Positions 1-64,000 of a stretch of DNA of 64,000 nt are shown here, one piece after another. The notes beneath the pieces were generated by a model. It ran no database searches. It was not told the DNA's origin and was given only the letters and a program-made list of their open reading frames with translations. Position 1 is the first letter of the stretch, and the number at the start of each line of letters is the position of its first letter. The translations under genes and the position numbers were made by a program. Source of the stretch: Hyperoplus lanceolatus. Lineage: Eukaryota; Chordata; Actinopteri; Uranoscopiformes; Ammodytidae. The stretch spans positions 30,188,501 through 30,252,500 of the forward strand of contig CM049410.1 in NCBI GenBank assembly GCA_026929865.2, written 5' to 3'.

Positions 1-1806
1 ATTCAATTTTTAAAAAAACATCCTGTTATTCCAGAGTCATTCCACTCCAGCGTCATAGTCCACGACCCCTCGAGGCCACACAAAAAGTTTCAGGACATTC
101 TGATGTGTAGTTTCAAAATTAAAGCGCACTAGATATTGAAAATATGAGAGAAATTACATATGATTTTGGATTCAATTAAAAAAAAAACGCCCTGTTATTC
201 CAGAGTCATTCCACTCCAGGGTCATAGTTCACAACCCCATGAGGTCACCCAAGAAGTTTCAGGACATTCTGATGTGTAGTTTCAAAATAAAAGCCCACTA
301 GATATTGAAAATATGAGAGAAATTAGATATGATTTTGGATTCAATTTTTAAAAAAACGCCCTGTTATTCCAGAGTCATTCCACTCCAGGGTCATAGTTCA
401 CGACCCCATGAGGCCACACAAAAAGTTTCAGGACATTCTGATGTGTAGTTTCAGAATAAAAGCCCACTAGATATTGAAAATATGAGAGAAATTAGATATG
501 ATTTTGGATTCAATTATAAAAAAAACGCCCTGTTATTCCAGAGAAATTCCACTCCAGGGTGATAGTTCAAGGCCGCATGAGGCCACACAAAAAGTTTCAG
601 GACATTCTGATGTGTAGTTTCAGAATAAAAGCCCACTAGATATTGAAAATATGAGAAAAATTAGATATGATTTTGGATTCAATTTTAAAAAAAACGCCCT
701 GTTATTCCATAGTCATTCCACTCCAGGGTCATAGTTCACAACCCCATGAGGTCCCCCAAGAAGTTTCAGGACATTCTGATGTGTAGTTTCAAAATAAAAG
801 CCCACTAGATATTGAAAATATGAGAGAAATTAGATATGATTTTGGATTAAATTAAAAAAAAAAACGCCCTGTTATTCCAGAGTCATTCCACTCCAGCGTC
901 ATAGTCCACGACCCCTCGAGGCCACACAAAAAGTTTCAGGACATTCTGATGTGTAGTTTCAAAATTAAAGCCCACTAGATATTGAAAATATGAGAGAAAT
1001 TAGATATGATTTTGGATTCAATTTAAAAAAAAACGCCCTGTTATTCCAGAGTCATTCCACTCCAGGGTCATAGTTCACAACCCCATGAGGTCACCCAAGA
1101 AGTTTCAGGACATTCTGATGTGTAGTTTCAGAATAAAAGCCCACTAGATATTGAAAATATGAGAGAAATTAGATATGATTTTGGATTCAATTTTTAAAAA
1201 AACGCCCTGTTATTCCAGAGTCATTCCACTCCAGGGTCATAGTTCACAACCCCATGAGGTCAACCAAGAATTTAGGACATTCTGATGTGAATTTTCAAAA
1301 TAAAAGCCCACTAGATATTGAAAATATGAGAGAAATTTGATATGATTTTGGATTCAATTTTTAGAAAAACGCCCTGCTATTCCAGAGTCATTCCACTCCA
1401 TGGGTCATAGTTCGCAACCCCATGAGGTCCCCCAAGAACTTTCAGGACATTCTGATGTGTAGTTTTAAAATAAAAGCCCACTAGATATTGAAAATATGAG
1501 AGAAATTAGATACGATTTTGGTTTCAATTTAAAAAAAAACGCCCTGTTATTCCAGAGTCATTCCACTCCAGGGTCATAGTTCACGACCCCATGAGGCCAC
1601 AAAAACAGTTTCAGGACATTCTGATGTGTAGTTTCAGAATGAAAGCCCACTAGATATTGAAAGTATGAGAGAAATTAGATATGATTTTGGATTCAATTTA
1701 AAAAAAAACGCCCTGTTATTCCAGAGTCATTCCACTCCAGGGTCATAGTTCACAACCCCATGAGGTCACCCAAGAAGTTTCAGGACATTCTGATGTGTAC
1801 TTTCAG

Positions 1807-2094
1807 GGTGACCTCATGGGGTGACCTCATGGGGTTGTGAACTTTGACCCTGGAGTTGAATGACTCTGAATAACAGGGCGTTTTTTAAATTGAATCCAAA
1901 ATCATATCTAATTTCTCTCATATTTTCAATATCAAGTGGGCTTTTTATTCTGAAACTACACATCAGAATGTCCTGAAACTTGTGTGTGGCCTCATGGGGT
2001 CGTGAACTATGACCCTGGAGTGGAATTTTTCTGGAATAACAGGGCGTTTTTTTAATTGAATCCGAAATCATATCTAATTTGTCTCTTATTTTCA
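1807..2094 (-). repeat. Inverted satellite block, copy 1
   Basis: About 1.7 monomers run in the opposite orientation, entered through GGGTGACCTCATGGGGTGAC and left through TATTTTCAAAATTAG. Together with the flanking direct monomers it could fold into a long hairpin. The same two junctions recur at the other inverted blocks in this window. Confidence 0.92.
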
Positions 2095-4087
2095 AAATTA
2101 GATATGATTTTGGATTACATTTTAAAAAAAACTCCCTGTTATTCCAGAGTCATTCCACTCCAGGGTCATAGTTCACGACCCCATGAGGCCACACAAAAAG
2201 TTTCAGGACATTCTGATGTGTAGTTTCAGAATAAAAGCCCTCTAGATATTGAAAATATGAGAAAAATTAGATATGATTTTGGATTCAATTTAAAAAAAAA
2301 ACCCCTGTTATTCCAGAGTCATTCCACTCCAGGGTCATAGTTCACAACCCCATGAGGTCCCCCAAGAAGTTTCAGGACATTCTGATGTGTAGTTTCAAAA
2401 TAAAAGCCCACTAGATATTGAAAATATGAGAGAAATTAGATATGATTTTGGATTAAATTAAAAAAAAAAGCCCTGTTATTCCAGAGTCATTCCACTCCAG
2501 CGTCATAGTCCACGACCACTCGAGGCCAAACAAAAAGTTTCAGGACATTCTGATGTGTAGTTTCAAAATTAAAGCGCACTAGATATTGAAAATATGAGAG
2601 AAATTACATATGATTTTGGATTAAATTTTTAAAAAAACGCCCTGTTATTCCAGAGTCATTCCACTCCAGGGTCATAGTTCACGACCCCATGAGGCCACAC
2701 AAACAGTTTCAGGACATTCTGATGTGTAGTTTCAGAATAAAAGCCCACTAGATATTGAAAATATGAGAGAAATTAGATAAGATTTTGGTTTCAATTTAAA
2801 AAAAAACGCCCTGTTATTCCAGAGTCATTCCACTCCAGGGTCATAGTTCACGACCCCATGAGGCCACAAAAACAGTTTCAGGACATTCTGATGTGTAGTT
2901 TCAGAATAAAAGCCCACTAGATATTGAAAGTATGAGAGAAATTAGATATGATTTTGGATTCAATTTAAAAAAAAAACGCCCTGTTATTCCAGAGTCATTC
3001 CACTCCAGGGTGATAGTTCACAACCCCATGAGGTCCCCCGAGAACTTTAAGGACATTCTGATGTGTAGTTTCAAAATAAAAGCCCACAAGATATTGAAAA
3101 TATGAGAGAAATTAGATATGATTTTGGATTCAATTTTTAAAAAAACACCCTGTTATTCCAGAGTCATTCCACTCCAGCGTCATAGTACACGACCCCTCGA
3201 GGCCACACAAAAAGTTTCAGGACATTCTGATGTGTAGTTTCAAAATTAAAGCGCACTAGATATTAAAAATATGAGAGAAATTACATATGATTTTGGATTC
3301 AATTTAAAAAAAAACGCCCTGTTATTCCAGAGTCATTCCACTCCAGGGTCATAGTTCACAACCCCATGAGGTCACCCAAGAAGTTTCAGGACATTCTGAT
3401 GTGTAGATTCAAAATAAAAGCCCACTAGATATTGAAAATATGAGAGAAATTAGATATGATTTTGGATTCAATTTTTAAAAAAACGCCCTGTTATTCCAGA
3501 GTCATTCCACTCCAGGGTCATAGTTCACGACCCCATGAAGCCACACAAAAAGTTTCAGGATATTCTGATGTGTACTTTCAAAATAAAAGCCCACTTGATA
3601 TTGAAAATATGAGAGAAATTAGATATGATTTTGGATTCAATTTTTAAAAAAACGCCATGTTATTCCAGAGTCATTCCACTCCAGGGTCATAGTTCACAAC
3701 CCCATGAGGTCAACCAAGAATTTAGGACATTCTGATGTGCATTTTCAAAATAAAAGCCCACTAGATATTGAAAATATGAGAGAAATTTGATATGATTTTG
3801 GATTCAATTTTTAGAAAAACGCCCTGTTATTCCAGAGTCATTCCACTCCAGGGTCATAGTTCACAACCCCATGAGGTCCCCCAAGAACTTTCAGGACATT
3901 CTGATGTGTAGTTTCAAAATAAAAGCCCACTAGATATTGAAAATATGAGAGAAATTAGATACGATTTTGGATTCAATTTAAAAAAAAAAACGCCCTGTTA
4001 TTCCAGAGTCATTCCACTGCAGGGTCATAATTCACAACCCCATGAGGTCACAAAAGAAGATTCAGGACATTCTGATGTGTACTTTCA

Positions 4088-4380
4088 GGGTGACCTCATG
4101 GGGTGACCTCATGGGGTTGTGAACTTTGACCCTGGAGTTGAATGACTCTGGAATAACAGGGCGTTTTTTTAAATTGAATCCAAAATAATATCTAATTTCT
4201 CTCATATTTTCAATATCAAGTGGGCTTTTATTCTGAAACTAAACATCAGAATGTCCTGAAACTTTGTGTGTGGCCTCATGGGGTCGTGAACTATGACCCT
4301 GGAGTGGAAATTTTCTGGAATAACAGGGCGTTTTTTTTAATTGAATCCGAAATCATATCTAATTTGTCTCTTATTTTCAA
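4088..4380 (-). repeat. Inverted satellite block, copy 2
   Basis: Same junctions and internal order as the block at 1,807, so it is a duplicate of that rearranged unit rather than an independent inversion. Confidence 0.92.
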
Positions 4381-5694
4381 AATTAGATATGATTTTGGAT
4401 TCAATTAAAAAAAAAAACACCCTGTTATTCCAGAGTCATTCCACTCCAGGGTCATAGTTCACAACCCCATGAGGTCCCCCAAGAAGTTTCAGGACATTCT
4501 GATGTGTAGTTTCAAAATAAAAGCCCACTAGATATTGAAAATATGAGAGAAATTAGATATGATTTTGGATTAAATTTTTAAAAAAAACTCCCTGTTATTC
4601 CAGAGTCATTCCACTCCAGGGTCATAGTTCACGACCCCAAGAGGCCACACAAAAAGTTTCAAGACATTCTGATGTGTAGTTTCAGAATAAAAGCCCACTA
4701 GATATTGAAAATATGAGAAAAATTAGATATGATTTTGGATTCAATTTAAAAAAAACGCCCTGTTATTCCAGAGTCATTCCACTCCAGCGTCATAGTCCAC
4801 GACCCCTCGAGGCCACACAAAAAGTTTCAGGACATTCTGATGTGTAGTTTCAAAATTAAAGCGCACTAGATATTGAAAATATGAGATAAATTACATATGA
4901 TTTTGGATTAAATTTTTAAAAAACGCCCTGTTATTCCAGAGTCATTCCACTCCAGGGTCATAGTTCACGACCCCATGAGGCCACCCAAAAAGTTTCAGGA
5001 CATTCTGATGTGTAGTTTCAGAATAAAAGCCCACTAGATATTGAAAATATGAGAAAATTAGATATGATTTTGGTTTCAATTTTAAAAAAAACGCCCTGTT
5101 ATTCCAGAGTCATTCCACTCCAGGGTCATAGTTCACGACCCCATGAAGCCACACAAAAAGTTTCAGGACATTCTGATGTGTACTTTCAGAATAAAAGCCC
5201 ACTTGATATTGAAAATATGAGAGAAATTAGATATGATTTTGGATTCAATTTTTAAAAAAACGCCATGTTATTCCAGAGTCATTCCACTCCAGGGTCATAG
5301 TTCACAACCCCATGAGGTCAACCAAGAATTTAGGACATTCTGATGTGCATTTTCAAAATAAAAGCCCACTAGATATTGAAAATATGAGAGAAATTTGATA
5401 TGATTTTGGATTCAATTTTTAGAAAAACGCCCTGTTATTCCAGAGTCATTCCACTCCAGGGTCATAGTTCACAACCCCATGAGGTCCCCCAAGAACTTTC
5501 AGGACATTCTGATGTGTAGTTTCAAAATAAAAGCCCACTAGATATTGAAAATATGAGAAAAATTAGATATGATTTTGGATTCAATTTAAAAAAAAAACGC
5601 CCTGTTATTCCAGAGTCATTCCACTGCAGGGTCATAATTCACAACCCCATGAGGTCACAAAAGAAGATTCAGGACATTCTGATGTGTACTTTCA

Positions 5695-5984
5695 GGGTGA
5701 CCTCATGGGGTGACCTCATGGGGTTGTGAACTTTGACCCTGGAGTTGAATGACTCTGGAATAACAGGGCGTTTTTTTAAATTGAATCCAAAATAATATCT
5801 AATTTCTCTCATATTTTCAATATCAAGTGGGCTTTTTCTGAAACTAAACATCAGAATGTCCTGAAACTTTGTGTGGCCTCATGGGGTCGTGAACTATGAC
5901 CCTGGAGTGGAATTTTCTGGAATAACAGGGCGTTTTTTTTTTAATTGAATCCGAAATCATATCTAATTTGTCTCTTATTTTCAA
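5695..5984 (-). repeat. Inverted satellite block, copy 3
   Basis: Same junctions as copies 1 and 2. The block and its flank (about 5,049-6,130) closely repeat 3,456-4,540, showing amplification of a larger unit that contains the inversion. Confidence 0.92.
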
Positions 5985-6694
5985 AATTAGATATGATTTT
6001 GGATTCAATTAAAAAAAAACACCCTGTTATTCCAGAGTCATTCCACTCCAGGGTCATAGTTCACAACCCCATGAGGTCCCCCAAGAAGTTTCAGGACATT
6101 CTGATGTGTAGTTTCAAAATAAAAGCCCACTAGATATTGAAAATATGAGAGAAATTAGATATGATTTTGGATTAAATTTTTAAAAAAACTCCCTGTTATT
6201 CCAGAGTCATTCCACTCCAGGGTCATAGTTCACGACCCCAAGAGGCCACACAAAAAGTTTCAAAACATTCTGATGTGTAGTTTCAGAATAAAAGCCCACT
6301 AGATATTGAAAATATGAGAAAAATTAGATATGATTTTGGATTCAATTTAAAAAAAAACGCCCTGTTATTCCAGAGTCATTCCACTCCAGCGTCATAGTCC
6401 ACGACCCCTCGAGGCCACACAAAAAGTTTCAGGACATTCTGATGTGTAGTTTCAAAATTAAAGCGCACTAGATATTGAAAATATGAGAGAAATTACATAT
6501 GATTTTGGATTAAATTTTTAAAAAAACGCCCTGTTATTCCAGAGTCATTCCACTCCAGGGTCATAGTTCACGACCCCATGAGGCCACACAAACAGTTTCA
6601 GGACATTCTGATGTGTAGTTTCAGAATAAAAGCCCACTAGATATTGAAAATATGAGAAAATTAGATATGATTTTGGTTTCAATTTTAAAAAAAA

Positions 6695-8215
6695 CGCCCT
6701 GTTATTCCAGAGTCATTCCACTCCAGGGTCATAGTTCAAGACCCCATGAGGCCACAAAAACAGTTTCAGGACATTCTGATGTGTAGTTTCAGAAAAAAAG
6801 CCCACTAGATATTGAAAGTATGAGAGAAATTAGATATGATTTTGGATTCAATTTTAAAAAAAACGCCCTGTTATTCCAGAGTCATTCCACTCCAGGGTCA
6901 TAGTTCACAACCCCATGAGGTCACCCAAGAAGTTTCAGGACATTCTGATGTGTAGTTTCAAAATAAAAGCCCACTAGATATTGAAAATATGAGAGAAATT
7001 AGATATGATTTTGGATTCAATTTAAAAAAAAAAACGCCCTGTTATTCCAGAGTCATTCCACTCCAGGGTCATAGTTCAAAACCCCATGAGGTCCCCCAAG
7101 AACTTTCAGGACATTCTGATGTGTAGTTTCAAAATAAAAGCCCACAAGATATTGAAAATATGAGAGAAATTAGATATGATTTTGGATTCAATTTTTAAAA
7201 AAACACCCTGTTATTCCAGAGTCATTCCACTCCAGCGTCATAGTCCACGACCCCTCGAGGCCACACAAAAAGTTTCAGGACATTCTGATGTGTAGTTTCA
7301 AAATTAAAGCGCACTAGATATTGAAAATATGAGAGAAATTACAAATGATTTTGGATTCAATTTAAAAAAAAACGCCCTGTTATTCCAGAGTCATTCCACT
7401 CCAGGGTCATAGTTCAAAACCCCATGAGGTCACCCAAGAAGTTTCAGGACATTCTGATGTGTAGTTTCAGAATAAAAGCCCACTAGATATTGAAAATATG
7501 AGAGAAATTAGATATGATTTTGGATTCAATTTTTAAAAAAAACTCCCTGTTATTCCAGAGTCATTCCACACCAGGGTCATAGTTCACGACCCCATGAGGC
7601 CACACAAAAAGTTTCAGGACATTCTGATGTGTAGTTTCAGAATAAAAGCCCACTAGATATTGAAAATATGAGAAAAATTAGATATGATTTTGGATTCAAT
7701 TTAAAAAAAAACGCCCTGTTATTCCAGAGTCATTCCACTCCAGGGTCATAGTTCACAACCCCATGAGGTCCCCCAAGAACTTTCAGGACATTCTGATGTG
7801 TAGTTTCAAAATAAAAGCCCACAAGATATTGAAAATATGAGAGAAATTAGATATAATTTTGGATTCAATTTTTAAAAAAACACCCTGTTATTCCAGAGTC
7901 ATTCCACTCCAGCGTCATAGTACACGACCCCTCGAGGCCACACAAAAAGTTTCAGGACATTCTGATGTGTAGTTTCAAAATTAAAGCGCACTAGATATTG
8001 AAAATATGAGAGAAATTACATATGATTTTGGATTCAATTAAAAAAAAAACGCCCTGTTATTCCAGAGTCATTCCACTCCAGGGTCATAGTTCACAACCCC
8101 ATGAGGTCACCCAAGAAGTTTCAGGACATTCTGATGTGTAGTTTCAAAATAAAAGCCCACTAGATATTGAAAATATGAGAGAAATTAGATATGATTTTGG
8201 ATTCAATTTTTAAAA
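6695..8215 (+). repeat. Higher-order repeat block of the satellite, copy 1
   Basis: A fixed order of monomer variants recurs. It starts after a monomer ending in TTGGTTTCAATTT, then has a GGCCACAAAAACAG monomer with AGAAAAAAAGCCC and GAAAGTATGAG, then B types, a CCCCTCGAGG monomer, an A type with ATTCCACACCAGG, a B type with CCCACAAGATATTG, and another CCCCTCGAGG monomer about 675 bp after the first. Comparable blocks lie at about 12,116-13,640, 18,004-19,200 and 24,773-25,770, with a partial one at 15,655-16,850. Confidence 0.82.
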
Positions 8216-8992
8216 AAACGCCCTGTTATTCCAGAGTCATTCCACTCCAGGGTCATAGTTCACGACCCCATGAAGCCACACAAAAAGTTTCAGGATATTC
8301 TGATGTGTACTTTCAAAATAAAAGCCCACTTGATATTGAAAATATCAGCGAAATTAGATATGATTTTGGATTCAATTTTTAAAAAAACGCCCTGTTATTC
8401 CAGAGTCATTCCACTCCAGGGTCATAGTTCACGACCCCATGAGGCCACACAAAAAGTTTCAGGACATTCTGATGTGTAGTTTCAGAATAAAAGCCCACTA
8501 GATATTGAAAATATGAGAGAAATTAGATATGATTTTGGATTACATTTTTAAAAAAACGCCCTGTTATTCCAGAGTCATTCCACTCCAGGGTCATAGTTCA
8601 CGACCCCATGAGGTCCCCCAAGAAGTTTCAGGACATTCTGATGTGTAGTTCCAGAATAAAAGCCCACTAGATATTGAAAATATGAGAGAAATTAGATATG
8701 ATTTTGGATTCAATTTTTTTAAAAAACGCCCTGTTATTCCAGAGTCATTCCACTCCAGGGTCATAGTTCACAACCCCATGAGGTCCCCCAAGAACTTTCA
8801 GGACATTCTGATGTGTAGTTTCAAAATAAAAGCCCACTTGATATTGAACATATCAGAGAAATTATATATGATTTTGGATTCAATTTTTAAAAAAACACCC
8901 TGTTATTCCAGAGTCATTCCACTGCAGGGTCATAATTCACAACCCCATGAGGTCACACAAGAAGATTCAGGACATTCTGATGTGTACTTTCA

Positions 8993-9288
8993 GGGTGACC
9001 TCATGGGTTGACCTCATGGGGTTGTGAACTTTGACCCTGGAGTTGAATCACTCTGGAATAACAGGGCGTTTTTTTTAAATTGAATCCAAAATCATATTTA
9101 ATTTCTCTCATATTTTCAATATCAAGTGGGCTTTTATTCTGAAACTACACATCAGAATGTCCTGAAACTTTGTGTTTGGCCTCATGGGGTCGTGAACTAT
9201 GACCCTGGAGTGGAATTTTTCTGGAATAACAGGGCGTTTTTTTTTTAATTGAATCCGAAATCATATCTAATTTGTCTCATATTTTCAA
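8993..9288 (-). repeat. Inverted satellite block, copy 4
   Basis: Same junctions. The entry reads GGGTTGACC instead of GGGGTGACC, a variant shared with the damaged blocks near 17,460 and 21,180. Confidence 0.9.
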
Positions 9289-10437
9289 AATTAGATATGA
9301 TTTTGGATTCAATTAAAAACAAAAACGCCCTGTTATTCCAGAGTCATTCCACTCCAGGGTCATAGTTCACAACCCCATGAGGTCCCCCAAGAAGTTTCAG
9401 GACATTCTGATGTGTAGTTTCAAAATAAAAGCCCACTAGATATTGAAAATATGAGAGAAATTAGATATGATTTTGGATTAAATTTAAAAAAAAAAACCCT
9501 GTTATTCCAGAGTCATTCCACTCCAGGGTCATAGTTCACGACCCCATGAGGCCACACAAAAAGCTTCAGGACATTCTGATGTGTAGTTTCAGAATAAAAG
9601 CCCACAAGATATTGAAAATATGAGAAAAATTAGATATGATTTTGGATTCAATTTTAAAAAAAACGCCCTGTTATTCCAGAGTCATTCCACTCCAGGGTCA
9701 TAGTTCACAACCACATGAGGTCCCCCAAGAAGTTTCAGGACATTCTGATGTGTAGTTTCAAAATAAAAGCCCACTAGATATTGAAAATATGAGAGAAATT
9801 AGATATGATTTAGGATTCAATTTTTAAAAAAACACCCTGTTATTCCAGAGTCATTCCACTCCAGCGTCATAGTCCACGACCCCTCGAGGCCACACAAAAA
9901 GTTTCAGGACATTCTGATGTGTAGTTTCAAAATTAAAGCGCACTAGATATTGAAAATATGAGAGAAATTACATATGATTTTGGATTAAATTTTTAAAAAA
10001 ACGCCCTGTTATTCCAGAATCATTCCACTCCAGGGTCATAGTTCACGACCCCATGAGGCCACACAAAAAGTTTCAGGACATTCTGATGTGTAGTTTCAGA
10101 ATAAAAGCCCACTAGATATTGAAAATATGAGAGAAATTAGATATGATTTTGGATTCAATTTTTAAAAAAACACCCTGTTATTCCAGAGTCATTCCACTCC
10201 AGCGTCATAGTACACGACCCCTCGAGGCCACACAAAAAGTTTCAGGACATTCTGATGTGTAGTTTCAAAATTAAAGCGCACTAGATATTACAAATATGAG
10301 AGAACTTACATATGATTTTGGATTCAATTTTTAAAAAAAACACCCTGTTATTCCAGAGTCATTCCACTGCAGGGTCATAATTCACAACCCCATGAGGTCA
10401 CACAAGAAGATTCAGGACATTCTGATGTGTACTTTCA

Positions 10438-10728
10438 GGGTGACCTCATGGGGTGACCTCATGGGGTTGTGAACTTTGACCCTGGAGTTGAATCACTCTG
10501 GAATAACAGGGCGTTTTTTTTAAATTGAATCCAAAATCATATCTAATTTCTCTCATATTTTCAATATCAAGTGGGCTTTTATTCTGAAACTACACATCAG
10601 AATGTCCTGAAACTTGTGTGTGGCCTCATGGGGTCGTGAACTATGACCCTGGAGTGGAATTTTCTGGAATAACAGGGCGTTTTTTTAATTGAATCCGAAA
10701 TCATATCTAATTTGTATCATATTTTCAA
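10438..10728 (-). repeat. Inverted satellite block, copy 5
   Basis: Same junctions as the other copies and intact over both inverted monomer parts. Confidence 0.9.
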
Positions 10729-12115
10729 AATTAGATATGATTTTGGATTCAATTAAAAAAAAAACGCCCTGTTATTCCAGAGTCATTCCACTCCAGGGTC
10801 ATAGTTCACAACCCCATGAGGTCCCCCAAGAAGTTTCAGGACATTCTGATGTGTAGTTTCAAAATAAAAGCCCACTAGATATTGAAAATATGAGAAAATT
10901 TGGATATGATTTTGGATTCAATTTTTTAAAAAACGCCCTGTTATTCCAGAGTCATTCCACTCCAGGGTCATAGTTCACGACCCCATGAGGCCACACAAAA
11001 AGTTTCAGGACATTCTGATGTGTAGTTGCAGAATAAAAGCCCACTAGATATTGAAAATATGAGAGAAATTTGATATGATTTTGGATTCAATTTTTAGAAA
11101 AACGCCCTGTTATTCCAGAGTCATTCCACTCCAGGGTCATAGTTCACAACCCCATGAGGTCCCCCAAGAAGTTTCAGGACATTCTGATGTGTAGTTTCAA
11201 AATAAAAGCCCACTAGATATTGAAAATATGAGAAAATTTGGATATGATTTTGGATTCAATTTTTTAAAAAACGCCCTGTTATTCCAGAGTCATTCCACTC
11301 CAGGGTCATAGTTCACAACCCCATGAGGTCCCCCAAGAACTTTCAGGACATTCTGATGTGTATTTTCAAAATAAAAGCCCACTAGATATTGAAAATATGA
11401 GATAAATTAGATATGATTTTGGATTCAATTTATAAAAAAACGCCCTGTTATTCCAGAGTCATTCCACTCCAGGGTCATAGTTCACGACCCCATGAGGTCC
11501 CCCAAGAACTTTCAGGACATTCTGATGTGTATTTTCAAAATAAAAGCCCACAAGATATTGAAAATATGAGAGAAATTAGATATGATTTTGGATTCAATTT
11601 AAAAAAAACGCCCTGTTATTCCAGAGTCATTCCACTCCAGGGTCATAGTTCACGACCCCAAGAGGCCACACAAAAAGTTTCAGGACATTCTGATGTGTAG
11701 TTTCAGAATAAAAGCCCACTAGATATTGAAAATATGAGAAAAATTAGATATGATTTTGGATTCAATTAAAAAAAAAACGCCCTGTTATTCCAGAGTCATT
11801 CAACTCCAGCGTCATAGTCCACGACCCCTCGAGGCCACACAAAAAGTTTCAGGACATTCTGATGTGTAGTTTCAAAATTAAAGCGCACTAGATATTGAAA
11901 ATATGAGAGAAATTACATATGATTTTGGATTAAATTTTTAAAAAAACGCCCTGTTATTCCAGAGTCATTCCACTCCAGGGTCATAGTTCACGACCCCATG
12001 AGGCCACACAAACAGTTTCAGGACATTCTGATGTGTAGTTTCAGAATAAAAGCCCACTAGATATTGAAAATATGAGAGTAATTAGATATGTTTTTGTTTT
12101 CAATTTAAAAAAAAA

Positions 12116-13640
12116 CGCCCTGTTATTCCAGAGTCATTCCACTCCAGGGTCATAGTTCACGACCCCATGAGGCCACAAAAACAGTTTCAGGACATTCTGA
12201 TGTGTAGTTTCAGAAAAAAAGCCCACTAGATATTGAAAGTATGAGAGAAATTAGATATGATTTTGGATTCAATTTTAAAAAAAACGCCCTGTTATTCCAG
12301 AGTCATTCCACTCCAGGGTCATAGTTCACAACCCCATGAGGTCACCCAAGAAGTTTCAGGACATTCTGATGTGTAGTTTCAAAATAAAAGCCCACTAGAT
12401 ATTGAAAATATGAGAGAAATTAGATATGATTTTGGATTCAATTTAAAAAAAAAACGCCCTGTTATTCCAGAGTCATTCCACTCCAGGGTCATAGTTCACA
12501 ACCCCATGAGGTCCCCCAAGAACTTTCAGGACATTCTGATGTGTAGTTTCAAAATAAAAGCCCACAAGATATTGAAAATATGAGAGAAATTAGATATGAT
12601 TTTGGATTCAATTTTAAAAAAAACACCCTGTTATTCCAGAGTCATTCCACTCCAGCGTCATAGTCCACGACCCCTCGAGGCCACACAAAAAGTTTCAGGA
12701 CATTCTGATGTGTAGTTTCAAAATTAAAGCGCACTAGATATTGAAAATATGAGAGAAATTACATATGATTTTGGATTCAATTTAAAAAAAACCGCCCTGT
12801 TATTCCAGAGTCATTCCACTCCAGGGTCATAGTTCAAAACCCCATGAGGTCACCCAAGAAGTTTCAGGACATTATGATGTGTAGTTTCAGAATAAAAGCC
12901 CACTAGATATTGAAAATATGAGAGAAATTAGATATGATTTTGGATTCAATTTTTAAAAAAACTCCCTGTTATTCCAGAGTCATTCCACACCAGGGTCATA
13001 GTTCACGACCCCATGAGGCCACACAAAAAGTTTCAGGACATTCTGATGTGTAGTTTCAGAATAAAAGCCCACTAGATATTGAAAATATGAGAAAAATTAG
13101 ATATGATTTTGGATTCAATTTTAAAAAAAACGCCCTGTTATTCCAGAGTCATTCCACTCCAGGGTCATAGTTCACAACCCCATGAGGTCCCCCAAGAACT
13201 TTCAGGACATTCTGATGTGTAGTTTCAAAATAAAAGCCCACAAGATATTGAAAATATGAGAGAAATTAGATATGATTTTGGATTCAATTTTTAAAAAAAC
13301 ACCCTGTTATTCCAGAGTCATTCCACTCCAGCGTCATAGTACACGACCCCTCGAGGCCACACAAAAAGTTTCAGGACATTCTGATGTGTAGTTTCAAAAT
13401 TAAAGCGCACTAGATATTGAAAATATGAGAGAAATTACATATGATTTTGGATTCAATTTAAAAAAAAACGCCCTGTTATTCCAGAGTCATTCCACTCCAG
13501 GGTCATAGTTCACAACCCCATGAGGTCACCCAAGAAGTTTCAGGACATTCTGATGTGTAGTTTCAAAATAAAAGCCCACTAGATATTGAAAATATGAGAG
13601 AAATTAGATATGATTTTGGATTCAATTTTTAAAAAAACGC
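12116..13640 (+). repeat. Higher-order repeat block, copy 2
   Basis: Monomer variants follow the same order as in 6,695-8,215, with only scattered differences. The two CTCGAG monomers are near 12,670 and 13,345. Confidence 0.82.
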
Positions 13641-16600
13641 CCTGTTATTCCCGAGTCATTCCACTCCAGCGTCATAGTTCACGACCCCATGAGGCCACAC
13701 AAAAAGTTTCAGGACATTCTGATGTGTAGTTTCAGAATAAAAGCCCACTAGATATTGAAAATATGAGAAAAATTAGATATGATTTTGGATTCAATTTAAA
13801 AAAAAACGCCCTGTTATTCCAGAGTCATTCCACTCCAGGGTCATAGTTCACGACCCCATGAGGCCACCCAAGAACTTTCAGGACATTCTGATGTGTAGTT
13901 TCAAAATAAAAGCCCACAAGATATTGAAAATATGAGAGAAATTAGATATGATTTTGGATTCAATTTTTAAAAAAACGCCCTGTTATTCCAGAGTCATTCC
14001 ACTCCAGGGTCATAGTTCACAACCCCATGAGGTCCCCCAACAACTTTCAGGACATTCTGATGTGTAGTTTCAAAATAAAAGCCCACTTGATATTGAAAAT
14101 ATGAGAGAAATTAGATATGATTTTGGATTCAATTTTTAAAAAAAACGCCCTGTTATTCCAGAGTCATTCCACTCCAGGGTCATAGTTCACAACCCCATGA
14201 GGTCACCCAAGAAGTTTCAGGACATTCTGATGTGTAGTTTCAAAATAAAAGCCCACTAGATATTGAAAATATGAGAGAAATTAGATATGATTTTGGATTC
14301 AATTTTTAAAAAACGCCCTGTTATTCCAAAGTCATTCCACTCCAGGGTCATAGTGTTTGACCCCATGAGGCCACACAAAAGTTTCAGGATATTCTGATGT
14401 GTACTTTCAAAATAAAAGCCCACTAGATATTGAAAATATCAGATTCAAAATTAGATATGATTTTGGATTCAATTAAAAACAAAAACGCCCTGTTATTCCA
14501 GAGTCATTCCACTCCAGGGTCATAGTTCACGACCCCATGAGGCCACACAAAAAGTTTCAGGACATTCTGATGTGTAGTTTCAGAATAAAAGCCCACTAGA
14601 TATTGAAAATATGAGAGAAATTAGATATGATTTTGGATTCAATTTAAAAAAAAAAGCCCTGTTATTCCAGAGTCATTCCACTCCAGGGTCATAGTTCACG
14701 ACCCCATGAGGCCACACAAAAAGTTTCAGGACATTCTGATGTGTAGTTTCAGAATAAAAGCCCACTAGATATTGAAAATATGAGAGAAATTAGATATGAT
14801 TTTGGATTCAATTTTTTAAAAAACGCCCTGTTATTCCAGAGTCATTCCACTCCAGGGTCATAGTTCACAACCCCATGAGGTCACCCAAGAAGTTTCAGGA
14901 CATTCTGATGTGTAGTTTCAAAATAAAAGCCCACTAGATATTGAAAATATGAGAGAAATTAGATATGATTTTGGATTCAATTTAAAAAAAAACGCCCTGT
15001 TATTCCAGAGTCATTCCACTCCAGGGTCATAGTTCACAACCCCATGAGGTCCCCCAAGAAGTTTCAGGACATTCTGATGTGTAGTTTCAAAATAAAAGCC
15101 CACTAGATATTGAAAATATGAGAGAAATTAGATATGATTTTGGATTCAATTTTTAAAAAAACGCCCTGTTATTCCAGAGTCATTCCACTCCAGGGTCATA
15201 GTTCACGACCCCATGAGGCCACACAAAAAGTTTCAGGACATTCTGATGTGTAGTTTCAAAATAAAAGCCCACTAGATATTGAAAATATGAGAGAAATTAG
15301 ATATGATTTTGGATTCAATTTAAAAAAAAACGCCCTGTTATTCCAGAGTCATTCCACTCCAGGGTCATAGTTCACAACCCCATGAGGCCACCCAAAAAAG
15401 TTTCAGGACATTCTGATGTGTAGTTTCAGAATAAAAGCCCACTAGATATTGAAAATATGAGAGAAATTAGATATGATTTTGGATTCAATTTTAAAAAAAA
15501 CGCCCTGTTATTCCAGAGTCATTCCACTCCAGGGTCATAGTTCACGACCCCATGAGGTCCCCCAAGAAGTTTCAGGACATTCTGATGTGTAGTTTCAGAA
15601 TAAAAGCCCACTAGATATTGAAAATATGAGAGAAATTAGATATGATTTTGGATTCAATTTAAAAAAAAAACGCCCTGTTATTCCAGAGTCATTCCACTCC
15701 AGGGTCATAGTTCACAACCCCATGAGGTCCCCCAAGAACTTTCAGGACATTCTGATGTGTAGTTTCAAAATAAAAGCCCACAAGATATTGAAAATATGAG
15801 AGAAATTAGATATGATTTTGGATTCAATTTTTAAAAAAACACCCTGTTATTCCAGAGTCATTCCACTCCAGCGTCATAGTCCACGACCCCTCGAGGCCAC
15901 ACAAAAAGTTTCAGGACATTCTGATGTGTAGTTTCAAAATTAAAGCGCACTAGATATTGAAAATATGAGAGAAATTACATATGATTTTGGATTCAATTTA
16001 AAAAAAAACGCCCTGTTATTCCAGAGTCATTCCACTCCAGGGTCATAGTTCACAACCCCATGAGGTCACCCAAGAAGATTCAGGACATTATGATGTGTAG
16101 TTTCAGAATAAAAGCCCACTAGATATTGAAAATATGAGAGAAATTAGATATGATTTTGGATTCAATTTTTAAAAAAACTCCCTGTTATTCCAGAGTCATT
16201 CCACACCAGGGTCATAGTTCACGACCCCATGAGGCCACACAAAAAGTTTCAGGACATTCTGATGTGTAGTTTCAGAATAAAAGCCCACTAGATATTGAAA
16301 ATATGAGAAAAATTAGATATGATTTTGGATTCAATTTAAAAAAAAACGCCCTGTTATTCCAGAGTCATTCCACTCCAGGGTCATAGTTCACAACCCCATG
16401 AGGTCCCCCAAGAACTTTCAGGACATTCTGATGTGTAGTTTCAAAATAAAAGCCCACAAGATATTGAAAATATGAGAGAAATTAGATATGATTTTGGATT
16501 CAATTTTTAAAAAAACACCCTGTTATTCCAGAGTCATTCCACTCCAGCGTCATAGTACACGACCCCTCGAGGCCACACAAAAAGTTTCAGGACATTCTGA

Positions 16601-17459
16601 TGTGTAGTTTCAAAATTAAAGCGCACTAGATATTGAAAATATGAGAGAAATTACATATGATTTTGGATTCAATTTAAAAAAAAACGCCCTGTTATTCCAG
16701 AGTCATTCCACTCCAGGGTCATAGTTCACAACCCCATGAGGTCACCCAAGAAGTTTCAGGACATTCTGATGTGTAGTTTCAAAATAAAAGCCCACTAGAT
16801 ATTGAAAATATGAGAGAAATTAGATATGATTTTGGATTCAATTTTTAAAAAAACGCCCTGTTATTCCAGAGTCATTCCACTCCAGGGTCATAGTTCACGA
16901 CCCCATGAGGCCACACAAAAAGTTTCAGGACATTCTGATGTGTACTTTCAAAATAAAAGCCCACTTGATATTGAAAATATCAGCGAAATTAGATATGATT
17001 TTGGATTCAATTTTTAAAAAAACGCCCTGTTATTCCAGAGTCATTCCACTCCAGGGTCATAGTTCACGACCCCATGAGGCCACACAAAAAGTTTCAGGAC
17101 ATTCTGATGTGTAGTTTCAGAATAAAAGCCCACTAGATATTGAAAATATGAGAGAAATTAGATATGATTTTGGAATAAATTTTTAAAAAAACGCCCTGTT
17201 ATTCCAGAGTCATTCCACTCCAGGGTCATAGTTCACGACCCCATGAGGTCCCCCAAGAAGTTTCAGGACATTCTGATGTGTAGTTTCAGAATAAAAGCCC
17301 ACTAGATATTGAAAATATGAGAGAAATTAGATATGATTTTGGATTCAATTTTTTTTAAAAACGCCCTGTTATTCCAGAGTCATTCCACTCCAGGGTCATA
17401 ATTCACAACCCCATGAGGTCACACAAGAACTTTCAGGACATTCTGATGTGTAGTTTCAG

Positions 17460-17660
17460 GGTGACCTCATGGGTTGACCTCATGGGGTTGTGAACTTTGA
17501 CTTGGGTTTAAAATCCCTCTGTTATTCCAGGCGTTTTTTCAGAATTGACCCCATGAGGTCACCAAAATTTCAGGACATTCTGATGTGTTTTTCAAAATAA
17601 AACCACTAGATATTGAAAATATGAGAGAAATTAGATATGATTTTGGATTCAATTTTAAAA
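17460..17660. repeat. Scrambled satellite segment at a former inverted block
   Basis: The normal entry of an inverted block (GGGTGACCTCATGGG) is present, but the following sequence loses alignment with any monomer and returns to direct orientation within about 100 bp. Similar damage is seen near 19,455-19,690, 21,180-21,330 and 24,260-24,330. The isolated exit junction TTCAAAATTAG at about 14,443 suggests a complete loss of the inverted arm there. Confidence 0.75.
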
Positions 17661-18003
17661 GTCCTGCCCTGTTATTCCAGAGTCATTCCACTCCAGGGTC
17701 ATAGTTCACAACCCCATGAGGTCCCCCAAGAACTTTCAGGACATTCTGATGTGTAGTTTCAGAAATCAAAGCCCACAAGATATTGAAAATTTTCAGAAAT
17801 TAGATATGATTTTGGATTCAATTAAAAACAAAAACGCCCTGTTATTCCAGAGTCATTCCACTCCAGGGTCATAGTTCACGACCCCATGAGGCCACACAAA
17901 CAGTTTCAGGACATTCTGATGTGTAGTTTCAGAATAAAAGCCCACTAGATATTGAAAATATGAGAGAAATTAGATATGATTTTGGTTTCAATTTAAAAAA
18001 AAA

Positions 18004-19200
18004 CGCCCTGTTATTCCAGAGTCATTCCACTCCAGGGTCATAGTTCACGACCCCATGAGGCCACAAAAACAGTTTCAGGACATTCTGATGTGTAGTTTCA
18101 GAAAAAAAGCCCACTAGATATTGAAAGTATGAGAGAAATTAGATATGATTTTGGATTCAATTTTAAAAAAAACGCCCTGTTATTCCAGAGTCATTCCACT
18201 CCAGGGTCATAGTTCACAACCCCATGAGGTCACCCAAGAAGTTTCAGGACATTCTGATGTGTAGTTTCAAAATAAAAGCCCACTAGATATTGAAAATATG
18301 AGAGAAATTAGATATGATTTTGGATTCAATTTAAAAAAAAAACGCCCTGTTATTCCAGAGTCATTCCACTCCAGGGTCATAGTTCACAACCCCTTGAGGT
18401 CCCCCAAGAACTTTCAGGACATTCTGATGTGTATTTTCAAAATAAAAGCCCACAAGATATTGAAAATATGAGAGAAATTAGATATGATTTTGGATTCAAT
18501 TTAAAAAAAACACCCTGTTATTCCAGAGTCATTCCACTCCAGCGTCATAGTCCACGACCCCTCGAGGCCACACAAAAAGTTTCAGGACATTCTGATGTGT
18601 AGTTTCAAAATTAAAGCGCACTAGATATTGAAAATATGAGAGAAATTACATATGATTTTGGATTCAATTTAAAAAAAAACGCCCTGTTATTCCAGAGTCA
18701 TTCCACTCCAGGGTCATAGTTCAAAACCCCATGAGGTCACCCAAGAAGTTTCAGGACATTATGATGTGTAGTTTCAGAATAAAAGCCCACTAGATATTGA
18801 AAATATGAGAGAAATTAGATATGATTTTGGATTCAATTTTTAAAAAAACTCCCTGTTATTCCAGAGTCATTCCACACCAGGGTCATAGTTCACGACCCCA
18901 TGAGGCCACACAAAAAGTTTCAGGACATTCTGATGTGTAGTTTCAGAATAAAAGCCCACTAGATATTGAAAATATGAGAAAAATTAGATATGATTTTGGA
19001 TTCAATTTAAAAAAAAACGCCCTGTTATTCCAGAGTCATTCCACTCCAGGGTCATAGTTCACAACCCCATGAGGTCCCCCAAGAACTTTCAGGACATTCT
19101 GATGTGTAGTTTCAAAATAAAAGCCCACAAGATATTGAAAATATGAGAGAAATTAGATATGATTTTGGATTCAATTTTTAAAAAAACACCCTGTTATTCC
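18004..19200 (+). repeat. Higher-order repeat block, copy 3
   Basis: The same variant order recurs, beginning with the GGCCACAAAAACAG monomer and including the ATTCCACACCAGG monomer at about 18,868. It is followed by a damaged inverted block near 19,455. Confidence 0.8.
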
Positions 19201-22200
19201 AGAGTCATTCCACTCCAGCGTCATAGTTCACGACCCCTCGAGGTCCACACAAAAAGTTTCAGGACATTCTGATGTGTAGTTTCAAAATTAAAGCGCACTA
19301 GATATTGAAAATATCAGAGAAATTAGATATGATTTTGGATTCAATTTTTAAAAAAACACCCTGTTATTCCAGAGTCATTCCACTGCAGGGTCATAATTCA
19401 CAACCCCATGAGGTCACACAAGAAGATTCAGGACATTCTGATGTGTACTTTCAGGGTGAACGCCCATGGGTTGACCTCATGAGGATATGTGAGACATTGA
19501 CCCAGATGATGATTCTGGAATTAAAGGGGTTTTTAAATTGAAAAAAAATCGCCCTGTTATCTCAGAGTCATTCCACTCCAGGGTCATAGTTCGAACACAT
19601 CAGAAGCCTGAAAGAGTCCCACAAAAAGTTTCAGGACATTCTGATGTGTAGTTTCAAAATCAAAGCGCACTAGATATTGAAAATATTTTCAAAATTAGAT
19701 ATGATTTTGGATTCAATTAAAAACAAAAACGCCCTGTTATTCCAGAGTCATTCCACTCCAGGGTCATAGTTCACGACCCCATGAGGCCACACAAACAGTT
19801 TCAGGACATTCTGATGTGTAGTTTCAGAATAAAAGCCCACTAGATATTGAAAATATGAGAGAAATTAGATATGATTTTGGTTTCAATTTAAAAAAAAAAC
19901 GCCCTGTTATTCCAGAGTCATTCCACTCCAGGGTCATAGTTCACGACCCCATGAGGCCACAAAAACAGTTTCAGGACATTCTGATGAGTAGTTTCAGAAA
20001 AAAAGCCCACTAGATATTGAAAGTATGAGAGAAATTAGATATGATTTTGGATTCAATTTTAAAAAAAACGCCCTGTTATTCCAGAGTCATTCCACTCCAG
20101 GATCATAGTTCACAACCCCATGAGGTCACCCAAGAAGTTTCAGGACATTCTGATGTGTAGTTTCAAAATAAAAGCCCACTAGATATTGAAAATATGAGAG
20201 AAATTAGATATGATTTTGGATTCAATTTAAAAAAAAAACGCCCTGTTATTCCAGAGTCATTCCACTCCAGGGTCATAGTTCACAACCCCTTGAGGTCCCC
20301 CAAGAACTTTCAGGACATTCTGATGTGTATTTTCAAAATAAAAGCCCACAAGATATTGAAAATATGAGAGAAATTAGATATGATTTTGGATTCAATTTTT
20401 AAAAAAACACCCTGTTATTCCAGAGTCATTCCACTCCAGCGTCATAGTCCACGACCCCTCGAGGCCACACAAAAAGTTTCAGGACATTCTGATGTGTAGT
20501 TTCAAAATTAAAGCGCACTAGATATTGAAAATATGAGAGAAATTACATATGATTTTGGATTCAATTTAAAAAAAAACGCCCTGTTATTCCAGAGTCATTC
20601 CACACCAGGGTCATAGTTCACGACCCCATGAGGCCACACAAAAAGTTTCAGGACATTCTGATGTGTAGTTTCAGAATAAAAGCCCACTAGATATTGAAAA
20701 TATGAGAAAAATTAGATATGATTTTGGATTCAATTTAAAAAAAACGCCCTGTTATTCCAGAGTCATTCCACTCCAGGGTCATAGTTCACAACCCCATGAG
20801 GCCCCCCAAGAAGTTTCAGGACATTCTGATGGGTAGTTTCAAAATAAAAGCCCACTAGATATTGAAAATATGAGAGAAATTAGATATGATTTTGGATTCA
20901 ATTTTTAAAAAAATACCCTGTTATTCCAGAGTCATTCCACTCCAGGGTCATAGTTCACAACCCCTCGAGGCCACACAAAAAGTTTCAGGACATTCTGATG
21001 TGTAGTTTCAAAATTAAAGCGCACTAGATATTGAAAATATCAGAGAAATTAGATATGATTTTGGATTCAATTTTTAAAAAAACACCCTGTTATTCCAGAG
21101 TCATTCCACTGCAGGGTCATAATTCACAACCCCATGAGGTCACACAAGAAGATTCAGGACATTCTGATGTGTACTTTCAGGGTGACCTCATGGGTTGACC
21201 TCATGGGGTTGTGAACTTTGACCCTGGGAATTGAGTCACTCTGGAATAACAGAGGGCCACAAGAAATTCAGGACAAAATGTGTATTTAATTTCTCTCAGA
21301 TTTTCAATTTCAAAATTAGATATGATTTTGGATTCAATTAAAAAAAATCACGCCCTGTTATTCCAGAGTCATTCCACTCCAGGGTCATAGTTCACAACCC
21401 CATGAGGTCACCCAAGAAGTTTCAGGACATTCTGATGTGTAGTTTCAGAATAAAAGCCCACTAGATATTGAAAATATGAGAGAAATTAGATATGATTTTG
21501 GATTCAATTAAAAACAAAAACGCCCTGTTATTCCAGAGTCATTCCACTCCAGGGTCATAGTTCACGACCCCATGAGGCCACACAAAAAGTTTCAGGACAT
21601 TCTGATGTGTAGTTTCAGAATAAAAGCCCACTAGATATTGAAAATATGAGAGAAATTAGATATGATTTTGGATTCAATTTAAAAAAAAACGCCCTGTTAT
21701 TCCAGAGTCATTCCACTCCAGGGTCATAGTTCACGACCCCATGAGGTCACCCAATAAGTTTCAGGACATTCTGATGTGTAGTTTCAAAATAAAAGCCCAC
21801 TAGATATTGAAAATATGAGAGAAATTAGATATGATTTTGGATTCAATTTTTAAAAAAACGCCCTGTTATTCCAGAGTCATTCCACTCCAGGGTCATAGTT
21901 CACGACCCCATGAGGCCACACAAAAAGTTTCAGGACATTCTGATGTGTAGTTTCAGAATAAAAGCCCACTAGATATTGAAAATATGAGAGAAATTAGATA
22001 TGATTTTGGATTCAATTTAAAAAAAAACGCCCTGTTATTCCAGAGTCATTCCACTCCAGGGTCATAGTTCACAACCCCATGAGGCCACACAAAAAGTTTC
22101 AGGACATTCTGATGTGTAGTTTCAGAATAAAAGCCCACTAGATATTGAAAATATGAGAAAAATTAGATATGATTTTGGATTCAATTTAAAAAAAAACGCC

Positions 22201-24772
22201 CTGTTATTCCAGAGTCATTCCACTCCAGGGTCATAGTTCACAACCCCATGAGGTCACCCAAGAAGTTTCAGGACATTCTGATGTGTAGTTTCAAAATAAA
22301 AGCCCACTAGATATTGAAAATATGAGAGAAATTAGATATGATTTTGGATTCAATTTTAAAAAAAACGCCCTGTTATTCCAGAGTCATTCCACTCCAGGGT
22401 CATAGTTCACGACCCCATGAGGCCACCCAAAAAGTTTCAGGACATTCTGATGTGTAGTTTCAGAATAAAAGCCCACTAGATATTGAAAATATGAGAGAAA
22501 TTAGATATGATTTTGGATTCAATTTAAAAAAAAACGCCCTGTTATTCCAGAGTCATTCCACTCCAGGGTCATAGTTCACGACCCCATGAGGCCACACAAA
22601 AAGTTTCAGGACATTCTGATGTGTAGTTTCAGAATAAAAGCCCACTAGATATTGAAAATATGAGAGAAATTAGATATGATTTTGGATTCAATTTTAAAAA
22701 AAAACGCCCTGTTATTCCAGAGTCATTCCACTCCAGGGTCATAGTTCACAACCCCATGAGGTCACCCAAGAACTTTCAGGACATTCTGATGTGTAGTTTC
22801 GAAAATAAAAGCCCACAAGATATTGAAAATATGAGAGAAATTAGATATGATTTTGGATTCAATTTTTAAAAAAACACCCTGTTATTCCAGAGTCATTCCA
22901 CTCCAGGGTCATAGTCCACGACCCCTGAGGCCACACAAAAAGTTTCAGGACATTCTGATGTGTAGTTTCAAAATTAAAAGCGCACTAGATATTGAAAATA
23001 TGAGAGAAATTAGATATGATTTTGGATTCAATTTAAAAAAAAACGCCCTGTTATTCCAGAGTCATTCCACTCCAGGGTCATAGTTCACAACCCCATGAGG
23101 TCACCCAAGAAGTTTCAGGACATTCTGATGTGTAGTTTCAGAATAAAAGCCCACTAGATATTGAAAATATGAGAGAAATTAGATATGATTTTGGATTAAA
23201 TTTAAAAAAAAAACGCCCTGTTATTCCAGAGTCATTCCACTCCAGGGTCATAGTTCACGACCCCATGAGGCCACACAAAAAGTTTCAGGACATTCTGATG
23301 TGTAGTTTCAGAATAAAAGCCCACTAGATATTGAAAATATGAGAAAAATTAGATATGATTTTGGATTCAATTTTAAAAAAAACGCCCTGTTATTCCAGAG
23401 TCATTCCACTCCAGGGTCATAGTTCACAACCACATGAGTTCCCCCAAGAACTTTCAGGACATTCTGATGTGTAGTTTCAAAATAAAAGCCCACTAGATAT
23501 TGAAAATATGAGAGAAATTAGATATGATTTTGGATTCAATTTTTAAAAAAACACCCTGTTATTCCAGAGTCATTCCACTCCAGCGTCATAGTTCACGACC
23601 CCATGAGGCCACACAAAAAGTTTCAGGACATTCTGATGTGTAGTTTCAAAATTAAAGCGCACTAGATATTGAAAATATGAGAGAAATTACATATGATTTT
23701 GGATTCAATTTTTAAAAAAACGCCCTGTTATTCCAGAGTCATTCCACTCCAGGGTCATAGTTCACGACCCCATGAGGCCACACAAAAAGTTTCAGGACAT
23801 TCTGATGTGTAGTTTCAGAATAAAAGCCCACTAGATATTGAAAATATGAGAGAAATTAGATATGATTTTGGATTAAATTTTTAAAAAAACGCCCTGTTAT
23901 TCCAGAGTCATTCCACTCCAGGGTCATAGTTCACGACCCCATGAGGTCCACCCAAGAAGTTTCAGGACATTCTGATGTGTAGTTTCAAAATAAAAGCCCA
24001 CTAGATATTGAAAATATGAGAGAAATTACATATGATTTTGGATTCAATTTTAAAAAAAACGCCCTGTTATTCCAGAGTCATTCCACTCCAGGGTCATAGT
24101 TCACAACCCCATGAGGTCACACAAGAAGTTTCAGGACATTCTGATGTGTACTTTCAAAATAAAAGCCCACAAGATATTGAAAATATGAGAGAAATTAGAT
24201 ATGATTTTGGATTCAATTTTTTTAAAAAACACCCTGTTATTCCAGAGTCATTCCACTCCAGGGCCCCCCCCGACATCATATGTGTACTTTGGGTGACCTC
24301 ATGGTTGACCTCACACAAAAAGTTTCAGGACATTCTGATAGTGTTTGTTTCAAAATCTAAAGCGCACTAGATATTGAAAATATGTGCGAAATTAGATATG
24401 ATTTTGGATTCAATTTAAAAAAAAACGCCCTGTTATTCCAGAGTCATTCCACTCCAGGGTCATAGTTCACAACCCCATGAGGTCCCCCAAGAAGTTTCAG
24501 GACATTCTGATGTGTAGTTTCAAAATAAAAGCCCACTAGATATTGAAAATATGAGAGAAATTAGATATGATTTTGGATTCAATTTTTAAAAAAACGCCCT
24601 GTTATTCCAGAGTCATTCCACTCCAGGGTCATAGTTCCCGACCCCATGAGGCCACACAAAAAGTTTCAGGACATTCTGATGTGTAGTTTCAGAATAAAAG
24701 CCCACTAGATATTGAAAATATGAGAGAAATTAGATATGATTTTGGTTTCAATTTAAAAAAAAACGCCCTGTT

Positions 24773-25770
24773 ATTCCAGAGTCATTCCACTCCAGGGTCA
24801 TAGTTCACGACCCCATGAGGCCACAAAAACAGTTTCAGGACATTCTGATGTGTAGTTTCAGAAAAAAAGCCCACTAGATATTGAAAGTATGAGAGAAATT
24901 AGATATGATTTTGGATTCAATTTTAAAAAAAACGCCCTGTTATTCCAGAGTCATTCCACTCCAGGGTCATAGTTCACAACCCCATGAGGTCCCCCAAGAA
25001 CTTTCAGGACATTCTGATGTGTAGTTTCAAAATAAAAGCCCACAAGATATTGAAAATATGAGAGAAATTAGATATGATTTTGGATTCAATTTTTAAAAAA
25101 ACACCCTGTTATTCCAGAGTCATTCCACTCCAGCGTCATAGTCCACGACCCCTCGAGGCCACACAAAAAGTTTCAGGACATTCTGATGTGTAGTTTCAAA
25201 ATTAAAGCGCACTAGATATTGAAAATATGAGAGAAATTACATATGATTTTGGATTCAATTTAAAAAAAAACGCCCTGTTATTCCAGAGTCATTCCACTCC
25301 AGGGTCATAGTTCAAAACCCCATGAGGTCACCCAAGAAGTTTCAGGACATTCTGATGTGTAGTTTCAGAATAAAAGCCCACTAGATATTGAAAATATGAG
25401 AGAAATTAGATATGATTTTGGATTCAATTTTTAAAAAAACTCCCTGTTATTCCAGAGTCATTCCTCACCAGGGTCATAGTTCACGACCCCATGAGGCCAC
25501 ACAAAAAGTTTCAGGACATTCTGATGTGTAGTTTCAGAATAAAAGCCCACTAGATATTGAAAATATGAGAAAAATTAGATATGATTTTGGATTCAATTTA
25601 AAAAAAAACGCCCTGTTATTCCAGAGTCATTCCACTCCAGGGTCATAGTTCACAACCCCATGAGGTCCCCCAAGAACTTTCAGGACATTCTGATGTTTAG
25701 TTTCAAAATAAAAGCCCACAAGATATTGAAAATATGAGAGAAATTAGATATGATTTTGGATTCAATTTTT
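24773..25770 (+). repeat. Higher-order repeat block, copy 4 (shortened)
   Basis: It starts with the same marker monomer but lacks one B monomer before the CTCGAG monomer. The equivalent of ATTCCACACCAGG reads ATTCCTCACCAGG. Confidence 0.78.
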
Positions 25771-27225
25771 AAAAAAACGCCCTGTTATTCCAGAGTCATT
25801 CCACTCCAGGGTCATAGTTCACGACCCCATGAAGCCACACAAAAAGTTTCAGGATATTCTGATGTGTACTTTCAAAATAAAAGCCCACTTGATATTGAAA
25901 ATATCAGCGAAATTAGATATGATTTTGGATTCAATTTTTAAAAAAACGCCCTGTTATTCCAGAGTCATTCCACTCCAGGGTCATAGTTCACGACCCCATG
26001 AGGCCACACAAAAGGTTTCAGGACATTCTGATGTGTAGTTTCAGAATAAAAGCCCACTAGATATTGAAAATATGAGAGAAATTAGATATGATTTTGGATT
26101 AAATTTTTAAAAAAACGCCCTGTTATTCCAGAGTCATTCCACTCCAGGGTCATAGTTCACGACCCCATGAGGTCCCCCAAGAAGTTTCAGGACATTCTGA
26201 TGTGTAGTTTCAGAATAAAAGCCCACTAGATATTGAAAATATGAGAGAAATTAGATATGATTTTGGATTCAATTTTTTTAAAAAACGCCCTGTTATTCCA
26301 GAGTCATTCCACTCCAGGGTCATAGTTCACAACCACATGAGGTCCCCCAAGAACTTTCAGGACATTCTGATGTGTAGTTTCAAAATAAAAGCCCACTTGA
26401 TATTGAAAATATCAGAGAAATTAGATATGATTTTGGATTCAATTTTTAAAAAAACACCCTGTTATTCCAGAGTCATTCCACTCCAGCGTCATAGTCCACG
26501 ACCCCTCGAGGCCACACAAAAAGTTTCAGGACATTCTGATGTGTAGTTTCAAAATTAAAGCGCACTAGATATTGAAAATATGAGAGAAATTACATATGAT
26601 TTTGGATTAAATTTTTAAAAAAACGCCCTGTTATTCCAGAATCATTCCACTCCAGGGTCATAGTTCACGACCCCATGAGGCCACACAAAAAGTTTCAGGA
26701 CATTCTGATGTGTAGTTTCAGAATAAAAGCCCACTAGATATTGAAAATATGAGAGAAATTAGATATGATTTTGGATTCAATTTAAAAAAAACGCCCTGTT
26801 ATTCCAGAGTCATTCCACTCCAGGGTCATAGTTCACGACCCCATGAGGTCACCCAAGAAGTTTCAGGACATTCTGATGTGTAGTTTCAAAATAAAAGCCC
26901 ACTAGATATTGAAAATATCAGAGAAATTAGATATGATTTTGGATTCAATTTTTAAAAAAACGCCCTGTTATTCCAGAGTCATTCCACTCCAGGGTCATAG
27001 CTCACGACCCCATGAGGCCACACAAAAAGTTTCAGGACATTCTGATGTGTACTTTCAAAATAAAAGCCCACTTGATATTGAAAATATCAGAGAAATTAGA
27101 TATGATTTTGGATTCAATTTTTAAAAAAACACCCTGTTATTCCAGAGTCATTCCACTGCAGGGTCATAATTCACCACCCCATGAGGTCACACAAGAAGAT
27201 TCAGTACATTCTGATGTGTACTTTC

Positions 27226-27514
27226 AGGGTGACCTCATTGGGTGACCTCATGGGGTTGTGAACTTTGACCCTGGAGTTGAATGAGTCTGGAATAACAGGG
27301 CGTTTTTTTTTTAATTGAATCCAAAATCATATGTAATTTCTCTCATATTTTCAATATCAAGTGGGCTTTTATTCTGAAACTACACATCAGAATGTCCTGA
27401 AACTTTGTGTGTGGCCTCATGGGGTCGTGCACATGCTTGAAGTTTCTGGATAACTGGTTCGATTTTTTTTAGTTGAATCCGAAATCATATCTAATATAAG
27501 TCTCATATTTTCAA
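27226..27514 (-). repeat. Inverted satellite block, partly damaged
   Basis: The entry junction is conserved. The second half (about 27,428-27,475) is scrambled relative to the other copies, and the exit reads TTTTCAAAAGATATG with a short deletion. Confidence 0.85.
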
Positions 27515-30500
27515 AAGATATGATTTTGGATTCAATAAAAAAAAAAACGCCCTGTTATTCCAGAGTCTATCCACTCCAGGGTCATAGTTCACAACCCCAT
27601 GAGGTCCCCCAAGAAGTTTCAGGACATTCTGATGTGTAGTTTCAAAATTAAAGCGCACTAGATGTTGAAAATATGAGAGAAATTAGATATGATTTTGGAT
27701 TCAATTTTTAAAAAAACGCCCTGTTATTCCAGAGTCATTCCACTCCAGGGTCATAGTCCACGACCCCTCGAGGCCACCCAAAAAGTTTCAGGACATTCTG
27801 ATGTGTAGTTTCAAAATTAAAGCGCACTAGATGTTGAAAATATGAGAGAAATTACATATGATTTTGGATTAAATTTTTAAAAAAACGCCCTGTTATTCCA
27901 GAGTCATTCCACTCCAGGGTCATAGTTCACGACCCCATGAGGTCACCCAAAAAGTTTCAGGACATTCTGATGTGTAGTTTCAAAATAAAAGCCCACTAGA
28001 TATTGAAAATATGAGAGAAATTAGATATGATTTTGGATTCAATTTTTAAAAAAAACGCCCTGTTATTCCAGAGTCATTCCACTCCAGGGTCATAGTTCAC
28101 GACCCCATGAGGCCACACACAAAGTTTCAGGACATTCTGATGTGTAGTTTCAAAATAAAAGCCCACTAGATATTGAAAATATGAGAGAAATTAGATATGA
28201 TTTTGGATTCAATTTTAAAAAAAACGCCCTGTTATTCCAGAGTCATTCCACTCCAGGGTCATAGTTCACGACCCCATGAGGCCACACAAAAAGTTTCAGG
28301 ACATTCTGATGTGTAGTTTCAAAATTAAAGCGCACTAGATATTGAAAATATGAGAGAAATTACATATGATTTTGGATTAAATTTTTTAAAAAACGCCCTG
28401 TTATTCCAGAGTCATTCCACTCCAGGGTCATAGTCCACGACCCCATGAGGCCACACAAAAAGTTTCAGGACATTCTGATGTGTAGTTTCAAAATAAAAGC
28501 CCACTAGATATTGAAAATATGAGAGAAATTAGATATGATTTTGGATTCAATTTAAAAAAAAAACGCCCTGTTATTCCAGAGTCATTCCACTCCAGGGTCA
28601 TAGTTCACGACCCCATGAGGCCACAAAAACAGTTTCAGGACATTCTGATGTGTAGTTTCAGAATAAAAGCCCACTAGATATTGAAAATATGAGAGAAATT
28701 AGATATGATTTTGGATTCAATTTAAAAAAAAAACGCCCTGTTATTCCAGAGTCATTCCACTCCAGGGTCATAGTTCACGACCCCATGAGGTCACCCAAGA
28801 AGTTTCAGGACATTCTGATGTGTAGTTTCAAAATAAAAGCCCACTAGATATTGAAAATATGAGAGAAATTAGATATGATTTTGGATTCAATTTTAAAAAA
28901 AACGCCCTGTTATTCCAGAGTCATTCCACTCCAGGGTCATAGTTCACAACCCCATGAGGTCCCCCAAGAAGTTTCAGGACATTCTGATGTGTAGTTTCAA
29001 AATAAAAGCCCACTAGATATTGAAAATATGAGAGAAATTAGATATGATTTTGGATTCAATTTAAAAAAAAACGCCCTGTTATTCCAGAGTCATTCCACTC
29101 CAGGGTCATAGTTCACGACCCCATGAGGACACCCAAGAAGTTTCAGGACATTCTGATATGTAGTTTCAGAATAAAAGCCCACTAGATATTGAAAATATGA
29201 GAGAAATTAGATATGATTTTGGATTCAATTTAAAAAAAAAAACGCCCTGTTATTCCAGAGTGATTCCACTCCAGGGTCATAGTTCACAACCCCATGAGGA
29301 CACCCAAGAAGTTTCAGGACATTCTGATGTGTAGTTTAAAAATAAAAGCCCACTAGATATTGAAAATATGAGAGAAATTAGATATGATTTTGGATTCAAT
29401 TTTTTAAAAAAAGGCCCTGTTATTCCAGAGTCATTCCACTCCAGGGTCATAGTTCACGACCCCATGAGGTCACCCAAGAAGTTTCAGGACATTCTGATGT
29501 GTAGTTTCAAAATAAAAGCCCACTAGATATTGAAAATATGAGAGAAATTAGATATGATTTTGGATTAAATTTTTAAAAATACGCCCTGTTATTCCAGAGT
29601 CATTCCACTCCAGGGTCATAGTTCACGACCCCATGAGGCCACACAAAAAGTTTCAGGACATTCTGATGTGTAGTTTCAGAATAAAAGCCCACTAGATATT
29701 GAAAATATGAGAGAAATTAGATATGATTTTGGATTCAATTTAAAAAAAAACGCCCTGTTATTCCAGAGTCATTCCACTCCAGGGTCATAGTTCACGACCC
29801 CATGAGGTCACCCAAGAAGTTTCAGGACATTCTGATGTGTAGTTTCAAAATAAAAGCCCACTAGATATTGAAAATATGAGAGAAATTAGATATGATTTTG
29901 GATTCAATTTTTTAAAAAAAGGCCCTGTTATTCCAGAGTCATTCCACTCCAGGGTCATAGTTCAGGACCCCATGAGGTCACCCAAGAAGTTTCAGGACAT
30001 TCGGATGTGTAGTTTCAAAATAAAAGCCCACTAGATATTGAAAATATGAGAGAAATTAGATATGATTTTGGATTCAATTTAAAAAAAAACGCCCTGTTAT
30101 TCCAGAGTCATTCCACTCCAGCGTCATAGTCCACGACCCCTCGAGGCCACACAAAAAGTTTAAGGACATTCTGATGTGTAGTTTCAAAATTAAAGCGCAC
30201 TATATATTGAAAATATGAGAGAAATTACATATGATTTTGGATTAAATTTTTAAAAAAACGCCCTGTTATTCCAGAGTCATTCCACTCCAGGGTCATAGTT
30301 CACGACCCCATGAGGCCACACAAACAGTTTCAGGACATTCTGATGTGTAGTTTCAGAATAAAAGCCCACTAGATATTGAAAATATGAGAGAAATTAGATA
30401 TGATTTTGGATTCAATTAAAAAAAAAACGCCCTGTTATTCCAGAGTCATTCCACTCCAGGGTCATAGTTCACAACCCCATGAGGTCACCCAAGAAGTTTC

Positions 30501-30967
30501 AGGACATTCTGATGTGTAGTTTCAAAATAAAAGCCCACTAGATATTGAAAATATGAGAGAAATTAGATATGATTTTGGATTCAATTTTTTAAAAAACGCC
30601 CTGTTATTCCAGAGTCATTCCACTCCAGGGTCATAGTTCATGACCCCATGAAGCCACACAAAAAGTTTCAGGATATTTTGATGTGTACTTTCAAAATAAA
30701 AGCCCACTTGATATTGAAAATATCAGAGAAATTAGATATGATTTTGGATTCAATTTTTAAAAAAACGCCCTGTTATTCCAGAGTCATTCCACTCCAGGGT
30801 CATAGTTCACGACCCCATGAGGCCACACAAAAAGTTTCAGGACATTCTGATGTGTAGTTTCAGAATAAAAGCCCACTAGATATTGAAAATATGAGAGAAA
30901 TTAGATATGATTTTGGATTAAATTTTTAAAAAAATGCCCTGTTATTCCAGAGTCATTCAACATTCAT

Positions 30968-31241
30968 TCTCATGGGGTTGTGAACTTTGACCCTCGAGTT
31001 GAATGACTCTGGAATAACAGGGCGTTTTTTTTAAATTGAATCCAAAATCATATCTAATTTCTCTCATATTTTTAATATCAAGTGGGCTTTTTTTCTGAAA
31101 CTACACATCAGAATGTCCTGAAACTTTGTGTGTGGCCTCATGGGGTCGTGAACTATGACCCTGGAGTGGAATTTTCTGGAATAACAGGGCGTTTTTTTTA
31201 ATTGAATCCGAAATCATATCTAATTTGTCTCATATTTTCAA
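30968..31241 (-). repeat. Inverted satellite block with a new left junction
   Basis: The exit junction is the usual one. The left edge instead joins GAGTCATTCAACATTCATTC to CATGGGGTTGTGAAC, so this copy lost its normal entry point by deletion. Confidence 0.88.
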
Positions 31242-32502
31242 AATTAGATATGATTTTGGATTCAATAAAAAAAAAACGCCCTGTTATTCCAGAGTCATTC
31301 CACTCCAGGGTCATAGTTCACAACCCCATGAGGTCCCCCAAGAACTTTCAGGACATTCTGATGTGTAGTTTCAAAATAAAAGCCCACTAGATATTGAAAA
31401 TATGAGAGAAATTAGATATGATTTTGGATTCAATTTTTAAAAAAACTCCCTGTTATTCCAGAGTCATTCCACTCCAGGGACATAGTTCAAGACCCCATGA
31501 GGCCACACAAAAAGTTTCAGGACATTCTGATGTGTAGTTTCAAAATTAAAGCGCACTAGATGTTGAAAATATGAGAGAAATTACATATGATTTTGGATTA
31601 AATTTTTTAAAAAACGCCCTGTTATTCCAGAGTCATTCCACTCCAGGGTCATAGTTCACGACCCCATGAGGCCACAAAAACAGTTTCAGGACATTCTGAT
31701 GTGTAGTTTCAGAATAAAAGCCCACTAGATATTGAAAATATGAGAGAAATTAGATATGATTTTGGATTCAATTTTTAAAAAAACTCCCTGTTATTCCAGA
31801 GTCATTCCACTCCAGGGTCATAGTTCACGACCCCATGAGGCCACACAAAAAGTTTCAGGACATTCTGATGTGTAGTTTCAGAATAAAAGCCCACTAGATA
31901 TTGAAAATATGAGAAAAATTAGATATGATTTTGGATTCAATTTTAAAAAAAACGCCCTGTTATTCCAGAGTCATTCCACTCCAGGGTCATAGTTCACAAC
32001 CCCATGAGGTCCCCCAAGAAGTTTCAGGACATTCTGATGTGTAGTTTCAAAATAAAAGCCCACTAGATATTGAAAATATGAGAGAAATTAGATATGATTT
32101 TGGATTCAATTTTTAAAAAAACGCCCTGTTATTCCAGAGTCATTCCACTCCAGGGTCATAGTCCACGACCCCATGAGGCCACACAAAAAGTTTAAGGACA
32201 TTCTGATGTGTAGTTTCAAAATTAAAGCGCACTAGATATTGAAAATATGAGAGAAATTAGATATGATTTTGGATTCAATTTTTAAAAAAACGCCCTGTTA
32301 TTCCAGAGTCATTCCACTCCAGGGTCATAGTTCACGACCCCATGAGGCCACACAAAAAGTTTCAGGACATTCTGATGTGTAGTTTCAGAATAAAAGCCCA
32401 CTAGATATTGAAAATATGAGAGAAATTAGATATGATTTTGGATTAAATTTTTAAAAAAATGCCCTGTTATTCCAGAGTCATTCCACTCCAGGGTCATAGT
32501 TT

Positions 32503-33260
32503 GAAAGTGGACTCCTGATTAATGACATAAGCGACCATTTACCTGTTTTTGCTATATACGATTGGAAACAAAAGTTGCAGCAGAGAACAAACAAAGAGAT
32601 ATTTGTAAGGTTGGAAACTGATGAGAGGATAGAAGCACTGAAAAATGACTTATTGACGCAAAGTTGGGACTCTGTATACAAGGGGAAGGATGTTAATGCA
32701 AGTTTCGATTTATTCCTGCAGATATTTCAAAGGCTGTATGATAAAAATTGTCCACTTAAAAAAAGGGCCTTAAAGCAAAGACATGATAAACAGTGGCTAA
32801 CTAAATCCTTGATAAATGCTTGCAAAAAGAAAAATACATTGTACAAAAGATTCATAAAAGCAAGGACACCAAAGGCGGAGTTAAAATATAAAATCTATCG
32901 TAACAAGCTAAATAACATTCTCAGAGACTGTAAAAAGAAATATTATGGTAAGTTGTTAGAAACAAATGCAAATCAACCCAAAAAATTGTGGGACATAGTA
33001 AATACAGTGTTAAGAAATGACAGCAGAATACATAATTATCCTCAGTATTTCCATGAAAATAACGTTAAGTTTGAATGCATGAACACTGCGGTAAATAAAC
33101 TAAATGATTTTTTTGTTAATATTGGACCTAATTTAGCAAAAGGGATCTGTGGGAAGGGTGTAGGGGAGTCTAGTGAAAAAGAAGCGTCTCTTCAACACTC
33201 CTTGTTTTTGAAGCCAGTCGAGGCCAACGAGATAAGGGAGATATTGCTTGGAATGAAAAC
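32503..33260 (+). pseudogene. LINE ORF2, end of endonuclease and linker
   Basis: The frame is open from the truncation point. The first residues include SDHLPVF (32,530-32,550), the terminal SDH-type motif of APE-like endonucleases. The rest is the lysine-rich linker seen before the reverse transcriptase of Jockey/L2-group elements (for example NKLNNILRDCKKKYYGKLLE). The methionine at 32,575 is internal and not a true start. The frame runs into the DIRS element at 33,260, and the 12 codons after that are DIRS sequence. Joined across the DIRS insert it continues in frame into 39,626. Confidence 0.88.
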
Positions 33261-33300
33261 GATAGTTACGTATGTAACTACGGTTCTATGAGTTCCGGAT

Positions 33301-33446
33301 GACCGCCAGAGGCGGTGCTTATAGCACTGGATATTCCATTGCGCGCATGCGCAGGTCGAGATCTTTATACCAACAAAGTCACCTGTGACACCCGGGTGAC
33401 TCCAGGAATGTCTATATATTCCGGAAGTCACCAGAGGTTCTGTTCC
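33301..33446 (+). repeat. DIRS inverted terminal repeat (right ITR on the coding strand)
   Basis: It runs from GACCGCCAGAGGCGGTGCTT to AGGTTCTGTTCC and appears identical to the reverse complement of 39,461-39,606 over all 146 bp. The unique outer extension 33,261-33,300 starts GATAGTTACGTATGTAACTA, itself a partial palindrome. Confidence 0.93.
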
Positions 33447-33490
33447 ACTGGATCTTCTCGCGGTGTCTGAGAAGTCTGAGTGACAGAGAA

Positions 33491-33592
33491 CTCTGGCGGT
33501 CATCCGGAACTCATAGAACCGTAGTTACATACGTAACTATCGTTCTATTTCGTTCCTACTGACCGCCAGAGGCGGTGCTTATAGCACTGGAT
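33491..33592 (-). repeat. DIRS internal complementary region (ICR)
   Basis: 33,491-33,541 is the reverse complement of the element's outer left edge on plus (33,261-33,311). 33,545-33,592 is the reverse complement of its outer right edge (39,575-39,622). The two halves meet at GTT (33,542-33,544), the complement of the AAC found at both insertion edges. This is the layout that in DIRS-1 is thought to template the circular intermediate. On the coding strand it sits between the recombinase gene and the right ITR, as in known DIRS elements. Confidence 0.9.
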
Positions 33593-33661
33593 GACTTATA
33601 CCAAAACGGTCACGAAGAGTACTCATCAATTAAGGGCTTGCAGCCATCAACAAGACAGCTG

Positions 33662-34888
33662 TCATTCCACCGGATGAGGTGCAGCAACATTTACTCTGTA
33701 GAGCCGCGCAACGTACATGATGAAGACCATGTAGCCGTGGCGCAAATGTCCTGCCGTGAAATCCGCTTCAAGGCAGCCCATGATGTAGCCATACTCCTGG
33801 TAGAGTGGCACTCAACGGCCAAGGCATGGGGAGCCCCTGTGCTCTATATGCATACAAGACCACATCCACAAGTCAGTGGGAGTGTCTCTGTTTGGACAGG
33901 GCAGCCCCCTCCCTGCGGCTCCCATAGCAGACAAAAAGGTATTTGTCTTACGCAAGCTGGTTGTTGCCACAACCTATGCCCTAAGCGCCCGCACCGGGCA
34001 CAGTGGGTCTGACATTCTTTCTGCACCCCCTGGTGAGCCCAGGGGATTGAAAGCAGCCAACTCGATCGATTGGTTTACATGGTGGGGAGACAATCGTTTG
34101 GATAGGAAGGATGGAGTTGGCGAGAGCACCACTCCTGACCCTTCTACATGCCAGCGCAAGCACGCCTGGCTTACTGACAAGGCATGGAGTTCACCGACCG
34201 ATTGCAGTCGCAATGGCAAGGAGGAATGCCGTCTTCATCGACAGCCGCGTCAGGTCTGCCTGACTCAGCGGCCCAAATGGGGGTAGTCCTAAGGCCCTCA
34301 GGACTACTTGCAAGTCCCCTGATGGTGCCCTCAGGGGTCACGGTGGCTGAATGAAGCCTCTGGCCTCCCTTCAGAAACTGCCTGACTAGGTAGTGGGACC
34401 CTACCGTCTGGTTATCCACCCCTGCATGTGCGGCCGATATCACAGCCACATAGACGCACAGGGTGGAAGCAGCTCTCCTGGTGCCCACACAGACTGCAGA
34501 AGTGTGGTATCACTATCACTGAGCAAGTCCATGGGACTTCGCCATGTGCCATGCACCGCTGTGAAAACGGCTTCCACCTGTTTGCATAGCGCCATGTAGT
34601 GGAGAGTGCCCCTGAAGTCAGAAAGGTATGGACCTCTGACTGGTCGCAATACGTCAACAGTGGGTCCTGGCTACCAGGAGCCCCACGCACAGCTGCAGGC
34701 GCCCCGAGTTCGGGTGCCACATGTGTCCGCCTACCTGAGACAGAAGGTCCTGTCTCCCTGGAAGGCACCAAGGCTCTCCTTGAGGAGTTTAGTAACGCTG
34801 GGATCCATGGCCTTCCTGGCCAATGTGGAGCCCCCAAACGTAGGCTGTAACTGCAATGCTGGACCCCATCCAGTGTTGTCAGTAACAA
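33662..34888 (-). pseudogene. DIRS tyrosine recombinase relic
   Basis: Read on minus, several shifted frames together give a DIRS recombinase. About 34,600-34,520 has STTWRYANRWKPFSQRC, and about 34,475-34,345 has ASTLCVYVAVISAAHAG then LVRQFLKGGQRLHSA; both belong to the SAM-like N-terminal part. About 34,210-33,980 has VGELHALSVSQACL followed by DPLCPVRALRA. 33,840-33,780 has VECHSTRSM, the HxxR motif with His at 33,805-33,807 and Arg at 33,796-33,798. About 33,765-33,722 has KRISRQDICATATWSS, and ARLYRVNVAAPHPVE with the nucleophile Tyr ends at a stop at 33,662. The first catalytic Arg, expected just before VGEL, reads Ser (about 34,200). At least three frameshifts are needed to join the parts. 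An upstream stretch near 34,750-34,700 (DLLSQVGGHMWHP) resembles the end of the DIRS RT/RNase H region. Confidence 0.85.
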
Positions 34889-34889
34889 A

Positions 34890-35300
34890 AGCTATACACA
34901 TAGTGTGTGGCCCGGCTCATCCACTGGCAAGCAATAAGTAAGCTATGCACGCAAGGCTTAGGTGAGAGCCCACGCTGGTGGGACACAGCTCAATACACAG
35001 TGAAAGCGACTTCTGACCCGAAGCCGCCCACTTGACGAGCAAATTAGTAGCCTATGCAACCGCTCTAGGCGACAATGCTACAAATACTGTGGCGGTGGCT
35101 TGGCTCACCCCAAGCCACTCGCTGTCGATTAAATCAAAGTAAGCAACCGGTCTAGGCGGAACTTAGCACCCGATCACAGTGCAACAATGCTAGAAAGACA
35201 ATACATTCGAGCATACAATTAGCAACCGGGCTTAGTGAAAAACACACAAGCAACGGTGCGAAGGAAATGCACAAAGCAGGATGACTGGCCAAGCACTAGC
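34890..35300 (-). repeat. Leader-type tandem repeats inserted in the DIRS pol region
   Basis: This stretch separates the RT relic from the recombinase relic, where RNase H would be expected. It is closely related to the repeats at 38,213-38,400, 38,458-38,640 and 38,998-39,180, sharing TCGCTGTCGATTAAATCA, GCACCCGATC and GCAACAATGCTAGAAAGACA. No RNase H motif was seen. It looks like leader sequence copied into, or recombined with, the pol region. Confidence 0.75.
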
Positions 35301-35517
35301 CAGAGCATCCTGCCTTAGGGGACTGGTCCTCTCCATCTAGGAGAACCCAGGGGGACAGTGGGTCATCTCTTCGGAAGCAAAGAGATATGCCACTGCCCTG
35401 CCATACTTGTCCCAATCATGCCCACCACCTCCGGATGGAGTCTCCACCCCCGGGGGTGGCCCTTTTCTATCGCTGTGTTCCGGACACCTGGAACTTGGAC
35501 AGCTTGGATAATGATAA

Positions 35518-36366
35518 TTAGAATATGCTGAGGTCAGCATACTTATCAGTCGAAGGGAGAGGCTGTACTCCAGCAGCCTCCATTGCATGGAGTGCTGTAG
35601 TAGCTGCTGAACGGTAGCTACGCGCTATGGAGAAAGGCAGGCTCGCATGGCCGCCGACTCGAGCACTAGCTGAGCTGTAATGGTGGCAGGGATGCTGCCG
35701 CACACTGTATAATATCCGCAGAGCCAGGGACGGCCCAAACGGAGGAACCCTGAACCGGTACACCCTGCCCAGAAATGCAAAGGGGAGGACCACCTGTGAC
35801 ATTGGGCAGTAGGGACTTGAAAGTAGCATCTTTCAGGGCTATGACACAACCCAGTCCGCCTGAGCGATAGACTGGAGGACCCCTGCAACACGCAGCATGG
35901 GGAAAGGAAGAATCGTGAGGCATTGATTCCGCCGTCTTAGTCCAGAACGGGGCGACCCCGCCCCACCTCCTGGTACCTGAACTTCGGTTGAGTAGAACCT
36001 ACCGAGCATCGAGTAGCACCCCCAAGGACTCTGGGGGAGGGCGGAGGCTGGACGCCGACCTCCTGGCGCCTGAAATGCAGCTGTAGCGCAGTGTACGGCG
36101 CTGTACAGAATGTGCTGAGAAGCACTGGCCCCTTGATTGTCCACCTGAACGTGGTCGAAGCTATTGGCACGGGGTACCACAGAGGTTCCCGGCCTGGAAT
36201 CAGGCAGAGGTACACGTCGCAGCGTGTAACTACTGTTTAGCCTGGTCAACCTGAACACTTCGCACCTGGCCTGAAGAGCAGCTGGCCGAACGCCTGGCCT
36301 GGGATCACTGGAAGAGAACGGAGGGTCTGTCGACACACCTCCGACTGGGACGACTGCGCCAGCCAA
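35518..36366 (-). pseudogene. DIRS reverse transcriptase relic
   Basis: The minus frame at 36,366-35,839 ends with RSGLRRRNQCLTILPFPMLRV and QSIAQADWVVS, matching the DIRS RT segment normally of the form LDLR.LN..L..LPFRML..DWF. After a frameshift the next frame, at about 35,820-35,700, gives LPFAFLGRVYRFRVPPFGPS, the equivalent of the RFAF...Y.V.PFGL segment. The block that should carry the catalytic LDDW was not found downstream, so the catalytic core is lost or unreadable. The assignment rests on spacing and motif order and on its place upstream of the recombinase relic. Confidence 0.78.
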
Positions 36367-36377
36367 CCCTGGCGGCG

Positions 36378-36455
36378 CGCCTAGCCCTTTTCCTTGTGAA
36401 GCGCCCTTGGGTACCTTGAAAGGCGCTATATAAACTTCAAATTATTATTATTATT
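36378..36455 (+). repeat. Short LINE/SINE 3'-tail-like insertion
   Basis: The text TTGTGAAGCGCCCTTGGG, then AAAGGCGCTATATAAA, then an (ATT)n run is the common form of fish LINE/SINE 3' tails. It is in plus orientation inside the minus-strand DIRS element, between the RT and gag relics. Its 5' edge and target duplication were not resolved. Confidence 0.6.
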
Positions 36456-36461
36456 AGCTCC

Positions 36462-36990
36462 CTAAGTCGTAATGCAAACCAGATGGCCCACACAGGCAGC
36501 AACGTCGTAACTCCTAGTAAGGAGGTCGCCTGAAATCCGGCACTGGGGCCGAGGGCAGCGCACATCGGCTCTCAGAGCCTCGTCTGGGGAGACAACCAGG
36601 GATGCTATAGCAGGCTCAATCGGAGCTAACCAGTCCGAGCCCTAACTATCAGCATTATGCATGGCTGCCAGAGCTCTGCTGTCACTAGTGTGATGGAAGA
36701 GAGCCCTTAAATCTGGCCAGCATCTACGGAGCTCAGCGGAATAAGGCTCAGAGGGAGGCACACAGACCGGAGGATTGAGGGCCTGCCGAAAGAAGGCATT
36801 CGTGGGTGCAGATGAAACCAGAGCTTCATCTAACCCCATACTTGCGAGACGGACACTGACCCTCTAGCGGATGCCTGAGACATGAAACTACAGTTCATGC
36901 ATGGGTTATCTGACAGCGCTTCCCTCAGGTGCTCAACCCTGAGACCTGCAGGGCACTTGTCGTGGCCATTCCCCACTGTCGAGCCAACTA
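36462..36990 (-). pseudogene. DIRS gag-like relic
   Basis: Minus frames contain PPSEPYSAELRRCWPDLRAL (about 36,755-36,695) and, lower down, VVSPDEALRADVRCPRPQC (about 36,594-36,538), continuing as DLLTRSYDVAACVGHL before a stop. Such segments occur in ORF1 (gag) of fish DIRS elements, and the position upstream of RT on the same strand agrees. Stops and at least one frameshift separate the parts. The family match is from memory of motif style and is less certain than the recombinase. Confidence 0.6.
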
Positions 36991-39240
36991 AATATGCATC
37001 TGACTAGGGTATGCAACCGGGCTTCAGGCGAGAACAACCGAGCCGCGGCGCGACACCGCCAGAATAATACAGCGGCGGTGCAAAACTATAGCGCCCACTG
37101 GCGAGCAAATTACAGTAGCCTGCACAGACGACAACCGTGTGTACAGCTAAATAACACAGGAAGGCGACTCTTGGAAACCCAAGACGCTCCCTGGCGAGCA
37201 ACCAACGTATGCAACCGGGCTTTAGGCGAGAGCAACCGAGCCTCGGTGCGACACCCATGGACATATAAGAAGGGCGATACCGTTAGAATAATACAGTGGC
37301 GGCGTACAACTACGCCCACTGGTGAGCAAGTTACAGTAACATGCTAGAATTTAGCCAAAAGTCGAGCCAGCTAAAATATGCATCCGACTAAGGCATGCAA
37401 CCGGGCCTCAGGCGAGAGCAACCGAGCCACGGTGCGACACCGCTAGAATAGCACAATGGCAGTGTAACCCTGCCGCCCACTGGCGAGCAAGTTACAGTAG
37501 GCTAGGCAATCGAGCTCTAGGCGAGAGCACACCCAAGCAACGACGCGACCTGTCGAGCCAATTAAAATATGTAATCCGAATAAGGTATGCAACCGGGCTT
37601 CAAGCGAGAGCAACCGAACCACGGTGCGACACCGCTAGAATAACACAGTGGCGGTGTAAACTATGCCGCCCAATGGCGAGAAAGTTACAGTAGGCTAGGC
37701 AATCGAGCTTTACGAGAGCGCACCCACACAGTTCAATTGAATTCAGTCTACTTAAGAAGGGGACAGTGCAAATCAATAAACCACATGATCATACATGGGT
37801 TAAAAAATGCTAGAATAGCCAAATGCTATTCTCCATCTGCAGTCCCCTGGCAGTGTCAGCGGCTCTTGGTGACGGCAACGACGTTCACTGGTGAGCAATT
37901 AAGTAGCCTATGCAGTCAGGCTAAGGCGTGAGCTACCGTGCAACACGGCTATAATAACACAGCGGCACAGACACGACACCCGTGCCGTGAAACTAAGCTG
38001 CCAACTGGCGACACACTACAGCAGCCTACACACGAGCAACAGTGTGACACGGCTAACATAACACGGTGAAGGCGATTTAGGAAACTAATTCGTCCACCGG
38101 CGAGCGATACAGCAGCGTACAGTGTATAACAGCATACCAGTGTGTGGCACGGCTCACCCACTGGTACGAGCAAATTAAGTAGCCTAACCGCTCTAGGCTA
38201 CTCACAATGCTACAAAGTACTGTGGCGGCGGCTTGGTACCCCCAAGCCGCTCGCTGTCGATTAAATCAAAGTAAGCAACCGGTCGGGGCGAACGTAGCAC
38301 CCGATCAACAGTGCAACAATGCTAGAAAGACAATACATTCGAGCATACAATTAGCAACCGGCTTAGCGAAAAACACACAAGCAACGGTGCGAACAACAGT
38401 GAAAGAGGCTTCTGACCCGAAGCCGCACCTGACGAGCAAATTAAGTAGCCTATGCTACAAAGTACTGTGGCGGCGGCTTGGTACCCCAAGCCGCTCGCTG
38501 TCGATTAAATCAGAGTAGGCAACCGGTCGGGGCGAACGTAGCACCCGATCAACAGTGCACAATGCTAGAAAGACAATACCTTCGAGCATACAATTAGCAA
38601 CCGGGCTAGCGAAACACACAAGCAACGGTGCGAACGAAAGAATAACACGGCGACTGTGAACCCAGCCGCCGCCTGATCTAATCAAACAAGCCTATGCAGT
38701 CAGGCTAAGGCGTGAGCTACCGTGCAACACGGCTATAATAACACAGCGGCACAGACACGACACCCGTGCCGTGAAACTAAGCTGCCAACTGGCGACACAC
38801 TACAGCAGCCTACACACGAGCAACAGTGTGACACGGCTAAATAACACGGTGAAGGCGATTTAGGAAACTAATTTGTTCACCGGCGAGCAATACAGCAGCA
38901 TACAGTGTATAACAGCATACTAGTGTGTGGCACGGCTCACCCACTGGTACGAGCAAATTAAGTAGCCTATGCAACCGCTCTAGGCTACTCACAATGCTAC
39001 AAAGTACTGTGGCGGCGGCTTGGTACCCCCAAGCCGCTCGCTGTCGATTAAATCAAAGTAAGCAACCGGTCGGGGCGAACGTAGCACCCGATCAACAGTG
39101 CAACAATGCTAGAAAGACAATACCTTCGAGCATACAATTAGCCACCGGGCTAGCGAAACACACAAGCAACGGTGCGAACGAAAGAATAACATGGCGACTG
39201 TGAACCCAGCCGCCGCCTGATCTAATCAAAGCAAGGTGGA
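36985..39240 (-). repeat. DIRS 5' leader made of complex tandem repeats
   Basis: GC-rich degenerate units repeat, with recurring GCAACCGGGCTTCAGGCGAG, GCGACACCGC, AATAACACAGTGGCGG and CACTGGCGAGCAA (for example near 37,014, 37,210, 37,398 and 37,588). The second half contains a larger duplication: about 37,914-38,640 matches about 38,694-39,200 over long stretches, a period near 780 bp. No coding motif is visible on either strand. On the coding strand this lies between the left ITR and gag, so it is an unusually long repetitive leader. Confidence 0.8.
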
Positions 39241-39460
39241 AAGGTGATATTAGCTTCCGCGGTAGCCTCGGGCTACGCGTAGCCTTCACACTTTACTCAC
39301 CCCTACCGGCCGCAGCCAAGTCGAACGAATTGCAAGTCGCAGCCCTTGGTGGTCGAAGTCAAATCGAAGCACCAACCCTTAGGTACGAGCTACTTGCGAC
39401 AAGCTAATGGTATATTAGCACACAACAATGTGTGCGACCTGCTTCCGCGAGAATATAGAA

Positions 39461-39606
39461 GGAACAGAACCTCTGGTGACTTCCGGAATATATAGACATT
39501 CCTGGAGTCACCCGGGTGTCACAGGTGACTTTGTTGGTATAAAGATCTCGACCTGCGCATGCGCGCAATGGAATATCCAGTGCTATAAGCACCGCCTCTG
39601 GCGGTC
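39461..39606 (-). repeat. DIRS inverted terminal repeat (left ITR on the coding strand)
   Basis: Reverse complement of 33,301-33,446 with no difference seen by eye. The outer unique extension 39,607-39,622 reads AGTAGGAACGAAATAG on plus and differs from the extension at the other end. Confidence 0.93.
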
Positions 39607-39625
39607 AGTAGGAACGAAATAGAAC

Positions 39626-41110
39626 AAAGACCTCTAGAGACGCGCTAGGGTTTCACATGAAAGTAATCAAATCAGTGCAAGAAACTATTATTAAACCGTT
39701 AACACACCTTTTTAACCTATCTTTTCAAACAGGCATTTTTCCTTCTAACATGAAAGTAGCAAAGGTTATACCATTACATAAGAATGGTGATGAACATTAA
39801 TTTACTAATTATAGACCAGTCTCACTTTTAACACAATTTTCTAAAATTCTGGAAAAGTTATTCAGCAATAGACTTGATGAATTCATTACTAAACATCAAC
39901 TTCTGTATGACAGTCAATTCGGCTTTAGAAAGAATCATTCCACCGCACTGGCCTTGGCTGAATCGGTAGAAATTATTAGTAATGCTATCGATCACAAATT
40001 GTACTCTATAGGAATTTTCTTAGACCTCAAAAAAGCATTCGACACTATTAATCATGACATCCTTCTTAATAAACTGGAGAATTATGGCATTCGAGGTTTG
40101 GCACATGACTGGGTCAGAAGTTATTTACATGACAGGAAACAATTTGTGAAATTAGGGGAGTTCACATCGACATGCTTAGATATTGTTTGTGGGGTCCCTC
40201 AGGGGTCAATCTTGGGGCCGAAATTATTCCTGCTTTATATAAATGACATATGTAAAGTGTCAAAAGTCTTAAGGTTAATTTTATTTGCTGACAACACAAA
40301 CATCTTCTATTCGGGGAAAGATCTGAATAATATGGTTGAGATCGTAAACATTGAATTGACTAAGTTACATGAGTGGTTAAACCGAAATAAGTTATCACTA
40401 AATTTAGAAAAAACTAAATTCATGATGTTTGGCAGGAGAGCATCAGATGTCGCTGTAAAAATCAAGGTAAATGGGATTGAAATTCAAAGGGTCAAGCAAC
40501 ACAAAGTCCTAGGGGTAATAATTGACGATAAATTAAGCTGGAAACCACAAGTTAGCCATCTCAGGGGCAAAATAGCCAGGAGTATTTCTATACTTTGGAA
40601 AGCACAACATTGTTTCAATCAAAAGGCCTTACTTGTATTATACTGGAGTTTAGTTTCCCCACATCTGCATTACTGTGCTGAAATATGGGGAAACACTTAC
40701 AAAGGTACATTGCACCCGTTGGAGATTCTTCAAAAGAAAGCAATACGAATTATTTACCAAGCCAATTACAGGGCACACACTAATAACTTTTTTATTGAAG
40801 GTAGAATTCTCAAATTACGTGATGTGGTAAATTACCACACAGTACAAATTATTTACAAGGCTTCAAAAAAAGCCTTCCAAACAGTTTACAAGTAATGTTT
40901 GAAGACAGAGAAGTTTTGCATGATTTAAGAAGAAAAGATAAATTCACTGAGAAAAATATACGGACCACACTTAAATCCTTTTCGATTTCTATAAAGGGTA
41001 TTAAGCTGTGGAATGGACTTGATGAAGTTGTCACAGGGAGTTGCAGTTTGCGCAATTTCAAAGCAAATTATGTTTCAAAAATTATTGAAAATTACAGACT
41101 AATAACCTGA
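39626..41110 (+). pseudogene. LINE ORF2, reverse transcriptase and C-terminus, lightly damaged
   Basis: It continues the frame of 32,503-33,260 directly after the DIRS insert. The RT motifs are in order: FTNYRPVSLL (about 39,801), FGFRKNHST (about 39,920), FLDLKKAFDTINHDILLNKL (about 40,014), GVPQGSILGP (about 40,190), LFADNTNIF (about 40,281-40,307) and KLSLNLEKTKFMMFG. Lesions are a TAA at 39,798-39,800, a frameshift in the A7 run at 40,865-40,871, after which the C-terminal 71 codons lie in another frame to 41,110, and an Asn codon AAC at 40,293-40,295 where the second catalytic Asp of the FADD box is expected. Polymerase activity should therefore be lost. Confidence 0.92.
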
Positions 41111-41414
41111 GCACAATGTCAATGTCACTTACATATCAATATTGTAAAGAATAATACAGGCCAGCTGTCAGACTTGTTTTTGAATACTTTTGCAGAAGTG
41201 TTTTGACTACCAGTTAAGAAATGGAACAGGCCAAATACAAGGCCACTTCACACTTTATACACTTGGCATTGTCACAGAGAAACTGAACTGTGCTGAACTG
41301 ATCTTAAAAGCTGAAGCAATTACATTAAAATTGATTGTGTATTGGACTGCAGATTCTTAAAAAAAAAAAATTTATGTGTATGTATGTGTATATATATGTA
41401 TATATATATATGTG

Positions 41415-41448
<34 letters not shown>

Positions 41449-41450
41449 TG

Positions 41451-41493
<43 letters not shown>

Positions 41494-41724
41494 CTATATA
41501 TAAAAAAAAAAAATGTTTTTTGTTTTATTTTTATTTTCTGTAACAGTAACTGTGTATCTGAATCCGAATTTGATGAAAATGGGGGCGGTACCTGATAAGC
41601 CTTTGGCTTCTTCCGTCTCCCTTCGGACAACACAAAGTATGATGTATGAATATTTTCAAGAGAAAATTGTGTATTGTGTGGAATTGTCCGAAAGAATAAT
41701 AAATAAATAAATAAATAAATAAAT
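41111..41724 (+). other. LINE 3' untranslated region with internal microsatellite and (AATA)n tail
   Basis: Non-coding sequence follows the ORF2 stop. About 41,373-41,492 is a TGTA/TA microsatellite between two A-rich runs. After it, unique sequence (about 41,520-41,695) leads into a run of AATA repeats ending exactly where the satellite resumes. Confidence 0.8.
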
Positions 41725-43818
41725 AGTTCACGACCCCATGAGGCCACACAAACAGTTTCAGGACATTCTGATATATAGTTTCAGAATAAAAGCCCACTAG
41801 ATATTGAAAATATGAGAGAAATTAGATATGATTTTGGATTCAATTTAAAAAAAAAACGCCCTGTTATTCCAGAGTCATTCCACTCCAGGGTCATAGTTCA
41901 CAACCCCATGAGGTCACCCAAGAAGTTTCAGGACATTCTGATGTGTAGTTTCAAAATAAAAGCCCACTAGATATTGAAAATATGAGAGAAATTAGATATG
42001 ATTTTGGATTCAATTAAAAAAAAAACGCCCTGTTATTCCAGAGTCATTCCACTCCAGGGTCATAGTTCACAACCCCATGAGGTCCCCCAAGAACTTTCAG
42101 GACATTCTGATGTGTAGTTTCAAAATAAAAGCCCACTAGATATTGAAAATATGAGAGAAATTAGATATGATTTTGGATTCAATTTTTTAAAAAAAGGCCC
42201 TGTTATTCCAGAGTCATTCCACTCCAGGGTCATAGTTCACGACCCCATGAGGTCACCCAAGAAGTTTCAGGACATTCTGATGTGTAGTTTCAAAATAAAA
42301 GCCCACTAGATATTGAAAATATGAGAGAAATTAGATATGATTTTGGATTAAATTTTTAAAAAAACGCCCTGTTATTCCAGAGTCATTCCACTCCAGGGTC
42401 ATAGTTCACGACCCCATGAGGCCACACAAAAAGTTTCAGGACATTCTGATGTGTAGTTTCAAAAAAAAATCCCACTAGATATTGAAAATATGAGAGAAAT
42501 TAGATATGATTTTGGATTCAATTTAAAAAAAAACGCCCTGTTATTCCAGAGTCATTCCACTGCAGGGTCATAATTCACAACCCCATGAGGTCACACAAGA
42601 AGATTCAGGACATTCTGATGTGTACTTTCAGGGTGACCTCATGGGGTGACCTCATGGGGTTGTGAACTTTGACCCTGGAGTTGAATGACTCTGGAATAAC
42701 AGGGCGTTTTTTTTAAATTGAACCCAAAATTATATCTATTTTTTCTCATATTTTCAATATCTAGTGGGCTTTTATTCTGAAACTACACATCAGAATGTCC
42801 TGAAACTTTGTGTTTGGCCTCATGGGGTCGTGAACTATGACCTTGGAGTGGAATTTTTCTGGAATAACAGGGCGTTTTTTTTTAATTGAATCCAAAATTA
42901 TATCTAATTTGTGTCATATTTTCAAAATTAGATATGATTTTGGATTCAATTAAAAAAAAAACGCCCTGTTATTTCAGAGTCATTCCACTCCAGGGTCATA
43001 GTTCACGACCCCATGAGGCCACACACAAAGTTTCAGGACATTCTGATGTGTAGTTTCAGAATAAAAGCCCACTAGATATTGAAAATATGAGAGAAATTAG
43101 ATATGATTTTGGATTCAATTAAAAAAAAAACGCCCTGTTATTCCAGAGTCATTCCACTCCAGGGTCATAGTTCACAACCCCATGAGGTCCCCCAAGAAGT
43201 TTCAGGACATTCTGATGTGTAGTTTCAAAATAAAAGCCCACTAGATATTGAAAATATGAGAGAAATTAGATATGATTTTGGATTCAATTTTTAAAAAAAC
43301 TCCCTGTTATTCCAGAGTCATTACACTCCAGGGTCATAGTTCACGACCCCATGAGGCCACACAGAAAGTTTCAGGACATTCTGATGTGTAGTTTCAGAAT
43401 AAAAGCCCACTAGATATTGAAAATATGAGAAAAATTAGATATGATTTTGGATTCAATTTAAAAAAAAATGCCCTGTTATTCCAGAGTCATTCCACTCCAG
43501 GGTCATAGTTCACAACCCCTTGAGGTCCCCCAAGAAGTTTCAGGACATTCTGATGTGTAGTTTCAAAATAAAAGCCCACTAGATATTGAAAATATGAGAG
43601 AAATTAGATATGATTTTGGATTCAATTTTTAAAAAAACTCCCTGTTATTCCAGAGTCATTCCACTCCAGGGTCATAGTTCACGACCCCATGAGGCCACAC
43701 ACAAAGTTTCAGGACATGCTGATGTGTAGTTTCAGAATAAAAGCCCACTAGATATTGAAAATATGAGAAAAATTAGATATGATTTTGGATTCAATTAAAA
43801 AAAAAACGCCCTGTTATT
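41725..43818 (+). repeat. Satellite array resumed after the LINE
   Basis: About 12 further monomers of the same A and B types, including an inverted block at 42,631-42,924. The array stops abruptly within a monomer at CCCTGTTATTCC, followed directly by the non-satellite text AAAATGCCTTTTCAGC. Confidence 0.95.
42631..42924 (-). repeat. Inverted satellite block in the distal array
   Basis: Same entry and exit junctions as the blocks in the main array, confirming that the arrays on both sides of the LINE were one array. Confidence 0.9.
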
Positions 43819-44337
43819 CCAAAATGCCTTTTCAGCGAGTTTTTACCAAGTATAAGACTAGAATATGTTTGTAAACCAAACTGTGGGCCCTTCTGCTGTA
43901 AACAACAACAGTGAAACAGTAACTTTTCAGGAAGCTTTCTAACTTCAAACAGTGTTCCAGGGATCACATTTTCCTGTGAGGAAAGTTTGTTTATTCAGTT
44001 ATGAGAATAAACCTTAGAAAATGTTTCACTTCTCTGACACACACAGAGTCACACACTGCAGCTTTAATATGTTTAAACCATGTTATTCATATAGTCACAA
44101 AGATCCAGTTTTTAGATATTTTTTATTGTTTTACATTCATTCATTTCAACAGGAACAAAGTGTGTGTGGAATGTCTGTCTCAGGAAGTCGCCTCTGCTGA
44201 TTTTCAGAGTAAAAGTCGCTTCTCGTCAGTTCTTCCAGCGGATTTGCTGAAAGAGAAGAAGAGAAGGTGTGATGTCATCAGTGAGGTCAGAGGGTTTTTT
44301 TTTCAATAAAACTTTATTGAAAAACAATATATACAAA
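43819..44337. repeat. Duplicated segment, copy 1 (first part)
   Basis: This segment of about 520 bp starts AATGCCTTTTCAGC and includes GTTCCAGGGATCACATTTTC and TGATGTCATCAGTGAGGTCA. It recurs at 48,838, 51,587 and, truncated, 53,197. This copy is interrupted by a TA-flanked element at 44,340 and continues at 45,464. The short frames in it are not supported as genes. Confidence 0.88.
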
Positions 44338-44339
44338 TA

Positions 44340-45463
44340 GGGGAAGGTGGGGTGATTTGTGCATTTTGGAAGTTGCAAAACCCCTTGTTTCTAGAAAACC
44401 GTGGAAGAAATTGGAAATGTGACCACATATTTAAGACGAGCCATCCATTTGACTCATCCTGTAAAGAAGGGAGACACAAGGAATAAGATATAAGCACATT
44501 TAAGCTCAAAAAACTGTGTTTTGCCTTTCAAAGTAAAATTTCCATGATCAAGGTTTTTTGATTATTGTGTCTGAACAATTATAGACACGTTTGAAAACAT
44601 TTGACACATGTTTTAGTGCTTTGGTATGCTACACTTTGAGTCTATATAGTTAGCACAATGTCAACCCTAAATTGCTGCATCATGCCTATTATCCAAAATT
44701 CTGGGGATGGGGTGATTTGTGCGCAAGGGCCTGGGTGAGTTATAAGTAAGTAAGTAAGTAAAATGTATTTATAAAAGCACATTTATGACAGTTTGCACTG
44801 TCCAAAGTGCTGTACATAGTGCATTCAGTAGGTAAACAATGAAGGTAAAATAACAATAACCAAAATAAAAGACGTAAAGCCCATACATCCACATAAACAC
44901 AGATAGTAGTGCAGAGGTAAGTAAGTAGTGCAGAGGTTAATGGGGAGGAAACACCAGGGTGTACATATGGGTTTTGAGCCTTGATTTAAAGGCAGAAATG
45001 TAGGGGGAATCACATTTGTCAGGTGGCAGTTGGTTCCACAAGCACGGAGCAACTAGTGCAAAGTACATTTCTGAGAGTTGTGCCAGTGGCATGGCTGTAT
45101 ACGCTGGTCACCAAAAGAAAGTGATAGTCTACAGTAGCTCAGGAGAGAGTGACATCTCAATTCCACTTAACGACACCACTGATGAGAGTTCAGATGGCCA
45201 GAAAGATGATGATGGTGACTTTGTCATTGTGACACAATGACGCACAAATCACCCCACGTAGTGGGGTGATTTGTGCGACAAGACAACTTTTTTTCCGAAA
45301 GCTATATTTCTTAAACAGTTTATTCCAGATCCAAAGTTTTTATTGCCAGGGATGCACAACATCCTGAAATATATGTACATATTTGAGTTGGAGACATAAC
45401 TGTCAAGGCCTCACTTTAAAATCACTTTGAGTAAAAAGCTGCACAAATCACCCCACCTTCCCC
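44340..45463. mobile_element. TA-flanked DNA transposon remnant with 24-bp TIRs (pogo/Tc1-mariner-like)
   Basis: Both ends carry GGGGAAGGTGGGGTGATTTG plus TGCA in inverted orientation, and TA flanks each side (44,338-44,339 and 45,464-45,465). The uninterrupted copy at about 49,350 shows a single TA at this place, proving the insertion. A TA duplication fits the Tc1/mariner/pogo group. Inside, 45,016-45,240 on plus encodes an acidic C-terminal tail ending DDDGDFVIVTQ, in the style of pogo-type transposase tails. The rest of a transposase is absent. About 44,745-45,060 looks like an antisense LINE/SINE 3' fragment. Confidence 0.82.
45241..45277. repeat. Perfect palindrome of the TIR motif inside the TA element
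   Basis: CGCACAAATCACCCCAC and GTGGGGTGATTTGTGCG face each other across GTA. Each arm is an inner part of the element's own terminal repeat, and a further single copy lies at about 44,706. These may be extra transposase-binding sites or the fused ends of two element copies. Confidence 0.85.
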
Positions 45464-45572
45464 TACAGACATTTGTATTAATGTCTCCGTAAGGAAATGT
45501 GTTATGCAGCAATAAAACACAAGTGGACACACATATACTACATACTCTCACACTTAAATGCATACTTAGATA
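45464..45572. repeat. Duplicated segment, copy 1 (middle part)
   Basis: It continues the host segment after the first TA element with CAGACATTTGTATTAATGTC and the start of a CATACTTAAATG minisatellite, then is cut by the second TA element. Confidence 0.8.
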
Positions 45573-45832
45573 GGGGAGAACGGGGTAATTTGTCACAATG
45601 GGTTGGTTGTCACAATCGTTATATCTCGGAACCAGAAGGTGCTGTCTGTGAAATGTTGGTATGTAAATATCCAGAATTGGGATCAGAGGTCACCTACATA
45701 GTCTTCCTTGGAGTTAGACTGCTGAATTTGAGGTGAGACGACTGTTTGTGTTTTTCATGTCAAATTTAAAATATTTAGCTCCTCAGTATTTTTCTTCTAG
45801 GCTTTTACACAATGGGTTTATAACAAAACACT

Positions 45833-46307
45833 GGTAACACTTTATAATAACTATCCGTTGTAACTCGTTAATAGATCATTAGTAAACTCTTAATTAATGA
45901 TTATTAATGATGTGTTAAGTGTTTGTTAGCAGTTTGTTAAGGATTTATAACAATGGTAGATAGTTAATAGCTTAATAATTGAATCAGTTCATCTGGGAGG
46001 TAATCCGAGATTAACTGATCACGTCACGTTCAAGTCCATGGCATGCACAGTGTGTATTGAGTTTATTTAAAAATATTTGAAAATGGGGCTGCCCTCAGTT
46101 GCCCATGCACTGTGTATAGTCTATAGCCTATTTCAGCCTCGTCCCAGATGAAATGATTCAATTATTAAGCTATTAACTATCTACCATTGTTATAAATCCT
46201 TAACAAACTGCTAACAAACACTTAACAAATCATTAATAATCATTAATTAAGAGTTTACTAATGATCTATTAACGAGTTACAACGGATAGTTATTATAAAG
46301 TGTTACC
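45833..46307. mobile_element. Palindromic MITE with 8-bp target duplication (hAT-like)
   Basis: The ends GGTAACACTTTATAATAACT and its reverse complement extend into inverted arms of about 170 bp around a short centre (about 46,010-46,130). AAAACACT occurs directly on both sides (45,825-45,832 and 46,308-46,315). An 8-bp duplication fits hAT elements. No coding capacity is present. The whole element can fold as one hairpin. Confidence 0.87.
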
Positions 46308-46370
46308 AAAACACTTGTTACCCATACAAAGTGTGACGGGTAAACTATAGTTTAGATTGTGGTTAGCAAG

Positions 46371-47784
46371 CTAATTAGATTCAAGATTCAATATTCAAGA
46401 TTCAAGATGGTTTATAGTGTCATTGTACCAAAACAACGATAATCTTTTTACAGTTATACCCCGCCAAGAGACATTGAGTGACAATAAACAAACATGGGAG
46501 ACAGGAGGGATACACTGAAGAGTCGGCAGCGTGCGCTGCGCCCCATAAAGTAGGAAGGATAAAGAGAACATCAGGGAAAGACAGGTTAAAAAAAATGCTT
46601 CTCTCACACTCGCTCCTTAGTAGGTGCAAGTGTGTGATTAGTACAAAAACCACCTTGGCATAGTAAGCAACAACAAGATAACGCCACAGACAAATAGACA
46701 CGTCGATAAGCACAGAGGAATGGGTTAAGGGTTCATGGGACGGTCGGTGTCACAACTCAGGCGCTAGGGGGCGTACGCAGCCGGCAGGCACCCCGCCCGC
46801 AGCGGTCCGCGCTGCGACGGGAGGGAGAGGGGGAGGAGTCAGGAAGGCTTGAGTGATCAGGATGTGTGTGCTATGTGTTTACGTGTGTGTGTGTGTGTGT
46901 GTTCCATGAAGCTATCTCTGTCCAGACGTAGTGGCAGTCTGCAGCCTTGGAGACGGCCTCGTGGCCCGGTCACAGATAGAGTTCACAGGAGAGTAGGTGA
47001 GGGACTGTGGGGGTAGAGTGTCTCTTTACATAAACATCCCGGAGAGAGAAGAGATTGCACCGCCGCCAAGGATGTTACAGGGAGCCGAATTGTGAGATTG
47101 TGATTTGTTTTGGTTGAGACTAGGCGCTGGAATGAAGCCTGTCTTGAGAGTCACTGGTACCATTGTATCCTCCGAAATCCAATGGCCTAAATCCAAGTGC
47201 TTGCGGCCCGTTAATGGCATCCATGATCGAATCAACTTTCCGAATAAGTCCAGGAATCACTTCCAGCTTGCGATTCACTTCTCTTATCACTTGAGTCTGT
47301 GCATTAACGGCCTAGCACAAACCCTCAAAAACGGGCAGCTGTGCTATTGCCCGATTTGCTGCCAACGCCTTATTACCGTTGCGGTAAATCAGGAATCCGC
47401 CAACTCCAATCAGCAGGAACCCTGATACCAGAAGCCCAATAGTGTAGATATCTTCGGCGTCCTCAATGGAGAGTATTGCTAGACACATCTGGTTCCAGCC
47501 ACTCCACCCGTCCCAGGTGTATCCAACAGTAAAGGTTCCATCAGGGAAAGCGGCATCTCCTTTGCCACCTTTTCTCGTTGAGAAAATTTGGTCAATTGCA
47601 GAGAGACCCCAGTTAATCAGATCCATAACTTAGGTTTTCGGATGTGGATGTACAGAGAGGCTCAGGATCGACAGAGACAACACGAGACAGAGAGCAGAGC
47701 AGGATAGATAAGGGTCGGGAGGGAAGAGAAAATGCGACCGCCTTCCTTCAGAGCCAGTTGTCAGATGGTTGTTGGCCTTGATGC
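46371..47784 (-). mobile_element. Retroposed element encoding a small membrane protein
   Basis: Read on minus, the element has a leader of about 155 nt, an open frame (47,626-47,120), a long 3' region with a GT run, and an end made of repeated TTGAATC units (46,379-46,410). This 3' form is common in fish non-LTR retroelements. TAGCAAG lies on both sides (46,364-46,370 and 47,785-47,791) and is a probable target duplication. No reverse transcriptase is encoded, so it would depend on another element. The 5' boundary is inferred from the duplication only. Confidence 0.6.
47120..47626 (-). pseudogene. Small single-pass membrane protein frame with an internal stop
   Basis: The frame starts with MDLINWGLSAIDQIFSTRKG, has a Trp/Gly-rich stretch (TWDGWSGWNQM), a hydrophobic segment at about residues 61-80 (YTIGLLVSGFLLIGVGGFLI) followed by RNGNK as a positive inside flank, and then an amphipathic stretch with AQTQVIREVNRKLEVI. 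A TAG interrupts it after residue 104 (47,309-47,311), and the same frame then runs to a TAG at 47,120-47,122, giving 168 codons in all. The conserved frame beyond the stop shows that a longer protein existed. I do not recognise the family. It could be a transposon accessory protein or a captured host gene. The lack of introns fits retroposition. Confidence 0.6.
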
Positions 47785-48338
47785 TAGCAAGAAATTCAAG
47801 TTGGGGTTGGTCGTCACATTTTTGGGGGGGTTGGTTGTCACATGTTATCTCAAGGCTGCAGCCAGAAAAGGAACTCAATAATGAAAGAAATTGTCAAGCT
47901 GTATCGTCACTGACACCCCAGAGAAGGAAATTATAGAGCAGGAAAAGGCAGCTAGCATGCAGAAGAAAAAAGGGAAACAAAATCAAAACAACCCAGTGCA
48001 TCCCAAACTGGACAAGCTGCCAAGGCTACAGTAAGTTATGTAGGCCTATTTGTCAACTTGACAATGCAATTAAACTTTCGAATGTAGTTCTACTTGCTTG
48101 CCTTCTTTTTAAGATTATTCCCATTAAGATAACATTGTGACAAACAACCCCATAGTGTGTAAGGGTGTCTTTGATGATTAATTTCTTCTTTATTACAATA
48201 AGTAAAAGTGAGGGGTACACATTTCAAGCCAACACCTTAAGCTTCACTTTAATGTAGGAATGACTATTGAAAGATGTTTAGGTGATAAGCAATTCTCACT
48301 AGAGTAAAAAGTGTGCCTACTTACCCCGTTCTCCCCTA

Positions 48339-48597
48339 CTTGCACACTTGAATGCATACTTACATACTTGCACACTTAAATGCAGTCTTATATACTTACA
48401 TACTTAAATACAACATTTTAAGAGGCAAAAGTCAAAAGCATTTTTCATGTTATTGTTCATGATATGTGACTTGTCTAATAAAATAATAAAATAAAACCAA
48501 GATGGTGGATTTATAAAGTCACAGAATGAAACAGAAAATATTGCTCCATTGTTTGTGAAGGTAAAACTTGACAATAAGTAAATTAAATGTTGTTATT

Positions 48598-48648
<51 letters not shown>

Positions 48649-48837
48649 AGACAGACAGACAGGCAGACTTGCATACTAGACTTGCATACTAGATATGTGC
48701 CCTTGCATACTAAATGTGTGCCCTTGCATACTAAACTTGTGCCCTTGCATACTAAACGTGTGCATACTAAACTTGTGCTCTTGCATACTAAAATGGTGCC
48801 CTCGCATACTTAATGTGTACTCTTGTATTTTACAACA
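48339..48837. repeat. Duplicated segment, copy 1 (last part) with minisatellites
   Basis: A CATACTTAAATG minisatellite comes first, then a conserved stretch with AACCAAGATGGTGGATTTAT (about 48,498), a (CA)n run at about 48,600-48,647, a CAGACAGACAGGCAGACTTG run, and a 22-26 bp minisatellite of CCCTTGCATACTAAAC form up to 48,800. The conserved stretch recurs at 49,707 and 52,831. Confidence 0.85.
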
Positions 48838-49807
48838 AAAAATGCCTTTTCAGCAAGTTTTTACCAAACGTAAGACTAGAATATGTTTGTAAACCAAACT
48901 GTGGGCCCTGCTGCTATAAACAACAACAGTGAAACAGTAACTTTTCAGGAAGCTTTCTAACTTCAAACAGTGTTCCAGGGATCACATTTTCCTGTGAGGA
49001 AAGTTTGTTTATTCAGTTATGAGAATAAACCTTAGAAAATGTTTCACTTCTCTGACACACACAGAGTCACACACTGCAGCTTTAATATGTTTAAACCATG
49101 TTATTCATATAGTCACAAAGATCCAGTTTTTAGATATTTTTTATTGTTTTACATTCATTCATTTCAACAGGAACAAAGTGTGTGTGGAATGTCTGTCTCA
49201 GGAAGTCGCCTCGCTGATTTTCAAAGTAAAAGTCTTTTGTCGTCAGTTCTTCCAGCGGATTTGCTGAAAGAGAAGAAGAGAAGGTGTGATGTCATCAGTG
49301 AGGTCAGAGAGTTTTTTTTCAATAAAACGTTATTGAAAAACAATATATACAAATACAGACATTTGTATTAATGTCTCCGTAAGGCAATGTGTTATGCAGC
49401 AATAAAACACAAGTGAACACACACTACATACTCACACACTTAAATGATATTCACATACTTGCATACTTAAATGCATGCTTGCATACTTAAATGCATACTT
49501 ACATATTCTTACATACTTACATACTTAAATGCATACTTACATAATTGCACACTTAAATGCATACTTACATACTTGCACACATAAATGATATGCACATACA
49601 TACATAATTTTACTGTGTTATTAATACAACATTTTAAAAGTAAAAAGCATTTTTCATATTGTTCATGATATGCGACTTGTCTAATAAAAGAATAAAATAA
49701 AACCAAGATGGTGGATTTATAAAGTCACAGAATTTAACAGAAAATATTGCTGCATTGTTTGAAGGTAAAACTTGACAATAAGTAAATAAATGTTGTTATT
49801 GTACATG

Positions 49808-49875
<68 letters not shown>

Positions 49876-49944
49876 TGATGCCACGTTGTATTTGTGTGAA
49901 GTCATATTGTGATGTCATTGCAGGCTGTGGAGCAGACAGACCAG
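48838..49944. repeat. Duplicated segment, copy 2 (first part)
   Basis: The full host segment without the TA elements: the conserved 520-bp block, the CATACTTAAATG minisatellite (49,440-49,600), the AACCAAGATGGTGG block and a (CA)n run at about 49,810-49,868. It gives the empty-site sequence that proves the insertion at 44,340. It is cut at 49,944 by a Harbinger-like MITE. Confidence 0.87.
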
Positions 49945-51267
49945 GGGGGTATACTACGAAGCGAGATTAAGGGCTGAGCGAGGTCTGTTGAGTCTAAAGC
50001 GGTCTAAAGACAGCATTTTCAGTATCACGAAAGGTGGCTCTCTTTTTACCTGGCTAGATCACCGTGGTAACAGAGGCTGCACGGCTAACCTGCCCAGACC
50101 AGTTTTTGTTGCAGAGTTTGAGTTTAAATTTGGCTCTTAGAGCGCTGCCCTTTAAGGAAACTACACATTTTGAAATCCCGCGGACCTGAATCAGTAAACT
50201 TATTGATCAGTAAGTAAATGAACAAAACGAGGCCGACATTAGAGTGAATTGTAACATCGCGCTGCGGCTTTTTGCCACATGCATAGTTATTGATGCAGAA
50301 AATGTAAAATAGCCTAGACCTATGCAGCGCCACTCTATGCTCTCACCTCAAATGATTTTACCTGGCGATCTACACACACTGGCTCTTAATGAAGCGTTCT
50401 ATAAAATCACAGGTTGCAACATTATTTCACTGCAGGCTTCTTTCTTTTCATCAGTAGCGATTACAGTTGGGACGTGACAGGTGACAGCTGTCACAGTTCG
50501 GACATCGCTGCAGACTCGCAGGTTAAGCTTCTCACAGTAGATTCATATTTGTCCGGAAAATACAGACTACAGGTTTTGTATCTAGGCTATTTATTTTAAT
50601 GGTATTAATAAGATGCAAATAAAGGGCTATTAGCATAAATCAAAATCAAAATTGTATTAATTTTGATGTGGCCCAAAACTAACGTGATGTTCCACATAGG
50701 CTATGCTATTCATTAGGGGACAGTGTCAGACTTAAATCAGATTATTAAGTGCAGGATTATCATTCAACTAGGCTAAATGGTGTACTGTTTAAATCAGAGT
50801 TCAAACTTTAATTGCTGTATAATGTCACGTTACCACTGCGAGAACGATCTGAAAAATAAATTAATCAATTCAGTTGCCCAATTTTCTGACAACATTCCAC
50901 TCTCTCCTTGTTTGCAGTAAGAGTTTTTTTCGGCTCTCTGTTTACTGCTGTTCTGTGATAATTCAGACTGAGAAACTCTTCCTCTTCAGTGAAGTCAGCG
51001 AAGTCAGCTGCTCGCAATCAGTCCGTTAGTGTAAAGTTAGCGGCACAAGATCAGTCCAGTCAGTGCGGAAACAGAGTCAAATGACGGCCAAACGCCCCCT
51101 CTCATGGGGACGCGCACAGAGCCTGAAGCTGAAACCCTCGTTCAACATAAGAGGTTGATAACTGCCTTCGTGATACCGGTTAGCTCTGAGCGAGGGTATG
51201 TGTTATGTTGAACCAGATCAAAAAAAGAGAGCCGGGCTCTGTTGAGTTTGTTTCGTAGTATACCCCC
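49945..51267. mobile_element. Non-autonomous PIF/Harbinger-like element with 3-bp duplication
   Basis: The termini GGGGGTATACTACGAA and its reverse complement are flanked by CAG at 49,942-49,944 and 51,268-51,270. The subterminal regions are also related in inverted orientation around GAGAGCC and CTCTCTTTTT. A 3-bp duplication and GGG-initial ends fit PIF/Harbinger. No transposase is encoded in the 1.3 kb; the short frames lack motifs. Its ends differ from those of the complete Harbinger element at 58,854, so that element is not its obvious partner. Confidence 0.75.
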
Positions 51268-52121
51268 CAGGTGAGCCGTCAAGATTCAACACAGTTTAAA
51301 GTTTCAATGACAGTAGACTTGCATACTATACTTGCATACTAGACGTGTGCCCTTGCATACTAAAAGTGTGCCCTTGCATACTAAATGTGTGTGCTTGCAT
51401 ACTAAACTTGTACCATTGCGTACTAAATGTATGCCCTTGCATACTAAACGTGTACCCTTGCATACTGCACACTAAACGTGTGCCCTTGCATACTAAATGT
51501 GTGCCCTTGCATACTAAATGTGTGCCCTTGCATACTAAACTCGTGCCCTTGCATACTAAACTTGTGCCCTTGTATTTTTAAAACAAAAAATGCCTTTTCA
51601 GCAAGTTTTTACCAAACGTAAGACTCGAATATGTTTGTAAACCAAACTGTGGGCCTTGCTGCTGTAAACAACAACTACAACAGTGAAACAGTAACTTTTC
51701 AGGAAGCTTTCTAACTTCAAACAGTGTTCCAGGGATCACATTTTCCTGTGAGGAAAGTTTGTTTATTTAGTTATGAGAATAAACCTTAGAAAATGTTTCA
51801 CTTCTCTGACACACACAGAGTCACACACTGCAGCTTTAATATGTTTAAACCATGTTATTCATATAGTCACAAAGATCCAGTTTTTAGATATTTGTATTGT
51901 TTTACATTCATTCATTTCAACAGGAACAAAGTGTGTGGAATGATTGACAGCTCAGGAAGTCCCCTCTGCTGATTTTCAAAGTAAAAGTCTTTTCTCGTCA
52001 GTTCTTCCAGCGGATTTGCTGAAAGAGAAGAAGAGAAGGTGTGATGTCATCAGTGAGGTCAGAGGGGTTTTTTCAATAAAACTTTATTGAAAAACAATAT
52101 ATACAGATACAGACATTTATA
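51268..52121. repeat. Duplicated segment copy 2 (end) and copy 3 (first part)
   Basis: 51,316-51,575 is a long CCCTTGCATACTAAA minisatellite. From 51,587 the conserved 520-bp block begins again with AATGCCTTTTCAGCAAG. This copy is cut at a TTAA by the MITE at 52,126. Confidence 0.85.
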
Positions 52122-52125
52122 TTAA

Positions 52126-52497
52126 AGGTGCAGTGTGTAATATGACATCATCAAGAAAGTTCTACAAAGTTCTAGAATGCAACACTCCCTAGGTAACCCC
52201 ACCCCTTTCGAATAATAACAGAAGCTACAGTGCCCTTCAAGGACAAGAACAATTCTAAGTTCTAAACAATGCACCTGATGACATTCCAACTATGACACTT
52301 TCAAGATGGCGGCACTAGGCTTTTGTCCAAAATATGCAGAAATATGGACAAATGAGACCCTTTCTATGCGAAAAAAAATAATTCAAAACATTTTGTTCAG
52401 CTATTATGCACTAAATTAAATGTGCTTATGGATATTATAATTACTTTCTACAAAATCTGCTAGGAAATAAAACCCAAAATTCTACACACTGCAGCTT
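52126..52497. mobile_element. TTAA-flanked MITE
   Basis: The ends AGGTGCAGTGTGTAA and, inverted, CTACACACTGCAGCT are flanked by TTAA at 52,122-52,125 and 52,498-52,501. The other copies of the host segment have a single ATTAATG at this place. A TTAA duplication is typical of piggyBac and Kolobok elements. There is no coding capacity in 372 bp. Confidence 0.82.
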
Positions 52498-52501
52498 TAA
52501 T

Positions 52502-53468
52502 GTCTCCATAAGGCAATGTGTTATGTAGCAATAAAACACAAGTCGACACACACATACTACATACTCGCACACTTAAATGATATTCACATACTTGCATACT
52601 TAAATACTTGCACACTTAAATGCATACTTACATATTTGCATACTTACATACTATTACATACTTGCACACTTAAATGCATACTTACATACTTAAAAGCATA
52701 CTTAAAAGCATACTTACATACTTTAACTGTGTTATTAATAAAACATTTTAAAAGGCAAAAGTCAAAAGCATTTTTCATGTTATTGTTCATGATATGTGAC
52801 TTGTCTAATAAAATAATAAAATAAAACCAAGATGGTGGATTTATAAAGTCACAGAATGAAACTGAAAATATTGCTCCATTGTTTGAAGGTAAAACTTGCC
52901 AATAAGTAAATTAAATGTTGTTATTGTACACACACACACACACCCAGACAGACAGACAGGCAGACTTGCATACTAGACTTGCATACTAGACATGTGCCCT
53001 TGCATACTAAACTAGTGCCCTTGCATACTAAACTCGTGCCCTTGCATACTAAACTCGTGCCCTTGCATACTAAACGTGTGCATACTAAACTTGTGCCCTT
53101 GCATACTAAATGTGTGCCCTTGCATACTAAACTCGTGCCCTTGCATACTAAATGTGTGCCCTTGCATACTAAAATGGTGTACCCTTTTTACAACAAAAAA
53201 TGCCTTTTCAGCATGTTTGTACCAAACGTAAGACTAGAATATGTTTGTAAACCAAACTGTGCTGCTGTAAACAACAACAGTGAAACAGTAACTTTTCAGG
53301 AAGCTTTCTAACTTCAAACAGTGTTCCAGGGATCACATTTTCCTGTGAGGAAAGTTTGTTTATTCAGTTATGAGAACAAACCTTAGAAAATGTTTCACTT
53401 ACACTGCACCTTTAATATGCCGTGTTTAAACCATGTTATTCATATAGTCACAAAGATCCAGTTTTTAG

Positions 53469-53480
<12 letters not shown>
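52502..53480. repeat. Duplicated segment copy 3 (end) and truncated copy 4
   Basis: After the MITE the segment continues with minisatellites (52,570-52,730 and 52,968-53,185) and the AACCAAGATGGTGG block (about 52,827). Copy 4 of the 520-bp block starts at 53,197 but breaks off after about 270 bp in a (CA)n run at 53,473. In copy 4 the text TTACACTGCACCTTTAA resembles an end of the TTAA MITE family. Confidence 0.83.
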
Positions 53481-53510
<30 letters not shown>

Positions 53511-53526
53511 ACACATACACTCTCAC

Positions 53527-53619
53527 CGTGTCCTGGATCTTACTCTCCTCCGTCAACCCCGCCTCCACTTTGCTCCGGTAGCCTAGCAACAGCTGTCGGT
53601 CCTTCAAGTCCCGGTAAGT
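53527..53619 (-). CDS. Putative internal exon of an unidentified minus-strand gene (downstream exon)
   Basis: It has 31 codons in phase 0, reading [18 protein letters not shown] then [13 protein letters not shown]. It is bounded by CTGTCTGTCAG before it on minus and GTGAGA after it, both good splice signals. The length is a multiple of three. The charged, Leu-spaced content suggests a helical or coiled-coil protein. It follows the exon at 53,873-53,962 in the same phase. I cannot name the family, and no further exons were found on either side, so the gene may be broken by the repeats around it. Confidence 0.6.
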
Positions 53620-53621
53620 CT

Positions 53622-53655
<34 letters not shown>

Positions 53656-53662
53656 GAGAGAG

Positions 53663-53694
<32 letters not shown>

Positions 53695-53735
53695 ACACGC
53701 ACAGAGACAGACAGACACACAAAGAGACAGACAGA

Positions 53736-53786
<51 letters not shown>

Positions 53787-53872
53787 TGTCAAAACACTAT
53801 TGTAAAAGGTTTTGTACAAATAAAGTTATCAACATTCTAAAGTCATTGTGATGATGTCACGGTTTGTCTCAC
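53620..53872. repeat. Intron with CAGA and CA microsatellites
   Basis: Between the two putative exons lie a (CAGA)n run (53,622-53,654), mixed GA/CA runs and a (CA)n run (53,740-53,782). The long Cys-Val frames on minus are products of these runs. Confidence 0.8.
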
Positions 53873-53962
53873 GTTGATGATGATGTCGTGACACTTGTGT
53901 TTCTGAGCCAGAGAGATTCTGAGGTCCGCATCATCAACCAGCGCCACGTAGTCCTTTAACAC
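53873..53962 (-). CDS. Putative internal exon of an unidentified minus-strand gene (upstream exon)
   Basis: It has 30 codons in phase 0, reading VLKDYVALVDDADLRISL then AQKHKCHDIIIN. On minus it is preceded by TTTCTCTGACCAG (acceptor) and followed by GTGAGACAAAC (donor). Together with the next exon it gives 61 residues with no stop and a host-like composition, unlike any transposon frame here. It is a likely fragment of a real gene of unknown identity. Confidence 0.6.
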
Positions 53963-54002
53963 CTGGTCAGAGAAATATAGAAACCATATTATAATACTAC
54001 TA

Positions 54003-54028
54003 CTGAGAGAGAGAGAGAGAGAGAGAGA
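54003..54028. repeat. (GA)n microsatellite
   Basis: Simple GA run between the upstream exon and the minisatellite. Confidence 0.9.
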
Positions 54029-54045
54029 CCTTTAATACTACTACT

Positions 54046-54840
54046 TGGATTACATAAGTTGGTTCAAGAGAGCAGGGTTTCAAGAGAGCCAGCACAGCAC
54101 AGCAGAGCACACACAGCAGCACAGCACGCACACAGCGCCAACCTTCCCCACAGCGCCAGAGCAGGCCAAGCCTTTCCACCATCAGCCTGCCAGCCTAAGC
54201 AAAGGCCTTTCCACCACAGCTGCTCCAGCAGGCTAACAAAGCCTCCACCATCACCGCCCAGCAGGCTAACAACCTTCCACCACAGCCTGCTCCAGCAGGC
54301 TAAGCCAACCTTCCACCATCAGCCTGCTCCAGCAGGCTAAGCAAACCTTTCCACCATCAGCTGCCCAGCAGCTAAGCCAACCTTTCCACCATCAGCCCCA
54401 GCAGCACAGCAAGCAGCAGCACACCAGCCAGGCAAAGCTAAGCCCCCTACCACAGCTAGCTCCAACAGGCCAGGAAGGCTTTCCACCACCAGCGCTTCAG
54501 CAGGCTAGGCCTTGCCTTTCCACCACCAGCGCTCCAACAGCCAGGCTAAGCCACCAGCCACCAACCCACCAGCCAGGCTAAGGCCCTTCCACCACCAGGC
54601 TAGGACAAGCCCTTCCACCACCCAGCCACCAAGGCCTTCCACCACAGCCGCTTCAACAGCCAGGCTAAGCCCACCAGCCATCAACCCAGCAGGCCAGGCT
54701 AAGCCCTCCACCACCCAGGCCAGGCTAAGGCCCACCACCACCAGCCAGCTCCAGCAGGCAGACACCCACCACCACCACCAGCCACTCCAGCAGGCTAGGA
54801 CAAGCCCACCACTACCAGCCAGTCCAGCACAGCAATAAAC
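54046..54840. repeat. GC-rich irregular minisatellite
   Basis: Variants of CCAGCAGGCTAAGC and CTTTCCACCATCAGCCTGCT alternate at irregular 30-60 bp spacing. The long frames on both strands (Pro/His/Ala-rich on plus, Trp/Gly/Val-rich on minus) come from the repeat and are not supported as genes. It ends where the older LINE begins, so it could be that element's 5' region. Confidence 0.75.
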
Positions 54841-54925
54841 GCCACCAGTCAGGGCAAGGTGTTTATGCGGCAAGGTCCAAAGGTAAGAAGGACAGAGGAA
54901 CAAAAGTCCTGAACAAAGGGGGACA

Positions 54926-55510
54926 ATGGCAACCATAAACACGCAGCGACTATAATTAATCTGATGAGTGAAATCAAGGCTCTTAAGATGGTAAATGAGG
55001 ACCAGCAGAACAGTAAACTTTGGAAACACGTGTATCGACTTAGAGCAGTATACGCGTATGAATGACGTAATTATAACGGACTAGTGATCAAGCCACGGTC
55101 TTAGCGGGCCCTGAAGGGGAGGTGGGAGGGGATAGGCGGCCATGATGATTCAGCTGAGGCTCAGTAACAGCCTTCCTCCATGACAAACAGATAGCTATCG
55201 ACAGACCAACATGAAGCGCCACATCATCCCAACAAAAACCAAAAAGACAAACAGTTGTCATTGTTCGCTTTCCTAACAGAAAGCACAAAATTGACCGCTC
55301 AGGCAGGCCGATTGAAGGGCACAAATGTCTATATAAATGACCATCTCACAAAAAGAAATGCAGATATTGCAAGACAGGCAAGGGTCATGAAGAAGCAGGG
55401 AAAATTCAGGCCACTTGGACCTCTAACTGTAAAGTGTTTGTTAAATTGAATGGCAACCTGAACAGGCTAAAGTTCGTGCATCTGGAGCATTGACAACTAG
55501 ACAAGTTAGG
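54926..55510 (+). pseudogene. LINE ORF1 remnant
   Basis: The frame at 55,300-55,400 gives LKGTNVYINDHLTKRNADIA then RQARVMKKQGKF, and a shifted frame gives ATWTSNCKVFVKLNG. This block is characteristic of ORF1 proteins of L2-group LINEs. Upstream, in shifted frames, MSEIKALKMVNEDQQNSKLW (a coiled-coil style start) and VVIVRFPNRKHKID are readable. Several indels break it. Confidence 0.72.
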
Positions 55511-55564
55511 TAGTTCTAAACAAATCCTGCAGGGTATGGGTTTATTGTGTCTCTGGTGTGTGGG

Positions 55565-58060
55565 TATTGTTCTAAATGCTAATGACAGATTCTGTGGATG
55601 ACTACTTGCACCCATTCAGTAATATTGATGATGCTAGTTTTTAGACAATGATAATGTTGGGGGAGCGAATATAATCATTATAGCAAGTATGAATTAAATT
55701 TGAAACTTGACCCAAATGTTGGGTTTGTAAAAAGCCGAAAACCACTTTTATAATAAATAAACAACTTGTGAATACTACTCTGACGAACAATTAAAAAAAG
55801 AGGGGTCTCTTTCTCTATTATACCCAACAGTCTACAAATTTTAAAAATCAAGGTTACCTGTCCTTTAATAATTTAAGTAATTGTATCTGAGCTTGGCATA
55901 ATGAAAGAGGAAGGAGTATCCTAACCAGGGGAGGGCACTATATGTTGAACAGCTCTAAGATGTACTATGCTTAAAAGCAGACAATAAACATAGATGATAT
56001 TCTTGAATCCTTAACATAGAAATTACAGTAGAAAAAAATATATTATTAGCTTTGTATAGAACACCTGGTCCTTCTAGCCACTTTCACTTTAAACAGAAGC
56101 AAGTTGCTAACCTAAACAAATAGATATTATATGTGGGATTTTAATATTGATCGTTATCCCCATGAAATAATAAGATTTTATCACAAAGTATAGTAATAGT
56201 CTATTTCCTGTTATTAAAACAATAGATAAAGAAAGATAACATAAATACAATAGAAAAGGAAGCTGACTCCTTATAAAGAAAGCGATCATTTCCTGTTTTT
56301 GCAATTTTCAAATCTTCTTGAGGTGGAAAATATAAAAGAACCACACCCATCAGCTACTCGATGTAGAACACCAAAGCCACGCTGCCCTTAGGATGGACTT
56401 AAGCCCAGACTGGAATCAGGTCTATGCAACTGAAGACCCTAATCAAGCCTATGAGGCCTTTCTGTCGACTATACTTAAGCTATATGATAAACACTGTCCA
56501 ATAAGAAAGACTGCTACCAAAGTTAATATAGACATGATAAGCCATGGATTACTAAAGGTATAGAAAACCGTAAAAGAAAATTTACTTTACAGGATATTCT
56601 TAAAAAAGAAAAAAGAGCGAAAATAAAATAAGAAAAAAATAAATTAATACAATTATTAGATTTATAGGAGGAATATTACCATAGGCTACAAAAAAGTAAC
56701 ACCAAGGGAAAAATTTAAATAGCATAATCAAAAAAGGCACAAAAATTATCAACGTCTTTACAAAGAGAATATAACCATGATAAACAAAGAAATTGCAATA
56801 ATCATAATTTCTTTGTAAAAGTTGGATCTAACCCCAAAGTTGAGAGCAGAGAAGGAAGGATTGGATGTAAACATTATCAGAAGGAATCCAATTCCATTTT
56901 TATCTCAATGTAAATAAAATGAAATTCTTGATATTGTAAATAAATTTAAAAAAAAAGTCTACTACTTTGCTAATTTAGATATATGCTAGTAAAAAAAAGT
57001 TGTTGCATAGTAACACCTTCCTTATATCTCACCATTTTCTCAATTTTCCCAAATTCAATAAAACTCTAAAGTAATTCCAATCTTCAAAGTGGAGAAAATA
57101 ATTCACAAACTATAGACCATTCTCTGTCTATTAAAATAATTAAAAGTTTGTACAGATAGTAATTTTATAGAGAGCCTATGAGAACATATTCAGAAGCAAA
57201 TCACTAAGTGAGCTTGAAGGGATATCTACTACAACAGGATATACAGTTGGGGTTTTTATCGATAAAAGACAATTGACATGGTATATTTGGAAAAAAAAGT
57301 ATGAAGGAATTTAAAAGTTATTGATGATAGAGAAAAAGGCATTATAATGATGACTTGAAAAGTAACACATGGGGTCCACATCTGTGTGTCCTAAACTTTT
57401 TATTATGTACTTAATGATTTATGTGACTAAATTACTAAAGTGTGTTTGTTTGCGGTGAACAGTTTATTTGAAAGAGAGAGTCTGGTGGTGAAAAAATTAA
57501 AATTTAAAGAAGTGTTTGACATTAATAAGTTTTTGAATAAAAAAAAAATTTATTATTTGGTAATAGAAAATTAATAAAGAAACTAAGATTATGTGTTGAA
57601 ATTGGGTAAATGAAAAATTTTTTGGGAACAATCGATAATAAACTAATAAAAAGATAAATAAATAAAATAAAAATATAAAAATTATTGAAAAGAAAAATAT
57701 TTTAAATAGAATATATATATATTGTATTGTCTCATTTTTATTTTTGTTGTATGGGTAATAAAAAAAAAAAATTTTTTTACAAAAAAATTAAATATTACTA
57801 TTATATAAAATCTCTTTTCATTAAACCACATTAAATTAAAGATCAGTCTAATTATACAAGAAAAAACATAGGAGTGTTTGGGGCTAGAGATGGTCACTAC
57901 CAATTAAGAGGGAATATGTTCAGAAGTGCAGGGGAAAGGAATAAGAGTAGGTGTTCGTTAAAGGTATCAACCTATGGAAAATTGGACTGTGAACTAAAAA
58001 CGTAATCTATTAAAAAATTAAAAAATTTAAAAAAGGTAATAGAAGATATAAAGCGTCATT
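55565..58060 (+). pseudogene. LINE ORF2 remnant
   Basis: Readable pieces in shifted frames include WDFNIDRYPHE (about 56,140, GDFNID-type endonuclease motif), an SDH-type text near 56,283, DPNQAYEAFLSTILKLYDKH (about 56,440-56,500, linker), IPIFK and NYRP-like text near 57,080-57,120, YTVGVFIDK (about 57,245, start of the FxDxxKAF motif), and GKLDCELKT (about 57,980, C-terminus). No continuous frame remains and the catalytic residues cannot be confirmed. Confidence 0.68.
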
Positions 58061-58079
58061 ATACTTTGTTTTTGCTTTG

Positions 58080-58570
58080 TTTTAGTTTTTTTGTTGTTTT
58101 TCTTTTTTCGAATTATTATATTGTATTATGTGTTGTGTTATATTATGTTATCTTATCTTATGTTGTATTCATGGTAAATAATGTTTATAGTATATTATAT
58201 TCATATTTATGGTATATTTATAATATTGTCATCTTATGTTAGATTGTATTATGTTATATTGTATCTTATTATATTATATTATGTTTGTTATGTTATGTAT
58301 GTTGTGTAGCGTAGAAATGATATATTTTAGAGGTTAAAATATGATATATATTATATTTTTAGTGTATTATATTTATAGTATTATATTATGTTATATTGTA
58401 TTATGTTATTGTATTTGTTGTTGTATTATATTATATTATGTATTTGGAGGTTATATATTTGTAAGTTAAAAAAAAAATATATATATATATAGTATATATA
58501 ATATATGTATTTTTTTATATATGTAATTAATAATGTAAATGAAGGTGTTAATAATGAACTTACTATTATT
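58080..58570. repeat. Very A/T-rich low-complexity stretch
   Basis: Irregular TTATATTATGTTATATTGTA-like text and a TA run near 58,480. It belongs to the 3' region of the old LINE or to later slippage. No gene is visible. Confidence 0.75.
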
Positions 58571-58672
58571 GCGGATAATAAGTCGTAGCCTAGACTTTGA
58601 TTATTTTATTTTTATTTTTTTTATTGAATGATGGTATGAAATAAATATTTTAACTACTACTACTACTACTGC

Positions 58673-58853
58673 TGTAAAGAGAGAGGGAGAGAGGGACATT
58701 CAGGGTCGGACTGAGCCCAGGTACTCACCCATAATGTTTGGTTGTGATAGCGCCAACTAGTGGTGTAAAAAAAAAAAAAAAAAAAAAAACATATATACTC
58801 AAAATGACCCAAAACGTGCTCCCAGACACTTTTTTCTTTGGACTCAACACTTA
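58673..58853. other. Short unassigned stretch with a poly-A run
   Basis: A GA-rich start and an A run of about 22 (58,768-58,789). On minus, GGGTGAGTAC near 58,725 resembles a splice donor, but no supporting exon was found. Confidence 0.5.
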
Positions 58854-58882
58854 GGGCCCGTGCACACCTAGCGCCATTTCCC
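58854..58882 (+). repeat. Harbinger left terminal inverted repeat
   Basis: It starts GGGCCCGTGCACACC and matches the right end in inverted orientation with few mismatches over about 22 bp. Confidence 0.88.
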
Positions 58883-59096
58883 AGCGTTAAACGCTGACTG
58901 TGCGCTCGGGAGTGTATATACTGAGCGTTTTTTTCGGCCGCTTTTTTCAAGCGTTTATGCGCTGGGAGAATGCTGTCAAAATAAACGTTGATCGAACCGA
59001 ACGTCTCGTCTAGTTTCTATGACTGCCTCGTGTCTCTTTTATTTGTCTTCACTCTTGTCTTGGTCTGAGCACTCACTGATTATTGTAGCCTTAAAA

Positions 59097-59433
59097 ATGC
59101 CAAACATGGATTTAAAAAAGAAGAGAATTCTGGCTCTGATCCTGCTTATTACTGAGGAGGATCTTAGTGGTGGTCCCGCTATCACGACAGTGAATCGCGG
59201 AGGAGGAGGCTGTGGGTTCACGAAACCATCCGCCGGAGAAACCAATTTGGCGAGTATCACCGCCTCGTCCAGGAGTTAAAATTAGACGGAGCCCGATTCC
59301 AGACCTATTTCCGACTGACCAAGGGGCAGTTCGAGGAATTACTCCTCAAGATCGGTGGGAAAATATCTAAGGAAAGCACAGCTTTCAGGGAGACTATCCG
59401 CCCCGCAGAGCATCTATGCATATGCCTACGGTG

Positions 59434-59530
<97 letters not shown>

Positions 59531-60517
59531 GATTAGAATAGTTGTACGCATTCAAAAAAAATAACTGAAGATTAGAACAGGTTTTGAGTATTATCTGACA
59601 AATATAATTACAACAACATTTTTCTCACATTAGGTTCCTAGCTACTGGAGACTCGTTCAGAACAATTGCCTTTAGCTATAGAGTTGGGCACTGCACTGTG
59701 GGACGGATAGTCAAGGAGGTGTGTGAGGCGATATGGAGCTGCCTGCTAGACGACTACATGCCTGTCCCAAAAAAAAATGACTGGAAGAAAATCGCGGAAG
59801 AATTCAGTTCCCTGCGGGCTTTTCCGAACTGCTTGGGAGCTATTGATGGGAAGCATGTAGTGATTCAAGCCCCACCATGCAGCGGTTCATTGTATTTTAA
59901 TTACAAAGGGACCTTTTCGATTGTGCTCCTCGCCTATGTCGACGCACACTATCGCTTTCGAATGGTTGATGTGGGAGCATATGGGAGGAACGCTGCATGC
60001 CTCTGCATTTGGTCGAGCCCTCCGTCAAGGGACACTTGACCTTCCTGATGACGCCCCTCTTCCTGGTGCAGAACACCAGGGTCCTGTACCCCATGTGTTT
60101 TTGGCGGATGAGGCGTTCCCCCTAAGGCGGGACATCATGCGGCCCTATGCTGGGCATACCAAGGGAGATAAGCGTATTTTCAACTACAGGCTGTCCCACA
60201 CCAGGAGGATGGTCGAGTGCTCCTTTGGGATCATGGTGGCTCAGTGGAGGCTCTATAGGAGGGTCCTATGCGTGTCTCCCGATGTTGCCGAAACCGTCGT
60301 TAAAGCAACTTGTATGCTCCACAATTTCCTTCGCTGGGAAAATAGAAGCTCCGTGCCTACAGCAGTTGTCCCACCTGTAGAGCAAAACCTTGGTGTGCAA
60401 GACATTGGACAAGTGGGTAGCAATAATGCCACCAAAGAAGCCATTGCTGTCCGTGAAAAATTCACCACTTATTTGTCCACGACAGGACAGGTGTTATGGC
60501 AAAATCAAATAATCTGA
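59097..60517 (+). pseudogene. PIF/Harbinger transposase (HARBI1-like), one intron, damaged
   Basis: Exon 1 is 59,097-59,430 with donor GTGAGT at 59,431; exon 2 is 59,634-60,517 after TTCTCACATTAG. The join keeps the frame (CICLR|FLATGDSF). Exon 1 starts MPNMDLKKKRILAL and after a frameshift near 59,165 reads RRLWVHETIRRRNQFGEY. Exon 2 contains FPNCLGAIDGKHV with Asp at 59,845-59,847 (first catalytic Asp), RMVDVGAYGRN, VFLADEAFPL (candidate second Asp), and RMVECSFGIM with Glu at 60,215-60,217 (third acidic residue). The SDGG codons normally after GRN are missing and the frame changes at about 59,991, so a short deletion disrupts the core. The intron is mostly a (GT)n run. Confidence 0.88.
59433..59528 (+). 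repeat. (GT)n microsatellite in the transposase intron
   Basis: GT run directly after the splice donor. Confidence 0.95.
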
Positions 60518-61105
60518 GACATAGTTGTAAATTAATAGATTTAGTTTTAATGATAGTAATAGCTTTAGTATAGTTGAATAGATAGTTTTAATGATAGTTG
60601 TAGTAATAGAAGTAGTGCAGAATCCAATCAATTCTTAAACAATAAATAAATATTTTTTAATCATACAGACTTGAGACTCTTGTACTTTATTATTATATTG
60701 ATGGAGAAAATATTAAGCAGAGTATTCTGTAATGATAGACCTCACAATAAAATCTTGCTTTTATAGGTAAGGGAGACTTTGATATTTTTTATATCTTCAT
60801 TTACCTATTTTAATTTTAAGTAACAGCTCAACAATTCATCATTAACAGAAATGTTAATACAAACAAATAACTTCAAAAGGCATAGAGTGAATTAAATTAT
60901 TTAATTAAATAAAAAAGCATATTTGTACGGAACTGTATGAACTGAATGACATATTTACAAAAATTACAAATTTAAGAGTTGAAAGGACTTATTATATTAC
61001 TAACAGTATGAATGATATGTACATATTTATATAAAAAAAAGACAAATGTTTCTGCTAATTGATTAGATTCAAACAGGACATGAGCGAGGACGATGTTTTT
61101 TTAAT
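60518..61105. other. A/T-rich spacer between convergent Harbinger genes
   Basis: AATAAATAAATA at about 60,642 can serve as a polyadenylation signal for the transposase transcript. No other feature was seen. Confidence 0.6.
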
Positions 61106-62619
61106 TTAGAAAAAAAAAGACTGATCAGAAAATTCAATGTCAAACAAAACTTGCTGTAATTTGATTTTAGCAAGAGCTTTTTTTTTGATGTCCAATCTTT
61201 TTAAGGCCGGAGCCAGGCTTAATAAAAAATGATCCTCCTCGCTCGTGTCCTGCTTGCATAGGACCTCCAACATTCCCTGCTGGAAATTATTTATGTTATT
61301 CTGTGGAGGTGGTGGTGGAGCCCTTCTCCTCTTCGCAGGGGCCCTCCCTGGAACACGGTCGGCCTGGATGAGGCAGTAGGTATCACAAATGGTGTTGGTA
61401 TTTCGAGTGGTGTTGGTGAGGTAGACAGGGGTGGCGTTGGACCACGAGGACTGATGTCCTCTTGCGACTCGTCGTCACCGCTCCAGGCTGTGGTGCTCTG
61501 GTTGAAAGATATTTCAGTTAATTTAGTTCATAACTAAAATCAAGGAATAAAATGACAGAAACGTATAAAAAAGTATAAAGCCTCAATATGGCAGATGGTG
61601 AATAACAAATGTTGTGTATTTTTTGTTTTTGTTTTACCGGGAAACCTCTCGGGAGCGGCCGGGGCATGCGTATGTGCGCTGGGAAAATTGAACGCTTTGT
61701 GTGGAGAGAAAAAAGAGGCACTGGAAATCGCCAAAGCCAATTCAAAGCCTGTGTTATGATGACGGGGTTGTGGAAGCTGGCGCATAACTTTGTTGCATTA
61801 TATTGAAACAGTGTTTCAGATTAATTCAAATGCCAGAGCGCATTGTTGCGATCGTGATTATTTTATTATAGGCTATGTGTGTTCTGGTCATTTTCGCATG
61901 ATTAAACATGCCATCTTTAATATGGCTATAAAAAAAGCTTGTTGCATTTTGTTTTTATGAAGGTGTGGGGGATTAGGGGTGTGTCAACCCGGTTGAGACA
62001 TAGAAGAAAAAAAAAATTGGGAACCGCTGGGCTAAGCTACCTACCCACACAAATACACGTCCAATCTACATTCAGCATTTATCGGTAAAAAAAACAGTTT
62101 GCTCCCTGTTTAGCCTACCTCTGACATTGGGTTGGACATTGCATAGAGTATGGAGGATGCGGTCTCCTCACTCTCCTCCCTGTAATTGGAGCAGGTCTCC
62201 CGGTCCTGGATATGCGGCTCCAGGAAAGCCAATATATTCATACATTTCCATCTTTTCTTGATCTCTCCTTCTGCCCCACTCCTCTTCTCTTTCTCAGACT
62301 TTCTCTCCTTCTTGTACTTATCCCGCAAGTATTTCCATTTCAGTTGGCAACGATCCCCTATAATCAGATTGTGTAAAACAAACGTTAATCAGCGTTGATG
62401 TGTTAACGGCAGTCTAACGTCAACGCTACAATGTAAACAACTGTCTGTTAACAACTTGTAGGATGAAATGAACACAAAAAAACACTCACCAGAAACATCC
62501 AAAGAGATCCCGATCTGCTCCCACAAACGGGCCTTTCTATCACGATTGTGATACAGTTTATCTGACATGTCATAAAGCTCCGGGTAGACCGACACCGCAA
62601 GAACAAGTTTTTCCTCCAT
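61106..62619 (-). pseudogene. Harbinger-encoded MADF-BESS DNA-binding protein, three exons, one frameshift
   Basis: On minus, exon 1 (62,619-62,490) starts MEEKLVLAVSVYPELYDMSD and ends DVSG before GTGAGT. Exon 2 (62,357-62,119) follows TTATAG and gives DRCQLKWKYLRDKYKKERKS then KKRWKCMNILAFLEPHI. Together these form a MADF (Myb/SANT-like) domain of about 80 residues, and a Ser/Glu-rich stretch follows. Exon 3 (61,497-61,106) after ACCAG starts STTAWSGDDESQED, is Pro-rich, shifts frame near 61,360, then has KRRRAPPPPP and a BESS-type end (HFLLSLAPALKRLDIKKKAL, KIKLQQVLFDIEF) before a stop at 61,106-61,108. MADF and BESS are the usual DNA-binding and protein-interaction modules of such factors. 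Its role as the Myb-like partner of the transposase is inferred from position. Confidence 0.82.
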
Positions 62620-62864
62620 CTTTTTGCGTTGCGTTGTTGCCAAGGCGACAAGTCCCAACGATCTACTATCTGATTGGCCCTTTGAAAAAAAGCGGCGGTG
62701 AAGCCTCACCGCCTTTCTGAAAAGTTGAACTTTTTTCAACTTGCAAATCTCGAGGCGGCCGCACAAAAAGACAAAAAACGCTTGAAAAAAGACGCTGGGC
62801 GCTGCGCCTTTTCTCAGAGCGGCCGCCTTTTGCCGAGGCGGCCGCTTCTCATTGGGAATCAATT

Positions 62865-62893
62865 GAAAAAAGGCGCTAGGTGGGCACGGGCCC
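62865..62893 (-). repeat. Harbinger right terminal inverted repeat
   Basis: Reverse complement starts GGGCCCGTGCCCACCTAGCG. Inside it the GCGGCCGC and GCGCTGGG motifs recur as near the left end. Confidence 0.88.
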
Positions 62894-62896
62894 TTA

Positions 62897-63882
62897 GAGA
62901 AATGTTCAATGACGCCCATTCATTCCTATTGGGCGAAAATTTTAACCAACTTCCGTCAGACATAATTTGTGTATGCTGAACACACGGGAGTCATCCCCGA
63001 GTCTCTACGACCTTCCTTTGAGGAGATACAGAACTTTTAAACAAAACAACACTCGTAACTCGGAAATCAAAGCTTGTAGAGCCTTGGGGGTAGCACCATT
63101 GGAAATCCCATCCCAAAATAAGTCTAGTAGGCATAAATGTCAACTTAACCTTTTCAATGAGAGTTATTTGACGATGGCCCCAGGGGCCATCCTGGTTAAA
63201 ACCCTAACCCTAACCCCTAACCCCTGCGGTCCCAGTCTTAGTCCGCTGCTCTCAGCTTGTCACTTCCATAACTGCTCTGGGCGCTGCTGCTCATTTTACT
63301 GCCACTGGTTACGTCTTTATTTTGTCCGTTAATGGAATTTGACTTTTAAAAATTGCTCAATTGAATTTTGATGAAAAAGCAGCTTAATCTTAGTGTGATG
63401 CTTAGCTAAAGCCTTTAGGCACTTACTTGGTTTGTAGTCTGTCCAGTAGGTTGTGTGTGAGCGTGTGCATGTGTTGGCTCTCAGCTCTAACATGCAGCTA
63501 AATAAATCTAATGAACTGAAAACTACAAATAAAATAAACTTCCGCTAATATCACGAGAACATTTATTAGTATTGTTCTATACTCTGTCAGTATCAAAGTG
63601 TGTCAGGAGCAGTAAACACTGTGAGCTCTCTCAGCATTCACTGCTTGTTTGCACACCTGCCTACAATTACTGACCTGATTACAAGGCATTGCGTCACTAC
63701 CACTGGTCACCACCAGATGGAGGCATTTCACATGTCCAACTAAATAAAGTCTAATGGCTCCAACACTTGGGTTTTAGCCCTTATTGCACTTTTAATTTAA
63801 AAATTAATTTAATAACACAAACACATTTAATAATTGTATTATTTAACAGAACATTTATTTTAAAGTTAACTCACACACACGT

Positions 63883-63924
<42 letters not shown>

Positions 63925-64000
63925 ATCTACAGAGGACACAGATCCGTCATGTTAAATCCCCGTTCAGACGGAGACACGTGAAATATAATCCTCTCGTGGA
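62897..64000. other. Right flank with no recognised gene
   Basis: Mixed non-coding sequence. Noted within it are a telomere-like CCCTAACCCTAACCCC at about 63,200-63,228, and a (GA)n run at about 63,883-63,925. The short frames here have no motif and no splice support. Confidence 0.6.

Follow-up and report, generated by a model that had tools for sequence, protein, structure and literature searches.

Here, we describe an element of 6,362 bp (6,365 bp counting one AAC) on the minus strand of a 64,000-nucleotide stretch of DNA from Hyperoplus lanceolatus, the whole of which is referred to as the window. We read it, with a probability of about 85%, as a young non-autonomous DIRS1-like retrotransposon whose family has been moved in trans. 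It carries the full DIRS cis apparatus, namely, inverted terminal repeats (ITRs), a right extension, and a two-part internal complementary region (ICR) fused at AAC, and it lies within a LINE at an AAC, with nothing else duplicated or lost. Alignments indicate that its copies have one broken gag-RT-RH-YR body in common and that the same genome holds a coding relative with near-identical ends.

Results

Terminal repeats and internal complementary region

ITR and ICR matches, together with empty LINE copies, place the element at positions 33261 to 39622, with its 5' end on the right side. By comparison of the edges with other copies, the AAC at the left edge (33258 to 33260) corresponds to the terminal GTT in the element's own orientation and the AAC at the right edge (39623 to 39625) to its starting GTT; the junction letters are GAATGAAAAC/GATAGTTACG on the left and GAAATAG/AACAAAGACC on the right. 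Self-comparison delineated a 3' ITR (33283 to 33463) and a 5' ITR (39445 to 39622), both on the minus strand. When 33283 to 33463 is set against 39445 to 39625, the pair matches at 94%, gaps included, and 147 bases of it (33300 to 33446) are exactly complementary. The right extension (33261 to 33282, minus strand) lies outside the ITR match, which starts at 33283; it is found at the 3' terminus and again in the ICR, but not in the other ITR.

The ICR (33491 to 33592) consists of the complements of the two outer ends, and its halves overlap at a GTT (33542 to 33544; AAC on the opposite strand). One half, 33491 to 33544, matches 33258 to 33311 at 54/54 bases, and the other, 33542 to 33592, matches 39575 to 39625 at 51/51 bases. 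Since the matches are perfect over 54 and 51 bases, they are not due to chance. Both this ICR and an AAC at each insertion edge had been proposed in a preliminary description of the window, and both proved exact to the base. The ICR is thus complementary to both outer ends with a 3-bp circular junction, as in DIRS1-like elements, and the terminal repeats are inverted rather than the split direct repeats of Ngaro-like elements.

Insertion site

Excision of 33261 to 39625 restores an empty LINE with the reading frame GMKTKTSRDALG across the join, as the preliminary description had stated. In a search with the joined 400-nt LINE flanks, in which 40 places were scored among 499 first-look candidates, all 40 matched over positions 1 to 400 at 99%, each being 400 bases long. 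The six empty LINE copies that were read (200 bp each) were identical to the join across the 60 bases shown; five of them had one mismatch per 200 bp and one had two, and one mismatch (offset 19) was common to all six. The element therefore lies at the junction triplet with no target-site duplication, which bears out the earlier proposal of DIRS-type ends and integration of this kind.

The host LINE extends over 32502 to 41722 on the plus strand, with a 5'-truncated left part (32502 to 33260) and a right part (39626 to 41722) that contains a reverse transcriptase (RVT_1, E=1.7e-36) and an AATA tail. It is nested, as previously suggested, in a 169-bp satellite that ends at 32501 and starts again at 41723. 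ATAGTT flanks the LINE on both sides; this pair is possibly a short LINE target duplication, indistinguishable from the AATA tail.

Broken coding body and leader

Within the element, tblastn searches with the frames of the coding relative, here referred to as L053, located a series of remnants on the minus strand: a tyrosine recombinase remnant spread over several frames (33668 to 34834; 977-aa frame), also marked by shared frame-shifting indels; the RNase H end together with the C-terminal portion of pol (34657 to 35503; 793-aa frame); and a gag remnant (36480 to 36970; 356-aa frame). The reverse transcriptase remnant (35524 to 36012, minus strand), likewise found by tblastn, is without its active-site stretch at about 35670 to 35675, and an RNase H stretch is missing at about 35503 to 35525. 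An expanded 5' leader (36976 to 39235) contains repeat units of ~190 to 245 bp and a 784-bp duplication, and the coding relative has related units in its own leader. A Pfam search of the six frames of the element gave no domain match, and among ten frames of the window, Pfam found the LINE reverse transcriptase and nothing relevant inside the DIRS element.

Other copies and shared damage

The 20 best-ranked of 39 other copies were fetched (40 scored among 1,039 first-look candidates). The left end follows an AAC in 19 of these 20 and an ACC in L027; in L011, the left end is changed past the AAC. A right end was detected in 16 of the 20, each time with AAC, and was not found in L011, L013, L021, and L025. 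The 17 copies with both ends have differing flanks, with AAC on the right in 17/17 and on the left in 16/17. A long open frame beside L013 was at first taken as a possible coding element, and by our own reading it is a host gene. Genome-wide, the terminal 23-mer occurs 520 times, 464 times preceded by AAC, and when the 224 exact ICR junctions are excluded, AAC precedes it in 240 of 296 cases.

The ends of the copies mostly match their own ICR (3' terminus, 18 of 21 copies; 5' terminus, 16 of 17), and one end differs in L010, L011, L014, and L027. One base variant is altered alike in the left ITR and the ICR of 21/21 copies and in the right ITR of all 16 that are readable; this concerted change may reflect a single event.

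The damage to the body is also largely shared. Nine frame-shifting indels are each common to at least 15 of the 21 copies compared, a set made up of the closest matches to the window, which favors shared defects. All 10 frame-shifting indels of the window element are found in other copies, and 17 of the 39 indels across the 21 copies are private to a single copy. In 18/18 copies retaining the region (of 21), the reverse transcriptase lacks one and the same segment, which contains the active-site motif, and the RNase H lacks a common stretch. L009, L010, and L011 are 99.3 to 99.7% identical to the window element, and the more distantly related copy L051 retains the reverse transcriptase core in broken frames, with no Pfam match in the three frames searched. 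Coding defects are thus common to separately inserted copies, within a set of 21 picked for likeness. Judging from these alignments, the loss of the proteins predates this copy and did not arise in it. The preliminary description had called the proteins dead; the frames are indeed broken, but that wording understates the case, as the damage is largely common to other copies. Because so much of it is, we regard the window element as a member of a helper-dependent family and not as a lone decayed element.

A coding relative with near-identical ends

In the relative (L053/L054), the one coding element that was read, the frames for gag, RT-RNase H, and a recombinase-like protein are long and open (356, 793, and 977 aa in L053). 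Pfam matches were obtained for RVT_1 (E=7.6e-26) and RT_RNaseH (E=5.7e-6), domains of which the window element keeps only remains without a Pfam match. The recombinase-like frame matched PF00589 below the cut-off (E=0.022), and a sequence search of the PDB with the 977-aa frame returned a single irrelevant match (E=0.46); presumably, this recombinase resembles those of fish DIRS elements. Ends and ICR of the window element and L053 are identical at 205/207 bases, and the ICR alone at 101/102, whereas 1,379/1,624 bases (85%) agree across the body and leader where these align (p=1.7e-11, Fisher test). The genome contains 102 matches to the RT motif, with several codings of the motif among them. 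Among 100 listed ICR junctions (of 224), 15 have the RT motif at most 6 kb upstream, and 14 of the 100 have it at the spacing of L053.

Further searches gave little. The ITR core had no match in viral_contigs, and a YR-like fragment gave 15 pattern stretches and no relatives there. In its own genome, 150 of 684 candidates were scored for this fragment at 83 to 100% identity; its 20 loci were all compared with the element, and no coding element was among them. A PF00589 profile search of the genome gave a single match, which we take to be Crypton-like. For PF05869 (Dam-type methyltransferase), there was no match among 35 scored candidates in the genome, with a model that may miss DIRS methyltransferases. 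Within the copies and searches made, none of the contrary signs named in the preliminary description appeared, namely, copies whose ends lie elsewhere, duplication of the target, or a protein match to a non-DIRS family.

Discussion

The pairing of a broken family with a coding partner suggests trans-mobilization by the partner's proteins. The coding relative or its kin would supply these proteins, and the RNA of the element would be copied. With the ICR as template, the ends would be made complete again and closed into a circle carrying a single AAC. The recombinase would then bring about a crossover between this AAC and one in the genome (most often AAAC), so that each edge keeps one AAC. Since a single coding element was read, the helper may be other than L053/L054. 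The several codings among the 102 RT-motif matches would fit a different coding DIRS family in this role; we consider this unlikely in view of the 205/207 identical end and ICR bases and of the 14 listed junctions with an RT motif at the spacing of L053.

Decay in place is the usual fate of old transposon copies, and an autonomous DIRS element could have inserted intact here and decayed, with the other copies decaying independently; the 17 private indels and the broken frames of L051, with its reverse transcriptase core, are what such a history would leave. However, none of the 10 frame-shifting indels of the window element is private, the RT and RNase H losses are common to 18/18 copies that retain the region, at independent insertion sites, and three copies are still 99.3 to 99.7% identical to it, so that we give this explanation very little weight. 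Spread of broken copies by segmental duplication or gene conversion, without reverse transcription and integration, seems equally improbable to us: conversion could equalize ends and ICR between families, but the 17 two-ended copies have differing flanks with AAC at nearly every edge, and the empty site of the window element is exact. For single pairs of copies, such a spread may still apply. Finally, the lack of Pfam domains in the six frames of the element and the Crypton-like label that we give to the only PF00589 match might point to another recombinase element, such as an Ngaro-like element, a Crypton, or a plain DNA transposon. Terminal repeats that are inverted rather than split and direct, the ICR, and the RT and RNase H frame of the relative, with its remains in the element itself, are at odds with these alternatives, and the chance of such an origin is close to nil.

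Movement in trans of a non-autonomous DIRS family, our best reading of the alignments, goes further than the published anatomy. It may well be that there is a class of DIRS parasites, families that keep only ends and ICR and outnumber their coding partner, whose needs in cis would be both termini and the ICR, with reverse transcriptase and recombinase provided in trans. On that same reading, the contrast between ends and ICR (99%) and aligned body (85%) would delineate the sequences required in cis by a DIRS RNA. The term "non-autonomous DIRS" or variants of it were not found in the open-access literature, a search outside which Repbase and most subscription journals lie. Restoration of DIRS ends and integration are described as proposed and not fully proven in the part of PMC5633606 used here. 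A broken and a coding family with common ends, 224 ICR junctions, and many empty copies of a target make parts of this model readable from genome data, such as the bases under constraint, any dependence of the ends on the ICR, and the position of the crossover.

The preliminary description held that DIRS elements are usually catalogued by their proteins; this did not stand, as PMC3266345, in the portion consulted, catalogues ends and ICRs in the same detail, and the DNA logic of DIRS ends as such is therefore not new. According to Table 3 of that work, the anatomy found here is already known from the DIRS1-like elements GaDIRS1 and GaDIRS2 of stickleback and TnDIRS1a of Tetraodon, which share the GTT start and the AAC circular junction. 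The terminal triplet is GTT in GaDIRS1, GaDIRS2, and the window element and GAT in TnDIRS1a. The measures of the fish elements and of the window element are 19 to 21 versus 17 for the divergent ITR, 144 to 148 versus 147 for the conserved ITR, 26 to 27 versus 22 to 25 for the right extension, and 36 to 46 and 56 to 57 versus 51 and 54 for the ICR parts. These fish elements are coding, whereas the body of the window element is broken and lacks stretches of RT and RNase H, and its repeat leader is expanded. DIRS-1 of Dictyostelium likewise has ITRs and an ICR, with ICR-templated end repair, a circle, and recombinase integration proposed in the passages of PMC5633606 drawn on, but differs in its junction triplet and its longer ITRs (PMC3266345, row DIRS1-2). 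A non-autonomous relative of a recombinase retrotransposon is on record in trypanosomes, where SIRE accompanies VIPER; going by the part of PMC6681497 used, VIPER carries direct repeats of the split type and lacks an ICR like that of DIRS elements, and SIRE measures a few hundred bp, in contrast to the >6 kb of the window element. TRE5-A.2 of Dictyostelium is a non-LTR element with a different integration chemistry and hence a parallel in logic only; in that logic, it resembles what we propose here, an enzyme-lacking retrotransposon mobilized in trans by its coding counterpart, TRE5-A.1, as set out in the same portion of PMC5633606.

Ends of the element and the insertion product

Self-comparison of the inverted terminal repeats (ITRs) and the internal complementary region (ICR; 33491-33592) bore out the coordinates of the preliminary description, which had placed a complete set of DIRS ends at 33261-39622. 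The ITRs (33283-33463 and 39445-39625) are inverted, with 147 bases exactly complementary, and the ICR is made up of two perfect matches (54/54 and 51/51) overlapping on GTT; its reverse complement runs from the right end through a single AAC into the left end. The element measures 6362 bp, or 6365 bp with one AAC. Since the ICR adjoins 33261 and the ICRs of published DIRS1-like elements are at the 3' end (PMC3266345), the element is oriented on the minus strand, with its start GTT at 39625 and its final GTT at 33258.

For the empty site, 200 bp of the LINE from each side were joined, and a search of the same 806.7-Mb genome with this join gave 499 candidates. The 40 that were scored all matched positions 1-400 at 99% over 400 bases; six of these, compared over 200 bp, agreed with the join at every one of the 60 bases shown and had one or two mismatches outside them. 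Through the insertion the LINE gained 6365 bases and lost none; AAC alone was duplicated, as a crossover at AAC predicts.

A 169-bp satellite (1-32501 and 41723-43821) is broken every few kilobases by one recurring 30-base stretch with a 13-bp unit, GGGTGACCTCATG, and 48337-53173 holds several separate arrays of related minisatellites with a 21-bp unit, CTTGCATACTAAACGTGTGCC, and its variants.

A family with a common AAC target

A search with the first 400 bases of the element gave 1039 first-look candidates; 40 were scored, at 97-100%, and of the 39 other than the window element the best-ranked 20 (L009-L028) were fetched. Three of these (L009, L010 and L011) match at 99.3-99.7% over the full or nearly full length; the others align across the 3'-most 1.1 to 3.6 kb at 95-97% (93% in L012), their 5' repeat regions being different. 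AAC directly precedes the left end in 19/20 fetched copies and directly follows all 16 right ends found among them. Counting the window, 17 copies have both ends; their flanks differ, and A stands before the left AAC in 15 of them (P = 2.5e-6, A assumed at 32%). The terminal 23-mer has 520 occurrences in the genome (none for the reversed control); AAC precedes 464 of these, or 240/296 once the 224 ICR junctions are set aside.

Judging from the frames in their flanks, two more copies (L015 and L017) lie beside sequences resembling other LINEs, and nesting of the family in LINEs may be common. Another copy (L013; G000:C3:25878000-25886400) lies about 5 kb from a putative host gene of prion-protein type.

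Shared damage and a coding relative

Six-frame translation of the window element gave no Pfam match to reverse transcriptase (RT), RNase H or recombinase. A degenerate pattern for the RT motif YLDDW had 102 genome matches versus 11 for the reversed pattern. The one match that was read, C1:859354, belongs to a relative with its own ITRs and ICR (C1:855825-862045; 6221 bp). This has a 356-aa frame, gag by position, with no Pfam family over the cut-off; a 793-aa frame (PF00078, E = 7.6e-26; PF17917, E = 5.7e-6); and, overlapping the latter, a 977-aa frame whose end matches PF00589 below the cut-off (E = 0.022). By tblastn, the frames align with the window element's broken body at E values down to 6e-77.

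The leader of the coding relative contains tandem repeats of about 218 bp (L054:1739-2397), related to those that the broken family carries in greater number (window 36976-39235), some of the latter also lying near the recombinase remains (34997-35267). Inside the window element, between the gag and RT remains, a stretch at 36410-36457 resembles an L2/SINE 3' tail from fish. The only PF00589 match in the genome (L049; G000:C2:1164843-1165064; E = 7.1e-4, 13 candidates scored) reads as Crypton-like.

The copies compared have much of their damage in common. Against the recombinase region of the coding relative, the 21 copies carry 39 different frame-shifting indels (L013 covers just 786 of the 1255 bases); 9 recur in at least 15 copies and 17 are private, and the window element has 10, none private. 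One particular RT stretch, which includes the active-site motif, and one particular RNase H stretch are missing from 18/18 copies retaining the RT region; that region is wholly absent from L013, L017 and L019. As copies were picked for likeness to the window, these counts are biased toward shared features. A further locus, L052, has both absences, and the more distant copy L051 keeps the RT core in broken frames. An exact RT motif lies within 6 kb upstream of 15 of the 100 ICR junctions listed (224 in total), 14 of them at 2386-2410 bp; changed motifs escape such a search, so that copies lacking RT number at most 85/100.

Conservation of the ends

The window element and its coding relative are identical at 101/102 ICR positions, 54/54 of the 3' terminus and 50/51 of the 5' terminus, compared with 278/293 in the remaining ITRs and spacer and 1379/1624 in the two longest aligned stretches of body and leader (ends and ICR versus body, Fisher P = 1.7e-11); other body parts are 73-86% identical or unalignable. 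Within copies, the 3' terminus is the same as its own ICR half in 18/21 and the 5' terminus in 16/17, the disagreements falling in L010, L011, L027 and L014. A variant reading ATA in four copies (window included) and ACA in 17 is alike in the left ITR and ICR of all 21, and in the right ITR of the 16 readable. This concerted variation fits ends rebuilt from the ICR, although a single event may also account for it.

Comparison with known systems

The window element is of a known kind with textbook ends, as first read. In the fish rows of Table 3 of PMC3266345, GaDIRS1, GaDIRS2 and TnDIRS1a have GTT starts, AAC junctions, divergent ITRs of 19-21, conserved ITRs of 144-148, right extensions of 26-27 and ICR parts of 36-46 and 56-57; the corresponding values here are 17, 147, 22-25, and 51 and 54. 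The sequences show the anatomy, the product of insertion, a loss of enzymes shared between copies and a relative that matches. In the mechanism proposed from them, proteins would be supplied in trans, the ends would be repaired on the ICR template, and a circle would form and enter AAC by recombinase crossover. The same scheme has been proposed for DIRS-1, for which a circle is reported but the route is described as not yet fully proven (PMC5633606). What goes beyond textbook DIRS anatomy is a probably helper-dependent family together with its coding relative; phrase searches for non-autonomous DIRS, variants included, found no match in the open-access library searched. The idea of helper dependence nevertheless has a precedent in print, since SIRE is the non-autonomous counterpart of VIPER, a different retrotransposon with a recombinase.
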